64,000 bases of DNA from NCBI GenBank assembly GCA_030849465.1, contig JARVLF010000004.1, positions 186,001 to 250,000 of the forward strand. The letters run 5' to 3'. This stretch comes from Moesziomyces globuligerus (Eukaryota > Basidiomycota > Ustilaginomycetes > Ustilaginales > Ustilaginaceae). The translations under genes and the position numbers were made by a program. The notes beneath the pieces are model-generated. The model saw only the letters and a program-made list of their open reading frames with translations. It was not told the origin of the DNA and did not search any database. Shown here one piece after another: positions 1-64,000 of the stretch (position 1 is its first letter; the number at the start of each line of letters is the position of its first letter).

Positions 1-1
1 G

Positions 2-862
2 GCGGCGGATTGGACGCCGAGGGTCTCGCACTTCAGGCTGGCGATGCACATGGGTACCGCGTTCCTCGTCTACCTCGCCATGCTCCACACGGGCCTCGCC
101 GTGCAGCGCGACTACAAGGCAGCGACGTTGACCGGTACCGTCTCGGGCGTTAAGGCGAGGACGCATGCGGCGCTGCAGCAGCTGGCGAATACGCTCAACC
201 ATCCCTTGCTGCGTAGGCACGCGCGCATCACCAAGCTCGTCGGCGCGCTCGTCTTCACCACGGCCATGTCGGGCGCGCTCGTAGCCGGTCTCGATGCCGG
301 ATTGGTGTACAACGAGTTCCCGACTATGGGCGAGGGTCGTATCGCCCCGCCCATGGACGAGCTCATGGATGATCGCTTCGCACAGCGTCCAGATGGTTCG
401 GACAAGGTCTGGAGAAACCTCGCCCAGAACCCCGTCACTGTCCAGCTCATCCACCGTACGCTCGCCGTCACCACCGCCTGCACCGTCCTCGCACTCGCCT
501 GGAAGACGCATCGCCTCTCGAGAGCCTACAGCCTCGCAGCACGCTCCGCGGCGTCGACGTCGCAGCCACTCTTGCCCGCCCTCCCACCCCGCGTCGTCAA
601 GCTCGCCAATGCTTCCGTCGTCGTCGTTGCGGCGCAGGTCACGCTCGGCATCTCGACGCTCATCTACATGGTCCCCATCCCCCTCGCTTCCGCCCACCAG
701 GCCGGATCGCTCGCTCTCCTCTCCGTCCTCCTCGCCATCGTCTCTGCCCTCCGTCCCATCCCCAAATCCATCCTCGCCGCTTCCGCCGCACGCCACTCGC
801 GCATCCTCAACAAGGTCTCCCACCACCCTCGCCGCTCAAACTCTAGACCTGCATGTCCCTAG
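2..862 (+). CDS. COX15: Heme A synthase COX15, C-terminal part (cut by window edge)
   Basis: The reading frame is open from the first bases of the window, so the 5' end lies outside it and 286 residues are visible. COX15 is an inner mitochondrial membrane enzyme that oxidises the C8 methyl of heme O to give heme A for cytochrome c oxidase. Visible hallmarks are the helix beginning RLAMHMGTAFLVYL, the DAGLVYNEFPTMG loop typical of the family, and the later histidines in QLIHRTLAV and SAHQAGSLALLS that fit heme ligands. Several hydrophobic segments follow the expected eight-helix plan. The tail after the last helix is Ser/His/Arg rich and diverges. It ends 120 bp from the oppositely oriented transporter gene. 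Family assignment is strong; the first visible ATG (44) is not the real start. Confidence 0.93.
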   Translation, partial: AADWTPRVSHFRLAMHMGTAFLVYLAMLHTGLAVQRDYKAATLTGTVSGVKARTHAALQQLANTLNHPLLRRHARITKLVGALVFTTAMSGALVAGLDAGLVYNEFPTMGEGRIAPPMDELMDDRFAQRPDGSDKVWRNLAQNPVTVQLIHRTLAVTTACTVLALAWKTHRLSRAYSLAARSAASTSQPLLPALPPRVVKLANASVVVVAAQVTLGISTLIYMVPIPLASAHQAGSLALLSVLLAIVSALRPIPKSILAASAARHSRILNKVSHHPRRSNSRPACP

Positions 863-982
863 TTGTACTTGTACGAATCCATCTCATCCCACCACTCTGG
901 ACGTTGCGATCGTGTGCATGTGTGCATGAAGAGTCTTTTCCTACAAGGTGATACAAATACAATGCTATTGTGTACGGAAGGT

Positions 983-2854
983 CTAGCCCGAGAACTTGTA
1001 CTTTGCTCGCAGGCGTTCTCCGTACCTGTAGAGGATGATGGGGACGGGGAGACCGAGGAGGCCGATGCCGGCGAGGAGGGTGCAGGACCAGGCGTAGCCG
1101 AGGTCTTCGAACATGTACTCTGCCGCGAGCGGGAAGGCGGCAGCGAGGACGGAGCGGACGAGCACGGCGCACGCGGTCGCCGAGGCCGAGTAAGGTACAA
1201 AGGCGTCGACGAGGTAAACGAGGATGGTCTGGAAGCAGAGGATCGTCGCGCATCCGACGAGCAACGAACCTGCCAGAGGGATCAACCAGTGCGTCTGATT
1301 GGCTCCACTCCATCCGAACAGCGTCAGCCCCACGGGCAGGATCAACATCCCCACAAAGCACAGTGGCAACCTGTACTCTGGTCGACCCTTCTTCCCGCCT
1401 GCCGCTGCTGCTGGCTTGGGCACGGACTTGGGATTCGAGTTCGTCGTGGTGAGACGATCCGGATTGACCGTGGGCGTCACATTGCCAAACGCCGAATTGG
1501 CGCCATCGACACCAGCGTCGCTCAAGCGCTTGGGCTGTTGGGCGTCTTTCTCCACATCGGCTCGCTCGTCCTGAGCTGCTGCCTCGCGCTGCCGCACCAT
1601 GCGCGCAATCGTCTCGCGACGATAGAAGAGCCACCAACCCAGCCTACCATCGACGATGACGAGGCGCGCGTAGATCTCGTCCTGCAAGAGCGCATTTGTA
1701 AACGCTGCGATGAGAAAGCCCAGCCCAAGACCGAGGTACGAAAGCCCCGAGATGCCCAGCGCCCAGTTGTACGTCGGCAGCTTCTGGGGCGAGGGAGCAT
1801 CGGGCTCGTCCTTGCGCGTCTGGAAGAGCAGCGGATGCTGCGTGATAAAGAGGTAGATGATGCCATAGCAGAAGCCGAGGTAGTACGAAAAGATGGCGCA
1901 GATCGGATTGGTGAACAGCAGCCGAAACGGGCGCGACTGAGCGAGCTTGAGCTTGTGGATGATCTCGCGGCTGGGCAACCACGCCTTGACGCATCTCGTG
2001 GCGCGGGCCTTGAGCGTGTTGTCGAGCACAGCGTCGGCCGTCGCCGGATCGAGCTGCTGGATCTCGTGGAGCCTGTTTGCGATCGCCTGCTCGCGCTTCT
2101 TGCGCAGCAGGACGGGCGCGTACGTCTCGTCGAGGAAGAGCACAATGATGACAAACACCGCACCGGACATGATGGTCAGCGTGTGCAGCAGCCATCTCCA
2201 ATCCCTCGTGCCCGCGGCGATGAAGCAGCCGAGAATCGAGCCCAGCACGGGGCCCATCAGCGGCCCGAGTCCGTACAGCGACTGAGCGCGTCCTCGCTCG
2301 TTGGGCGCAAACATATCGCCGATACTGCCCGCGCCCAGACTCGGGCCAGTGCTGCCCGCCGCGCCGGCGAAGAAGCGCAGCACGTTGAGCGCCGCAAAGC
2401 TCGGACTGAACGCCGACGCGAGGTTGAAGGCGATGAAGACGGCGCTCGTGATGACGTATACGGGCTGGCGGCCAACGGTCTCGGAACACGGTGCGAGGAT
2501 AAACGGACCGACGCCGAGGCCCATGACAAAGAGCGATACGGGCAGCACCGAGAGCGTGCGCGAGTCGAGGCTGAAGCTGTGGTCGACAAAGCCATTGCCG
2601 GGGACGAGGATCGACGAGCCGAGCGGCGAGACAAAGCCCATGAGCGAGATGATGAGCGTCGTGAGCCACTTCTTGGCGTGCGTCCAGTGGCGCGAGTCCT
2701 CGCTGCCCTCGAGCCGGATCGCCTCGATCTCGGCCGCCGTCAACGGCAGCAAGGGCGGCGTCGATGACCCGGCATCGTCGGCGACGGGTGGTGGTGAGCG
2801 TGCGTCCGTATGCGTATGGCCGGGCATAGGTGATGTCGGTATTGACGTCGCCAT
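983..2854 (-). CDS. Major facilitator superfamily transporter, DHA1 drug/polyamine antiporter type
   Basis: Single exon, 623 residues. The ATG at 2854 is preferred; the frame stays open upstream but only with a TTG. The protein has a Pro/Ser-rich cytosolic N-terminus of about 60 residues, then 12 predicted membrane spans. The signature GRQPVYVITSAVFIAF follows the second span, and LDETYAPVLLRKK sits at the start of the central loop. Both are typical of fungal DHA1 H+ antiporters of the Tpo/Flr class. A long polar loop (roughly residues 395-475, charged then Asn/Thr/Pro rich) interrupts the C-terminal half and is larger than usual. Likely location is the plasma membrane. The substrate cannot be read from the sequence. 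It converges on COX15 and is upstream-adjacent to Gemin2 on the same strand. Confidence 0.88.
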   Translation of the reverse strand: MATSIPTSPMPGHTHTDARSPPPVADDAGSSTPPLLPLTAAEIEAIRLEGSEDSRHWTHAKKWLTTLIISLMGFVSPLGSSILVPGNGFVDHSFSLDSRTLSVLPVSLFVMGLGVGPFILAPCSETVGRQPVYVITSAVFIAFNLASAFSPSFAALNVLRFFAGAAGSTGPSLGAGSIGDMFAPNERGRAQSLYGLGPLMGPVLGSILGCFIAAGTRDWRWLLHTLTIMSGAVFVIIVLFLDETYAPVLLRKKREQAIANRLHEIQQLDPATADAVLDNTLKARATRCVKAWLPSREIIHKLKLAQSRPFRLLFTNPICAIFSYYLGFCYGIIYLFITQHPLLFQTRKDEPDAPSPQKLPTYNWALGISGLSYLGLGLGFLIAAFTNALLQDEIYARLVIVDGRLGWWLFYRRETIARMVRQREAAAQDERADVEKDAQQPKRLSDAGVDGANSAFGNVTPTVNPDRLTTTNSNPKSVPKPAAAAGGKKGRPEYRLPLCFVGMLILPVGLTLFGWSGANQTHWLIPLAGSLLVGCATILCFQTILVYLVDAFVPYSASATACAVLVRSVLAAAFPLAAEYMFEDLGYAWSCTLLAGIGLLGLPVPIILYRYGERLRAKYKFSG

Positions 2855-4254
2855 GGCTGTATGGAGGACGCTGCTCCACAAGTCGGCACGAGCACGGCGT
2901 CAAGGATGGTCGCCGATAGCGTCAAGGTGTCAAAGTTGTCGCAAAAGACCGGGCGAGCGCTTAAGGTCAAGACGACATGGCGGGTTTGCGGAACCAGGTT
3001 CCACGATGTGGTGTTGTATATGAGGCGGAGAAGAACAGCGTCTGGTCGACGTGGTTGGGAGCAAGGCTGTCCGACGAGCTGTGCGTGAGAGTCAAACCGG
3101 CGGCCAAAGAACCCCAAGCGGAGTGCGGATCACAACCACGAGGTCGATGCCGTACGAACGGCTCTGCAGAGTGGGGCTACGTGCCGGCCTACCAAGAGGA
3201 TGGTCGGAGGTGCTATTCGTCAGCAGGCTAGGGGCAAGCCGAGGAAGATGCGGGATGCCGGGACGTTGCTGCGTAATTGCGGAAGCCCAATCGAAAGCCA
3301 GCACCGACTGGTCTCTACGTTCGCGGCAGCGAAGGGCTGCAGGCGGGCCCCAAACGATGAAGAGCAATGGCCGGGGAGGACGCTCAGAGCGCTACTTGCC
3401 GTGAGGACAATGGTCGCGTAAGTGGGGAGGGGCGCTAGCGGGGAGAGGCTCGTTGGTGTGCAAAGGTGTTGGCAGGGTCGAACGAGTTGCGGCATGCACC
3501 TCCAAGGCGGGAAGCGCATGGGGGCGGCCGAAGCAAGTTTGCGCCGGCCGAGGACGGGTCGGCAGGGGCATGAAAAACGGCGCCGGAGACTCAGGTTCGC
3601 ACCATGCACGACGGCGGCGGCAAGGGGCGTAGGATTCCAAAGAGCTGGCCGGCGTGAGAGCGATAGAAGAGCGAGGCTAGGTGCCGTGAGCCGGCTGCTG
3701 GCAGTCGCGGCGCGAGATGATGCACGTCGATTGAGATGCCGACGGTTCGCGGTGAGTTTTGCAGCTTCTCTCATTCGACGCAGCCACCTCGTCCGCCCTC
3801 GCCGCCCCACCACCTCCATTCCATCCGATCCCAGCGCCACCCTGTTCCACGCTTGATGTCCACCAGTGCACAAGTATCGCTATAAAAACTCGACTATGCG
3901 AAGTCAAAAAGCATGGCGGCGACCACTGCGGATGGTGGGGCAAAGCATGACGGGCCAGGGTGGGCGGGATGCCGAACCAGCGTGAATGGTGCCGACGTTG
4001 GGCTCGCACAAGTTGAGTAGCGCGCGCGCGGGGTTGGCAGCAGGTATTGGTTCGGCAGGGCGGTGTATTGGGCATTTGAAATGCACATTTCGAGCCGCCT
4101 GCCGTTGCCGCTGCGCGTTGAGCTCCGCTTGGCTTGGCATCCGCGCTCGCCGGCGCGCGGCCTAAAATAGCGGCAGCGCTTAGCTCCTGTAGCCTTCTCA
4201 TCGAAGAATGATCTGCCCGATGAAAGCGAATCGGAAGATCTTCCAAGAGGACCA
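2855..4254. other. Intergenic, 1.4 kb; no supportable gene
   Basis: This stretch lies between the start of the transporter gene and the stop of Gemin2. Open frames here are Arg/Pro-rich and match no family I know. A clean TATAAAA stands at 3881-3887 on the plus strand without a recognisable gene behind it. Confidence 0.5.
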
Positions 4255-5319
4255 TCAAGTGACACGGCGCATGTCGGCCACGGCATCGTCCCATAGATCC
4301 GACTGGCCCCACACGCCTGCAACGATGGCGACGACCATCCAAGCGCCCGCCTCGTCGCTGCGCATGCTCTGCTCTTCCGCCGCCGCCGCATCAGGCTCGT
4401 CGAGCTTGATGCGTGAGCGCAGCGCCTTTCTGCGGATCCGCGAGAGCGTAATCGCCGCGACGCACGCGCGCGCGAGCGTCCTGAGCGTACTGATCTCCTC
4501 ACTCACCAGTCTGCCGTCCAGGCGTAGGAGCAGGGCGAAGAGCCAGCGTGCGTGCAGCGGCTGGATCACCTCGTCGCCGCTGCCGCCGTGGCTGTCCGGA
4601 ATGGCGACGCGGTGGGCGAGCCAGTAGGGAAAGGCGTCGAGGAGGCCGAGGATCTGCTCGGTGCTGAGCCTCAGCAGCAATGCACCGCTGGGTTCGCGGA
4701 GGCGCCACTCGTGCGCCTTGCTCGCCTGCTTGGCTGCCTCGTCGGCCGACGTGGCCGGCGGTGGCCGCCCGTGGATCCACGCGTACCACGCGGCCGTGTT
4801 GCCGATCTTGGGCAGGTCGTCCTTGGTGAGCTTGACGGGCGCCGTCGGTGGGTTGCTGAGCGCCTCGCGCGCATTGCGAAAGTGCGTCTCGAACACCGCA
4901 CGCCATTCGTGCGACGGCACGAACAGAGTCCGGTCCGCCCCATCTTCGGTCTGAGCACCCGTACGCCCCGATAGTCGTTCGGGAGGGCTGGAGCTTGCTT
5001 TCGCGTACGGGTTGTGGGCGGCAAAGGAGACGGCTGGCGCCGCTGCTGCTTCGCGCCGTACGATGGCCAGGTACTCTTCTCCGTCCGTGGGCTGGCCGCT
5101 GAAGTCGGCCGGCAGCACAGCGACCGGCAGCGATTGCACGCCGTAAGACTCGTCGCCCTTGGAGGCTGAGCCAGCTCCGTGCTCGCTGTACCGCGCCTTC
5201 TTGTGCGCTCGATCTGATGTCGTCGCCATGTCTGGACCGAGGGCGTGTGGAAAGCGCTCGGGAGAAGCTGAGTCGAAGTGATTGGAGGGGTTGCAGTGAC
5301 CTCTCTTGTCAGGGTCCAT
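4255..5319 (-). CDS. Gemin2/SIP1/Brr1 family protein of the SMN complex
   Basis: Single exon of 354 residues starting at a genuine ATG. Gemin2 binds SMN and the Sm proteins and assembles the Sm ring on spliceosomal U snRNAs in the cytoplasm. Family signs are the early GEEYLAIVRREA stretch after a Pro-rich start, the central helix region containing WYAWIHGRPPP, the ARWLFALLLRLDGRL helix followed by SEEISTLRTLARACV, and a C-terminal IVAGVWGQSDL segment resembling the ...QRDL end of animal Gemin2. The N-terminal 60 residues are divergent and basic. It shares a 244-bp divergent promoter with mitochondrial uS14. Assignment rests on pattern similarity to SIP1; sequence identity is modest, as usual for fungal members. 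Confidence 0.82.
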   Translation of the reverse strand: MDPDKRGHCNPSNHFDSASPERFPHALGPDMATTSDRAHKKARYSEHGAGSASKGDESYGVQSLPVAVLPADFSGQPTDGEEYLAIVRREAAAAPAVSFAAHNPYAKASSSPPERLSGRTGAQTEDGADRTLFVPSHEWRAVFETHFRNAREALSNPPTAPVKLTKDDLPKIGNTAAWYAWIHGRPPPATSADEAAKQASKAHEWRLREPSGALLLRLSTEQILGLLDAFPYWLAHRVAIPDSHGGSGDEVIQPLHARWLFALLLRLDGRLVSEEISTLRTLARACVAAITLSRIRRKALRSRIKLDEPDAAAAEEQSMRSDEAGAWMVVAIVAGVWGQSDLWDDAVADMRRVT

Positions 5320-5563
5320 CGCCGACTTTTCCAGCCGGTGGAGGCTGCAAAGCTTCCAACTGCGCCCAATTTTTCTTTGAATAAATGTGAGACCCTACAG
5401 ACTGACACAAACTTAAAAAACGGATCCGAATACTTTTGGCAAGAAGTCGACTTTTCGCTGCCACCATCCTGCTCCGACCTTGAATACCATCGTCCACACC
5501 CTTGCTCGTCTCGACCCCGACACCGCTGCTCGCTTTTCTTCGAAGCAAGCGCCTTGACACAGT
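5320..5563. promoter_or_regulatory. Divergent promoter, Gemin2 / mitochondrial uS14
   Basis: Only 244 bp separate two outward-facing ATGs. The segment is locally AT-richer than its surroundings near 5370-5420 and has no canonical TATA box that clearly serves either gene. Confidence 0.55.
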
Positions 5564-5964
5564 ATGCCGGTCAAGCCCAACGCGCGCATGCTGCGCGACA
5601 TGGCCACACGCCAGGCCGTGCAGTCCAACGAACTCGTCCGCCGTGCCTTCAAGTACATCGCTCGCAACACCACCCTACCCCAGAGGGTGCGCCACCAGGC
5701 GCAACTCCAGCTCAACCAGTTCCCCAATAAGACCCGTCCCGTCAGTGTATCCAATCGCTGTGTCGAGACAGGACGTGGCAGAGGTATCATCTCCGAGTTC
5801 GGTCTCTGCAGAGTAAGTCTCTTTCCGCCCACGCATCTCCTCATGCCTGAAGCACAGTGCAAGCTGACACTGCACTTGCTTGCGTTTCGTGCACCGAACA
5901 GTATCAATTCCGCATGAAGGCGCTGGCCAACGAACTTCCCGGCGTCAAGAAGGCATCGTGGTAA
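5564..5964 (+). CDS. MRP2: Mitochondrial ribosomal protein uS14m (MRP2/S14)
   Basis: Two exons: 5564-5812 and 5902-5964, with an intron of 89 nt (GTAAGT ... ACAG, phase 0). The product has 103 residues. uS14 sits in the head of the small ribosomal subunit near the 3' domain of the rRNA. The C-terminal half shows the S14 signature: VSNRCVETGRGRGIISEFG, then LCR across the splice junction into YQFRMKALANELPGVKKASW. No zinc-binding CXXC pair is present, as in other mitochondrial and zinc-less S14 proteins. The short basic N-terminus may act as an uncleaved targeting signal. If the intron were retained the frame would run on to 5917 and lose the YQFR tail, so the splice is required. Confidence 0.93.
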
Positions 5965-6718
5965 TCAGCGCGCCCACAGAAAAGCTTGGCAAGTGCCATT
6001 CATAGACTCCTCCCGATCTCGACCATGTACAATAGCATCTGGCGCATTACAACGCAACGCTCCACCTCCATCGACAGCTGCCGTCTTCAAGAGCAGCAAG
6101 AACGTCGACGAAAAAAGGCCGGCTTTTGTCGGCACAAGCGCGAATTGGGATCAGTCGTAAGGGTGGACTGGGGCCAAAGCGACACGGACAGCCTGTCTCT
6201 TTGATCGTGGCGACGGGCCCTTCAGTGTTCAGTCAAGCTTCTGAGCAGAGTAGGACCGTCTGGAGTACGCTGCAGGGCGTGGGCGTAGCCTTGCAGGGAG
6301 ACAGCTGCGATCTGAACATCGTAGTCACGGGAGAACTGAGCTTGGCGCGCGTACAAACCGTACCATCGCTTTACGCGAACGTACGCAGCTCGACCTGGCT
6401 CGCTGCAGGAGATGCAATGGGTATTCCTGTCGTGTCTGCTGTTCTGCCGACTCTCGACACTGTGCGTCGTTGAATGCCGTCGAAGCTGGTTAGCGATGAG
6501 ACTGTTGAGGCATCGAGTTCTTCCGAGCCAGCTGGGCCTCAACATCAAAGTCTAACACCCTGGTGGAATCGATTCGCGCTCGGAATTCGGCTTGGTCGGT
6601 CGGTTGCGCCTAGCACACCCTGCCTTGGTCCTTCCCACCCCACCGCATCCCATCCAACATCGAAACTTGTCCGTTCACGGCGCTCTCTGCCTTGGTTTCG
6701 CACAGTTGAATCTCGGAC
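5965..6718. other. Intergenic, uS14m 3' flank and TAF9 promoter
   Basis: No coding region or RNA gene is recognisable in these 754 bp. Short open frames lack family features. Confidence 0.5.
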
Positions 6719-7482
6719 ATGGCGGTGTACCACGACGACGCGCAGGACACAGGGCTGCGCGGGCCTGTGCCGCGCGATGCGCGTCTCATCGCGCTCATCC
6801 TTGCCTCGATGGGCGTTTCGGACGTCGAACCCGCGGTGCTACTCCAACTGCTCGAGTTCGCGCACCGCTACACGTACGACGTGCTCTCGGACGCCCTCGT
6901 CTACTCGGACCACGCATCTTCGCGTCAATCTGCAAGCGCCATTGCGTTGGAAGACGTCAACTTGGCCATCCAGTCGCGCGTCAACTACTCGTTCACCAAA
7001 CCCCCCGAGAAAGACGTAAGCTCCACCAACCTCCCACCCCTGCCGACGTCTCTTCTCCATTTTACTCACCTTTTCTGTGCTTCTTGCATGTGTAGATGCT
7101 GTTGGCGTTGGCGAGTACGGTCAACTCGGTGCCACTGCCTCCGATCTCGGATCGTCATGGCGTGAGGCTCCCGCCCGCTCAACACTGCCTGACCAACGTC
7201 AACTTTAGCCTCGTGCCCAATCCGCCTCCTGCAGACGCGGATGATTTCGAGGAACCGTACACAGCCTCGCAACAACAGACCCTGTCACAGACGCAGGAGA
7301 GTACGCAGGCTTCGTCGTTATTCGACTCCAACCCCGCCGCACCTGCAGACCGAGATGCAGACGACGCCGATGTCTCCATGTCCACCACCCAACCCTCGCA
7401 ATCCCAACCCTCCACCAGCCAAGCCGACGATCCAGCTAGAGGCACCAAACGTAGCCTGGACGAAGACCAAGACTACGACTAG
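6719..7482 (+). CDS. TAF9: TFIID/SAGA subunit TAF9 (histone-fold)
   Basis: Two exons: 6719-7015 and 7096-7482, with an 80-nt intron (GTAAGC ... TGTAG, phase 0). The product is 227 residues. TAF9 pairs with TAF6 through a histone-fold dimer in TFIID and SAGA. Residues about 15-95 form the fold: PRDARLIALILASMGV, then LLQLLEFAHRYTYDVLSDAL and ALEDVNLAIQSRVNYSF. The conserved post-fold segment begins at the exon 2 start (LLALASTVNSVPLPP) and continues with VRLPPAQHCLTNVNFSL, a TAF9 hallmark. The remaining tail is acidic and Gln/Ser rich and ends in a short basic patch. It converges on BBP, with 119 bp between stops. TAF8, another TFIID subunit, lies 23 kb away. Confidence 0.94.
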
Positions 7483-7601
7483 CCCCCCGCCCTCACTTGC
7501 GATCTTGTATTTTTAATGTCACCTCGAGCCAAGTCTTGACCACAGACCCACAGACTGCCAAACACGAATCGGGACTTTCAGCGCGTGCATTCGGGGGGAC
7601 G

Positions 7602-9452
7602 CTACTGTGGATGGGCACCGTACGCTGCAGCTGCCGAGCCGTCTTGTGCGGCGGCGGCGGCTTGCATTCGATAGTACTCCTCCCACTCCTTGGTATAGTC
7701 TACTGCCGCACCGTCTGCTGCCGGTGCAGCCTGGGCGGCGGCGGCGGCGGCGGCGTTGGGATCCGCATACGCAGCTTGAGCAGCGTAATACGCGGCCCAC
7801 TCTGCCGAATAGTCCTTCTGCTCTCCCTCCTGCCCTGCCGCGGGTGCGGCTGGCTGAGCAGCAGCCTGGTCGTAGGCTGCATAGGGCTGCTGCTGACCAT
7901 ACGCCTGCTGTTGACCATACTGGCCGTATCCGCCGCGATCGCCGCGGTTGTTGTAGCCGCCTCGCTGGCCCCATCCGCCGCGCCCACCCGCGTCGCCGCG
8001 CGGCGCACCGAATCCAGGCTGCATCCACACCTCGGGGTTGCGCCACGGCGGGATCTTCTTGCCATCCGCACCCACTGCTACCTGCCCAACCGCGGCGCCT
8101 GTGGCCGCACCCGGTGCCGGTGCAGCTGCGCCAGCCGCAGGCTCGCCGAGCTCGGCCATGAGGTTGGCGTACTCCGAGTCAAACTGCCTGTTGCCCGTCG
8201 ACCCCTGCGCCGGCGCTCCGCCCGGTGGGCCCATGCCGCCGACGCGACCCTGGGTGCAGTCGCGAGCCAGATGACCCTGGCCTCCGCAGCGGTGGCAGAT
8301 GATGTGCGCGGTCCAGTTGCGCTGCTCGGGACACTCGAACGCACGATGGCCCTTGTTGCCGCAGTTCTTGCAGAGCTGGTTCTCGTCGTCGCGCAAGGTG
8401 CCGTTGAGCGCCGCGAGCTCGCGGAGCTGGTTGCGCTTGTGATCGTTTTCGCCCTCGGGCGTGGAGGCGGCGGTCTCGATGACCTGGTTGATGAGGCGGA
8501 TGCACTTCTTTACCTTGGCTTCGTCGTCGGCGGTGACTACGCAGTGCATCTCCTCCTCGTCCTCGTCGCCGCCCCTGCCCTTGCCGTCCTTGACCGAGCC
8601 GCGGCCGCGGATGGAGATCTTGGCGCCGCTCTCGCGCTCCATGGTCTTGAGCGTGTTGCCGCGCGGGCCGACGAGGAGGCCGAAGAACTTGATCTCGGGA
8701 AACTCGCGCACGGGGAGGTAGACCTTCTCGGTGGGGCGCTGGTTGCGCCTGATGGCCTGGTAGTCCGAGGGCGGACGGAAGTTGGGGTCGAGCTTGAGCT
8801 GGCGGTCGACGAGCGCCATGCGTTCGTCCTCGAGCTTCTTGCGGTAGCGCACCTCGCGCGTGTTGGTGCGGCGGCCCTGGTTGTCGTACGTGGGTGGCGG
8901 CGAGGGCGAGCGCTCGCGGTCGGGCGGGATGAGGTCGCCCGAGCGCAGCTTGCGAGCGATCTCGTCGAGGCGCACCTGGATGGCATACTTGTCCAGGTCT
9001 TGTGCCGAGACGTTGGCGCCGATCGCGGTGGGGATGGTCACCTTGTCCGTGGCATCGCCCCAGCGAGACTTGCGTTTGCGGGGTCCAGCGTCGGCGCCCG
9101 TTGCATCCGCGCCTGGCGCAGAAGAGGAAGACGGGTAGGAGGAGGTATACTGCGGGCCACCATCGCGGTCGCGCTTGATGCCGATGCTGGCTGCGACAGC
9201 TGCGGCGGCTGCGAGCGCAGCGTCGCGCGGATCGGAGGAGGACGAATGGGTAGGTGGCGACGAGTGGTACGGTTGCGAATGCTGCTGGTAGGGAGGCTGG
9301 TAGGATCGAGACGAGTCGTACTGGGAGGGCGAGGGTGCCGAGCCCGGGCCATCCGGGCCGCTGCCGGCGCCACCACCTCCTCCCCATCGACGGGCGCCCT
9401 GTAGCGGCTGGGCATTCATGCCGGTGCGTTGCGCATTGCTCCTCCACGACAT
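7602..9452 (-). CDS. MSL5: Branchpoint-bridging protein SF1/BBP (MSL5)
   Basis: Single exon, 616 residues from the ATG at 9452 (MSWRS...). The frame is open back to 9713, but that segment reads as leader. The protein recognises the intron branchpoint in the commitment complex and bridges to the U2AF large subunit and U1. In order: a Gly/Ser/Tyr-rich N-terminus, a KRKSRWGD motif (the U2AF-binding ULM, Trp in a basic stretch), the SF1 helix hairpin, a KH-QUA2 domain with the GPRGNTLKTMERESG loop, and two CCHC zinc knuckles (CKNCGNKGHRAFEC and CHRCGGQGHLARDC). The last 150 residues are Gln/Tyr/Ala/Gly-rich low complexity with RGG-like repeats. Longer than budding-yeast Msl5 (476) because of the disordered ends. 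Confidence 0.95.
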   Translation of the reverse strand: MSWRSNAQRTGMNAQPLQGARRWGGGGGAGSGPDGPGSAPSPSQYDSSRSYQPPYQQHSQPYHSSPPTHSSSSDPRDAALAAAAAVAASIGIKRDRDGGPQYTSSYPSSSSAPGADATGADAGPRKRKSRWGDATDKVTIPTAIGANVSAQDLDKYAIQVRLDEIARKLRSGDLIPPDRERSPSPPPTYDNQGRRTNTREVRYRKKLEDERMALVDRQLKLDPNFRPPSDYQAIRRNQRPTEKVYLPVREFPEIKFFGLLVGPRGNTLKTMERESGAKISIRGRGSVKDGKGRGGDEDEEEMHCVVTADDEAKVKKCIRLINQVIETAASTPEGENDHKRNQLRELAALNGTLRDDENQLCKNCGNKGHRAFECPEQRNWTAHIICHRCGGQGHLARDCTQGRVGGMGPPGGAPAQGSTGNRQFDSEYANLMAELGEPAAGAAAPAPGAATGAAVGQVAVGADGKKIPPWRNPEVWMQPGFGAPRGDAGGRGGWGQRGGYNNRGDRGGYGQYGQQQAYGQQQPYAAYDQAAAQPAAPAAGQEGEQKDYSAEWAAYYAAQAAYADPNAAAAAAAQAAPAADGAAVDYTKEWEEYYRMQAAAAAQDGSAAAAYGAHPQ

Positions 9453-11001
9453 GATGCCAGAGGGGTGAGAGGGTATCGACGGAAGTGGAGTGCGGACGAC
9501 AGCGGTGGTGGTTGTTAGTAGAAAGAGCAGCGAGGTCGGCAGCAATGTGGATGGCCAGCACGTGTATGAGCACGCTGTAGGATGTTTGCTTGCCGCAAGT
9601 GCCGCGTCTTGGTGTTTGCGAGCGCTGTGCGAAACGAAGATGATGGCGATTCGAGAAGGTGCGAAAGCAAGCGAAAGCAAAGCGGAAGGAAAGAGCGCCG
9701 CTCTGCGGGGCAAACAACGGCGATGGCCTCGGCGGCGAAGAAATTGTGACGGCCTGCCTCAGCCCACGAACCCTGGCATCGGGAGCACGCTCACATGTTC
9801 AGCCCCATCTCCCGATATCTGTCGTAGACTTGATGTCATCTGCGGCCTAACACATATCTCGATGGCAGCGCAGGTGATCGCTCGCATAAATTGAATCGGT
9901 AGAATGGCAGAGGTTGGACCCTGAACAGGGCCGCGTAAGCACCTCGCTCAGCCGAGCTGCAACGGGCGGTCACGCACAGCAGGATAAGGTGATGCGACAT
10001 CATCCAAGAGTGCTCGACCGTGAGTGATGCTGACCGTCACAGAGATTCGATGGAATGTCATGGATGACGTCCAGCACCATCATCGGCGGTCACCATCAAA
10101 ACTCGTCGACGTGGCATGGTTTTCGGTTGGGGCGGTGCTCTCCGCGGGGATGAAGGGTTGAGCTGAAAGATGTGCAGCTGGAAGAGATGGAAGATCGAGC
10201 GAGTGCGGCACCCGAAAGCCAAGAGCGAGGGCAGCAAGGGCACCGCCAATTGATCCCGAGCTGAGAGGGCGGATGCTGAGCTGAGCCTGAGCAGCAACGT
10301 CAAAGACGCCATTTGTGATTGTGTGAGCCGCTGCGATACGGACAAAGGGCGGTTTGGGGCGGCTAGACGCAGGGGGGCCGAACAGTGCGCCAAAGCGCAC
10401 CATCTGAGCTCAGCCGCGATAATCGAAAGCGGCAGAAGGGGCGACTCAGAAGCGGCACGCGCTCGCCCTTAGCTCCGTGCTGGCTGGCTCACCAAAGCAT
10501 TTTCATTGAAAAAAAAGCAACAGCTCAGCCCGGCTCAGCCAAGCTCGACCCTGCCAGTCACGCTCACCGTGACAGCCGCTGCGTCTCCACCTGCTGCTGA
10601 GCGTGTCGGGGCCTGTGCCACACCTGGTGCCGCTTTCAGTGTCCGCCACGCAGCCACAGATGCACACAATCACAAGCCCAGCACCGAAAGCACACCTTCA
10701 TCCCCTATCTCTCGCCCTAACTCTCTTCACCATCAGCTCTCTGCACACACTCGGCCAATCCACCACTACCCACAGCATCACCACTACCACCATCACCACC
10801 ACCAACTCACCAGCCCCCCTTTACGCACGCATACAGACAGCGACCACCTCCACCCGGCGCAACTGCAACTCGCACATCGACTCGAACGCATACATCTCGC
10901 TTGCTCTCACACTCCTGTGACTGCGAGATCCCTTTCATCGCCACTTCGCGACTGCACTCGAAGACGGCCTCGCCAGCTTGAGAGTCGAAGCAGCTATCAC
11001 C
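9453..11001. promoter_or_regulatory. Divergent intergenic region, BBP / bZIP
   Basis: 1.55 kb without a supportable gene. The last 400 bp before the bZIP ATG are rich in CAC/CCA and pyrimidines, as expected of a long transcribed leader. A short inverted repeat GTCACG-N5-CGTGAC lies at 10557-10573. A poly-A tract is at about 10508-10516. Confidence 0.55.
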
Positions 11002-12792
11002 ATGGCCGCCACTCAGGTGGCTCGCAACTCTGGCTTCTCGTCTTTTGACGACATCGTCAAGATGCCTTCTTCCCCCACCCTCCAGCCGCGCGCTCGAGCC
11101 GTCTCCTCGGCCGCCGCTGACCCCAACACCACGCCCAAGCCGCTCCAAGCTTCATCGTCGGCCGCCAACGGCGCTTCTGCTTCCACCTCATCTACCGCCT
11201 CGGCCTTCAACATGCGCAAGGTCGGCCTCGACCAAAACCAGCCCCCTCCGCCCCCTGGCTCGTCGCCCGAAGTCTTCTTCCGCTACTACCTCGCTGTCGA
11301 GCTCCGCAAAGCTGGTACCCAGCCCAGCGAGGCGCTCCTCGACAGGTACGTCCGCAATCACTTTGATAGCCTCTTCAAGAACAAGACCGCACAGGCCGCC
11401 GCCGCTGCACCCGCTCAGCCAGCTGCTTCTGCGGCCACCACCCCTTCGCAGTCGCACGCCTCCACCTCGGACGTCACCGTCGCCGCTGTCGCGCGTCCCC
11501 CTGCGCCTCAGCCCTCGGCTGCCCAGCTCAAAGCCGCGGCCATCGCAACTCCCGCCTCGGCATCGCACAACGATACCGCCAGCCCGCCCGAGCTCGACAC
11601 CGCCGAGTCGCCCGCCCTTTCCGGCCGCAGCTACTCGCCCGTCGCCACGCCTCCGGCTCTCGGCACCATCGACGAGAACGACAATGCGCTCGTCGACTTC
11701 TCCAGCGTGTTTGGCGAACCCAGCTCGTCGCTGCTCACCGCGCCTGCGCACGCCGCTGGTTCCGACGCCATCAAGTTTGAGGACGAGTCGGACCAGATGC
11801 TTGGCTTCTTCCGCACCTCGCCCTTCCGCACCACCGAGTACGAGTCGGCCACCATCGACCCGCACGTCGTCGAGCAACCCGCCTCGCTGCAGTCCGCCTT
11901 CACCATGCCGCTCGACTCGATCAGTCCATCGCAGCTCGCCGTCGCTCACCCACCCTCGTTCAACGCCAGCCTCAAGGAATCCCACTATCGCGACGACTCG
12001 GCTGCGCCCATGTCCGAAGATGGCATGTCGGACGACGACGACGAGCACCACAGCGGCAGCCGCCACTCTTCGCCGTCCAAGTCGTCGGCCAAGGCGCTGA
12101 GCATGATCCCGATGGCGGTGGGCGACACCAACTACCTCAAGCCCGACCCGGAGGAGTACAAGAAGCTGAGCAGCAAGGAGAAGCGCCAGCTGCGCAACAA
12201 GATCTCGGCGCGCAACTTCCGCACGCGCAGAAAGGAGTACATCACGCACCTCGAGGACGAGATCTCGGACCGCGACACGCTCATCGAGGGGCTCCGCCAG
12301 CAGATCTCGCAGCTGAGCGTCGAGAACAAGAGCCTCAAGGACGAGGTGCGCACCATCAAGGCGCGCACCATTTCGTCGCAGGACGTAAGCAAGATCCTCG
12401 AGGCGCTCCAGACCATGACGTCGACCACGCCTGCAGCGGGCGGCGTGGGCGGCGTGGGCGGCGTGGGCGGCGTGGGCGGCAGCGCCCAGCTCGGCGTGCC
12501 TGGCTCGACGTCTGGCAGGAGCAGCCCGACCAACGAGTTTGGCGCCGCCAGCGGTCCGCTCACGCCCGGAGCGTTCCTCAACTTTGGCAGCGATGCGTCG
12601 AGGCCTGGCACGCCCACGTTTGCCGTGCCGGGCTCGCCGAGGTCGCAGTCGCCGCGTCCGTCGCTGCTGCGAAGGTCTTCGCCCTCGCTGCTGCCCCAGC
12701 CCAACACCAAGAAGGACGTGGCGCCCTCGAGCAGCTTCTGGGGCGGCGTCGGCAGTGTCAATGGCTCCAACTCGTTCATGCCCGTGTGCTGA
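11002..12792 (+). CDS. bZIP transcription factor
   Basis: Single exon, 596 residues. The ATG at 11002 has a good context (CACCATGG); the frame opens 24 bp earlier without a better start. Residues 1-370 are Ala/Ser/Pro-rich with acidic patches. The DNA-binding basic region lies near residues 383-410 (EKRQLRNKISARNFRTRRK) with Asn399 and Arg407 in the bZIP N-x7-R spacing. A leucine-zipper coiled coil follows to about residue 455 (YITHLEDEISDRDTLIEGL and on). Four GGV-type repeats follow near residues 480-493, then a Ser/Pro/Gly tail. The NKISARNF variant of the NxxAAxxC core resembles a filamentous-fungal/basidiomycete bZIP group whose targets I cannot name. Nuclear; function unknown. Confidence 0.93.
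   Translation: MAATQVARNSGFSSFDDIVKMPSSPTLQPRARAVSSAAADPNTTPKPLQASSSAANGASASTSSTASAFNMRKVGLDQNQPPPPPGSSPEVFFRYYLAVELRKAGTQPSEALLDRYVRNHFDSLFKNKTAQAAAAAPAQPAASAATTPSQSHASTSDVTVAAVARPPAPQPSAAQLKAAAIATPASASHNDTASPPELDTAESPALSGRSYSPVATPPALGTIDENDNALVDFSSVFGEPSSSLLTAPAHAAGSDAIKFEDESDQMLGFFRTSPFRTTEYESATIDPHVVEQPASLQSAFTMPLDSISPSQLAVAHPPSFNASLKESHYRDDSAAPMSEDGMSDDDDEHHSGSRHSSPSKSSAKALSMIPMAVGDTNYLKPDPEEYKKLSSKEKRQLRNKISARNFRTRRKEYITHLEDEISDRDTLIEGLRQQISQLSVENKSLKDEVRTIKARTISSQDVSKILEALQTMTSTTPAAGGVGGVGGVGGVGGSAQLGVPGSTSGRSSPTNEFGAASGPLTPGAFLNFGSDASRPGTPTFAVPGSPRSQSPRPSLLRRSSPSLLPQPNTKKDVAPSSSFWGGVGSVNGSNSFMPVC
12439..12480 (+). repeat. GGCGTGGGC nonamer repeat inside the bZIP gene
   Basis: Four perfect copies of a 9-bp unit in phase with the codons give a Gly-Val-Gly repeat in the disordered tail. 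It is likely length-polymorphic between strains (inference). Confidence 0.8.
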
Positions 12793-12959
12793 TGCCGTCG
12801 CGTAACCAGCCGGCCCCCCTTCTCCCAGTCACTATTTGGTATTCTTTTTCTCGCTGTTGCTTCTTCGCATAATGGTACATATGGTTTCGACTCAGACAAG
12901 GTGTGAAGGTGGACGACTCTGGGTGAGACAAGGGAGGACACTTGGCTTTGGCTTCGGGC

Positions 12960-13310
12960 AACCTAAGCTTGCTTGAGAGGGGGGGTTTGGGAGGAGGGAG
13001 GCGAAGTTGACGGGCGGTGGAGAGAGGTAGACGGGATTTGGATCTGGGAGAGAGGGGGTGGGATCGGGGAGGGGAGGATATCGGATGAGCGAGGTAGACT
13101 AGTGTTGAGATTGGAATGAGATGACGGATGAGGGAGAGGGGGGGTGGGGGGTGAGACAGGGAAGGTTGTGATCCGCGGTTCCGTGGTAGCATTCCGCTCT
13201 CCGGGTAGGGATAGCGGAAGACTCCGGATGGCACGATCAGATGGTGCAGCCGAGAAGCCGCGGTAACTCTACGGGGCCTTCAGGAGGAGCGGGGAGGGGG
13301 GGGGGGGAAG
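12960..13310 (+). repeat. G-rich purine tract with a G12 run
   Basis: Long GA/G-rich stretches (for example around 12977, 13050-13078 and 13132-13152) end in twelve consecutive G at 13296-13307. Several groups of four or more G runs could form G-quadruplexes. It lies in the 3' flank of the bZIP gene. Confidence 0.6.
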
Positions 13311-14632
13311 AGACGACGGGAAAGCTTGTTTTGACCGCAGGTGGGGTTAGGGGAGCTTTTTGCGGGGAGTCTGAGTTGCATGAAATCCAAATCCCCCCCC
13401 ACCTCGCCCCCGCTCTTGCACCCTCCCCCCTCCCGCTGCTACGCTCGGCTCGACTCACGCAATATTCAAGACACTAGCTCTGAACTCTGCCCAGTGTCAG
13501 CTTTGATCGTCCAGACTGCGCTCAACTCGTTCAAACGGTCACCGGGGAGGCGAATGGCTGATGAGTGCCTTGTTTTCAACCTCCGCTCCTGATCAAAATG
13601 CGTTGATACTCCCCCTCCCCCCGCCCGGAGGTTGGAGATGCAATCCAAGGCCACCGGCGAATGGGCTTCTGACATCCAAGCTACCCAACGTGCTCGACCG
13701 GCCATCCCTGCAAGACGGACCGAGAAATCTTCAGACACCACCCTAACGCCATGCAAGTGCGGCATCGTCCTAAGGTGAGACGCCACATGGGCCGAGATTC
13801 AAGTCAGAACTCGTCCGAGTGCGGTGAGCTTTGAGACTCAGCCGAGATGGGCAGAGCATGATGGACTTTTGATCGAGACCGTCGGTGATGTTTCTTTGGC
13901 TTCGGCGGTGCGTGCGCCGCTGCGTCGGGTGCGCCGGTGCATTTCTGAGCCTGTTATACGCCGAGGCCGCGCCGTCCTCAGCTCTGCTTGCAAGGCGTTA
14001 CGTACAGAGTGGAGTGGGGTCTTCCGATGCAAGCGGAATTGCTCAGTGGCTCGGCCGACAGCAATGCGATTTGCGTCCAACGCCAAAAAAGAAAAAGGGC
14101 CAGACAACCCGATCGCGTTTGCACGGCAATCTCTGCTCTGGCTCTCGGCAGCTCGCTCGAGTTGGAGCGTGTTTTCCGAGGCCCGCTTGGCCAAAAAATG
14201 CAGGGCCCAATCGCATCGATCCAGACGGCCACATTTCATGCCCTCGCTAAACCGCCCGCCTCTCGTGTCGACCTCTCTCTCTGAGTTCCCCAACTTTGTT
14301 GACCACCCAAGACGAGACCGCGTTGCGTCACCATGTCCGTCACATCGCTCGGCTCGCTCACCAAGAGGGAAAACCAAAGCATACAAACCCCACACTTGGT
14401 CCGCCTCTTCCGACATGGGCAGAGATCAGGACCAGCTAGCTGCGTTGGACGTGACGCAAGCAGGATCCGCTTTGCCCGTGTTTGAGCATCGCATGACGAC
14501 CGCAGGATCGATCATAGCACCGGGTGAGAGAAGCATGCAGAACACCCGCAGGCAAAGTGCAAGCCTGCATGCGAGGCAGAACTGCAAACAACGTTACGCA
14601 GGCACCCTTGACCAATCCCTCTTGCAAACCTC

Positions 14633-14680
14633 GCCCCTTGGCCCCTTGGCCCCTTGGCCCCTTGGCCCCTTGGCCCCTTG
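14633..14680 (+). repeat. Tandem repeat (GCCCCTTG)x6
   Basis: Six perfect, contiguous copies of an 8-bp unit, 48 bp in all, in the non-coding interval. Confidence 0.9.
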
Positions 14681-16460
14681 CTCGTCTGGCGTCATGGGCT
14701 CACCGAACTCGAGGCTGCATCGTCGGGTCGGCATGACTTGGGGAGGAGAGCGAGGATGGCCGCGGGTGAGTTCGGCATGAATCCAGCCTGCCGCTCGACG
14801 TGAAGTTCAGCCAAGCGAGTCCACCACGTCGACGACCGAGCCAGCTCATCCTCCTTGCCCTGACGAGGTTGCGCGAAACTGGCGGTGCATACAGTGTCAG
14901 GAACCTCCGCGATTCCAAGATGTGTGCGTGCTGCTGCATGGGTGACACAGCCATCTGCAGACGCGGCGAGATGGCCGGACGGTGCATGGCATTCGACCTC
15001 CGCCGAGGCTTGCAGAAGAACACTCGAGCGCAAAAGACGATTTGAGACCCAGTGAAACCGGCAGGCCGACCAAGCGCAGCAACGGCCGCGGCAGCGTGAG
15101 GAGGATGCATTTCATGCCGGAGGCTGGCCGAGGGGCGTGGCCATGCGCCGATTCGTTCTCAGCGCAGAGCAGAACACCGTTTGGAGCGGTTGGGGCGAGC
15201 GTCGAAGAGCCATCGAACCGGTCCGCATCCGACCGCGCTTTCATTGTGCACGGCCGCCGCTCGGTCGTAAGTTTATGCATCCAATGCACCCAACACTCGC
15301 CCAGTTCCAACATCGGTGCAATTTCTGCAGCGAAACGCGCGGAAATGGCGCTTTTGGCTCTTTGCCAGGAGGAGAGGGAAAAAAAATTGAGCTGCACACC
15401 TGACACTGCGTACTGCATGCGCCAGAGGCCTCTCAGTCCCGACGCCGTTCCCGCCGCCCGGACTAAGCCCAGGCTCGCTCCACCGACGCACAACCACCAG
15501 CTCAGCTGAGCCAGCTGATCGAGCTGAGCGCTGCCTCGTCGGATGTTCCCGCGTCGCACCATCGGATGATCGACGGTCCCTACCGTATCTACCCGTGGCG
15601 GCATGGTCATGAGGAGGGCAAGGGGTGGGTCCAGAGTCCAGACGCAGGTGGAGGCCTAGCTTTGGTTGAAACTAGAACCGACTCACATTGGCCGCGGCCT
15701 ATGTGTGCAGCTGTGCTGACCATTAGAGCCTCCCGAGCGCCGACCGAAGCAGTTGTCTGCGACCAATGTGGGCGCGCCCGCTGCCTCGACCCTCTCAGCT
15801 GGTACTGACGTCGTCTGCCTTCTCTCGCTTTTCGCCGATCCCCAACAGCTCGATGGCCTCCCACCGGGCTCTGCCCCTCCGGCCCCTCGGGCGCCTGCGC
15901 CACCAGCCCGGCCCCGTGACTCGATCTGCGGTGTCGGTTGCTACTCGAGCGTCCCTCTTAAGCTGGTCGTCATCCGATGGGACCAGTCGGGCAACGAGAC
16001 GACGTCGATTCCAAAGCGTTGGCGTTGGGGAGGCCAGGTAAAATTAAACAGAGAAAGGATCTTCCGGGACGAGTGGGAGGTGTGTCGGCAGAATAGCGCG
16101 AGTGGGGGTGGTGGTTGTCACTCTGGCTCTGGTGCCTGAGCCGCCACGCTCCAACGGCAAAGAGGGTGCAGGGTCAAGCGAGCTGCATACTGCATTGCAC
16201 TTGGGCGGTAAGTGGCAGCGATAGACAAAAGAGAAAAAAAGCAAGCGCGTTTTCAGCGGCCAAACGAGAGCGAGAGCGTCGATTGAGAGGGGGTTCGCTC
16301 GATCCCTCGGACTCGCTTTCACTCGCTCGCCCATCCATCCAGGCCACGACCAACACGCGCTGCGACTGCGCATCTGCGCATTTCCAACCCAGAGTGCCAC
16401 TCGTACTGTTTAGCTCAACGCTTTTTCCATCGCATTCACAACCGCTCTTTGCCAGGCTAG

Positions 16461-16485
16461 AGCATAGCACAGCACAGCACAGCAC
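16461..16485 (+). repeat. Short tandem repeat (AGCAC)n
   Basis: One AGCAT followed by four AGCAC units in the presumed leader of the MAPK-ELP5 gene. Confidence 0.75.
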
Positions 16486-17173
16486 ATCACATCAACGTAC
16501 CGCCGCAGCCGCCAGCTGCTGTTGCTGCTGCAATTCACGCCAAGCAGCCCCTCTCTCGGCCTCTACTCTGCTCCGGCTCCCGCCCAACATCACCGCCCTC
16601 CCCACCTCGTCCTCCCCTATCCCACCCCACCTCATCTCTGGCGCTCATCCCTTTCATTCCTCCTTGCGCTCCTCACCCATCTCATCACCCTTGGCTCGCT
16701 TCCTTCGCTCTCCTCTTCTTCGTCCGCCATCACCATCAACGTACTCAAAATCCGGACGACATCGCGACTCGCACACGCACCCTACCTGCATCGTACCACC
16801 CTCTCGCAACTCGCACCGCAGTACTTCGACTCACACGACACCCAGCCACACCTTTCTGCCGTCCACACACGTTGACAACGCACGCCATCTGGCGCATCTC
16901 ACCTGCAAAGCCACGCTCCCTTTGTCCGCACCGCGTCCGCGTCCTGCTTCCTTTCAAGCGGCGGCTCCCCTAGCGAGGCTCCATTGTCGCCTTAGCTCGT
17001 CAACAGCTGCGCCCGCAGCACTCACGCTCGGACATCGGCCCTTGCTTTCACACAAAGCCCACTCGATCCGAGCACACACATCGCACCTGCATCCTCGCGC
17101 ATGCAACCCTTGGCCCCTCGACGCCCCCCACACTTTCAGCTCAACTAGTCACCATCGCGCTGCTGGCCTATCA

Positions 17174-17203
17174 CCATCCACCATCCACCATCCACCATCC
17201 ACC
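17174..17203 (+). repeat. Short tandem repeat (CATCCAC)x4
   Basis: Four near-perfect heptamer units in the CA-rich leader about 250 bp before the MAPK-ELP5 ATG. Confidence 0.75.
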
Positions 17204-17450
17204 ACCTCCACCATCATCACGCCTGCATCTCTCTGGCTAGCATCGTATCGTTCGTAAAGGGTCTTTCGAGCCAAAGCAACTGCATACACCGCACTTCACT
17301 CGTACGCCCTCGTTGCAGCAGCTGATTTGTGCGTAGCGTCGGACGCGGCGGATACACGAACGCCCTCGTGCACGCATCACCCCCGCCTTGCTCAGTCTCA
17401 ACTCACCTGTGCTGCAAGTTTCGTTTGTCGGCCTTGCCGCACCAACCATC

Positions 17451-20400
17451 ATGCCCGCACCCAACGCCACCCCTTCATCGCCTCCTCCGCAGGCGCTTGC
17501 CTCCTCCTCGGCGCCAAAGACGCCACCACCACCACCCTCGCCCTCCTCTTCCTCTTCCGTCGTTCACCAGGTCGGATCAAGACAGGGCACGCGCACCCGC
17601 ACCCGCACCCGTCGCAACATGTCCGCCTCGGCTTCCGCCTCTCACCGCACTCCCCGCTACACCAACGACGACCACCCCATGGCTCCCCACAACCTTGCCG
17701 AGCGCGGCTACCACTCCTTCCGCTGCCTCGGCGTCCCCTTCCACGTAAAGCAGCGCTACACCTTTGTCCGAGAACTCGGCATCGGCGCCTACGGCTGCGT
17801 CGCCCTCTGTCGCGACGAGGTGCTCGATTGCAACGTCGCCATCAAAAAGGTCACTCGCATCTTTGAAAAGGACGTCCTCGCTCGCAGGGCGCTTCGCGAG
17901 GTCGCCCTCCTCCGCCACATTGGCATGTGCGACAACGTCACCGCCCTCCTCGACTTTGACACCGCCTTCATCGACTTTTCCGAGATCTACCTCGTCCTCT
18001 CCGCCAGCGAGGCAGACCTCTCGCAAATCATTCGCTCCGGTCAGGCGCTCTCGGACGCACACCACCAGTACTTTATGGCACAGATCCTTCGCGGCGTCCG
18101 CTACATGCATGCCGCCAAGGTCATCCACCGCGATCTCAAGCCCAGCAACCTTCTCGTCAATGGCGACTGCGCGCTCCGCATCTGCGATTTCGGCTTGGCA
18201 CGTGCTTACGCCGATTCGGACGAATTCCCCACCCCCAACACCGCCACAGAAGATGGCGAGCCACAGCCTAGGACAAGCATCAGCAGCAGTGCCGACGGCG
18301 AACCTGCCGAGGCCAAGTCCATGGCGCAAGAGCCTACCGTCTCCAACGCTGATGCGGCAGTTCAATCCGGCTCGGCCCGCACGCCTTCGCCTTCGTCGGA
18401 CCTTCACGTTCAGCTCCACAAGACCGACTCCAAGGGCAAGCAGAAGCGCCTCAACTACCCTGGTGGTCCGCTCACCGGCTACGTCGCCACAAGATGGTAC
18501 CGTGCGCCCGAGGTCATGCTCTGCTTCCGCGAGGGCTACGGCCCCGAGATGGACATGTGGTCGGTCGGATGCATCCTCGCCGAGCTCATCGCAGGTGCAC
18601 CCATCTTTGGCGGCAAGGACTACGTCGACCAGATTGCACGCATCAACAACGTCCTCGGCTCGCCCTCCGAGGCCGTGCTCGACAAGATTGGCTCCGAGCG
18701 CGCAAAGACCTACATCAAGTCGCTTCCCAACATGCCCGCCGTGCCTCTCGAGAAGCTCTACCCGAACGCCAACCCCGAGGCGCTCGACCTTGTCGCCAAG
18801 CTGCTCACCTGGGACCCCGACCACCGCCTCACCGCCCAGGAAGCGCTCCAGCACCCCTGGCTCAAGGCCTACCACGAGTCCAACGCGCGCTGGCAGCCTC
18901 CCCAACCCTTCGACAAGTTTGGCGATGTCGAGTACATCCACTCGCTCCGCCAGTTCAAGGGCAGCCTCCAGCGCGAGGCCGACGAGATGCGCATGGAACT
19001 CGAGGAGCTCGAGCGCGAAGAGCTCGAGAGCCTCGGTCCCCATGACAAGCCCGACCAAGATTACGCCGACGCATCCAACGGCGAGCCGAGCCATGCCAAC
19101 GGTAACGGAACGAGTAGCAATGGCGCACCACACGAGCCGCAACCCGAGGTAGCTGCGAACGGCAACGGACAGCCCCCAGCACCAGTGGATTCGGATTCGG
19201 GAAACGTCCAGCGGGCAGATGACGCCGTCGACCAGCAAGCTCCGAGCGAGAGCGAGCCCAGCCGTGTCGATGCCGATGCCCAGCCACCGGACGCGAACCG
19301 CCCTCTCGAAGCCTCGGACGAAGATACGGGCGCCGAGACAGACGCGGATGCGCTCTCGTGCAACGCCTCGTCCCAGTCCGGCCACCTGCCTACGGACGCG
19401 GCGTCGTCCAGCTCTTCCATCCGCACACCTTCGTCCACGTCGGGCGCCAGCGCGGACGAGGCCGAGCCGCCGTCGCCGCGTCTGTACGAGACGTGTCGCA
19501 TGTCCACCGCGCTCAAGAGCCGTGCCGAGCATCTCGAAGAGGGCAAGGCGCTGCGCAAGCCGCCGTCGTTTTTTCGGCTCGGGCATGAAGTGGAAGGACG
19601 CCCGTTGATCGATCTCGCTTCCGCGCCCACGCCGGACGAGATGTTCAGCGACGCCTTCATGCCCTCCCAGGTCCTCACCGTGGCTCGCGGTCTGGTCGAG
19701 TACCAGAGCACTGCCGCAGCACTAGCCATGCGTGAGTCGACCCTCCTTCTCCCGTGCAATCCTCAGCACGGTGCCAACAGCACCATCGCAGCGACCAAAG
19801 TCGCGTCGGGCGCTGGCGAAGCCGCCGGCTCGGGCGCGTCTTCGTTCACTTCGGCCAGTCGGGCCCAGAGCGGCTCGCGCGCAGGAGCAGCAGGCGCAGC
19901 GAGCACATCGTCGCTCGGCCAGAGCCTGCTCGACGACACGCTCTTCGCACCCGCCGACGGCTCGTCGAGCGGACTCAAGAGCGCCTCGTCGCAGCGCCAC
20001 GGCAAGCAGCTCGTGGTGCTGCAGGACTCGGTCGTGCAGTCGTCGGCACGGCTGCTGCGCGAGCTCATCCACCGCGCTGCGCTACGCAACCACACGGTGC
20101 TGCTCGTAGCTACGCTCCGCAGACCCGAGACCTACCTCGATGCGCTTGGCGATGCCCGCGTGGCGGCCATCGACGCCACCAGCCTCGGCGACGAGTATGC
20201 CGACGACGCGTCTGCGATCAGCTCGGTCGAGCAGCTCGGCGACCGCATCCGCACCGAGCTCACCGCGCTCAACGCTGGCGTGGCCCGGGCGACGGTGTTG
20301 GTCGACTCGCTCAATGCGCTCGTGCGTGCAAGCAACGTCGCGCGTGCCAGCCGACTGGTGCGCGAGACGCTCGGTCTGATCAGCGCCTCGTCGCGGCTCG

Positions 20401-21254
20401 TCGTTGGCCTGCAAGCGGGCGGCATCGAGGCAAGCACATGTGCTGGGCTAGTAGCGGCACTGCATTCGCCGCTCATCTGGGGCTCGGCCTCGACGGGAGG
20501 CACAGTGCTGACGGTTACGCTTCACCCGCCTGCGGTGCTGCGACATTTGCTCAAAGAGTACGGGCTGCGGCCGCCGTCGAGCTCGTCCGGCGATGCGGAC
20601 GACGAGGTGGATGCGCGCTTCTGGGAGGTGCTGCGCAACGTCGCTGCGCGCGGACCGATGGGCGTACCTGCGTACGAGGCGGGCGGTGGTGCGCAGGGCT
20701 GGTGGAGCGCGAGCGCGGGCGAGGCGTGCGCATTCGAAGCGCTCTCCGCGGGCGTTGAGCTCACTGCTTCGGTTAGTGCGCAGCCGTCGCCTGCGCGCGT
20801 GATCACGCTGGCCGACGTGCTGGATGCGTCGCGCGGAGGATACGTGGTGCTCGAGCTGCATCTGCAGGCGCGCAACGGCAAGAAGCACGACGAGCTGCGT
20901 GCGCTCGGCGTCGGCAGCGATGGCGAGCTCGAGCTGCTGGAGCTCGACATGGCCGACCGACGCGAGGCGACAGTGTCCGCGGAGACGACTGCGCCGACGT
21001 CGGCAGCTGCTGCAGCAGCCGGAGATCAGCACGGAGCTATGATGCAGACGCTGCCGTTCAACCTGGGCGAGACCGAGGAGCAGCGCGCGAGGCGCGAGAC
21101 GGTGCGGCTGCCGTATGCGTACCATCAGGCGGCGCCGGAGAGGGAGGGCGAGCGCGCGCTCAGGGGCAACACGGGCAACGCAAAGATCTTCTTTGAGCCC
21201 GAGCACGACGACGACGAAGACGACGAGGATCCGGACGATGATCTGGACCTGTAG
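17451..21254 (+). CDS. Slt2-like MAP kinase fused in frame to Elongator subunit ELP5
   Basis: One uninterrupted frame of 1267 residues from the ATG at 17451; a second ATG at 17619 is possible. Residues about 100-520 are a MAP kinase: GIGAYG loop, Lys132 in AIKK, IIRSGQALSDAH typical of the cell-wall-integrity Slt2/Mpk1 class, HRDLKPSNLLV, DFG at 246-248, ATRWYRAPE, and YPNANPEALDL. The activation motif is T342-G-Y344 rather than TEY. About 75 extra Ser/Ala/Glu-rich residues separate it from DFG. After an acidic/Ser-rich linker, residues about 850-1267 match ELP5 (Iki1 family): VLQDSVVQSSARLLRELIH, a RecA-like core, then PFNLGETEEQRARRE and the acidic EDPDDDLDL end. ELP5 is part of Elongator's Elp456 ring for wobble-uridine tRNA modification. 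Whether one polypeptide or two transcripts are made is open; no stop or strong intron separates them. Confidence 0.85.
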   Translation: MPAPNATPSSPPPQALASSSAPKTPPPPPSPSSSSSVVHQVGSRQGTRTRTRTRRNMSASASASHRTPRYTNDDHPMAPHNLAERGYHSFRCLGVPFHVKQRYTFVRELGIGAYGCVALCRDEVLDCNVAIKKVTRIFEKDVLARRALREVALLRHIGMCDNVTALLDFDTAFIDFSEIYLVLSASEADLSQIIRSGQALSDAHHQYFMAQILRGVRYMHAAKVIHRDLKPSNLLVNGDCALRICDFGLARAYADSDEFPTPNTATEDGEPQPRTSISSSADGEPAEAKSMAQEPTVSNADAAVQSGSARTPSPSSDLHVQLHKTDSKGKQKRLNYPGGPLTGYVATRWYRAPEVMLCFREGYGPEMDMWSVGCILAELIAGAPIFGGKDYVDQIARINNVLGSPSEAVLDKIGSERAKTYIKSLPNMPAVPLEKLYPNANPEALDLVAKLLTWDPDHRLTAQEALQHPWLKAYHESNARWQPPQPFDKFGDVEYIHSLRQFKGSLQREADEMRMELEELEREELESLGPHDKPDQDYADASNGEPSHANGNGTSSNGAPHEPQPEVAANGNGQPPAPVDSDSGNVQRADDAVDQQAPSESEPSRVDADAQPPDANRPLEASDEDTGAETDADALSCNASSQSGHLPTDAASSSSSIRTPSSTSGASADEAEPPSPRLYETCRMSTALKSRAEHLEEGKALRKPPSFFRLGHEVEGRPLIDLASAPTPDEMFSDAFMPSQVLTVARGLVEYQSTAAALAMRESTLLLPCNPQHGANSTIAATKVASGAGEAAGSGASSFTSASRAQSGSRAGAAGAASTSSLGQSLLDDTLFAPADGSSSGLKSASSQRHGKQLVVLQDSVVQSSARLLRELIHRAALRNHTVLLVATLRRPETYLDALGDARVAAIDATSLGDEYADDASAISSVEQLGDRIRTELTALNAGVARATVLVDSLNALVRASNVARASRLVRETLGLISASSRLVVGLQAGGIEASTCAGLVAALHSPLIWGSASTGGTVLTVTLHPPAVLRHLLKEYGLRPPSSSSGDADDEVDARFWEVLRNVAARGPMGVPAYEAGGGAQGWWSASAGEACAFEALSAGVELTASVSAQPSPARVITLADVLDASRGGYVVLELHLQARNGKKHDELRALGVGSDGELELLELDMADRREATVSAETTAPTSAAAAAAGDQHGAMMQTLPFNLGETEEQRARRETVRLPYAYHQAAPEREGERALRGNTGNAKIFFEPEHDDDEDDEDPDDDLDL
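19728..21254 (+). other. ELP5: ELP5 portion of the fused frame (possible independent start)
   Basis: If ELP5 is expressed separately, the ATG at 19728 (MRESTLLLP...) is the most plausible in-frame start and would give 508 residues. The conserved Iki1 homology begins about 90 residues later. Yeast Elp5 is about 309 residues, so an extended low-complexity N-terminus would remain. No promoter element is evident within the preceding coding sequence. Confidence 0.5.
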
Positions 21255-21751
21255 ACACGCATATCCTTTTGCCGCAATATTGCATTACCAGTGACAGCAG
21301 CTCCAACGTGCGTTTAGCCGATCCCCGCGGGAGTCGTGTGGTGAAGAAGAGGAGAATTGAGCAAGCGGGTCAGGGTTGCCCCGCGGGAAAAGAGCGGCGG
21401 CGGGTTGGATGGTGTAAACGCCGCTTCTGGGCGGGGATCCGGCGATTTGAGGGGGTTTTTTTGGGAGCGATGAGTCGTGCGCGCGCGTTTCGGACGTACT
21501 GTAAGGCGAAAAGCACTCGATGTGGAGTTCGGGTGGAGGTGTTGAGCTCGGATCGCCGTGTCGGAGATTAGAGCATGCCGTTGAGGTCATTGCTATGCTG
21601 CTCGTGAGGGGAGGACACTTCTATATAAATCCGGGGTCTTTTGATGCTCTGATTTGGGCAGTCCATCAAGATAGTTGTTAGTCTCAAGGACGAACTCGAG
21701 AGCACAAGACATCTTTACGCTTCAAGCACACACACACTAGCAGAGACGAAG
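21255..21751. promoter_or_regulatory. Promoter region of the SDR gene with TATA box
   Basis: A strong TATA element (TATATAAAT) is at 21622-21630, 122 bp before the SDR ATG. This suggests transcription starting near 21655 and a leader of about 95 nt. TATA boxes this clear are rare elsewhere in the window, hinting at regulated rather than housekeeping expression (inference). Confidence 0.7.
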
Positions 21752-22546
21752 ATGGTGACTTCCAAGACGGCGGTTCTGGCTGGGCAGAAGGTGGTGATCC
21801 TAGGTGGGTCGTCTGGGCTTGGATTCGCGGCTGCGTCTGCGCTGATCGAGGAAGGCGCGCATGTCGTGATCGGTTCCTCGTCTTCGGACCGCGTTTCTGC
21901 TGCCGTTGCCAAGCTCAGCGACGCCTCGATGCAGTACAATGCCGATGCCTCTCGGGTCTCTGGCTTCACGGTGGATCTGTTCGGAGCGTCTGCGGAAACG
22001 TCGCTGCGCAGCTTCTTCTCGCAGGTGGGTTCGTTTGACCATCTGATCTATACGGCGGGCGATACGCTGCGCGGCAAACCGTTGGGCGAATGGTCGTACA
22101 CCGACCTGGTCGAGGCGGGCAACGTGCGCTACTTTTCCGCCATCCTCGCGGTCAAGATCATCACCGAGGATGCACACCTCCTCCGTCGAAACGGCGGCAG
22201 CATCGTCCTCACCACGGGCGTCATCGCCGACAAACCGTTGCCCGGAAGAAGCGCCGTCGCAGGCTTCGCAGCAGCCCTCTACGGACTCACTCGAAACCTC
22301 GCCCTCGATCTCGCGGATAAGGGCATCAGAGTCAACGCCGTCAGTCCAGGTCCGATCCAGACCGAACTCTGGAACGAAATCCCCGAATCGGCAAGAAACG
22401 AGTTCCTAGACGGATTCGCAAACTCGCTCCTCACCCGTCGCGTCGGTCAACCAGAAGACGTCGCCCACGCCTACATCTACCTCCTCAAGGACAGAAACCA
22501 GACGGGCCAGATCATCACCACCGACGGAGGCAGCCTCATCGCGTAG
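21752..22546 (+). CDS. Short-chain dehydrogenase/reductase family protein lacking the catalytic Ser-Tyr-Lys
   Basis: Single exon, 264 residues, a typical classical SDR length. The Rossmann N-terminus has GGSSGLGF in place of TGxxxGxG, and the C-terminal half keeps the family's IRVNAVSPGPIQTELW and TGQIITTDGG. The active-site set is not conserved. The YxxxK motif aligns with Val169 and Ala173 (SAVAGFAAAL), the serine position with Thr155/Gly156 (SIVLTTG), and the NNAG motif reads YTAG. A group of bacterial and fungal SDR-like proteins with this AVAG... variant exists, so this is probably an inherited subfamily rather than decay; the frame is intact and codon use is normal. It may bind NAD(P) without classical redox chemistry. 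It has its own TATA promoter and converges with the amidohydrolase 57 bp away. Confidence 0.85.
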   Translation: MVTSKTAVLAGQKVVILGGSSGLGFAAASALIEEGAHVVIGSSSSDRVSAAVAKLSDASMQYNADASRVSGFTVDLFGASAETSLRSFFSQVGSFDHLIYTAGDTLRGKPLGEWSYTDLVEAGNVRYFSAILAVKIITEDAHLLRRNGGSIVLTTGVIADKPLPGRSAVAGFAAALYGLTRNLALDLADKGIRVNAVSPGPIQTELWNEIPESARNEFLDGFANSLLTRRVGQPEDVAHAYIYLLKDRNQTGQIITTDGGSLIA

Positions 22547-22603
22547 AAACCCCCTTGCCTGCCCCGCTTCAGTCTGTAGGATTTGTCGATGGTTCGTTGT
22601 GCA

Positions 22604-24160
22604 TCAGAAGAGGTTGGAGTCTACTTTTCTGCGTGCGACCAGTCTACCGCGTGCGATTGTGATCCTGCCATAAGGTGGAGCGCAGACGACGTCTTGGACG
22701 CAGCGTGCGCCGTCGAGTACCACCAGATGCGTCCAGAGCGAAGCATCTGAGCAGAGCGAGGCGAGTCCGATGGCCGCACGTGCCTGCGTCGAGACGGCGG
22801 CGAGCAGCGTCTCGCAGTCGCGCGGCTTGGCGCTCTGCCAGACACCGACCATGGTCGGGAGCAGCGCGAGCGGGTCCGCATCGCCCTGCGGCGTAAAGAG
22901 GTTGGCGACGTTGTTGACGCCCATTGCCCAGTTCGCGCCGCTCCAGCGCGCGTCTCGGGCGAGGTCGAGCAGCGGCAGCGTCGCGCGCGATCGCTGCGCA
23001 TACGCCGCATCGCGTCCCTGCATGTACAGATCCGACGGCGGCAACGCCACCACGCCCACCCCCTCGGTACGCCCGAGCAGCGCGCCCACAGCATCGAGGT
23101 CCGAATCGCTGTACACCGACAGCTTGGTGCAGTGTCCGACGGTCACGCATCGTCGCTTGCCATCCACATCCCAGCGCTCCGAGGCGGCGAGACGCAGCAC
23201 GTAAGGTAGCATCGCTTCCAGACCCTCTTCCGCAGAGCCCGGGGGTTCGAGATCGTAGTCGAGGTGAAAGTCGACGTGCTTGCCGAACTCTCGTGCGAGC
23301 GCAAAGACGTGGTCGATGTTGCTCCGCTGCTGCGCCTTCTGCTCTACCTTGGCCGCATCGCCGTCCGCGCCGGTGGGCTCGGCTTCGACGTAGGGAGCCG
23401 AGCCGACCACATCGACGTCGTCGTGACTCGCCGCTTGGCGCAGCAGCGTGTGCATCTGCGCCTGCTTCTCCGCGTCGGCGTAAAACAGCGCGTCCTGCGC
23501 AAACGCCACGAGCTGGAGGTGGCAGCGCGGCGCGAATTCTCGCTTGAGCGCCACGCCCGCCTCGAGACAGCGCAGGCCGACGGTAGGATCCACCTCCACA
23601 AAGGCGCGCATCGCCGTGACGCCGTGCGAGAGCGACGAGGCGACCAACCGCCTCCCGCGCGCGACGAGGTCGGAGCGCGTGAACCCGGCCTTGGCCGTCG
23701 CCGTGCCCTTGAGCGCCTCGTCAAACGTACCGCTGGAGAGAGTGCAGCGGTCGAGGAGGAAGCACTTGTCGAGGTGGATGTGGGGATGACACAGCCCGCC
23801 CGGCACCGCCAGGCTGCCGCGCGCATCGATGCTCACCGCCTCGCCCGGTGCGGGACCGCCAGGAGGTGACGTGATCTGCCCCACGAACCGCCTTTCTCCC
23901 TTACTTGCGGACGACGAGCAAGACGCGCGCGTGGTCGTCACTTGGCAGATGGACGCGAACGGCTGCTGGGCGTCAAAGCCGACGTCGACGCGATCGGCGT
24001 GTGGAGTGAGGTGCACCTGCACATCGCCGCTCTCCGTGCGCGTGTAGTCGATGTCGACGAGCGGCACGTCGTCGCCATCATGCGCGTCGAATCCGACTGC
24101 TTCGTAGGCGTGTGAAGGAAGCCTTACGTTGCGCACGGTCAGCACCTGTGTATCGGACAT
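22604..24160 (-). CDS. Amidohydrolase, cytosine deaminase-like (CodA-type fold)
   Basis: Single exon, 518 residues from the ATG at 24160; the frame extends to 24226 but the downstream ATG (MSDTQVLTVRNVRL) is the natural start. The protein opens with the small beta domain typical of the superfamily. It then shows the metal-binding HPHIHLDK motif (HxH), a histidine-containing FHLDYDLE strand, GHCTKLSV (third histidine) and the late Asp in FTPQGDADPL, in the order seen in CodA and related deaminases. This places it with the bacterial-type cytosine/isoguanine deaminase group rather than the small yeast FCY1 enzyme. The substrate could be a pyrimidine, a creatinine-like ring or another N-heterocycle. 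Presumed cytosolic. It diverges from the large gene at 24701. Confidence 0.85.
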   Translation of the reverse strand: MSDTQVLTVRNVRLPSHAYEAVGFDAHDGDDVPLVDIDYTRTESGDVQVHLTPHADRVDVGFDAQQPFASICQVTTTRASCSSSASKGERRFVGQITSPPGGPAPGEAVSIDARGSLAVPGGLCHPHIHLDKCFLLDRCTLSSGTFDEALKGTATAKAGFTRSDLVARGRRLVASSLSHGVTAMRAFVEVDPTVGLRCLEAGVALKREFAPRCHLQLVAFAQDALFYADAEKQAQMHTLLRQAASHDDVDVVGSAPYVEAEPTGADGDAAKVEQKAQQRSNIDHVFALAREFGKHVDFHLDYDLEPPGSAEEGLEAMLPYVLRLAASERWDVDGKRRCVTVGHCTKLSVYSDSDLDAVGALLGRTEGVGVVALPPSDLYMQGRDAAYAQRSRATLPLLDLARDARWSGANWAMGVNNVANLFTPQGDADPLALLPTMVGVWQSAKPRDCETLLAAVSTQARAAIGLASLCSDASLWTHLVVLDGARCVQDVVCAPPYGRITIARGRLVARRKVDSNLF

Positions 24161-24700
24161 CCTGACGTGGCATGCGCAAGGATGGAGGCCGGGTTGCTCG
24201 GTGTCATCATGGAGAGGTGGAGGCAAGCTGACGTTTCGAATGACAGCTCGCTCTTCGGCGAAATGTCCGGCGTGTTAGACCTTTGGATGTGGTGGTGGGC
24301 GGCACGTGATGTTGGCTTGGGCGGGCGCGAAAGTGGAGTTTGCTCCGACGCGAGCCCCTAAAAGTGCATCTTTACGCCCCTTTTCGTGGGCCTTAAAGGC
24401 TCCGAAGGCGACTTAATTTAGGGGCTCTCCTTGTCTGGTCGCTTCCTCAGCAACGACGGCCATCAGATGCACCTCCTGCACAGTTCGCACCTTCTGCAGC
24501 CATCTTCGTGCGCCTTGCGCCCCGCCGCTGCCTTGACCGCTGCTTCGCCCTGGCTTTAGGCCGGCGTGCATATTAACAAGGCTCGTCCACGCCGTGCTCC
24601 CCCCGCGTATTTCAACTTCTACCCTCTCGGCGCTTTTGCCCACTTCCTGCTGAGACCTTCCTGTTCGAGTCGCTTCTCCCTCCCACCATCATCCTCGACC
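24161..24700. promoter_or_regulatory. Divergent promoter, amidohydrolase / 1170-residue protein
   Basis: 540 bp between outward-facing starts. A perfect 11-bp inverted repeat (24352-24362 and 24417-24427) encloses a second small palindrome. The stretch carries three CCCCT/AGGGG motifs. A pyrimidine-rich leader precedes the ATG at 24701. Confidence 0.7.
24352..24427. repeat. 11-bp perfect inverted repeat with CCCCT/AGGGG motifs
   Basis: GAGCCCCTAAA at 24352-24362 is the exact reverse complement of TTTAGGGGCTC at 24417-24427, with a 54-bp spacer. Inside, GCCTTAAAGGC (24390-24400) is another small palindrome. A third CCCCT occurs near 24376. Confidence 0.9.
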
Positions 24701-27700
24701 ATGTCGGCCCCTTCTCCACACTACTCGTTCGTGCCGGACCCGCACACCGCACAGTACCTCGCCATGGACGACCGCTCCCACGATCGCTCGCCCTCGCCCG
24801 CACGCAAGTTCTGGCCCTTCAACCGTTCCCGCTCCTCCAGCCCCAACACCCAGCCACAGCTCCACCTCGATACCAGCATGCACTCGAACCGCTCGCGCAA
24901 GTCATCCGCCAACTCTGCACAGGCCGTCAGCCCCTCGGGCTCCGCCTCGAGCTTCGTCGTCCGCAGTGTGATTCGCAATCCAAACGGCGTCTCGCTGCCA
25001 GGATCGCCGGCGCACGAACAGAAGCAGCCCTTCTTTCCACACAGCAGCCCGCAACGCAGGATGAAGCTCGAAGACTCGGACGACGAGCAGGACGCCGCAC
25101 AGCAGCAGCAGCAGCAGCAGCAGCTCCAGTATCGACGCTCCAAGTCAAAGCCCCTCGGCGCCGCGACGGCGAGCTTGGGCGTGCCCCCCGGTGGGCCCGG
25201 TGGAGGAATCGGCTACGGCACCGCCAGATCGTCCAACGACGGAAGGCCAGAGGCGGCAGGAGGACAACCCTCGCCTTACTACAGACCCGCGAGCCCGTCC
25301 GGAAGCATCAAGGCCGGTGACTTTAACAGGGCAAAGGAGCGAGGCCGCAGCCCGCGCAAGTCAATCTCGGGCACCCCCGCTGCCTCGCCCTCGCCAGCAG
25401 ATGGCATGAGGTCCGGCTCGGCGCACTCGGCGACCTCCTCGGACGCAAAGAAGCCCGTCGCTCGCATCACTGCGGGACCCAAGAGCCTCGTGCAGCAGCA
25501 GCAGGAACATCACCACTTCCAGCCGCAGCCGTCGTCGCGAGGACAAAGCCCCGCCGCCGGTCCACGCCTCCACGGCCTCTCGGGCCCGCGCCAGTTCCCC
25601 CCCGGCCAGTCGTACCCACAGGCCTACCAGGCCTCGCCTTCCGCTGATCCGCGCGGCAACTTTGGCTTTCCTCCCATGGCACCGCCCAACGGGCCGCACG
25701 ACGGCAACCGCGACGAGTCGCCCAGCCGCTCCCGCCGCTTCTCGTTCGGCATCGGCGCGCGCAGCCGAAAGGACAGCGACAAGGCCGCGCCTCTCGACGG
25801 CTTGCCCTCGCCCGTCGACATCCCCTACGGCCGCTCCCCGCACTCGCCCCTCCGCTTCGACGCCGGCGCCGACACCGACTACTCGCGCGCCAACTCGCCC
25901 TTCGGCTCCGCCTCGCCCGTCCGCGCCACCGCCAGCCCCAGCTCGTCCGGTTTCCTTGCCACGCTCGTCGGCAGACACACCTCGGGCGAACACAAAGCGC
26001 AGCGTGACGAGGTGCCTCGCAGCTGCAGCCCCGGCGGTGGGAGCAATCTGGCGGGCAAGTGGTTCAAGGGCGTATTTGGCCGGTCGCCGCGCGGTGAGGA
26101 GCAAGAGCCGGCGTATGCGGACGAGATGAGCCCCTACATGATCCGCGATGCCGACGAGCAGGCGGCCATGGCCCAGAAGATGGCTTCTATGCGCCAGGCC
26201 AGGCACATTGTCGACCAGGAGCGGCAGCAGTGGATGGCGAGCTCCACGCCAACCAGAGCGAGCGAGTTCAGACCCAGGCAGATCGTTGATAGCGACAACG
26301 GCGAAGACGACGCGCAAGAGGACGACGCAGCCATGCTGCATGAGCTCGGTAGGAAGAAGAGCCCGCCCGGACGCAAGCCTGTGCCGGCCTATCTGCCTGC
26401 CACTAGCCCGCGTGTTGGCGACGAAGCACCTCGGGCTGTGGACGAGCCGCTGACGCCAGCACAGCGCATCATCCACGAGACGCGCTCCAAGCAGCTGGCG
26501 CGCGAGCAGATCGAGGCACAGCGCAGACATGCCGCCGTCCAGCAGACGCAGCTTCGCCAAGCACCTAAACCCGACCCGCACGCGCCAGCCACACCGCCCA
26601 AGACGGCTCAGCCCGCTGCCGCCGCCGCCGCCTCGCATGCGCCGCGCTTCCCGAGCGGTGCCCACCAGCTCACGCGCGAACCCGCGCGCGCGTCGGGCAG
26701 CACGCTCTCGCCAGGCAGTGGCCCCATGCCCGCCGAGATGCCGCTGCGCGATGCGCTGCAGGAGATGATGGTGCGCTTCTACCGCTTTGAGCGCTATTCG
26801 GTGCCGCTCATCCGCGCGCTCGAGGCGAGGCTCGTCGACATGGAGCGCGACGCCATGCTCGCCACCAACGCTCACGCCCGCGGCTCCGTCGGCTCGTCCA
26901 GCAGCGCCCATTCCGCAGAGATGGACCGCTGGGTCACCCAGATGGCCGCCCTCATGAAGCACGAGGTCGGACAGCTCAAGGCTGCGACGCGCGAGATCAA
27001 GGAGTCGCGCGAACTCGTCGCAGAGGTGGCGCGCACCGCGCCCGTGCAAGGCGGTAAGCCCGCAGGCGCTGTGCCTGTCTCGACGTCCGTCTCGTCGTTT
27101 GGCAGCATCCACGCCGTAACGCCTTCGGCGTCGGCGTCGTTGCAGCAGATGCCAACGCTGCCCGAATCCCCCGCAAAGGCAAGGCAGACCAACGTGTCCA
27201 GCTCGACCTTTGAGAGTGCGGTCCCCAGAGCGGTAGGCGCCCAGCCGAGAAACCTCGCGCTGCCCGCTGGCGCCATGCCGGCGCTGGACAGGGACGAGGG
27301 CAAGCATGGAGCCAATTCGCCGACCAAGGCCATCTTTGGCTTTGCCTCTGAAAGTGCCAAGGAGCAGGCGGGACGAGAGCGATCGGTGAGTCCTAACGGT
27401 CGACCGCGCTTCACATCGGTGCTTGGACAGCCGCTCGTTCACGGCCGGCTGTCGCCCTCGCCTTCGCCGACGGCCGAGGTGGAGCCGCAGCCGGCGATGA
27501 AGCGCGACGTGTCGGTCGAGGACAGGCTCAAGGCGCTCGTCGACGGTGCCTCGACACGCTCGCGGTCGAGCAGCGTCGCTTCCGCCGCACGTGAGCCGGA
27601 AGACGAGGCCGATGACTCTGGTACGGCCGAGATCAATGCGGCGCTGGCGGCGATGGAGGCTCCAACGCATGCTAAGGGCGTCTCGGCGCACACGCTCGAG

Positions 27701-28213
27701 ACGCTGCGCGAGCCCGTGCGTGTCGTCAAGAGCGCCTCGCACTCGAGCTCGGGCTCGGTGGAAGAGCCTCTCACCCCGCCTGTCGACGACGCCCCCGCGA
27801 TCGCCTCGCCCGTCCAGCAGCGCACCTTCTTCCCCGCCTCTGCCGCCGTCGAAGAGGTCGCCAAGCCCGCACCCACCGTGGCCTCGGGACGCATCTCGCC
27901 CAACAAGCTCTTTGCGCACAAGTTCGCCGCCACGCCATCCAACGGCTCGGCGCACTCGTCCCACTCGGCGACGGGTGTCGGCAGTCCAAGCGCCAAGTTG
28001 GGCCTGGTCGAGAAGAAGCGCTTTACGCTCGGCGCGCCCGTCTCGCCAGTGGCCGTGCAGAAGGGCAGGCTCAGCAGGACGCCGAGCGCCAACCTCGACG
28101 ACGCCGTCCAGCCTCCCACTTCGGCGGCCTTCAGCGGCATCGCCAAGGTCAAGCCCGTCGGACACACCGCTACCCTCCGTGAGCGTGTGGCGTTCTTCGA
28201 TACCGCAAAGTGA
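24701..28213 (+). CDS. Large low-complexity protein, function unknown
   Basis: Single exon, 1170 residues from the ATG at 24701 (MSAPSPHYSF...); the frame opens at 24566 without an ATG in good context. Most of the protein is Ser/Pro/Ala/Arg-rich and predicted disordered, with a short polyglutamine run near residue 135 and many SP/TP sites. Two segments look folded or conserved: a helical, charged part near residues 585-620 (PAQRIIHETRSKQLAREQIE) and a probable coiled coil near 685-770 (LQEMMVRFYRFERYSVPLI, then EVGQLKAATREIKES). The C-terminus ends in a compact TATLRERVAFFDTAK. The antisense strand also has a long open frame, but codon bias and composition favour this strand. I do not recognise the family; a cell-polarity or scaffold role would be a guess. 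Confidence 0.8.
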   Translation: MSAPSPHYSFVPDPHTAQYLAMDDRSHDRSPSPARKFWPFNRSRSSSPNTQPQLHLDTSMHSNRSRKSSANSAQAVSPSGSASSFVVRSVIRNPNGVSLPGSPAHEQKQPFFPHSSPQRRMKLEDSDDEQDAAQQQQQQQQLQYRRSKSKPLGAATASLGVPPGGPGGGIGYGTARSSNDGRPEAAGGQPSPYYRPASPSGSIKAGDFNRAKERGRSPRKSISGTPAASPSPADGMRSGSAHSATSSDAKKPVARITAGPKSLVQQQQEHHHFQPQPSSRGQSPAAGPRLHGLSGPRQFPPGQSYPQAYQASPSADPRGNFGFPPMAPPNGPHDGNRDESPSRSRRFSFGIGARSRKDSDKAAPLDGLPSPVDIPYGRSPHSPLRFDAGADTDYSRANSPFGSASPVRATASPSSSGFLATLVGRHTSGEHKAQRDEVPRSCSPGGGSNLAGKWFKGVFGRSPRGEEQEPAYADEMSPYMIRDADEQAAMAQKMASMRQARHIVDQERQQWMASSTPTRASEFRPRQIVDSDNGEDDAQEDDAAMLHELGRKKSPPGRKPVPAYLPATSPRVGDEAPRAVDEPLTPAQRIIHETRSKQLAREQIEAQRRHAAVQQTQLRQAPKPDPHAPATPPKTAQPAAAAAASHAPRFPSGAHQLTREPARASGSTLSPGSGPMPAEMPLRDALQEMMVRFYRFERYSVPLIRALEARLVDMERDAMLATNAHARGSVGSSSSAHSAEMDRWVTQMAALMKHEVGQLKAATREIKESRELVAEVARTAPVQGGKPAGAVPVSTSVSSFGSIHAVTPSASASLQQMPTLPESPAKARQTNVSSSTFESAVPRAVGAQPRNLALPAGAMPALDRDEGKHGANSPTKAIFGFASESAKEQAGRERSVSPNGRPRFTSVLGQPLVHGRLSPSPSPTAEVEPQPAMKRDVSVEDRLKALVDGASTRSRSSSVASAAREPEDEADDSGTAEINAALAAMEAPTHAKGVSAHTLETLREPVRVVKSASHSSSGSVEEPLTPPVDDAPAIASPVQQRTFFPASAAVEEVAKPAPTVASGRISPNKLFAHKFAATPSNGSAHSSHSATGVGSPSAKLGLVEKKRFTLGAPVSPVAVQKGRLSRTPSANLDDAVQPPTSAAFSGIAKVKPVGHTATLRERVAFFDTAK

Positions 28214-28435
28214 TCATGAGACCTCCGAATGCTGTATTTTAATTGTTGATTTTGATCGGTTATCTATTGCGCTAAATGCCGCGTGAAAAGTGAGCCTTTT
28301 TTGCGGGGTAAGCATTGCGGGGTTCTTTCGAGGCCGGTCCGAGGGTCATTTCCGGCAGGAAGCGAGCGGAAGCGGATCTGTGCTTTGCACTACGACCGAG
28401 TAAGCGGCTTGGAGGAGTAGCGACACACATTCGGC

Positions 28436-29386
28436 ATGGCTTCGGCTGCACGAGTGCTTGCGGGTGGCAAGGTGAAAGTCTACCATGTCGAGCTCGGCTG
28501 GTATGGGGAGCGAGGCGTGGTGGTACCGCCCGGGGCGCTTGCGATGGTGTGTATGATCGATCGACCGGGAGTCAAGAACGCCGTGGACCGTCAGACTGCC
28601 ACTGGACTCCACGAGGCATTTGTCGACTTTGCGCACGATCCGTCACTGCGCATTGCGATCCTCGCCGGCTCCAAGGGCACGTTCTGTGCCGGCGCCGACC
28701 TCAAGTCGATCCTGACCGAGCCTAAGGGCGAGGCGGAAAGCAACTTGCTGGATGCGGATATGGATGCCATGGCGCCGATGGGCGTGACGCGGCTCGTGAT
28801 GAACAAGCCCGTGCTCGCCGCCGTTGCGGGCTTTGCCGTTGCGGGCGGCCTCGAGCTCGCGCTCTGGGCCGATCTGCGCATTGCGACCGCCGAAGCGCAG
28901 TTCGGCGTCCTCTGCCGCCTGCGTGGAGTGCCGCTCATCGACGGAGGCACCGTAAGACTGCCGGCGCTCATCGGCGGATCGCGTGCAGCCGACCTCGCAC
29001 TTACAGGCCGACTAGTGAGCGCACGCGAAGCTCACGCCATGGGTCTGGTCAACTACATCGTCGAATCATCTGGCCAGGTGGGCGAGTTCGAACCGGTGGT
29101 CCAAAAGGCGCTCCAGATAGCGGCGGGACTGGCGGCGTGTCCCCAAACATGCATGCTCAACGATCGATCCAGCATGCTCAACGCCCTCTACCCGCAGCCC
29201 GCACAGCAGGAGGACATGGTCGATCTGAGACTCAAGGGATCGCTCAGGGAGGCCATGCAGCGCGAATTCCAACTCGGCCTCAACAGCCTCGCCAAGCTCA
29301 TGGATGAGGGTCAGGTCGGCGCCTTTGTCCACCGCTCGGCCAATGAGAAAGAGCAAGAGCGCACTCGCCGCTCCCACAAGCTCTAG
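28436..29386 (+). CDS. Crotonase / enoyl-CoA hydratase family protein (variant active site)
   Basis: Single exon, 316 residues. The crotonase core is clear: FCAGADLKSI oxyanion-hole motif, KPVLAAVAGFAVAGGLELAL, and the RGVPLIDGGTVRLPALIGGSRA segment that follows. In true enoyl-CoA hydratases two glutamates 20 residues apart act as acid/base. The first is kept (Glu140 in GGLEL), but the second is Cys160 in FGVLCRLRG instead of the usual QPE. A known group of crotonase-like proteins shares this CR..GVPLIDGG variant, so the reaction may not be hydration. No C-terminal peroxisomal SKL-type signal is seen (it ends SHKL). The N-terminus is not clearly a mitochondrial presequence. It ends only 27 bp from the rhodanese-phosphatase stop on the other strand. 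Confidence 0.88.
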   Translation: MASAARVLAGGKVKVYHVELGWYGERGVVVPPGALAMVCMIDRPGVKNAVDRQTATGLHEAFVDFAHDPSLRIAILAGSKGTFCAGADLKSILTEPKGEAESNLLDADMDAMAPMGVTRLVMNKPVLAAVAGFAVAGGLELALWADLRIATAEAQFGVLCRLRGVPLIDGGTVRLPALIGGSRAADLALTGRLVSAREAHAMGLVNYIVESSGQVGEFEPVVQKALQIAAGLAACPQTCMLNDRSSMLNALYPQPAQQEDMVDLRLKGSLREAMQREFQLGLNSLAKLMDEGQVGAFVHRSANEKEQERTRRSHKL

Positions 29387-29413
29387 ACCTGCAATAGCTT
29401 CTAATTCGGCATC

Positions 29414-30020
29414 TTAGTTGCGGAACTGCCAGCTGGACTCGTCGTACTTCTCCACCACCTGTGCATCCTTCTACTCACACCCATACCGCCCCCGCCAAGG
29501 CCAAAATCGGATCAGCAACAATGTCACTCTTCTCTGCACTTTGCGTGTCGGGGGAGCATACCTTGTACTTGTCCTGAAACTCGCTGAAGCCTCCGCGCAG
29601 CACGAGCACCTCCTGAGGCTTGTCCAGCTTGCCTGCGTCGGCGGCCGCCTGCCTTGCCTGAGCATACTGCCCCGCCGCCTTGGGTCCGCGCTGCTGCGAG
29701 AGGTGGCAGTGGAAGATGACCTGCTTGTAGTCCTTGAGCGGGCCGTAGACCAGGTCCTGCACCTCGTCGGCAAACGACGAAGATGGATGGTTCTTGGCAG
29801 ACACAATGTTGCCGCCCTCAAAGTCGTCATCTGCCGCACGCACCGCAAAGCAAAAGAGTCAGCATGGACTACCCAGGGAAGAGGAAGGACAGGCAGGACG
29901 CGGCTTACCTCGAACGTCGACGATGGCGACTTCGCGCTGCTCGGGGTTGGAGGCGTGCTTGCGCACGGTCTCGGCGAGCGTGTCGCGGTCGACGTACTTG
30001 TACAGTGGCTGGAACGACAT
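29414..30020 (-). CDS. Rhodanese-fold Cdc25/Ych1-type phosphatase (Ibp1-like)
   Basis: Three exons on the minus strand: 30020-29909, 29830-29562 and 29458-29414. The introns are 78 nt (GTAAGC) and 103 nt (GTATGC). The product is 141 residues from MSFQPLYKYVDRD. The rhodanese domain carries an AIVDVRDDDFEGGN strand (joined across intron 1) and the active-site loop HCHLSQQRGP, a CX5R P-loop typical of small Cdc25-like or arsenate-reductase phosphatases such as fission-yeast Ibp1 and budding-yeast Ych1. The last exon encodes only 14 residues (VVEKYDESSWQFRN). Without the second splice the frame runs on about 25 residues of intron sequence. An upstream ATG at 30200 in the same frame adds an arginine- and serine-rich extension that looks like a mitochondrial presequence. 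Confidence 0.88.
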
Positions 30021-30469
30021 GATGGGCGTATGCGGCTGCGAGAACTTGAGACGAAGCTCGGCCAATCGTTGGGAGCGGGACGGGGCGGTCGTGGTCGAAG
30101 AGGCGCGGGCAGGACCCTGGCACACAGGGATGCGGTGGGGTTGGAGGATGCAGCGGAAAGACGTGCTGGCGATATGGTTCAAGGGGCCGAGCCGGCGCAT
30201 GTAGTGTTGGGCGGTTGGTGGAGAGCAAGTTTGTCTGCATCCAACACCGTCCAACACCATGCACAGATGCTATGATGCCATTCGATGTGGAGCAGCTGAA
30301 ACTCTCGAGGTGTTGTGCTTGCAGCCCTAACATCTGTCGTGCCAAAAATCGTGAATCCGAACAACCACGTCGAGTCGTCGACATGTCCGCATCCACATCT
30401 CCACTTTGACCCACCACCCACCATCCTTCCTCCGTGACCTCGAGCTCGACCATCGTTGCTTGCACTGAC
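30021..30469. promoter_or_regulatory. Divergent region, Ych1-like phosphatase / TAF8
   Basis: About 450 bp, of which 30021-30200 could be coding for an N-terminally extended phosphatase isoform. No clear TATA box is visible. Confidence 0.5.
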
Positions 30470-32437
30470 ATGCCGGCAGGAGGCGTGCCCAGCTGGGCGG
30501 TCACTTCGTCCTCCTCCGCCATCTTTGGCGGGGGCTCGGGCAAATCCGCCTCCTTCACCAAACCTTCCGACAACAAGCCCTTGCCGTCTTCCAACACGGA
30601 CGCTCCGCCACCTCCACCGCCCTCCTCTGATCCACAGCCATCCACCTCCGCGCCCGAGGCGCCGTACAAGCCGAAGCGTAAGCAGAAGCCCGTGACGCAC
30701 TGCCCTCCGCTCAGCGCGGTCGCCTCGTCGTCGCGCGTGCCCTACTCGATTCCGCACGTCGACGCCGCTGGATGCGAGCACGCGTTGCACCAGCTCATCG
30801 CGGCTCAGGCGACGCGCGCGGGCTTTGATGCAGCCACCACGTCCGCCATGCACGAGGTGAGCCAGCTCACCAACCGGTTCCTCACCTCGGTGTTTGCGGC
30901 AGCGTCGCATGCGGCCGAGTTGGCGGGCCGCGGCCAGCCATCGGCGCGAGACCTGGTGTATGCGCTCGAGACTCACGGACAGCCCGTGCGGGAGCTGCGC
31001 AACTTTCACCGCCAGCAAGTCGCCCATGGCAATGACACGCGATCCTCTGCTGCCGCTGCCCGCTCCAGCGCAGCGCACAACGCCAGCACTCCAGATACGT
31101 ACCGCTTGCGCAGCGCCGCTTCGAGCGACGGCGCGGCGGACGCCGAGCAAGATTTCCTACCGTCCGACTCGGATGACGGCTCGGAGATGGATGCGTGGTC
31201 GGTGAGCAGCCACTCGGATGACGAGCATCCCAACCGGCGCGCCGCTGTGCAGGCTCGCGTAGCCAAGCGCAAGTACGACCGCACACGCGCGCTCGCCAAG
31301 AAGCAGCGCAGGCTCGATAAGCTCGCCGCCGCCTCGGCGCCCGGTGCTTCGGGCTCCGCAACTGGCGCAAGCGTCTCTGCGCGCGACGTACGTGCACTCA
31401 GCTCCGGCGAGCAGGCGTGGCGGCGCATCGCCGAGCATGTGGTGCCGCGGCACCTTCCGGGCATGCCGCCGCGCCATTCGTGGATGCAGACGCCCGCGTA
31501 CCCGACGAATGCCTACGGCGCCTCGCTGGGCGGCGGCGAGGACGACGACTCGGGCGAGAGCGCGCAGGCCAAAGATCCGCTGATGCTCGTCAACAGGAAG
31601 CTCGCAAACGCGCGCCTCGTCGAAGCCTCACTCAGGAAGCTCATCCAAAACACGGACAGTGCGGCCGCCGTGGCATATGCAGCTACTCGGAACGGTGGCG
31701 GAGCAGATGCGACCACGAGCGCCGGGGCCTCGAGTGGAGACAAGGATGCTTCCACGGCGGCGGGGCCATCCGCGACCGGATTCGCCGTGCCCAAGACGCC
31801 AGCGAGCGGTGGAGGAGGGCTCACATTGCGGCTGAAGAACAAGGTGAGCCTGCCGAGCTCGGCGCTCACGTCGACGTCGGCGCCATCGACGTCTGCGCCA
31901 TCGACGCCGCTGGCGAGCCGAAGGGCTTCGATGATTGCGTTCGGAGGCCACGCGGGCGCTGCGGGTGCGCCGGCTACGCCGGTGGGCATGGGCATGTCGA
32001 TGGGGTGGGGCGGAGAGCCGCTCATGTCGCCGCTCACGCCCGTGCACGCTTCGATGGGCGCGGGTGGCGGCGCCACGACGCCGTATCCGCCTACTCCCGG
32101 AGGCGTGTATGGCCACTACTTTGGCTCGACTCCGGGCGCGCAGGGCGGAGCAGGCCGAGGCTACCGGTCTCGCTCGCAGTCGATCGCTGCAGGCGCCGGT
32201 ACGGACCCATATAGCGGTGCGCTCGGAGCGGAGGCGGGTGCTGGGACGGACAAGCTGGGCATCCGAGTGCCCGGGCCGGTCAACTACAAGAACGTGTGGT
32301 ACGCGCCAGGCAGCACCATCGCTAGCGGCGGACTTGGCGGAAGCGCTGCTGGCGCTGGCAGTGGAGGTGCGCGGACGCAGACGGCAGCAGGCAACCATCC
32401 GCGCTCCGTCAAGCGGCTGCGCAAGTGGAAGGTGTAG
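30470..32437 (+). CDS. TAF8: TFIID subunit TAF8 (bromodomain-associated histone fold)
   Basis: Single exon, 655 residues from the ATG at 30470; the frame opens at a GTG 36 bp earlier. After a Ser/Pro-rich start and a basic KPKRKQK patch, residues about 85-190 form the histone fold: ALHQLIAAQATRAGFD, HEVSQLTNRFLTSVFAAAS, and ARDLVYALETHGQPVREL. The TAF8 C-terminal motif follows an acidic/basic linker: PRHLPGMPPRHSWMQTPAYP (compare LPPKHTYKFTPVYP in animals), then KLANARLVEASLRKLIQ. The rest is Ala/Gly/Ser-rich, ending in basic SVKRLRKWKV. TAF8 pairs with TAF10 and recruits TAF2 in TFIID. The large disordered tail makes it roughly twice the length of human TAF8. Confidence 0.87.
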   Translation: MPAGGVPSWAVTSSSSAIFGGGSGKSASFTKPSDNKPLPSSNTDAPPPPPPSSDPQPSTSAPEAPYKPKRKQKPVTHCPPLSAVASSSRVPYSIPHVDAAGCEHALHQLIAAQATRAGFDAATTSAMHEVSQLTNRFLTSVFAAASHAAELAGRGQPSARDLVYALETHGQPVRELRNFHRQQVAHGNDTRSSAAAARSSAAHNASTPDTYRLRSAASSDGAADAEQDFLPSDSDDGSEMDAWSVSSHSDDEHPNRRAAVQARVAKRKYDRTRALAKKQRRLDKLAAASAPGASGSATGASVSARDVRALSSGEQAWRRIAEHVVPRHLPGMPPRHSWMQTPAYPTNAYGASLGGGEDDDSGESAQAKDPLMLVNRKLANARLVEASLRKLIQNTDSAAAVAYAATRNGGGADATTSAGASSGDKDASTAAGPSATGFAVPKTPASGGGGLTLRLKNKVSLPSSALTSTSAPSTSAPSTPLASRRASMIAFGGHAGAAGAPATPVGMGMSMGWGGEPLMSPLTPVHASMGAGGGATTPYPPTPGGVYGHYFGSTPGAQGGAGRGYRSRSQSIAAGAGTDPYSGALGAEAGAGTDKLGIRVPGPVNYKNVWYAPGSTIASGGLGGSAAGAGSGGARTQTAAGNHPRSVKRLRKWKV

Positions 32438-33135
32438 CATCATCGCATATGGGGCCCAGGTCCATGGCATGAGAAGGAACATCGGCTCACGAGCGCAGAT
32501 CCTACCCGATCGGCCGATTGCTTTGGCTGCAATGAAATTAAACGGTCTGCAGGATGCGTCGCTAAATTTTCACTGCCTTAGCTCGAGTGGATTTCGTTCG
32601 AAGTGCCTGAGTCTGAGGCAACTGAGGCAAAAAAGGCGAGCAACGCGCGGACGGACAACTGGAGCTGCTTTACGTGCGTAAGGAGGACAGTAGGAGTCGC
32701 AAAGCCACGCCAGGCCAAGCAAATGGCCGCGGAAGGCGCTCAGGCAGCAGAGCCGCCGCAGTTTGGCAGAATCCAGGTTCAAAGACAATGTAGAGCAGCG
32801 GCGCAGCCACTTCTTCTCATCGTCCCGGATCTCCACCACCGCTTCCTCACCGTCATTCCGCAACGCAGCGGTCACCCTTCCCCCTTCCTCCCCCCAGCTA
32901 GCATCACACTTGCTGCTCGCTCCTTGGTTCGCACCCGCACGCGCACCTGCACCCGCCGCGTCTCATCTCGGCACATCACCTCCAACCCCGCCAAGCGCGC
33001 TCGTGTGAATCCAACGCAGACTTTGCAGCCCGAGTGCATCCTGCTGCCCCGACCCGCGCATCCTTGAACGCACCTCTCTACGGACCCCAACCCCAGCTTT
33101 CGACCGTATCACGTTCCTCCTCTCACAGGCCCATC
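32438..33135. other. Intergenic, TAF8 3' flank and eIF4E leader
   Basis: No gene is recognisable. The last 250 bp are pyrimidine- and CA-rich, as in other leaders of this window, and end in CCTCTCACAG just before the eIF4E start. Confidence 0.5.
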
Positions 33136-33987
33136 ATGTCTGCCACGACAGAGCTGCCAAAGGCCCCCGCCGACGCCTCCAAGGCCGCCCTCGACTCGGC
33201 CGTTTCCCAGACCGTCAACGGCGACGCCCCCGCCGCGACATCCAGCTCCGACGAGGCTGCCGACGCATCAGCATCAAATTCGGCCAACGAAGCCAACGCT
33301 TCCGAGTACCGCACCGTCTTCCAGGACCCCACCAACTTCAACGTCAAGCATCCGCTGTACAACTCGTGGACGCTGTGGTTCGACAATCCGTCGCAGAAGG
33401 GCATGGCCTCGGCACGCGGCACCAAGGAGAGCTGGGGCGACGACATGAACAAGGTCGTCGACTTTGACAGCGTCGAGGAGTTCTGGGGCCTCTACCAGAA
33501 CATCGTCCCGCCCTCGGAACTGCCCCAGAAGGCCAACTACTACCTCTTCAAGCAGGGCATCAAGCCCGCCTGGGAGGACCCCGCCAACACAAACGGCGGC
33601 AAGTGGTCCATCCAGCTGCCGCGCGACAAGACGCGCGCCGCCATCGACCGCCTCTGGCTCTTCACCATGCTCGCCGCCATCGGCGAGACGCTCGAGGCGC
33701 CCTTCCCCTCGGGCCTGCCGCCGCCGAGCAGCAGCCCGCAGGACGAGCTGGTGACGGGCGTCATCATGTCGGCGCGCGCCAACTTTTACCGCGTCGCCAT
33801 CTGGACAAGAAAGGCCGAGGAGACCGAAGAACTCGCCGCCAAGCTCCTCGACATTGGCAAGCAGTTCAAGGTCAACGTCCTCGGCTACGACCTCGACGCA
33901 AAGATCGGCGCAGGCCTCACCAGCGACGTCGAGTTCCAGTCCCACAAGGAGTCCGAGAAGAAGAAGGGCAAGAAGACCATCGTCTGA
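33136..33987 (+). CDS. Translation initiation factor eIF4E (cap-binding protein)
   Basis: Single exon, 283 residues from the ATG at 33136 (MSATTELPKAP); the 34 codons of open frame upstream begin with GTG and are leader. eIF4E binds the m7G cap and recruits eIF4G. The first 60 residues are Ala/Ser/Asp-rich and disordered. The core keeps the conserved tryptophans: HPLYNSWTLWFDN, VEEFWGLYQNI (eIF4G-binding face) and GIKPAWEDPANTNGGKW, where the Trp-Glu pair contacts the cap. A helix containing RLWLFTMLAAIGE follows. A Pro/Ser insertion (GLPPPSSSPQDE) widens the loop before VTGVIMSAR. The basic C-terminus ends KKKGKKTIV. Larger than yeast Cdc33 (213) owing to both ends. Confidence 0.95.
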   Translation: MSATTELPKAPADASKAALDSAVSQTVNGDAPAATSSSDEAADASASNSANEANASEYRTVFQDPTNFNVKHPLYNSWTLWFDNPSQKGMASARGTKESWGDDMNKVVDFDSVEEFWGLYQNIVPPSELPQKANYYLFKQGIKPAWEDPANTNGGKWSIQLPRDKTRAAIDRLWLFTMLAAIGETLEAPFPSGLPPPSSSPQDELVTGVIMSARANFYRVAIWTRKAEETEELAAKLLDIGKQFKVNVLGYDLDAKIGAGLTSDVEFQSHKESEKKKGKKTIV

Positions 33988-34324
33988 GCGCTTTGACCAC
34001 CACACCGACTCTTATGGCATTCATCATCATGACACTTTATGATGCGCACACTCCCTGCCTTGGCTCTCCACCTTCTTTTCATGTGGTCCTTCCTGCAAAA
34101 ATGAACAAAGACACCCTCACCTCACGCTGAAACCGCTCCTCTTGTTGGTCGCCCGTGATGCTGAGGATGCGCAGGTTTTCACTGTGACATTTCATGGTTC
34201 GCGCGCGAGAGGGGGCAAACGAGCGAGATCAGAGACGACATGGGGTGGACGTTTGCGCGAGTCTGCGAACTGCGACCCGTGCATTCGGAGAGTTGGAATT
34301 GCTGTTCGAGTGAGGGTGAGGTGG
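33988..34324. other. Convergent 3' flanks, eIF4E / SAR1
   Basis: 337 bp containing only the two terminator regions; no further feature seen. Confidence 0.5.
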
Positions 34325-35331
<1,007 letters not shown>

Positions 35332-36025
35332 GGCGGCGAAGCGGCTATGCGGAGTGGCGACCGGGGTGTGTGGTTGGGTGCAACACGATCTGAAAGATGC
35401 GGACGAGCAGAGGCGACGACTGTTCGAGACTAGTCCGTGTCGGTTGTTATCGGCGGAGAAGCAGGTGTGGTGGCTGGGAGATGATGGTGCCCGGAGCTGA
35501 CGGTGACGGTGACGACAGCGACCAGGAAGACGGCGCAGCGCAGGCCGTGCGAGTGCGAATGCGAATCTCACACACGCCGCCTGGTCTAATCGATTCCGCA
35601 CCGCGGCTTGGCTGGAACGCTTTGGAAAAGCAAAGGCGGCCTCAGCTCGCCCAAATTTCCAACAGCGCGCTCGCTTTCTTCGCGCTCTCTCTCTCTCCCT
35701 CGCTCCGCCAGCGAGCGAGCCGCGCCACAGGCTGACGAGGCTGCAGACGTGGCAGCCGAAACGGCCATTTCACACTGCGCACCCGCCGCGCTTACCAGCC
35801 GCCGCGCCGCCACGCGCCTCCTGTCGCCCCTTTTTCACGCACAGCCTTAGCCTGGTCCTTCCGGCCTTGCGCTCGATCCCTTACCGAGAGTCCCGATCCG
35901 CCTCTCGCACACCATCGCCAATGTCGCCTATCGGCGATCTCGTACAGCTCAGTCACATCATCGCGGCCACGGTCAGACGTGCAAGCTCTAAGAAAGTAGG
36001 TATTGTCCAGCTCCACCGTTGCATA
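35332..36025. promoter_or_regulatory. SAR1 upstream region / NRK1 3' flank
   Basis: 694 bp without recognisable gene. A CTCTCTCTCT tract occurs near 35686-35702. Confidence 0.5.
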
Positions 36026-37001
36026 TCATGCGCGCGGGCCGGTGAGGTAGCTCCATATCGCCGCACACGTCTCGTCGACCAGCTGCGTCATCTCTCGAGA
36101 GAACGACGACGCAGCGCCTTGCCCTTCCTCTGCGACTGAGCTGTCATCCTGCGTCGGGCTGACATCCAGCACGCGCAGTCCCTCGACCGGCCCACCCGCC
36201 ACAGCCGTCGCATCCGGTGCTGGCACAATCGCCGAACCTGTCTCGACGTCCTCGCGCTCAAATACGCCCCGATGTGCGAGCTCGTAGGCGGGCCAGACGA
36301 TGTTGTCGAAGTAGCCCTCCGGATCCTTCCACACGGTGCCTTCGGCGGTAGCGTAGCCGAAGCGTTCCTCGCGCCTCTGCTTTAGCACCGCACGCGGCGT
36401 GCGCAGGAACACCTTGACCGCCATCGTCGACCGTACCGCCGGATCGTAGTACAGCAGGAAGCCGTCCGCCAGCATCACCCGCACACCCTCGCTCGTCGAG
36501 AGGCCGGCAAACTTGTCCCGCCATGTCGCAAAGACGCGCTCCGAGATCGGGCAGTCCGGCTGCGAGTTCAGATGGTCGTGCGACGAGAACCCAGTCGGGA
36601 ACGAGCCTGTGCGCTTGATGTGCTCGATCGTGGTGTGCATCCTCTTGTAGTCGATCTAGACGCGATCGACAGAGAGCGGGCTGGTCAGATCAAGGTGGTT
36701 GCGGCGGGCGGGCGGAAGGGGAAGACGAGCAACAACTTACTGCGGTGGGCGGGTGATCCCAGTCGGTCACCCCGAACTCTTGATTGATAGGCAGCGATGC
36801 TTCTGGCGGTGCAAAGTCATCTTGATGCAGGATGAAGGCATCCACGACTCCGCCGCGAGTGGGAGCAGATTGTGACGCTTCCGCGCCGTTGGAACCAGCT
36901 GAGGTCGGGTTCAGAATCTGCAGCAGGTGCTTGGCGAGCGTCGTCTTGCCGGAGCACGTCGCTCCTCCGACACCCACCACTACGATGCGCCCAGCAACCA
37001 T
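36026..37001 (-). CDS. NRK1: Nicotinamide riboside kinase (NRK1)
   Basis: Two exons on the minus strand, 37001-36741 and 36655-36026, with an 85-nt intron (GTAAGT ... TCTAG, phase 0). The product is 296 residues. The enzyme phosphorylates nicotinamide riboside to NMN in NAD+ salvage. The N-terminus has the Walker A GGATCSGKTTLAKHL, then the substrate segment FILHQDDFAPPEASLP and GVTDWDHPPTAIDYKRM, which reads correctly only across the splice. Exon 2 carries the ADGFLLYYDP strand and the LID-like RREERFGYAT with EGTVWKDPEGYFD and VWPAYELAH. Compared with yeast Nrk1 (240 residues) it has an insertion after the P-loop helix (Ser/Ala/Gly) and a longer acidic C-terminal region. Confidence 0.94.
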
Positions 37002-38131
37002 CGCTGTCTACGATGTAGGTGCTTGCTTTTACGGATGAATGAGATGTGGGAAGCGCAGAACGTTTGTTGCTGAAAGCTCCGCAAGCGTGTTGCAGCTTCG
37101 CCATGTGGAGAGAGGCCCGAACGTGAAGCTGCCATCTCAGGTCAAATCGGGAATTCTCTATCGGGAAAGATCTCTCGAGCTGCGGAGCACGCAAAAAAGA
37201 AGACGCGCTGCAGGAAAAATGGAAGAGAGCAGGCCGTGGACAGAAAACCTGACCACACCGGACGCCGCTACCTCCTTCAGCACCACATCAACGGCGCAGG
37301 GGTCCGTTGGTACTGCGGGCAGCAATTTGCCTTCGCCCACCCCTGATCACTCCAAGAGGTAAGCATCTTCAGTCAACGAGGCAGCACTGCAGGAGACCAC
37401 ACCTTCGTCTGGCACACAAGCCCCCGTCGGCGCTCGCCGATGGTGATCCAAAGGATTATAACCACAAACAATAGCATAGTTCAAATCTAGAGCCCTTGCA
37501 GGCTCAATGCGAACACCTATTCCATCTAAACGTCTTTCGCTCCTATATGATGGATCGCAATCGCCGCCGATGCTGCCATCGCCCGCACTACAAGCGATCG
37601 ATCGCATCGAAGCCGGCCTTTGCTCACGGCTGTCTCTGCAGTGCTTCTCACCATCAGGAACGAACCTGAAGATACTCCCAGCTGGACATCGTGCTGACTT
37701 CTGTCTCATTTTGATCCTGCCTTAAAAAACAGCAACGGGCTCCACGACGTCGATCACGACGCCAGGTCGTACGCAGGTGCGGCGGGTTCGGGCCCGGTGT
37801 TTTGTTAAGCGAATGTGATATTTAGTGCCCCATCATGACGTCGTTTGGTGCGATCCGTTCTCCTTGTCGCTTCGGGTTGTTCATGAGCGCGATCATCGTG
37901 AGCGCGAGTGTGAGATGGCACTGGGGGCGGTGATGGTGAAACGATGCGGCAGCGGAACCTGATGCGGGAGCTTGAGCTACGACGATCTAACAGACCCGTG
38001 CGACGTTCAGAGGGCATGCACGGGTCTCTCTTCGGCCTGCATGTGTGAAAGTCAGATGGAGAAGCTTCGTGAAGGTGTGCCCAACATGATTCGGCGAACC
38101 TTGTTTCCCGCACAGCATCTCGTGTCACGCC
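37002..38131. promoter_or_regulatory. Divergent intergenic region, NRK1 / MDM35
   Basis: 1.13 kb. No coding frame, tRNA box pair or strong TATA is convincing. A run of six A lies near 37724. Confidence 0.5.
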
Positions 38132-38895
38132 ATGTTCTTCTCACGGACCGAGGAGCAGCCCGCCGATGCTGCCAGCTCGTCGAGCGCGGCTTCGGCCGCA
38201 CCCGCACTGCCAATCGACCCGAGCGTACCAACAGAGACCGAATGGCAGACAAAAGGCGCTGCGGGGCTCGGTGCGATCTCATCCATGTCTGCCGAGTGCA
38301 CCCCGCTGAAGCACCGCTATGATGCCTGCTTCAATCTGTGGTTCAAGGACTACCTCTCCATCGGTGACGATCAGATCCAGGAACAGCAGCGACGCAGCGA
38401 AGCCGCCACATCGAGCGCATCCGCATCGGCCGACGCAGCAGGCAGCAAGAAAAAGTCGCGCTGGTTCTCGGACAGCGCCTCGTCGGCGTCGAGTGCATCG
38501 ACCGAGGCTTCGTCCATAGCAGACTCGGATGTCGAGCACAGGAAGCAGGCTATCATGCAGCGCTACGATCGCGACTGCGCACAGCTCTTCAAGGACTACC
38601 AGGCGTGCATCAAGGTGAGTACCCTGCAGCAGGGCCGCCCGACCGAGTTCTCCGCAGACACCTCGCAGGCGCTTGCAGCACCTCGACGGCCCTCAGAGAG
38701 CATTCGTAACACTGACCATTGCTTATTTGTTTTGCTTCGGTGTTACCGACGTGGCAGAAAGCGGTGTCGGAACGTGGACTGGACGATCTCATCAGTCAGG
38801 CACGCAAGGAGAATCCCTTCCCCTTTGACCACGAGCGCCGGTCGGACGCCCGTGCCAACAACCCACCCTTTCCTTTCCCAGCTGCTAGAGACTGA
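38132..38895 (+). CDS. MDM35: Mitochondrial intermembrane-space protein MDM35/TRIAP1 with enlarged inter-motif loop
   Basis: Two exons, 38132-38614 and 38758-38895, with a 143-nt intron (GTGAGT ... GGCAG, phase 0). The product is 206 residues. Mdm35 binds Ups1/Ups2 and shuttles phosphatidic acid or phosphatidylserine across the intermembrane space. Twin CX9C motifs are exact: Cys56-Cys66 (CTPLKHRYDAC) and Cys149-Cys159 (CAQLFKDYQAC). The first is followed by FNLWFKDYL as in the family. Exon 2 supplies KAVSERGLDDLISQARKENPFPF. Two oddities: about 50 extra Ser/Ala/Pro residues at the N-terminus, and 82 residues between the cysteine pairs, where yeast has about 18, filled with Ser/Ala and a basic KKKSRW patch. 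The usual family length is 76-90. Confidence 0.9.
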
Positions 38896-39590
38896 CCACT
38901 CGCCTCTCGATACCAATCCATGTCATAACGTAGCCTTTCTCGAATGTCTGCGTTCAGATGAGCTGGGTGACGGCGGTTCCGACAGACGTCGACCCTCAGG
39001 CAGCGCACAGTGTGTCGCTTTCCGATCGGCCGAAGCTGTCCGTGTGAAGTGTGAAGCCAATAGCGCGGACCAGTCAAGCTCAGCCCCAACATTCCATCTG
39101 ATCGAATCTCCTCCGAAGCAATGCAAGAGCTTTGCAGCTCACGATGGCGTTGCAGCCTCGGCGCTCTAAACTGAGTTGGATCGAGTACCTCTACAAAGTG
39201 AACAGAAAAGAAGCACACAAAAGCTGCACCCAAAAAAGCAAGTCAAAAGGGTCTTGGGCGGCTGCGCTGCGCTGCTCCACATTTCACGCCGCCTTTTTTC
39301 GTTCGGCTGTGCCCTGCAGCTGGCTAACCGATGTGCTCGGCGCAGCCTCGTCCACGACAGCCCCCTCGACTGAGCCCCCAACCTCCCTTGGCAACGAGCC
39401 TTGCTAGTCACTCGCTCTACCGCCATCCACCCCACCTTCCCTCATCTCAACACTCATGCAACGGCAAACTCTAACGCGCCCTTAAGTGTCACCAGCGCAG
39501 CGGGGTCCAGTTCGCATCCCAACTGTGCACCTGCTTGGCACTTCCGCCCCTGGAGGTGTAGCTGCGGCTGCTTCCACCAACTTGCTCAGA
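38896..39590. other. Intergenic, MDM35 3' flank and arrestin leader
   Basis: 695 bp; no supportable gene. The distal half is the probable promoter/leader of the arrestin gene. Confidence 0.5.
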
Positions 39591-42056
39591 ATGTCGTCGA
39601 GCTCTTCGCAGACCGCCACACACAATGCTCTGCCGGCTTACTCGGAGGCGAGCCGCAGCTCTGAGCCATCGGCGTTAGATCCAGCACCAGGGTCGTCCTC
39701 GCAAGCGGTCTCTTCAATGTCAAGCACTGCACAGGCTTCAGATAGCTTCTTCGACATCGCACCTCGCAGCGACTCGACCTCGTTCCAGGTGGGCTATCTC
39801 GGCCTCAAAGGTTTCCAGGCTTGGCTCAAGGGCGACGTCCTTGTCAAGCTGGATACCGAGACCAAGAGTCGGGGCAGGTACACACGCTGCCTCGTCCGCT
39901 TGCAGGCCAAGGAGCGGGCGTCGGGATTCTGCCCCTCAGCATCCGGAGATGCGGACTCTTCGCAGCCTGCTAACACCGCAGCGCCTCCGATCGACGAGGT
40001 GGAACTCTTCTCGCACACTCTTGTGCTTTGGGACGCCGAAAAGCAGCCCACCTCCTCGAGCGCTGCTCTCCCCACCGTGCCTTCGACCATGCCCTTCTCC
40101 TTCCCGCTCACCGAGGATCTACCTCACTGCATTCACCTCCGCGACAGCTCGCTGATTTACACCATCACGGCTCAGCTCTTCAGCCAGGATGCTGGCAAGC
40201 TGCCTCACGCCATCAAGTCTGTCCCTGTCCATCTCGTCCGCTACACCCGCCCGGGACGCTTGGACGAGGTTGAGCTCGCTGGGATCGACGGCGCTGCACT
40301 GCCAAACGACGAGTTCACCCTGCAGCCGTACAACTGGGTCAAGCAAGCACCCACCTTGGTGTACGCCCAGATCAATCGATCCATCTTCCGACGGGCCGAA
40401 CCCATTGACATTCGCGTTCGCATTCCGCCCCCAGATCCTTCCAGCGTCGCTGAGAAGGGGCTCAAGCTGCGCGCCGTCGAGGCCGATTTGGTCCGCATCA
40501 TCCACGTCAAGCGTTCTGCACGAGCCGCTGAGGATGCCTCCTCCGAGACGAACGGCAATACGGCGACGCACCCAGACGTCCACGAGGCGCTCCTCGCGCA
40601 CAGCGGCAAGCTGTGTCGCTTTCATTCGCAGCGGCCCGTGCTGCTACGCTTGTCGCTTCATCCGCCCTTTGATAGGGCCAACATGCCGCATCCACATCCA
40701 GACCACGACGCTCTGGCTTCGGGACCCGTCTTTGGACGTGGAGGCGGAGGAGGCTGCGAGAGCATCAGCCAAGAGACGCTCATGCACAAGGTCAGCTTCG
40801 AGGTGCGCATCAAGATCGGCATCCATGGCGGTCGCGGTGAGCGCAGGGACATCGTGCTCAGACGCGCCGTCAAGATCCTGCCAGGTGCGGCGGGTGCGCT
40901 GGAGGATCTCGAGGCGGAAGCGCCTTCGGGCGCGAGTGCGCTCTCGGAGAAGGAAAGGCTCAAGCGGTCCGAAAAAGCGCGCATGCTCGCCGACGACGAA
41001 GCGGCGGGCGCATCCAGTTCGCGCGCGGATGTTACGACGTCCCAGCTGCTCGACTTTGGCATGGACGATGAATATGACGGCTACGAAGACGTCGGGCGCA
41101 GTCTCGACGAGCTCATGGATGCTGCCGAAGCGTCCGGAAATGCCGGCACCAGTTCTGGTTTCACGGACCACGCAGAACGGCTGGAGCAGCTGCGAAGATT
41201 CCTCGAAGTCTCGGACCCCTCGGCGCACGATGATGGGCCGCCTCCGTCGTTGCTCGAGAGCAGGCATGACCTCCAGGTGGAGGTCGAAGTCGAAGGTGTG
41301 GGGCTGGCTATGCCGAGGCATGCAAATCGACACCCGGCGGATCCGTACCCAAACATGGATGGCAACGAGGACGACGCGTTTCCACCGCCTCCACCCATCG
41401 ATGCTGGTCACTCCAACTCTGCGGGCTTACCCTCGTCTTCATACGCGATGCTCTCGACGGAGCTAGGCGCGCTGAGAGGTCTGTCTTCGAGCAGCGAGGA
41501 TCCGCCGCCGCCCCTGTCGCCCCTCATGAGTCGATCGGCGACAGAGGGAGGGACAGGCGCTACTGTTGGCTCTCAGGCGATGCACATGCCTAGTGGGCTC
41601 GATGAGCTCGATGGGCTCCCGCACGGTGAGCATGTGTCGGACGCGTATCCGGCATATTTGGACCTGCACACGCCGTCGTCGCCCATGGCAGCGATGCAGT
41701 CGAGTGGCGACGAGCAGCATCCGTCGTATGAAGCGGCCATGTCGGGCCGGGAGGGCATGCGCCTTGGCCAGGCGGAGGGAGTGGGCGGGCAGCATGAGCC
41801 GCCGCCGTATGCCGACGGGTCGGGCCATGCTGATCCTGTGCCAAGCTTTGACCAGGCGGTGCGCCATGCAGCGCTGGGGGCGATGAGTGTGCCTCGCAGT
41901 GCCGAGACGTCGCGCAACGGAACTGGAAGGCGTGGGTCGGGGAACGAAGGGCAAGGCTCACGTGCGCTTGGGTCCGGGCAGAGCGGGGACCACAGGGCGG
42001 ATCACAGGCCGCCAGCGTACGGCACGTCGCCGCACCCACCGTCGTACGACGCCTGA
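39591..42056 (+). CDS. Alpha-arrestin-like protein with PY motifs
   Basis: Single exon, 821 residues from the ATG at 39591; the frame opens at a GTG 105 bp upstream. Residues about 55-280 form an arrestin N-domain (LGLKGFQAWLKGDVLVKLD, then PFSFPLTEDLPHCIHLRDSSLIYTI in shorter pieces). The C-domain begins near QPYNWVKQAPTLVYAQI and ends with VSFEVRIKIGIHGG. The C-terminal third is disordered and holds candidate Nedd4/Rsp5-binding motifs: LPAYSE at the N-terminus, then PPPYAD, PPAYGT and the terminal PPSYDA. Alpha-arrestins recruit the Rsp5 ubiquitin ligase to plasma-membrane transporters for endocytosis. Assignment as a Rsp5 adaptor is inferred from domain plus PY motifs; the cargo is unknown. 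Confidence 0.82.
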   Translation: MSSSSSQTATHNALPAYSEASRSSEPSALDPAPGSSSQAVSSMSSTAQASDSFFDIAPRSDSTSFQVGYLGLKGFQAWLKGDVLVKLDTETKSRGRYTRCLVRLQAKERASGFCPSASGDADSSQPANTAAPPIDEVELFSHTLVLWDAEKQPTSSSAALPTVPSTMPFSFPLTEDLPHCIHLRDSSLIYTITAQLFSQDAGKLPHAIKSVPVHLVRYTRPGRLDEVELAGIDGAALPNDEFTLQPYNWVKQAPTLVYAQINRSIFRRAEPIDIRVRIPPPDPSSVAEKGLKLRAVEADLVRIIHVKRSARAAEDASSETNGNTATHPDVHEALLAHSGKLCRFHSQRPVLLRLSLHPPFDRANMPHPHPDHDALASGPVFGRGGGGGCESISQETLMHKVSFEVRIKIGIHGGRGERRDIVLRRAVKILPGAAGALEDLEAEAPSGASALSEKERLKRSEKARMLADDEAAGASSSRADVTTSQLLDFGMDDEYDGYEDVGRSLDELMDAAEASGNAGTSSGFTDHAERLEQLRRFLEVSDPSAHDDGPPPSLLESRHDLQVEVEVEGVGLAMPRHANRHPADPYPNMDGNEDDAFPPPPPIDAGHSNSAGLPSSSYAMLSTELGALRGLSSSSEDPPPPLSPLMSRSATEGGTGATVGSQAMHMPSGLDELDGLPHGEHVSDAYPAYLDLHTPSSPMAAMQSSGDEQHPSYEAAMSGREGMRLGQAEGVGGQHEPPPYADGSGHADPVPSFDQAVRHAALGAMSVPRSAETSRNGTGRRGSGNEGQGSRALGSGQSGDHRADHRPPAYGTSPHPPSYDA

Positions 42057-42193
42057 CGCAGATACCCACGCTTTGTCTGAACGCGACACACGCAATCACA
42101 GCTTGACATCACAGAATCGGTTTGGCACAACCAGGGAAGAGGGATGAACGAGTTGCAGTCGAGACGAGAAACAAGGGGCCGGTTGGGGCGGGA

Positions 42194-43135
42194 TTAGGTG
42201 CGGGATTTGCCGTTGTCCTTGAAGCCGCCCTCGTGGGAGCCGCCGTGTTTGAGGGGCTGACGCTTGCCCTCGTCCGGGTTGAACTGGGCGGAGCGGGCGT
42301 TTGCGCCCCAGGTGGACTGGGATCTGTCTTCTGGGTGGATAGCGTCTGCGCCTGCTCCGTCGAGTTCGGCGCCCTTGGCCATGCTGTGGACGTCCGGGTG
42401 CGGGGCAGCTGCCTTTGTGCTTGCGTTCTGGACGCTCGACGAAGGTTTGGCGTCTTCGCTGGGTTTTGGCATTTGCGAAGGCGGACGCGAGTCGATGGGA
42501 GCGTCTTCGGTGGTGTAGCCCGGGTGTTGCTTGAGGCTGCCCTTGGCGTTGTCGGCGGGCGAGGTGCGATCGCTCGCCGCAGGAGCTTGAGCGCGCAGCG
42601 CAGCGTAGGTCGAGAAGGACTTGGACGTGCCAAAGACGGATTTGGCTGCGTTGCGTGCCATCTGACCGACGCGGTGGTGGGTGCGAGTCTCGGCCGCTTC
42701 TTCCGAGCCGTTGAGCTGCTCACCATCGGCACGATCGCCTCGGCCACGGTGGTCCGCAAACGCGCCCTCATGACCGCGCGGAGATTCGGGCTCGGGACTG
42801 GGTCGCGAAGCATTGGGTCGGTTCGGGTTAGGGTCGTTGAAAGCTTTCAGCTTCTGCTGCACACCAGGGTAGTGCGGGTCATCACCTAATATCCAGATCA
42901 AGTCAAGCAAAGGAACCAAGAAGTCGTCAGTAACGATGCGAAGGACGGGTAGAGACGGTGAGCAGAACCTACGGCCGTCGTCAAAACGCTCCTTGTTGCC
43001 CTTGGGTGCGGAAGGACCCTCGCGGATCAGCTGCGGCGTGGCACCATTGTAGGCGCGAGCGGTGGTCGAAAAGGCGCGGCGCGAACCTGCGGAGAGCACG
43101 GCGGTGCGTCGCATGAGCATTGTGTTGAGTGTCAT
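42194..43135 (-). CDS. Predicted mitochondrial protein of unknown function
   Basis: Two exons on the minus strand, 43135-42973 and 42885-42194, with an 87-nt intron (GTAGGT ... ATTAG, phase 1). The product is 284 residues. The first 30 residues (MRRTAVLSAGSRRAFSTTARAYNG within them) look like a classic cleavable mitochondrial presequence with an AFSTTAR processing region. A short conserved-looking core GNKERFDDGRDDPHYPGVQQKLKAFNDP reads properly only when the intron is removed. The rest is hydrophilic, Pro/Ser/Ala/Lys-rich and probably disordered, ending GGFKDNGKSRT. I recognise no domain. The intron length is a multiple of three and contains no in-frame stop. It converges on the arrestin gene (137 bp). 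Confidence 0.78.
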   Translation of the reverse strand: MTLNTMLMRRTAVLSAGSRRAFSTTARAYNGATPQLIREGPSAPKGNKERFDDGRRFCSPSLPVLRIVTDDFLVPLLDLIWILGDDPHYPGVQQKLKAFNDPNPNRPNASRPSPEPESPRGHEGAFADHRGRGDRADGEQLNGSEEAAETRTHHRVGQMARNAAKSVFGTSKSFSTYAALRAQAPAASDRTSPADNAKGSLKQHPGYTTEDAPIDSRPPSQMPKPSEDAKPSSSVQNASTKAAAPHPDVHSMAKGAELDGAGADAIHPEDRSQSTWGANARSAQFNPDEGKRQPLKHGGSHEGGFKDNGKSRT

Positions 43136-43912
43136 GTTGTGAACGGTGGATGTGGGGCTGATGATGATGTGTACGAAGCAAGTCGCGTGGAGACAAACGT
43201 TTTGAGGGCGTCGATCTCAGTTACGGCGCTTTCAACACAGAACCCGGGCGTCTCGAAAGCAACAGCGACAAGGCTGCGACCGATGGATTGGTAATCCTGC
43301 GTACATGAGCGGGGCGGCACGGCGACACGAGGACACGGTCCATCAGAGCTGTGGGTTGGCGCCGACGATGTCATGTCCAGGGTCTCTCGCCTTCTGCATT
43401 GCTGCTCGTGCAACCCGGCAGCGGCAGAAGAGCCCGGCTGTCCGGGGATGCTCGACAGCTCGATCGGACCACGAGTGCGGATCGAGCGCTGCCTCCACCA
43501 ACCCCAACCTGCCGTCTGACGTGCCGCCCGAGCTTGACAGCCACACCGATGTCATGACGCATCCCGATCCAACATTGGATATAATTTAATTTTCTGTAAT
43601 CGGTGATCTTTGCACACTTGCATGACTAATGCTAAGGTGATGAAGGCACCGCTGCGCTTTTATGCGTCTGCAGCCCTTCGCCTGGGCAGGGTCAAATTTT
43701 TCGGAAGAGGTTTCTGTTCGCGCTCGCTCCTTCCGTTGAACGCAGTAGCCCGCTTGAATCAAAGCTCAGTCTCAACCACCAACCCTTGCATCCTCCATCT
43801 ACTTCTAGACCCGTGATCCCTCCATACACCCGGTGTGAGGTCTTCGTTTTCAATTCCATCCACCACATCGCATCTCTTCTATCCCCATCTTTGCTCATTC
43901 TCCATCGCAACA
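43136..43912. promoter_or_regulatory. Divergent intergenic region, mitochondrial protein / SNU13
   Basis: 777 bp. An AT-rich patch (ATATAATTTAATTTTCTGTAAT) at about 43579-43600 stands out from the GC-rich surroundings. The last 100 bp are pyrimidine-rich leader. Confidence 0.5.
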
Positions 43913-44293
43913 ATGTCGGCTCCCAACCCCAAGGCCTTCCCCCTGGCTGACGCCACGCTCACCAACCAGATCCTCGACCTCATCCAGCAGGCTTCGCACT
44001 ACAAGCAGCTCAAGAAGGGTGCCAACGAGGCCACCAAGACCCTCAACCGTGGTATCTGCGAGTTCATCGTCATGGCCGCAGACGTCGAGCCCATCGAGAT
44101 CGTCCTCCACCTCCCCCTCCTCTGCGAGGACAAGAACGTCCCTTACGTCTTTGTGCCCTCCAAGACCGCCCTCGGCAGGGCCTGCGGCGTCTCCCGCCCC
44201 GTCGTCTCCGCCTCCGTCACCACCAACGAGGCCCGCGAGCTCCAGAGCCAGATCCAGACCGTCAAGCTCGCCATCGAACGCCTCCTCATCTAA
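43913..44293 (+). CDS. SNU13: SNU13 / 15.5K (NHP2L1), U4 snRNP and box C/D snoRNP protein
   Basis: Single exon, 126 residues, exactly the family's size. The ATG at 43913 ([13 protein letters not shown]) follows a CAACA context; open frame upstream is leader. The protein binds kink-turns in U4 snRNA and box C/D snoRNAs in the nucleus and nucleolus. The whole length matches the L7Ae/SNU13 family: [15 protein letters not shown] (RNA contact), the [19 protein letters not shown] strand-helix, and [17 protein letters not shown] toward the end. Strongly biased codon use fits a highly expressed gene. It converges on MSH4 (218 bp between stops). Confidence 0.97.
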
Positions 44294-44511
44294 GCGCACA
44301 AACTTCCGCTCCGGCTTGCGTTCGCTCGAAGCGAGGTTTTGCGAGCCTCTACCATCCATCTCCGCTCGATTGTAATCTCGCATCTGTAACATTAGCGTCC
44401 GTACGCATCCAATTCTCTTCTCTCTTCTCTTAGACCCTTGCCTGCCACCTTGACACTGCATCCGTCTGCACTGATACTGATTTGAACATTGCCGCAATCG
44501 CCGACGGACAG

Positions 44512-47500
44512 CTACGCAAACGTCGACGCCAGATCGGAAGCTGCATCCAGCTGCAGCTGCGACAGCTTCTGGCCAAGGCTAGCCTCTGGCTGTGTGCTTG
44601 CCTCGTCCTCGCCGACCGCCTCGGGACCGGGCTCTCGCAGCAGACGGCGCAGGTCCCGCACCACCTTGCGCAGCAATGTCCTCCTCGCGCGCGTGTCGGC
44701 ATCCAGCGCATGCGCTCTGCTAGCCTGGCTCGCTTGCTCTGACTCTGCGATCTGCTGTGCGCGCTGCAAGAAATCGTTTGAGAAGCAGCGCATCATCCTC
44801 GCCACCTGCAGGCTGTAGTGCGTGTCAAGGCCCGGGCCGAGGTGCAGCTTGTGGTGGAAGACGAGGTTGACGTCCTGCCGCTGCTGAACGGTGCTCACGT
44901 GCAGATGCTGGCACACGACGCCCTCTTTACCCTGAAGCCCGTCGACGAGCTCGCCAAAGTGCGTCGCAAAGAACACCGTGCATCCCTTGTCGTTGATCAG
45001 CTCCTCCACGATCGCCGTCGCCACCGCACACCCTTCGTCCGGGCTCGTGCCCCGGCCCATCTCGTCCAAGATGACCAGAGACCGCGGCGTGCCCACAGTG
45101 AGGACGAAGGCGGAGGTCCGCATCTCGGCTGCAAATGTGGACAGATTCTGCGTCGCATCGTCCTCATGCGTCAGGAGACTGAGGATGGCGTCCGGGATCG
45201 GCAGCGTCGCCCTCGTCGCCGGTACAAAGCAGCCGATCCCTGCCAGGACCGTGATGAGCGCAATCTGGCGCAGGAAGGTGCTTTTGCCCGACATGTTGGG
45301 CCCAGTGATCAGGCAAACCCGCTCTCCCGGACCCAAGTAAATGTCGTTGGGCACAAAGGCTCGTCGCCGTCGCATCAGTCCAGTAGCCGAGCCAGAGGCT
45401 GGAACGTCGACGCGATCCAGGATCGGATGCCGCGCGCTGCGGATGTCGAGCGCATCAGCAAAAGCCGGCCGCACGTAGTCGTTGGCGATCGAGACGTTGG
45501 CGAAGCTCACCACCATATCGAGCAGCGAGAGCGCCTCGGACACCTGTACCGCCAAGTTCGGCACGAAGAGGTCAAACACAACCTAGGTCGATGTACTCGA
45601 TCCAATATTGCTTACCTTGTACAGCGAAGCTACTTTGCCGATTATTTCTTCGATCAGCTGCTCAATGATGATGTCTGACATTGTCAGAACCTCGTTCATC
45701 GAGTCGACGAGTCGAGCGTTGAGCTTCTTCTACGAAATCATCAAAGATCCATTGTCAGATCCCGAAACCCTGCATGCAGTGTCACTGTCTCCAGATACTT
45801 GCCAGAGTCAGCGTCAACATGGTGATCGTGTTGCCTGTTTTGGCGGGCGTGATGTTGGTGAACTGCTCCGGCAAGGTCTTGATGCGGCTCCTTTCGCACT
45901 TGGTTTGAAACTGTTTGCTCGGAACTGCGTCAGCTCGAGTCGTTTCGAAATGCTCAGGAAGGTGATTGATGCCCACCAGGAAGCCCGTCGGAATCATCTT
46001 GAGAGTCAGAGATAGGCCCGTTGCCTCTGATGCGGGGAACGCATGTGAGAAGAGAGTGAGCGTCTTGTGGAATTCAGCCTCGCTTCTTATGTTAACTTAC
46101 GGGACTCGCTTTCGCACAGCTGCAGGATGTCACTGTAAATATGCCCATGAGGAAAGGATCAGCCGGAAGCAGATCTGGATGCTGAGTTGGTGCAAGAAAG
46201 GCCGCACCTGATATTCTCCTTGTACGTTTCCCTCGCAACATCGAGCAGCGGGCTTTTCTCCGCTCGGACAGCATACTGCAGATCATACGTCATATCAGGC
46301 GCCAGCTTGTTCTTCGCAAGCGTTCGCGAGCTCACCAAAGGGGCTAGCTTAAGTACTCACCAGCTTCGCGTTACGACTGCTCAGGCCTCCTTTAGCGTGG
46401 ACGATGTCGTCGTCGATGGTCTGATAGATGGACTCGCTGATCATGTCGAGCTCCTCAGAATCGAGAAACTGCGATGAGCCAGCCAAGGCAGGTCTAGCAC
46501 TGATGTCAAGATTACTGCTCCAAGACATTGGGGTCTTGCCCTTGGACTTACCGCCTGAACTGCCTGTAGCAAGCCGCTGGAGGCATTCTGCAGGGCGGCT
46601 CGAGCTGTGTAGGTCGAAGAAAGACGGTCAAAGGTCATAATGACAAACGTTTAGGTCGTAAAGGTACTTTGCTGCCGGCGCGGAGCGCACCAAAGATCGA
46701 CCTACCTGAAGAGAGCGAACGCAGGAGGGTTCGCAAGCTTAGAATGCCCCCAACTTTCCTTTCGGTCTGGCTCCTAGGCGTTGACGCATGGCGCTCGTGG
46801 CAGGACAAAGCATGGATGAGCTTGTCCAGATCGATGCCCCCTTCTCGAATAGGCTTGAGGCTAAGTCGAATGGCATGGAACCGTTCCTATCCCCCATGAA
46901 TGGTGCATGGTGACCGTTAACACCAAATTGGCGCAAGGGGCTCATATGCAACGGGGCTTACTTCATCGCGGATACATTCGGCTACCGCATCCTGCCGCAC
47001 TGCAATCGCATCCAGATCTGGATCGTATACATAGGAAGGATTAGAAGCTGGAATCAAAAAACGATCTGTTGGTACTTGTACATACCAGTCATTGGCTGTA
47101 GAATGTTCATCTTGAGTAGACGGCGTCCCATCGGTGTGGCACAGTGATCCAAGAGACCTGCGATAGGCGAGATCAAGGTCGTTCAGCAAGGAGACTCACT
47201 GCCATGTTGGGAATATCGATGGGATTGGAACTCACCCATGAGCGAGTCTTTCGATTTGGGATCGATGAGGTTGCGGACGAGCTCGAGATCATGTGCAGTG
47301 TTGCTGTTGATCAGAATGGTGCCTGTAGGAAAGAAGGGAGTGCGTGAGCCTTCGTGATCCCAGTGTGTTGATGATGGGAGCATGACTGCACCGACCCTCA
47401 GGAACGACGAAGCGGATGCGCAGAGACTTGGGCGTGAAGACCCGATTAAAGGTCTGCGTGAAGAAGCTTTTGAACGTGCGGTGTTTGGGTTTTAGCTTGC

Positions 47501-48875
47501 GTGCGCTCGACCAGAGGCTACAGATCTGATCCACTTACTCGAAAAGGGCTGCTACGGCAGAGAGGAGGTAGAACTTGTCGTTGACCGCAACGAGAATTGC
47601 TGCCCTAGTCGAAGCTTTTGCGCTTAAATCGAGCGAAGTGCGTCCGGTCTGTGGTCGTGAGGTGGCAGGGCGTTCAGACTGCTGGCTGCTCGTTGCAGCT
47701 GTCTGCGAGTTCCTCGGAGGGAGTCTTGTTTCAGAGTCTCTGGTTTCGTCATCGTCATCCACCAAAAGACGGTCGAGGTAGCGAGCCCCTTTTTGAATTG
47801 ACGGAGAATCAGAGAGCAGGATATCATGGCATGGCGTCCATCTGTGGTCAGTCCAAGCCTCGGGCTTTGAAACGTTGCAGACGTGAGAGCGACGACGCGT
47901 GCTTACCCTCGAGGTAATTCCAATGCCGACGTGGGATCGGAGAAGCCTGAATGTCGAAAAGCTCCTCGAGACAGCGGATGAGGACAGATGTGCCAGTTCT
48001 GTATTCGGATGTTGGAGCTTCTGCCAAACCAGCCTCGCTTTCGGAGTCCCAAATTCTTAGTCGTTTGCTGGCGCGCGTCGAGGAGGCAGACGAAGGGCCA
48101 CTTCGACTGACCAAGCCTGAAGCTGGTACGAGGAGAATGCTTGGCGGATAGAGCGACATGTGGTGGATGGTGCGGACGTAAGTTGGCGTGTCGGCAAATT
48201 GGGTGATGATGCACATCCCTACGCATTCAAAGAATCGAGATCCTGCAGGGTCAGCCATGATTTATAGAAATCCGTAGCGATGCGGAGAAACGAAAGCATA
48301 CCTGTCTCCCTTTCGATTGAAGCGATGCCGACTTCGCGTCCGGTGCCCCTGTTTTCGAGGACCGCAGAGATGTAGTTTCCAGACGAGCCGTCCGCAGTGA
48401 CGAGCCTAGAGCGATGGTATGAAGAGGCGGTGAAAGGTCGAGGGGGCTCGTCTAGCCGCGTCGAGTGCTGACCAGCTGATCTCCTTGCCATCTGGCTCTG
48501 TGTCGGCTGCCTTTGGTCATCGGCAAAGGTCGTGTTCAAAGGCGGCAGATGCTCAGGCAAAGCTTGGGAGCCCTCGAGAAAATGGGTGGGCGCAGGACCG
48601 TGCTTGTTCAACCAGTCAACCCCGTTTGGCGAGACTGCGTCTGCGTCTAGCTCAGGTGTGAAGATGCGAACATATGAAGCAGGTAGGTCAAACTGCGAAT
48701 CGGAAGCTGCGGTGTTCCGAGAAGGCGGGCGTGCTAGAGGCTGGATACCAGGAATGCGGAAGCTCGAAGCGGATGAGACGAAAGAAGCGGCCGAGGCAGG
48801 TCGACTCGGCGTCTCGAACTGGCCTGACCTCAGAGAGGGAAGAGGCAACTGTTTGGAATGGTCGGCTGACTGCAT
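44512..48875 (-). CDS. MSH4: Meiotic MutS homologue MSH4, 15 exons
   Basis: Exons on the minus strand: 48875-48302, 48242-47907, 47788-47539, 47466-47396, 47322-47236, 47157-47086, 47017-46962, 46886-46706, 46604-46552, 46468-46361, 46275-46208, 46132-46101, 46026-45803, 45729-45616, 45543-44512. They sum to 3258 nt (1085 residues). Introns are 59-118 nt; the one at 45730-45802 has a GC donor. MSH4 with MSH5 stabilises crossover intermediates in meiosis. Evidence: YISAVLENRG and QFADTPTYVRT near the N-terminus, [45 protein letters not shown] across exons 14-15, Walker A GPNMSGKST, Walker B VILDEMGRGTSPDEG and ATHF. The first about 160 residues are disordered and the C-terminus carries an extra charged tail. 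Junctions were chosen by phase and by fit to animal MSH4; exons 4 and 13 are least certain. Confidence 0.88.
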
Positions 48876-49187
48876 CTTGGCAGGATCGGAAGGCCTGAAC
48901 AGAATGGCGTTGTAAGAAGGGAAGAGGGTGTCGTCCGCAGGCCGAATATAAATACCTTGTGTGTAGATGCCGATGTCGGCTCTTCCGACCGAGCCCGGCG
49001 CGATTCTCAGAAAGCACACTCACACAGTTGAGCTTAACGACGAGCGGCAAGATCGGATGATCCGCTCGATGGGCAGGCAGGTCTGCGGGGGCAGCTATGG
49101 ATGTGATTGCATGGAAGCGTGGGAAGATAAGAGAGAATAAAACTATGCGGACGAGGGTATGCTCGGTCATGTGATGCGTCAAAGTCC
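48876..49187. promoter_or_regulatory. MSH4 upstream region / SQT1 3' flank
   Basis: 312 bp between two minus-strand genes. An open frame continues upstream of the MSH4 ATG to 49019 but begins with GTG. No element is recognised. Confidence 0.5.
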
Positions 49188-50537
49188 TCAGACTCGGAAG
49201 ACGAGAGCGACGCCCTCGTCGCCTGCGCCAATGAGCTTCCAACCTTTCGAGTTGGCCGGGTTGGCGTATGCGCCGACACCGCCGGTCTCGGCACCCTGAG
49301 TGAAGCCATCGTCCTTGCCGACGGCGAGGGCGAGAACGCCGTCGGTGAAGCCCTGCTGTGTGGCGATGCAGCCGCCGGTCCTTGCATCCCAGGTCTTGAT
49401 GGTGTGGTCTGCCGAAGAGGTGGAGAAGAGCGTGGTGCCCGGGTGGAGGGCGATGCCGGTGATGGCAGCATCGTGCATGACCTCGCAACGCATCTTGGCC
49501 AAGGAGAGATCCCAGACGATGGCCTTTCCTTCGGTGGAGGCGGTGATGACGTGGCCAGTGCGGTTGCCGCCGCCGACGTCGACGAACTGGATGCCCTCGA
49601 TGGACTCGCCCTCGGCGTGGCCGGTGAGCGAAGCAACGACGGAAGCAGCTCCGCCATTGTCGAGCGCGCCGATGTTGATGACGCGTACGTCACCGGCTGC
49701 GCCGCCGATGACGACGACGCGAGCGTCTGGCGAGACGGCGAGCTGGGTGAGACCGCCGTCGAGGTGGGTCTGGACCTTGGAGATGACCTCGGCGCTCCTC
49801 GGATCCCAGACGATGAGCGTACCGTCTTCGGCGCCGGTGACGAGACGCTTGCCGTCGGGAGTGAAGCTTCCGCACGAGACGGCGTCGCTGTGACCGGAAA
49901 AGACGTTCATGACGTCGCCCTTGGGAAGCTGCCACATCCAGACGGTGGAGTCGGCGCCACCTGCGGCGAGCACGCTGCCCTTGGGGTGCCAGTCGATCCA
50001 GACGACCTCATCGGGGCCTTCGAGCGTTGTGAGGAATTCCCAGGTCTTGAAGTCGTCGGTACGCTTGCGCCAGATGCGCACCGTGCCGTCCATACCGCCC
50101 GTTGCAGCGAGGTCGCCGGAAGCGTTGAAAAGCGCCGAGGTGACGCTGTCGGTGTGACCGCCGAGGCGCACGACCTCGGAGCCGTCCTGAGTGTTCCAGA
50201 TCCAGCCACCGTCGTCCTCCCCACCGCTGAGGGCCAAGGGAGGGTTGGGATAAGAGGGATGCAAGGAGACGGAGAAGACCGACTTGCGGTGCGAGTAGAA
50301 GGCGGCTATCGAGTTGTCGATGAACTCTTCTTGGCCGGGACCAGGACCAGCGCCCTGCTCGCCATCGTGGGCAGCTTCGTCGTCGCTGTCGTCGTCCATG
50401 GGGATGTCGCCCTCCTCGTCGTGTTCGGGAACCACCTCCTGGATGTCGTCGTTGGCGAGGTCAGAGCCGTAGTCGGCATCCTCGTGCGCGTCGACAGCCT
50501 GGGCGGCGTCGTTCTGGTGGGGTTGTGAAGAACTCAT
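49188..50537 (-). CDS. SQT1: WD40 protein SQT1/AAMP, chaperone of ribosomal protein uL16
   Basis: Single exon, 449 residues from the ATG at 50537 (MSSSQPHQND). A highly acidic N-terminal tail of about 75 residues (Asp/Glu-rich, containing PMDDDSDDEA) precedes an eight-repeat WD40 propeller with recognisable blades: GGEDDGGWIWNTQDG, GGMDGTVRIWRKR, GGADSTVWMWQLPKGD, GAEDGTLIVWDPRS, and SSADHTIKTWDARTGG. The GDVMNVFSGHSDAVSCGSF stretch is typical of the AAMP/Sqt1 group. Yeast Sqt1 binds nascent uL16 (Rpl10) cotranslationally and protects it until it joins the 60S subunit. That role is inferred from the family. It diverges from ATG1. Confidence 0.88.
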   Translation of the reverse strand: MSSSQPHQNDAAQAVDAHEDADYGSDLANDDIQEVVPEHDEEGDIPMDDDSDDEAAHDGEQGAGPGPGQEEFIDNSIAAFYSHRKSVFSVSLHPSYPNPPLALSGGEDDGGWIWNTQDGSEVVRLGGHTDSVTSALFNASGDLAATGGMDGTVRIWRKRTDDFKTWEFLTTLEGPDEVVWIDWHPKGSVLAAGGADSTVWMWQLPKGDVMNVFSGHSDAVSCGSFTPDGKRLVTGAEDGTLIVWDPRSAEVISKVQTHLDGGLTQLAVSPDARVVVIGGAAGDVRVINIGALDNGGAASVVASLTGHAEGESIEGIQFVDVGGGNRTGHVITASTEGKAIVWDLSLAKMRCEVMHDAAITGIALHPGTTLFSTSSADHTIKTWDARTGGCIATQQGFTDGVLALAVGKDDGFTQGAETGGVGAYANPANSKGWKLIGAGDEGVALVFRV

Positions 50538-51711
50538 GGCGGCGCTTTCGTTATAGCTGAGTCGACAACGGAAGCAGGGATGTTGGTGGCGAGAAGGCAA
50601 GGTCCCTCAGCCGTCCTAGGAAGTGAGATTGCCGCTTCCGTCGCTTCCAGGCAATGCAGTGCTGTATGGACCAAGAAGTGGCTGAGCTGCATCGGCGTTA
50701 AGAAGGTCAATCACGACTCCACAAATTTTCGAGTGCTTCGCGCTGAACGTGCAGAAGCTGAAATTCTGAGGCTTGTGTGGCAGCGGCAGAGCTAACAACT
50801 TCAATATAATCGAAACGAGCTGGTGTGGAGGCATGGCGAAAAAAAAGGGCCGATGCAGTCGACTGAGCCCGTGTTGCGCGCGGGGCGGCGAGATTAGGTG
50901 CTCGCCAGTGCGCTCAGCCAAAGGAGGAGCGAGATCAACAGGACCCTGAATCCGGATTGCGGCGGTGCGTCAGCCTCTCCAACTCGAGCAGAGCCACAGA
51001 GGCTCGCTCGGCTTGAGCGCGGCAAGACGGCTGGCTCAGGCTGGCTCAGGCTGGCTCAGGCTGGCTCAGGCCATCCGCCTCGCGCGGCACTCCACCGTCT
51101 GCCGACTGCCATCGCGTGCTGTACGCCAACCACACGGCCAGGGGCTCCCACCCAATCAGCCACCCAACGCTCGCACACACACATACACACACCTACCCTC
51201 TCGGTCGCTCTGCAAAACATCCCGCACTCTACCATCATCTCCGCTTCCATCGCACCCCGTCCCTAGCAGACCAGCCACACCAGCTCGCGCGTTCAACCCG
51301 GCGCCCCTCTGCTTCCGCTCGGACCTACTTATCGCTCGTAAGCTTATCTGCCGCATTCCGCTCAGCGCCATCATCTAGCCAAGCCCAGTCAGCCCTCTTC
51401 CCCGTCTCTACCTCCCACCGACTTGACCTACCTTCCCAAACGCCGACTCTCCGTTGCCCAGAACGTCGGCCCTCGATCCGTCCACACTGTCCGCCATCAC
51501 GAGGCGCACTCAGCGTCCATCGTTCAACCGCGCACCCTGTCGATCTCGCATCGACGCACCCTAGTCTCGCCTGCCAAGCTCAGAGTCGGCATCTGGGCTG
51601 CCGCCCTTTCCGTTGCCGCTGCTGCTACTGTCATCACCGCAGTCGCCGCCGCCGCCGCCGTCGCTGCTCGCACAACTGCATCCCCCCATCTAAAGCCACC
51701 ATCCCTTCCCC
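50538..51711. promoter_or_regulatory. Divergent intergenic region, SQT1 / ATG1
   Basis: 1.17 kb. A 10-bp tandem repeat lies at 51031-51070. From about 51150 to the ATG1 start the strand is pyrimidine-, CA- and GCC-rich, as expected of a long leader. No coding region is recognised. Confidence 0.55.
51031..51070 (+). repeat. Tandem repeat (CTGGCTCAGG)x4
   Basis: Four perfect contiguous copies of a 10-bp unit, one helical turn each, about 640 bp upstream of the ATG1 start and 490 bp upstream of SQT1. Confidence 0.93.
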
Positions 51712-54700
51712 ATGTCCAAAGGACCGTCCAGTCGAGATGAATCACGCATCGGCGACTTTGTTGTCCAACACGAGATCGGCAAGGGCTCCTTCGCCGTCGT
51801 CCACAAGGGCTATCGCATCCAGCCCCGCGAGCCCGTCGCCATCAAGATCGTCACACGCAAGAAGCTCACGCCCAAGCTCCTTGACAATCTCGAGGGCGAG
51901 ATCGCCATCCTGAAAGCCATCCATCACCCCAACATTGTCGAGCTCAAGGAATGCCTCAAGACAGAGCACCAGATCTACCTCGTCATGGCATTCTGCGCTT
52001 CCGGCGATCTCTCCCAGTACATCAAGAAGCGCTTCGACATCTACGAACGTGCCGGCATCCCGCAACCAGGCGCACTCTCCCGCGCAACGCCATCGTATCC
52101 GCATCCCGCAGATGGGGGCCTCAACGAGACCATCGTGCGTTCCATCCTCACCCAGCTGGCCGCCGCCCTCGAGTTCATGCGAGGCCGCGATATCGTCCAT
52201 CGCGACATCAAGCCCCAGAACCTCCTTCTCCAACCGCCCGACCCAGCCTTCCTCGCCCTCGGCAATCCACCAGAGATCCCCCAGGTCAAGGTCGCCGACT
52301 TTGGCTTTGCTCGACATCTCAGCGTCAACACGCTTGCGGAGACCCTCTGCGGCTCGCCTCTCTACATGGCTCCCGAGATCCTCCGCTACGAAAAGTACGA
52401 TGCCAAGGCCGATCTCTGGTCCGTCGGCGCAGTCCTCTTCGAGATGACCGTAGGAAAGCCACCGTTCAAGGCAGCAAATCACGTCGAGCTCCTCAAGCGC
52501 ATCGAGCGTGGTGAGGATCGCATCAAGTTCCCCGATGAGCGATCCGCAGGCTCCCTCGCCAGAGAGGCGGCTCGCCGCCAAGAGCTCGGAGAACCGCCCC
52601 TTCTTCCCCCGCATCCAGTCTCCGACGATGTTAAGACCCTCATCCGTCAGCTCCTCCGCCAGCGTCCCGTCGGTCGCATGAGCTTCGACGATTTCTTCAG
52701 CAGCCCCGTCATCCGCGATTTCAGGGCTTCCATTCGCCCACACGCACAAGCTGACGCCTTGGAGAGGTACGAGGATCTGCAAAGGAGCGACCGCAGTCTC
52801 ATCCTTCCGTCCTCATCCGCTATCAAGGAAGCGTCTCCTCCACGCGCTGAGGCTCCGTCCGACGCCACAAATTCGCCCACTGCGATCAGCCCAGCATCGC
52901 CTCGCCCCCGAGCTGAACCCAGAGCGCCACAGGAGGACAAGCCGTCAACTAGACAGGCAGACGTCTCGCAAATAGCCGCAGCATTGCCAGCCCCTCTCAG
53001 TCGGACGCCTTCAGAGGCCACCAGGCCGACGCGGGTCATTCCTCGCACCTTCTCCGCAAAGTACGTCACAGGCGAGCCCGATCGCCGTCACGACGAGGCA
53101 GACAAACGAGCTCCTGCCAATATGGCACGCACACCCAGTTCGCCCGGTTTCCCGGACAAATCGCTCGTCTCCGACGGTCGCGACGACGACACAGGCGCTC
53201 ACCCTGGCGCGAGCAATCCGGCGGCTTCAAGAGAGGGCGAAGATAGCTTCCTCGGAAAGGAGTACGTCATGATCGAGAAACGCAACGTTGAAGTCAACGC
53301 GCTCGCCGACGAACTCGCCGCTTCGCCGCAGACCCGAATGTCGCTAGCTTCGCGAAGGCCCTCACGACTGTCGCGGCTAAGTTCGGGTGCTCTTCCCACA
53401 CCCTCGGACATTTCGCCTCCGACGCCTGCATCAACCAATCCCGGCTCCAATCCCATCCGAATCACCAGCAACGTCAGCTCTTCCCCCACGGCTGGTGCCT
53501 TCGCCCTCCCGCCTGGCGCACGGCCTTCGTCAGTGCCGCGTCGAACCAGTCTCTCTTCCTCAGGCTCGCCCTCGACTCGCCAGACCGGACAGGTCATCAC
53601 TGCGGGTGATGCGGCTGCGAGCACACAGACATCGCGTCGCGATGGCCCCTCCTCATCGTCGCCACGGGAAGACGTGAGCATGCTCGGCCAGAAGCTGGCC
53701 AGCATCGGACTGCCTGGTTCGTCTGGGGGAGGGCCCTCGAGTGCTCTGGCCAAAGCGATCAGCATGGCGTCTCTGCGCTTATTTGGCGTTCCGTCAGGCG
53801 TCTCGCTTCGAGATGCTGCTGCGCTTGTCCGCACACGCGCCCAGAGGCGCGGCATCTTGAGATCGTCATCCGAGACGTACGATGAGGTCGAGCTGAGCCT
53901 CCTGAGCGCGCTCGAGGACCTGGGGCAGAAGGCTTTTGTTCTTTCAGAGTTTGCAGACTCCAAGCTCGCCCACTTCTTCCCGGATGGCCCGCATCAACTT
54001 TCCCAAGACCTGGACGCCTCGACTGCGACAGGTGTCTCACCGGGACGCCTCAGCGCGCAAGGCTCTGCACGCAGGGTTGGGTCGGTATCGTCGTCGTCAT
54101 CGTCGGCACTGGATCCGCTCGCCGCCGAAGCCGCATCAGCGGAAGCACTGATGCTGTACGTGCGCAGCTTGGCGTTCCTCCAACGAGCCATCGGGCTTAC
54201 GCGAAAGCATGTGGAGTCGCGTACGCGCCCGGGTGCGCCCGCTGTGACGAGTGCCGAGCTCAATGACGTGGTGCAGTGGCTGCGAGCGCGCTTCAACGAG
54301 GTATACGACAAGGCCGATTTTGCAAGGTCGCGATGCAACGAGTTACCCGAATCGGCGCAGCAGGTGGACAAGCTGATCTTTGACAAAGCGGTCGAGGTTG
54401 CCCGTGCGGCGGCTACGGACGAACTGGAGAACAACCGCGAAGGCAGCGGATGGGATCCGTCGCACTGCCTCCTGGCGTACGAAACGGCCAGCTCGATGCT
54501 CTCGTCGCTGCTGGATCCGGGCGAGGACGCTCTCAGCCTGAGCGAAGGTAGCATTCTGATGATTGACAAGTACGTCAAGAGCATCAACAAGCGCCTCGTC
54601 ACACTGCAGGAGCAGTTTGGCGGTAGCACGTCCGGTAACATGGCCGTCGGCAGCAGTCCAGGCGGGGTGGATGCCGAGACTCGCCCGGGCGAGAGTCGCA

Positions 54701-54750
54701 GCAGGACTGATTCGCCGCTGTCGAATCCTTCACCGGCGTTTTCTCGCTGA
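51712..54750 (+). CDS. ATG1: Autophagy-initiating Ser/Thr kinase ATG1
   Basis: Single exon, 1012 residues. The kinase domain opens the protein (residues about 14-345): FVVQHEIGKGSFAVVHKG, catalytic Lys in VAIKIVTRKKL, HRDIKPQNLLL, DFGFARHLS, then TLCGSPLYMAPEIL with the activating Thr, and a long insert in the C-lobe (SLAREAARRQELGEPPLLPPH). A disordered Ser/Pro-rich middle includes EYVMIEKRNVEVNALADELA, a stretch conserved in fungal Atg1. The C-terminal MIT-like early-autophagy domain (about 735-945) contains SEFADSKLAHFF and ALMLYVRSLAFLQRAIGL, and would bind Atg13. ATG1 acts in the Atg1-Atg13-Atg17 complex at the phagophore assembly site under TOR control. Confidence 0.95.
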   Translation: MSKGPSSRDESRIGDFVVQHEIGKGSFAVVHKGYRIQPREPVAIKIVTRKKLTPKLLDNLEGEIAILKAIHHPNIVELKECLKTEHQIYLVMAFCASGDLSQYIKKRFDIYERAGIPQPGALSRATPSYPHPADGGLNETIVRSILTQLAAALEFMRGRDIVHRDIKPQNLLLQPPDPAFLALGNPPEIPQVKVADFGFARHLSVNTLAETLCGSPLYMAPEILRYEKYDAKADLWSVGAVLFEMTVGKPPFKAANHVELLKRIERGEDRIKFPDERSAGSLAREAARRQELGEPPLLPPHPVSDDVKTLIRQLLRQRPVGRMSFDDFFSSPVIRDFRASIRPHAQADALERYEDLQRSDRSLILPSSSAIKEASPPRAEAPSDATNSPTAISPASPRPRAEPRAPQEDKPSTRQADVSQIAAALPAPLSRTPSEATRPTRVIPRTFSAKYVTGEPDRRHDEADKRAPANMARTPSSPGFPDKSLVSDGRDDDTGAHPGASNPAASREGEDSFLGKEYVMIEKRNVEVNALADELAASPQTRMSLASRRPSRLSRLSSGALPTPSDISPPTPASTNPGSNPIRITSNVSSSPTAGAFALPPGARPSSVPRRTSLSSSGSPSTRQTGQVITAGDAAASTQTSRRDGPSSSSPREDVSMLGQKLASIGLPGSSGGGPSSALAKAISMASLRLFGVPSGVSLRDAAALVRTRAQRRGILRSSSETYDEVELSLLSALEDLGQKAFVLSEFADSKLAHFFPDGPHQLSQDLDASTATGVSPGRLSAQGSARRVGSVSSSSSSALDPLAAEAASAEALMLYVRSLAFLQRAIGLTRKHVESRTRPGAPAVTSAELNDVVQWLRARFNEVYDKADFARSRCNELPESAQQVDKLIFDKAVEVARAAATDELENNREGSGWDPSHCLLAYETASSMLSSLLDPGEDALSLSEGSILMIDKYVKSINKRLVTLQEQFGGSTSGNMAVGSSPGGVDAETRPGESRSRTDSPLSNPSPAFSR

Positions 54751-54957
54751 ACCGCGCAACTGCGTGTCCAGCACTCAGCCATCTTGTTCCATTAGTTAGG
54801 GGCCACACACATCACGCCCTGCTTTGCGTCCTTGTCGTAACGTTTTGTAAGTTGGTGCCAGGCTGACGGCTCTCTTCGTCATTAAATTTGCATTGTATGC
54901 CCGCACGGCTCGACGCAGGCTGATGAGCCCGCATGCGCAGAAGTGGTCCATGCTTGA

Positions 54958-56792
54958 TCACTGGTCGGCGGGTTGGGGCGATGGAGCGTCTCGGTCGTCT
55001 TGGTAGAGGCGGCGCATTTCGGTACCGAGGTCGACACGGCGCTTCCCTTCGATGAACTCCATGGCCTCCTTGTAGGTCTGAGGCAGCACCTGACGGTCGG
55101 TGGTGCCGAGGTCGAAGCTGAAGTGGAACTGCCAGAGTGTTGCGGCAGCGACAGCAAAGCGTCAGCGGAGTCTGTCAACTGCATGAGAGCGCCAAATGGG
55201 ACTGGATACGTACGGTGTTGCTCTTCTTGCGCTCGCCGGTTTCGAGATCGACGACCTCGGCGAGGACGGTGACGCCGGCGATGGTGTGTTGCTGCGGATG
55301 TTGCTGCGGCTCAGAAGTGTAGACGATCTGGGACGAGAGCTGGAGCATGGCACCAATGGGCACGGGGGCGTGGAACGAGAGCGCATCGAGCGAAAGAAAT
55401 TGCACATGTCGGTTGACCAAGGAAGCTGAACGAGAGAAGAGGTGTCAGTGTGATGGGTTGCAAGGCTTGACACGGCCTCGGTGGAGCTTACCTGAGACCA
55501 TCCATGCGAGCTCGTAGGCGGAACGCATGAGGAAGCCGCCAAAGATCTTCTGGTGGACGTTGCGCTGCTGTGGATGCATATGCATGGTGGTGCTCATGCT
55601 AGTGCGACGCACGGGCACCAGTGTGGATCCATCCGAGCTAGGAGCTGGTTCAATCTTCATTGCGGGCCCATGAAGGTCGTCCGTGTTGGCGAACATGCCG
55701 GCGTGCAGACCGCGGAGGTATTGGCTATGGAGTAGGAAGGCTTCCTCCTTGCTGGGCGGCACCTTTTCGAGCGACGAAGCGGCCTCAGCTCGCTTGCGAT
55801 TCTTATGACTCTGACCCATAGCGAAAAGAGCCTTCTCGGCCTCGGTCTCGAGCAAGAGCGGTGCAATGCGTTGACTCTTGAGGGTATGCGCGTTTCGAGC
55901 GGCCATGGTGAAGCGGCCGGTGAGGCAGATCTTGTTGGGAGTCAAGGGCGCAGTGAGCTGCTCGATGCTCACAAAGACTTCCATACTGCTGGCGCCAACG
56001 TATATGACGTGACCGCTGAGGCGATAGTTGGCGTCGGCGGTGAGGGGAGCGAGAAGGTCGAGTCGATCGACCGAGGCGGTCACAATGTAGATTGGTGCAG
56101 AGACCTCGCCCGGTCGTCCGCCAAGGGCATGCTGGTATGAAACTACAGAGAAGCGGAGCGGATCACAAAAGGCAGTCAGCAGGAGTGGCGAGCGCGGAGA
56201 TGAAGGCTGGGCAGGACTACTCACTTCCGCCTGCCAAGCTGTCGAGGTCCTCGAGCACTTTGCCGAGCCGAATGAGGCCGGAGGTTGCGATGTACTTTTC
56301 CAGCAGCTCAGGATCCTCGGTGAAAGGCAGGTAGAGCTCGACGTAGCTGTCCTGCATGCGCTTTGGCTCGAGCATGGACTGGGGAAGCTCGAAGGTGGAC
56401 GGCGCTGCGGACGAGGAGGACGATTCCCCGGCCGAGGGCTGCTGCGATTGGGATTGCATCTCCTTCATCCAGCTCCTACGAGGTGCGAGGCGCGCTGGAT
56501 AGAGCAAGGGAAGCAATGGGTCAGCTCACGGAAAAAGGGGAGATGCGACGGGCTGGCGTTTCGAGGAACGCTTACTGGGCATGCTGAGCTTCAGTTTCTG
56601 TGGGTGGCCTCCCCTCACTTGGGCCATGAGCTTATGGATCTCGCGAACGGCATTGGTCTCTTGGAGCGGCGATGCCTGCTGTGTGAGACAACGCTTGCCC
56701 GTGGCAGCTCGTGGAAGCTCGACGTTGGGTCTGGTAAAGCTGCGGATGACGGCTCGAGTGAGCGTCGACGATGTGGAGGACTTGGAGAGCAT
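54958..56792 (-). CDS. Mitochondrial acyl-CoA thioesterase, ACOT9-like, double hotdog
   Basis: Five exons on the minus strand: 56792-56576, 56494-56225, 56142-55492, 55425-55214 and 55128-54958. Introns are 81, 82, 66 and 85 nt. The product is 506 residues. It hydrolyses acyl-CoAs. The N-terminus (MLSKSSTSSTLTRAVIRSFTR) is a likely mitochondrial presequence. The first hotdog domain starts in exon 2 (DSYVELYLPFTEDPELLEKY) and runs into exon 3 (LDLLAPLTADANYRLSGHV, VGASSMEVFVSIEQL). The second has HPQQRNVHQKIFGGFLMRSAYELAW, then LVNRHVQFLSLDALSFHAPVP in exon 4 and GTTDRQVLPQTYKEAMEF in exon 5. This bipartite layout is that of ACOT9/ACOT10. Exon 2's acceptor (CTCTATCCAG) is the least certain junction. 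It converges on ATG1 (207 bp). Confidence 0.9.
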
Positions 56793-57405
56793 GGCGAAGG
56801 CGACGGCCGGAAGCGTCTCGGACCCGGACAAAGGCCAACGCTTTAAATCGTGCAGGTTCTTGGAAGTGCTGGCCTTGCTGACAAGCCGTATGACTGTTTG
56901 ACCCTTCCGAAGTATGCCGAACCAAGCGACAGAGGATGATGCTAAGGGAAGATGATCTCGCGTCCCGAACCGTCACGCGGCGCTGGCGGACGCATGCTCA
57001 GGGTCCCTCGGAACCCCACATGAGCACATCGGACCTTTCCGACGAACCGCAACCAGATCTACTCGGCCGAAAACGCACCCAGACGAAGTGCGCAGAAACC
57101 GACGTCTTCCTGGCTCACGTTCTCGCCCCGGAGGTTCAAGCGAACAACCCATGACACTCTTCACGCCGAGACTGATGCTTGAGGCTCGCATCGAGGCAGT
57201 CAGAACGGTCGGTCAACGGTGTACAGCGAGAGTGGATGGCCACGGCGGTATCAACCTTTGCACTCGGGCGATGGCTCACGAACGAGACGTGTGAGGACCT
57301 TGAAATGCGAGATGGTATTGCTATAGAGTGGGGACGAAAGATTCTGTACAACTACAAAGTGAAACACGAACAATGGACAAAGGGACGAGGCACGACGACG
57401 GGCAC
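56793..57405. other. Thioesterase upstream region / RNR2 3' flank
   Basis: 613 bp without recognisable gene or repeat. Confidence 0.5.
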
Positions 57406-58824
57406 TTAGAAGTCCTCCTCCAACGAGAAAGCATGTGCGTTCTTCTGAGTGCCGTCGCCGCTCTCACCACCCTCTCGGCGAGCGACACCAGCCTTGGCGT
57501 ACTCGGCCACCTTCTTCTCGAAGAAGTTGGTCTGTGGAACAGGAAGGACCAAACGTCAGCTCTCGAATACGTAAGTGCCACAAAAATCGCGGTGACTAGT
57601 CGACTTACCTTGCCTTCCATGCTAATGTTCTGCATGAAGTCGAAAGGGTTGCTGACGCCGTAGAAAACGGGGTTTCCCAGCTGAGTCAAGAGACGATCCG
57701 CGACGTAGCGGACGTATTGGCTCATGAGCGAGACATTCATGCCGATCATGCTGACAGGGATCGAGTCCCGAATGAAGGCTGTCTCGATCTCGACGGCCTC
57801 GGTGATGATCTTGAGGACAGTGTCGGGATGCGCGCGCTTCTTGAGGTGGCTGAAGAGGAGACAGGCGAAGTCGGTGTGCAGACCTTCGTCGCGCGAGATG
57901 AGCTCGTTGGAGAAGGTGAGACCGGGCATGAGGCCGCGCTTCTTGAGCCAGAAGATGGAAGCAAACGAGCCGGAGAAGAAGATGCCCTCGACGGCGGCGA
58001 AGGCGACGAGGCGCTCGGCGAAGGTGGCGCGTCGGTCGCTGATCCAGCGGAGAGCCCAGTCGGCCTTCTGCTTGACGACGGGGATGGTCTCGACGGCGTC
58101 AAAGAGGTGCTCACGCTGCTCGGGCTCGCGGATGTAGGTGTCGATGAGGAGCGAGTAGGTCTCGGAGTGGATGTTCTCCATCATGATCTGGAAGCCGTAG
58201 AAGCAGCGGGCCTCGGCGGCCTGGACCTCGGAGCTGAAGCGCTCGACGAGGTTTTCGTTGACAATGCCGTCCGAGGCGGCGAAGAAGGCAAGGACGTGAG
58301 AGATGAAGTGGCGCTCGTTGTCGTTGAGCTTGTTGTCCCAGTCGTGAAGGTCCTTGGAGAGGTCGATCTCCTCGGCAGTCCAGAAGGAAGCCTCGGCCTT
58401 CTTGTACATCTGCCAGATCTGTTGTGCGCAGCGTGCAAAAGATGGTATGCGTCAGTCGATGCGCTGTTGACAAGACGGAAGAAAAGTGCGAAGAACTTAC
58501 CTCGTGGTAGCGGATGGGGAAGAGAACGAAACGGCGGGAGGTCTCGACGAGTAGGGGCTCCTCCTCCTCGGGAAGGTCGACCTCACCGACGAACTTGCCA
58601 TGCAGATCATCGTCGTTGTCGGCAGCGTCGACCTTGGAAGCAGAGTCAGCCTTCTTGCCCTTGGTGAGGAAGCCAGGCTCGGAGAAGTCGTCGTCATCGG
58701 CGTTGGCGAGGTTGAGCTTGGCGGCCGCCTTCTTGGAAGGCGTGGCGTTGACGTCCATACCGGCAAGGCCAGCTGCGACCTTCTTGGAAGGGGTCTCGAG
58801 GTTGTGTTGTGTCACGGCAGACAT
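57406..58824 (-). CDS. RNR2: Ribonucleotide reductase small subunit RNR2
   Basis: Three exons on the minus strand: 58824-58501, 58418-57609 and 57531-57406. Introns are 82 and 77 nt, both phase 0. The product is 419 residues. The subunit houses the diiron-tyrosyl radical that drives deoxynucleotide synthesis. The N-terminal 80 residues are divergent and include a twice-occurring TPSKKxAA motif (AKL rich). The core reads [11 protein letters not shown] / [19 protein letters not shown] across intron 1, then [37 protein letters not shown], and [14 protein letters not shown] with iron-ligand Asp/Glu/His. It ends in FSLEEDF, the C-terminal heptad that docks into the large subunit. The upstream region carries three ACGCGT boxes, which suggests G1/S control. 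Confidence 0.97.
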
Positions 58825-61029
58825 GATGACTGACGAGGATATTGGATGATGTCGGAAGGACGGTGGTGTGGATGGCAGCAGTAGCTACGATGGCGCCGTG
58901 GACGTGGAAGGGGTGGCGACGGCGGCGGCAGAGGGGGTTGTGAAGGAGGCTTGGGGATGTATGGAATAGAAGGTGGAGAGAGGGATGTTGGACGGAAGGG
59001 AGATGGAATGGAAGCCAAGGAGAAGCAACTTATGTACGTGTTGGGCTTGGCTGAGCTGGACAGTCGACGCGCGAGGAAGAGCTGAGGTGACGGTAGGACG
59101 GAAAAGCGTGTGGTGTTGGTGCGCCCGACTGATCAACGCGTCGAGAGAGAGAGAGAGAGTGCGACGGCAAACGCGCTGTCGGTCGTCTTTTTTTTCCGGG
59201 CAGTGGATCGTGGATGGGCGCAGACTGCGACTGGCACGGGCGCGTTCGGCGAGGGCGGGCGCGAGGGAATTCAGTCGGAGGCGGCGGCGAATGACCCGCT
59301 GACATGAGAGAGCAGGTGCGCGACTTGACTGCGCTCTCTACGCGACAGAGAAGCGAAAATCATTGAGCGGCGGATCAGCAGACGCGTCGGGCGTGGCGGC
59401 AGCAGTGCAGTGGTGAGTGGCTGCTGGAATTCGAAAACCTCGGACGCGTCTGTCTACGCCACGGACAGCGCAGAGGGGACGCCGATGCGCTGAATCGCTT
59501 GATTGTGTTAATCTGAGCGTGACGGTGAGCGCCTCGCGTCTGATGCGGCTTCTTCCTGCAGAGGGTCGTGCGCGCCTCGCTCTGACCCTCGTGCAGTCGA
59601 GCTACTGTGCGCTTTGGCAGTTGCGCGCCATCTTGGCGTCGCGTGAAGCAGAGCTTCGCGTAAACCAGGTTTGATGCGAGCAGCGCGACGGGCCTTCAAG
59701 GCGTGTCCGACATTCCTCATCCCCTGCTTCGGTCTTCGTGCAGCATGCTGCAGCTCAAACAGCCAAGCCTGACGTAGCCCACATGCGCTGCCAGACCTCA
59801 GCTCGGCCGCGCAGCCACGAAGCGGAACGACACGTCTCGATGGCCACGACCATCTTGCGCCCACCTAGTCTCGCAGAGGCCTTCGACATGCCATTCCCAC
59901 TCCTCCTCGTCGCCTTCGCCTCGTCAGTTCGGGAGTGGACGGCAATGATCCAGCTTCTCATACAAGCGTGCGTCTGGCTTTCCAAAGCCGGGAAGGATCC
60001 TGCGATCTGGTTCAGCGTCGATACCTGGGGAAGAAGTCGCGAAAGTATGAATGACGTCTCGGACATATCACAAAGGGCATCTTCGGTGCAAGGTCCCGAG
60101 GGCCAGGTGCCTTGCTTCCATGTTCGAGCTCTAGCTTCTGTTGAGCATCGCCCAGGTACCGGCACAAGGGGACGCTCGCAGGTCTCTTGCTGCCACGCTC
60201 GGCAAGCCGAGAACATCTCGCCTGCACCGTTCCGAGGCGGCATTGTCTAGGACTTGTGACTCGGAACTGTGCATCCTGTGCATCAGCCAAGCGCGTGCCC
60301 GAAACGTTGATTGAGCGGCCAAATGAGCTCGGCCAAGGCGCTCATGCATGAACTTTGGCCGGCCATCAGATAAGATCCTTCCCCAATCACGGCGCGAGCA
60401 GCGTTTCTCCAGACGCGCCGCGCGTTCATCGGCGATCCGTAGATGAGAACGCCGATGACCTCCTCCACCCCCGCACGACGAAATGTTTGGATCCTTGGGG
60501 CGGATCGACAGAGAGCGCATGCCCGGAGCGTGAAGCTCGCTTGTCGCTTGCATTCACAGCACAAATATTCAAACGCTCCGCGCTGTTTGAATGCCGGAGT
60601 GGGCGCTCCTATGGCGACTCCGGCATCGTCTTAGCGAGCAGAGTGAAGACGAAATGTGCCATTACGCTAGTCAGCCTGTAGCTAGTTGGATGCAGACGGC
60701 AGAAACCGTCTGTCGTGCGCGACGCTTGCTTGCCAAGCGCAAAGTTGGCGCGATTTCGCATCTGAGGCTCGAGAGTTCCGGCGTGTTGGGGTTGCTGAGT
60801 GGTAACTGGAAGCTTTCAAAGCACGGCAAGCTTGATTGCCGTACTGCCGGGTCAGGGTCAAGCTTTACTTCGCACTTTCGCATTGGTCACTGCGGTCTGT
60901 TCTCTGACATTCAGCCCTTCGCTGGATTCTTCCCTCCCATCTCCTATATTCTCATGTCTCAACGCTCACTCTCATCGCTCCGCAAGACCCTCTTCGAGTC
61001 CTTCTTTGCTTTTCGAGACACGCAGCATC
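58825..61029. promoter_or_regulatory. Divergent intergenic region, RNR2 / alpha-beta hydrolase
   Basis: 2.2 kb without a supportable gene. ACGCGT elements stand at 59136-59141, 59382-59387 and 59444-59449. A GA dinucleotide tract lies at 59143-59159. Frames of 80-240 codons in 59.4-61.0 kb have no family features. Confidence 0.6.
59136..59449. promoter_or_regulatory. Cluster of three ACGCGT (MCB-type) boxes upstream of RNR2
   Basis: Perfect ACGCGT hexamers are at 59136, 59382 and 59444, 312-625 bp upstream of the RNR2 ATG, plus an ACGCG core at 59340-59344. ACGCGT is the MluI cell-cycle box bound by MBF, which controls ribonucleotide reductase genes in yeasts. Function here is inferred. Confidence 0.7.
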
Positions 61030-62347
61030 ATGCCTGTGGAGATGGAGAGGGTGACCGTCAGGCACCGCACTCCGGACAACTTCCCGCTTGCTCTCACCAT
61101 CTTCAGACCCACATCGCGCTCCGACGTCAAGGCCAGCGTCGTCTTTGCAAATGCCACTGGCGTACAGGCTCGATTCTACCACAATGTAGCCGCCTGGCTT
61201 TCCCAGAACGGCGTAGCCGCTTATACCTTCGACTATCGCTATTCGGGCGCATCCTTTCCACTCGAATGCGACCCGACCAGGCTTGCAGAGGACGAAGAGT
61301 ACTTTGAAGAGGCACTCCGTCAATGTCCCGACCATGTCGATCTTACCACCACTTGGTCCAAGGTTGACCTCGCCTCGATCGTACGCTTAGCGTATGAGTC
61401 CAACCCTCAAGTCGATCTCACAGTCATAGGACACAGCCTCGGTGGTCATCTCATGGCGGTCCTCCCCGCGGATCACGTGTATGGGCCGCATGCCAGGATC
61501 ACCAGGCTCCTCAACGTCTGCGGCGGCAACGCTTTTGTCCAGAACCAGAAGGAGCCCGATGCGGCAGAGTTTGGCTTCACCGAAATCGTCGTCAAGCCAC
61601 TCGCCGAGGAAAGGATCTTTCGCGCCGCCAACCTTGGTCTCGGCTACGATCTCCCCTACGGCCCTGGTGTCGAATGGGTGCAGTGGTACTTCCATCCGCA
61701 CTTCGCCTTCAACCGCCCTGCGAACCTCAAGCTGGCCCGAGGCCTTCGGGGCGTCCCTCTCCTCTACGTCGGCTTTGAAGATGACGAAAAGATTGGAAAG
61801 TGAGTCGCAGCGTCCTTTGAGAGTGCCAACGAATACTGTCCGCTGACCACTATCACTGATACTATGATCTCGTCCTTCCCTCTGCCACTTTCTCGAACCG
61901 CCCAACAGAAACATGATGGAAAAGTACTTGGGAATGTTTGACCATTCCGATCGGCTCAAGCAGAGCCTTTGGATCGATCCTGTCAAGAAGGGCTGGCCAA
62001 GCTGCGGCCACGTCAACGCATTCACGAAGAGCAAAGAGCCCAAGCTTGTCCCCGTCGAGCACGGCGAAGCGTATACATCGCAAAAAGAATTCGAGGATGC
62101 CATCTCCAAGCATCCATCTCCCAAACGAAGCACCCCAAGCAAAGAGGAAACGATCTGGAAACTTTTTCTGGATTACATACTCGGCAACCCGCTCGACACT
62201 TCTCTCGATGAGCACAAGGTATGGACCCCTCAAGATGAGCGAGACGTCGAGAGGGAACAGAAGGACGAGGCAGATTCTCGTAGGAAGAACCCGCGGCGAG
62301 AAGACATCATCTTGGGCCTCGTGGCCCCCGACAAAGCCAAGCTATGA
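61030..62347 (+). CDS. Alpha/beta hydrolase
   Basis: Two exons, 61030-61799 and 61909-62347, with a 109-nt intron (GTGAGT ... AACAG, phase 2). The product is 402 residues from MPVEMERVTVRHRTPD. The fold is indicated by the strand-turn VVFANATGVQARFYHNVAAWL, the YTFDYRYSGAS segment and the nucleophile elbow GHSLG (134-138, Ser136), followed by HLMAVLP. This resembles bacterial and fungal serine-hydrolase proteins of the UCP037442 type. Exon 2 supplies the end of the fold, then a hydrophilic tail of about 120 residues rich in Lys/Glu (KEEAFEDAISKHPSP region and SRRKNPRRED) that is unusual for the family. No signal peptide is seen, so it is probably intracellular. Substrate unknown. It converges on the fasciclin gene (93 bp). 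Confidence 0.85.
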
Positions 62348-62440
62348 AGAAGTGCAAGTGGAAATTAGAGAGCCGTATCGACCGTGAGGCCGCATCATAT
62401 GAGCGGCCTCGGGCGCTGCCCTGGTCGTCGTTCTGTCTTT

Positions 62441-63612
62441 TTACAGCGAGAGAAGAGTCGCCGCCAAGACGGAGACACATGAGACCACGACGGCTGCTGC
62501 CTCGGGCAACGCCTGACTGATGGCAGCAGAATTCTTACCACCTGCATCCGAGGCAGGAGCGATGCCGCTTCCTGTCCAGAGCTCGGGACTTCGCGTTGAG
62601 TCGGCAATGATTGAGTTCTCGACCTGGTACATCCATCGCAGCCAGCTGCGCAGATAGTCATCGCTCGTTCTGGTAGCCTGCGCCGGCACAAATTGTGGCA
62701 TCGTGCCGTTCTCCATCGAGAACTGAGAAGCATGGTACTGGATCCTTGCGCTTTGAACAGCCTGGACGAAGCGGTAGGTGACCTCGGGAACCGTAGTGCC
62801 GACCACGGTGGCTCCATCGTGACGCATCAGCACCAGCGGTCGAAATCCGTCGGTCTCGTTCACACTCGCCACAGTCGCACCGGAGGGTCCGAATTTCGCT
62901 GCCAGAGAGAAGGCCTTGATCGCATTGTCGACAGAGATCGTGGTCGTTTGGGGATCTTCATCGAAGGTGTTGAAGACAGGAGCAGGATGAGGTCCCATGA
63001 AGGCGGTGGCTGAGGTTGTCGCAAAGAATCTGGTGAGATCCGCTGCAGTGATCTGCGACGAGGAGACATTGGTGTTGTCGGAGGCAAAGAGCGACCAGGG
63101 AAGCAACTGCTCCGCACGATAGTAAGCGATGCTGTTGACGGTTGTGTTGGGGAATCTCGCATAAACGGACGAATGAATGAAAATCTCTGCGGGTCGGATG
63201 GGAGTAGCATGCTCGGTCAGAGCCGCTGAAATGACCACCGAATCGTTGATCCTGGCCACAGCGATGTCAGCCGGAGTCACCTGAGCTGGCGCGCTGGTTC
63301 CACCAGTAATAAGAAAGGCTGTCGATGGTGACAGGGGATCGCGAATTGAAAAATGACCAATCGTGTCGTCTGCGACTCCCTGCAAGGCAAGGATGCGGGA
63401 AGCGTTGACGAGTTGATTGACGGCAAGCTGGCGAGGCGTCAGCTTAGGCAGTCTTGATAAAAAGGAGAGAAGAGAAGAGGTTGCTTCAGCGTGCGCTCGG
63501 CATTAACGAAGAGAACTCAGTTTACCCGGGTGTCGACTCACGACTGTGCGTCTGCGCAAAGGCAGGCCAGCAGGATAAGGCCGACCGAGAGAGCAAGATT
63601 TGCCATATTCAT
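62441..63612 (-). CDS. GPI-anchored fasciclin (FAS1) domain surface protein
   Basis: Two exons on the minus strand, 63612-63542 and 63452-62441, with an 89-nt intron (GTGAGT ... ATCAAG). The product is 360 residues. Exon 1 encodes only the signal peptide (MNMANLALSVGLILLACLC ADAQS). Exon 2 begins LPKLTPRQLAVNQLVNASRI and includes FAS1 features: TAFLITGG, the H-box-like IFIHSSVYARFP with NTTVNSIAYY, FNTFDEDPQTTTISV near the domain end, and a second, weaker repeat. At least five NxS/T sequons are visible. The C-terminus, after GKNSAAISQALPE, is a hydrophobic stretch ending TLLSL, typical of GPI attachment. Expected location is the plasma membrane or wall, possibly in adhesion. FAS1 identity is less certain than the signal and anchor. 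Confidence 0.78.
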
Positions 63613-64000
63613 GTCGCCAAAGGTTCGAGTGCAGGAAGAGGAAGGGTGGAGATGATGACTTTGAGGGCTGCAAGACATCGAACGGGCTGCCGATGGAACC
63701 AGAGGCGAAGGCTCCACTCGACAGAGGCATCCCTTATAACCTTCTCGAGATTGAGAAGTGTCTCGACTTGAAAGGGGCTGCACGGCGCAGCGACCGATGG
63801 GTTGAGGACAGCCGTCTCACGGCGTCTCGGAAGACTGAACAGCCAGTGTGGCGGAACCCGACCGAAGATTGCCACACGCTCCGCCTTCGTGCTCGAGGGA
63901 TGCAGCTTCGGCTGTTCCGAGGCGATCCTTCGTGAAGAGTGTTTCTCACCCAAAGATGCCCATCTTCAGAGATGCCGTGCTGCCCGTGCTGCAGCTGTCG
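63613..64000. promoter_or_regulatory. Upstream region of the fasciclin-domain gene
   Basis: 388 bp to the window edge; nothing further recognised. Confidence 0.45.

What the first reader, a model, noticed from the sequence alone, without database searches (positions are those of the whole stretch)
17451..21254. MAP kinase and Elongator subunit ELP5 share one uninterrupted reading frame
The N-terminal half is an Slt2-class MAPK and the C-terminal half carries the full Iki1/ELP5 homology including its EDPDDDL end. No stop codon and no convincing intron lies between them. The known proteins are separate in yeasts and animals. A true fusion would tie tRNA wobble-uridine modification to cell-wall-integrity signalling. 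The alternative is two transcripts, with the kinase stop created by an unseen splice and ELP5 starting at the ATG at 19728.
Basis: partly seen in the sequence, partly recalled or inferred. Interest (0 to 1): 0.88.

Follow-up and report, generated by a model that had tools for sequence, protein, structure and literature searches.

The report
MAP kinase fused to Elongator ELP5
In this fungal genome the only ELP5 gene found, for one part of the Elongator machine that modifies certain transfer RNAs, reads straight on from a MAP-kinase gene, so one protein probably carries both a signalling enzyme and an Elongator part; RNA data and related species are still needed to prove it.

Summary
One frame (ATG 17451 or 17619, stop 21252-21254) encodes a MAP kinase, a 318-residue linker and ELP5/Iki1. 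A codon model trained on the same contig reads the linker as coding in this frame; both flanks read as non-coding. The one strong splice donor between the halves (19732) has no CTNAY branch-point motif for 330 nt. No second ELP5 was found; ELP1, ELP4 and ELP6 were each found once.

The interpretation needs correcting. A separate canonical Slt2/Mpk1 with TEY exists. The fused kinase is a divergent second member of that clade: TGY, an ~80-residue insertion before it, and an altered docking motif. A link to cell-wall integrity is not supported.

My reading: a kinase tethered to the Elp456 ring through Elp5's N-terminus, which in yeast lies at a contact with Elp1's phosphorylated loop (PMC10018365). 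Against Elp1 as target: the Elp1 C-terminal stretch read here has no S/T-P site.

The parts
17451..17756 (+). N-terminal extension; candidate starts ATG 17451 and ATG 17619 (the latter gives MSASASASHRTP, resembling MSAVPSTPHRTP of the genome's canonical Slt2)
   Evidence: coding model: window 17380-17499 favours this frame, 17440-17559 and 17500-17619 another, this frame again from 17560
17757..18227 (+). MAP kinase domain, first part (aa 103-259): AIKK lysine, HRD, DFG present
   Evidence: Pfam Pkinase; alignment
18225..18467 (+). about 80-residue low-complexity insertion in the activation segment, between the DFGLAR region and TGY
   Evidence: reads as coding in frame; no GTRNG[TCA] donor in it
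18474..18482 (+). TGY dual-phosphorylation motif (T at aa 342 from ATG 17451)
18468..19040 (+). MAP kinase domain, second part, with the tail that follows; HESNAR where the genome's other MAPKs read HDPxDEP
19041..19490 (+). linker A, acidic, poor in hydrophobic residues
   Evidence: coding model, composition
19491..19730 (+). linker B, more hydrophobic, helix-predicted segment of unknown family; contains in-frame ATGs 19500, 19641, 19659, 19728
   Evidence: composition, low-confidence model, coding model, no Pfam hit listed there
19731..19994 (+). linker C, Ser/Thr/Ala/Gly-rich; begins at a strong GTGAGT donor (19732) with no CTNAY motif before 20064
19992..21251 (+). ELP5/Iki1 domain with acidic C-terminal end; the only ELP5 match found in the genome
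21252..21254 (+). stop codon TAG

Best explanation
One gene encodes one polypeptide: a divergent Slt2-clade MAP kinase joined by a 318-residue linker to the only ELP5 found in the genome. Shown here: the open, uninterrupted frame that reads as coding throughout, and the identity of both domains. Inferred: the protein is made and stays whole, and enters the Elp4-Elp5-Elp6 ring through its ELP5 half, which would put up to two kinase domains beside each ring. In yeast the Elp5 N-terminus lies at the contact (CP2) that also involves the phosphorylated loop of Elp1 (PMC10018365), so a kinase fused there would stand beside a known control point of Elongator. It would phosphorylate Elongator subunits or nearby factors in response to whatever activates its TGY loop, or hold the kinase at Elongator. 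Elp4 (6 S/T-P sites in its frame) fits a proline-directed kinase better than the Elp1 C-terminus does. The score below is for a single fused product; I give about 0.35-0.4 to kinase control of Elongator.
For: Open frame and both families over cut-off. Linker coding in the same frame, flanks non-coding. No convincing intron between the halves. Chance of the open linker about 1% by shuffles and 2e-4 by non-coding stop frequency. No unfused ELP5 found, while ELP1, ELP4 and ELP6 are present, so if Elongator works here its Elp5 most likely comes from this frame. Kinase catalytic motifs present. Elp5 N-terminus at the CP2 contact with the Elp1 loop (PMC10018365); that loop's phosphosites matter for tRNA modification in yeast (PMC4287497, passages).
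Against: No RNA or protein data. A GTGAGT donor stands at 19732 and in-frame ATGs at 19500-19728. CTGAC is not universal in this genome's introns: one of two uniquely resolved kinase introns has CTCAC instead (L047), the motif also present in the candidate intron 19484-19706. The 424-aa Elp1 C-terminal stretch read here holds no S/T-P site. Single-sequence models were uninformative.
Confidence: 0.6

Rival explanations
1. Two overlapping products from one coding stretch: a kinase form made by alternative splicing or early polyadenylation, and a separate ELP5 form from an internal promoter and an in-frame ATG (19500-19728).
For: Strong donor GTGAGT at 19732 and four in-frame ATGs in linker B. 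A candidate intron 19484-19706 (GTACGA donor, CTCAC) would give the kinase a stop at aa 683; CTCAC also occurs in one of the two uniquely resolved kinase introns.
Against: No CTNAY motif between 19732 and 20064; the only CTGAC in the frame is at 20508, whereas 7 of 7 credible introns of the contig scan carry CTGAC. The 223-nt length and GTACGA donor of 19484-19706 match none of those 7 (66-103 nt). No non-coding interval for UTRs or a promoter.
Confidence: 0.24
2. The fused protein is made, but the kinase has no role in Elongator; the join is a neutral accident of neighbouring genes, kept because ELP5 tolerates an N-terminal extension. (This is compatible with the best explanation's first half, so the scores overlap.)
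For: The kinase is fast evolving (branch 1.39 against 0.12 for the genome's canonical Slt2), its docking motif is altered, and the Elp1 stretch read has no S/T-P site. N- and C-terminal extensions of yeast Elp4 and Elp5 stay flexible (PMC10018365).
Against: Catalytic motifs and a TxY motif are kept.
Confidence: 0.25
3. Fused translation product that is cut in the linker into kinase and ELP5.
For: Long, low-complexity linker.
Against: No 2A-like motif in the protein. Protease sites were not searched for.
Confidence: 0.07
4. Assembly or base error removed a stop between two genes.
For: Only one assembly could be examined.
Against: A lost stop would not make ~950 nt of linker look coding in the same frame.
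Confidence: 0.04

Closest known systems
Slt2/Mpk1/MPS1 cell-wall-integrity MAP kinases
   Same: The best three matches among solved structures are MPS1-type MAPK chains (their fungal origin is recalled); 52% identical to the genome's own Slt2 over aligned positions, grouped with Slt2 and MPS1 at 93/93.
   Different: TGY for TEY, ~80-residue activation-segment insertion, altered acidic motif, long branch, fused C-terminus; a canonical Slt2 exists beside it. Human p38-beta (MAPK11) is nearly as similar (50.2%).
Cryptococcus neoformans Mpk2 (CNAG_04282), second CWI-clade MAPK
   Same: Also a second Slt2-clade paralogue with long N- and C-terminal extensions (807 aa; PMC11253600, section 5).
ELP5/Iki1, Elongator subunit of the Elp456 ring
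   Same: Pfam Elong_Iki1 over cut-off, acidic end, single copy found beside ELP1, ELP4, ELP6.
   Different: The solved yeast Elp5 chain is a separate 309-residue protein; here it is the C-terminal part of a 1267-residue frame.
Signalling control of Elongator by separate kinases (yeast Hrr25 on Elp1; fission yeast Gsk3 on Elp4)
   Same: Kinases acting on Elongator tune tRNA modification (PMC4287497 passages; PMC8594718 passages).
   Different: Those are separate proteins of other kinase families; a MAP kinase fused to an Elongator subunit did not appear in the listings of the searches made.

Membership tests
Slt2/CWI MAP kinase | MAPK catalytic core (AIKK, HRDLKP, DFG, TxY, APE) | tested here: met
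Slt2/CWI MAP kinase | Groups with Slt2/MPS1 rather than Fus3/Kss1 or Hog1/p38 | tested here: met
   93/93 in a 7-row tree, on a long branch that the program flags as unsure; in the 8-row tree with a CDK the Slt2 group itself was left open, only the Kpp2/Kpp6/Hog1/p38 group being supported, 91/93
Slt2/CWI MAP kinase | TEY activation motif | tested here: not met
   TGY; TEY v TGY classes in PMC5854419 (passages)
Slt2/CWI MAP kinase | Acidic HDPxDEP-type docking motif C-terminal to the core (its role is recalled, not from a call) | tested here: not met
   HESNAR at the aligned place; HDPxDEP in the 4 other MAPKs of this genome that were aligned, HDASDEP in MPS1
Slt2/CWI MAP kinase | Acts in the Bck1-Mkk1 pathway | not testable with these tools
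   no expression or mutant data
ELP5/Iki1 | Elong_Iki1 profile over its cut-off | tested here: met
   63.4 bits against 22.5 for the part from 19728
ELP5/Iki1 | Single copy in a genome with the other ring subunits | tested here: met
   PF10483 only here; ELP4 and ELP6 one match each
ELP5/Iki1 | RecA-like fold | tested here: inconclusive
   single-sequence model pLDDT 36; no fold search made
ELP5/Iki1 | Assembly into the Elp456 hexamer | not testable with these tools
   needs protein work
True gene fusion | One open frame through both domains, coding throughout | tested here: met
True gene fusion | No intron with the genome's own signals between the domains | tested here: inconclusive
   none convincing, but the intron set is small and one weak candidate, 19484-19706, shares its CTCAC with a resolved intron
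True gene fusion | Single transcript and single protein | not testable with these tools
   no RNA or protein data
True gene fusion | Same join in related species | not testable with these tools
   protein database switched off; no fungal relatives in the two collections scanned

The most novel reading that the evidence does not exclude
A MAP kinase built into Elongator: in this lineage a second Slt2-clade kinase that has taken a TGY switch and lost the usual docking motif is covalently part of the Elp456 ring, so that a stress signal acts on wobble-uridine modification, and so on codon-biased translation, at the complex itself.
Probability: 0.35. Interest if true: 0.85.

Novelty: new variant of a known kind. 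Interest (0 to 1): 0.6.

Why it matters
Elongator is known to be tuned by separate kinases (PMC4287497 and PMC8594718, passages) and to be needed in fission yeast for stress responses that run through a MAP kinase pathway (PMC3715433, abstract). How cellular pathways control Elongator is called a matter still to be deciphered (PMC8594718, passage). A natural fusion would show one direct route, with a clear test: inactivate the kinase in the intact fusion and measure wobble uridines. It would also show a second Slt2-clade MAPK in another fungus, which PMC11253600 says is 'not observed in other fungi' besides C. neoformans.

Tried and rejected
Considered and rejected or put aside: (1) the kinase as the genome's cell-wall-integrity MAPK: a canonical TEY Slt2 lies on C15. 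(2) The activation-segment insertion as an intron: no GTRNG[TCA] donor there, and it reads as coding. (3) Separation at donor 19732: no CTNAY motif before 20064; of 23 AG acceptors enumerated within 300 nt, 8 keep the frame and 15 shift it. (4) Candidate intron 19484-19706: its GTACGA donor and 223-nt length match none of the 7 credible introns; its CTCAC does occur in one kinase intron (L047), so it is put aside, not excluded. (5) Direct Elp1 C-terminal phosphorylation by a proline-directed kinase: 0 S/T-P in the 424 aa read.

Led nowhere: ELP5 part in viral contigs, 0 relatives of 11 pattern matches; whole frame in prokaryote contigs, 1 of 52, a Nocardia locus matching kinase residues 91-259; linker in own genome, itself and 2 weak matches, E 0.03 and 0.3; NCBIfam, 18 prokaryotic kinase-type models, all under their cut-offs; structure models of ELP5 and linker B, pLDDT 36 and 52, so no fold search was made; 10 literature searches, of which five listed only part of their hits (15 of 89, 15 of 19, 8 of 17, 8 of 10 and 10 of 52).

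Limits: intron signals rest on 8 introns from a coding-model scan (one, 43 nt, lies antisense inside this ELP5 region and is probably false; I left it out) and on 5 kinase gaps (L046 and L047 gave one solution each, the first with CTGAC, the second with CTCAC; L048 and L050 gave several; L049 gave none). The scan itself required a YTNAY motif, so only the specific CTGAC form is informative. The coding model was trained on 72 ORFs chosen by length alone, without annotation, with this frame left out.
Full report
OBSERVATION. The + strand frame 17388-21254 is open. From ATG 17451 it encodes 1267 residues. Pfam finds Pkinase (E 6.5e-57) and Elong_Iki1 (E 4.7e-16), both above their cut-offs, in the one frame. 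The acidic end resembles that of yeast Elp5, though the whole match to the solved yeast protein is weak (E 0.0096). ATG 17619 is an alternative start: it gives MSASASASHRTP, like MSAVPSTPHRTP of the genome's canonical Slt2. The coding model is divided there: window 17380-17499 favours this frame, 17440-17559 and 17500-17619 favour another.

IS THE LINKER CODING? I trained a three-periodic, third-order Markov model on 72 long ORFs (142 kb) of the same contig, leaving this frame out. The flanks 17200-17439 and beyond 21254 score as non-coding. From 17560 to 21254 this frame beats non-coding in every 120-nt window. It beats the other five frames in all of those windows but three, 19780-19899, 20560-20679 and 20620-20739, where a minus-strand frame is slightly preferred. 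In six 240-nt windows across 19041-20000 the log-likelihood ratios are 12.0-23.9, the 35th-70th percentile of 556 training windows; 0.019-0.025 of 160 non-coding windows reach as high with the best of three frames. GC3 is 0.73-0.78 in the three linker parts against a mean of 0.76 in training ORFs. The linker stays open in 57 of 5000 dinucleotide shuffles; with the stop frequency of non-coding DNA on this contig, 318 codons stay open with probability 2e-4. Same-strand neighbouring ORFs of 300 aa or more on this contig lie a median 1079 nt apart (33 pairs, minimum 66; smaller genes may lie between), whereas here no non-coding gap is seen.

SPLICING. A scan of 260 kb for necessary introns gave 8 candidates; leaving out one 43-nt antisense candidate inside this gene, the other 7 are 66-103 nt long, start GTRNG, and all 7 show CTGAC upstream of the acceptor. 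Of 5 gaps in kinase genes elsewhere, two resolved to one intron each, one with CTGAC and one with CTCAC and no CTGAC; two gave several solutions and one gave none. In the frame the only CTGAC is at 20508, inside ELP5. A strong donor, GTGAGT, stands at 19732, but the next CTNAY is at 20064. One candidate, 19484-19706, has a GTACGA donor and CTCAC and would give the kinase a stop at residue 683. No intron is convincing, and alternative splicing is not excluded.

THE KINASE IS NOT THE CANONICAL SLT2. The genome search with the kinase part found the query itself and next a frame at C15:1200482-1201522, 51% identical, with TEY at residue 194 from its MSAVPST start. The published U. maydis Mpk1 mutant changes T193 and Y195 (PMC2895642, passage), so C15 is very probably the Mpk1 orthologue. 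Four other MAPKs of this genome were read: that one, two more with TEY and a Hog1-like one with TGY. The window kinase groups with Slt2 and MPS1 (93/93) but on a branch of 1.39 against 0.12 and 0.27; with a CDK added the Slt2 group is left unresolved. Identities are 52.0% to Slt2, 50.8% to MPS1 and 50.2% to human p38-beta. It has TGY, an insertion of about 80 residues before it, and HESNAR where the four others read HDPxDEP. It should be called a Slt2-related MAPK, not the cell-wall-integrity MAPK. C. neoformans has a long second Slt2-clade kinase, Mpk2, of 807 residues (PMC11253600, section 5), and the authors state that two such kinases are not observed in other fungi (passage); this genome appears to be a counterexample. 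Orthology with Mpk2 was not tested.

ELP5 IS SINGLE COPY AS FAR AS SEEN. PF10483 matches only this frame (2 pieces). ELP4, ELP6 and the ELP1 propeller are each found once (the ELP6 match is weak, E 2.8e-6). ELP2 and ELP3 were not searched. The search reads six frames without introns, so a much-split or diverged copy could be missed. If Elongator works in this organism, its Elp5 most likely comes from this frame.

MECHANISM. Elp456 is a ring of two copies each of Elp4, Elp5 and Elp6; [quoted passage not shown] contact point CP2 involves the N-terminus of Elp5 and an Elp1 loop carrying functional phosphosites (PMC10018365, section 25 read in full). [quoted passage not shown] In fission yeast Gsk3 acts on Elp4 (PMC8594718, passages), and cells lacking Elp3 translate Atf1, a factor of the Sty1 pathway, poorly after stress (PMC3715433, abstract). 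A kinase on the Elp5 N-terminus would thus sit at a known control point. I tested one consequence: a 424-residue frame downstream of the ELP1 propeller keeps the loop in outline (SDTSTQMTQFTRYT; matched to the yeast peptide by eye) but has no S/T-P, while the 610-codon ELP4 frame has 6 (no background rate was computed). If the kinase is proline-directed like other MAPKs, Elp4 or an outside protein is a likelier target than the Elp1 C-terminus. All steps after 'the frame reads as coding throughout' are inference.

LITERATURE. Of 10 searches, no listing showed a kinase-ELP5 fusion (asked most directly; titles and abstract starts only, and five of the ten listed part of their hits). The library lacks most subscription journals, and sequence databases that may already hold the joined protein could not be reached, so novelty is provisional.

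VERDICT. Real and unusual at DNA level; very probably one coding frame; fused protein likely but unproven; functional coupling plausible; link to cell-wall integrity not supported.

Noticed in passing
G000:C15:1200482-1201522 (L013) and window 17757-18920: The genome appears to hold two Slt2-clade MAPKs, whereas PMC11253600 says two CWI MAPK isoforms are not observed in fungi other than C. neoformans.
   Followed up: partly
window 18225-18467: About 80-residue low-complexity insertion in the kinase activation segment just before TGY, with TP/SP sites at aa 261, 311 and 313.
   Followed up: partly
window 19491-19730: More hydrophobic, helix-predicted linker segment with no Pfam hit listed and no clear paralogue in the genome; may be a tail of the kinase or a separate module.
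   Followed up: partly
window 17451-17619: Start codon unsettled: similarity to the canonical Slt2 N-terminus favours ATG 17619; the coding model is divided over 17380-17619.
   Followed up: partly
L052 (G000:C16:909300-910700): The Elp1 C-terminal phospholoop is conserved in outline, with threonine where yeast has Ser-1209 (by eye), and the 424-aa stretch has no S/T-P site.
   Followed up: partly
window 51712-54750: Frame with a kinase domain and both Atg1-type MIT domains (Pfam): an Atg1-like autophagy kinase.
   Followed up: no
window 11002-12792, 30470-32437, 21752-22546: Neighbouring frames: bZIP factor, TAF8-like TFIID subunit, short-chain dehydrogenase (Pfam).
   Followed up: no
L047 (G000:C8:70800-71300): A kinase-gene intron with CTCAC instead of the CTGAC branch-point form seen in the other uniquely resolved introns.
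   Followed up: no
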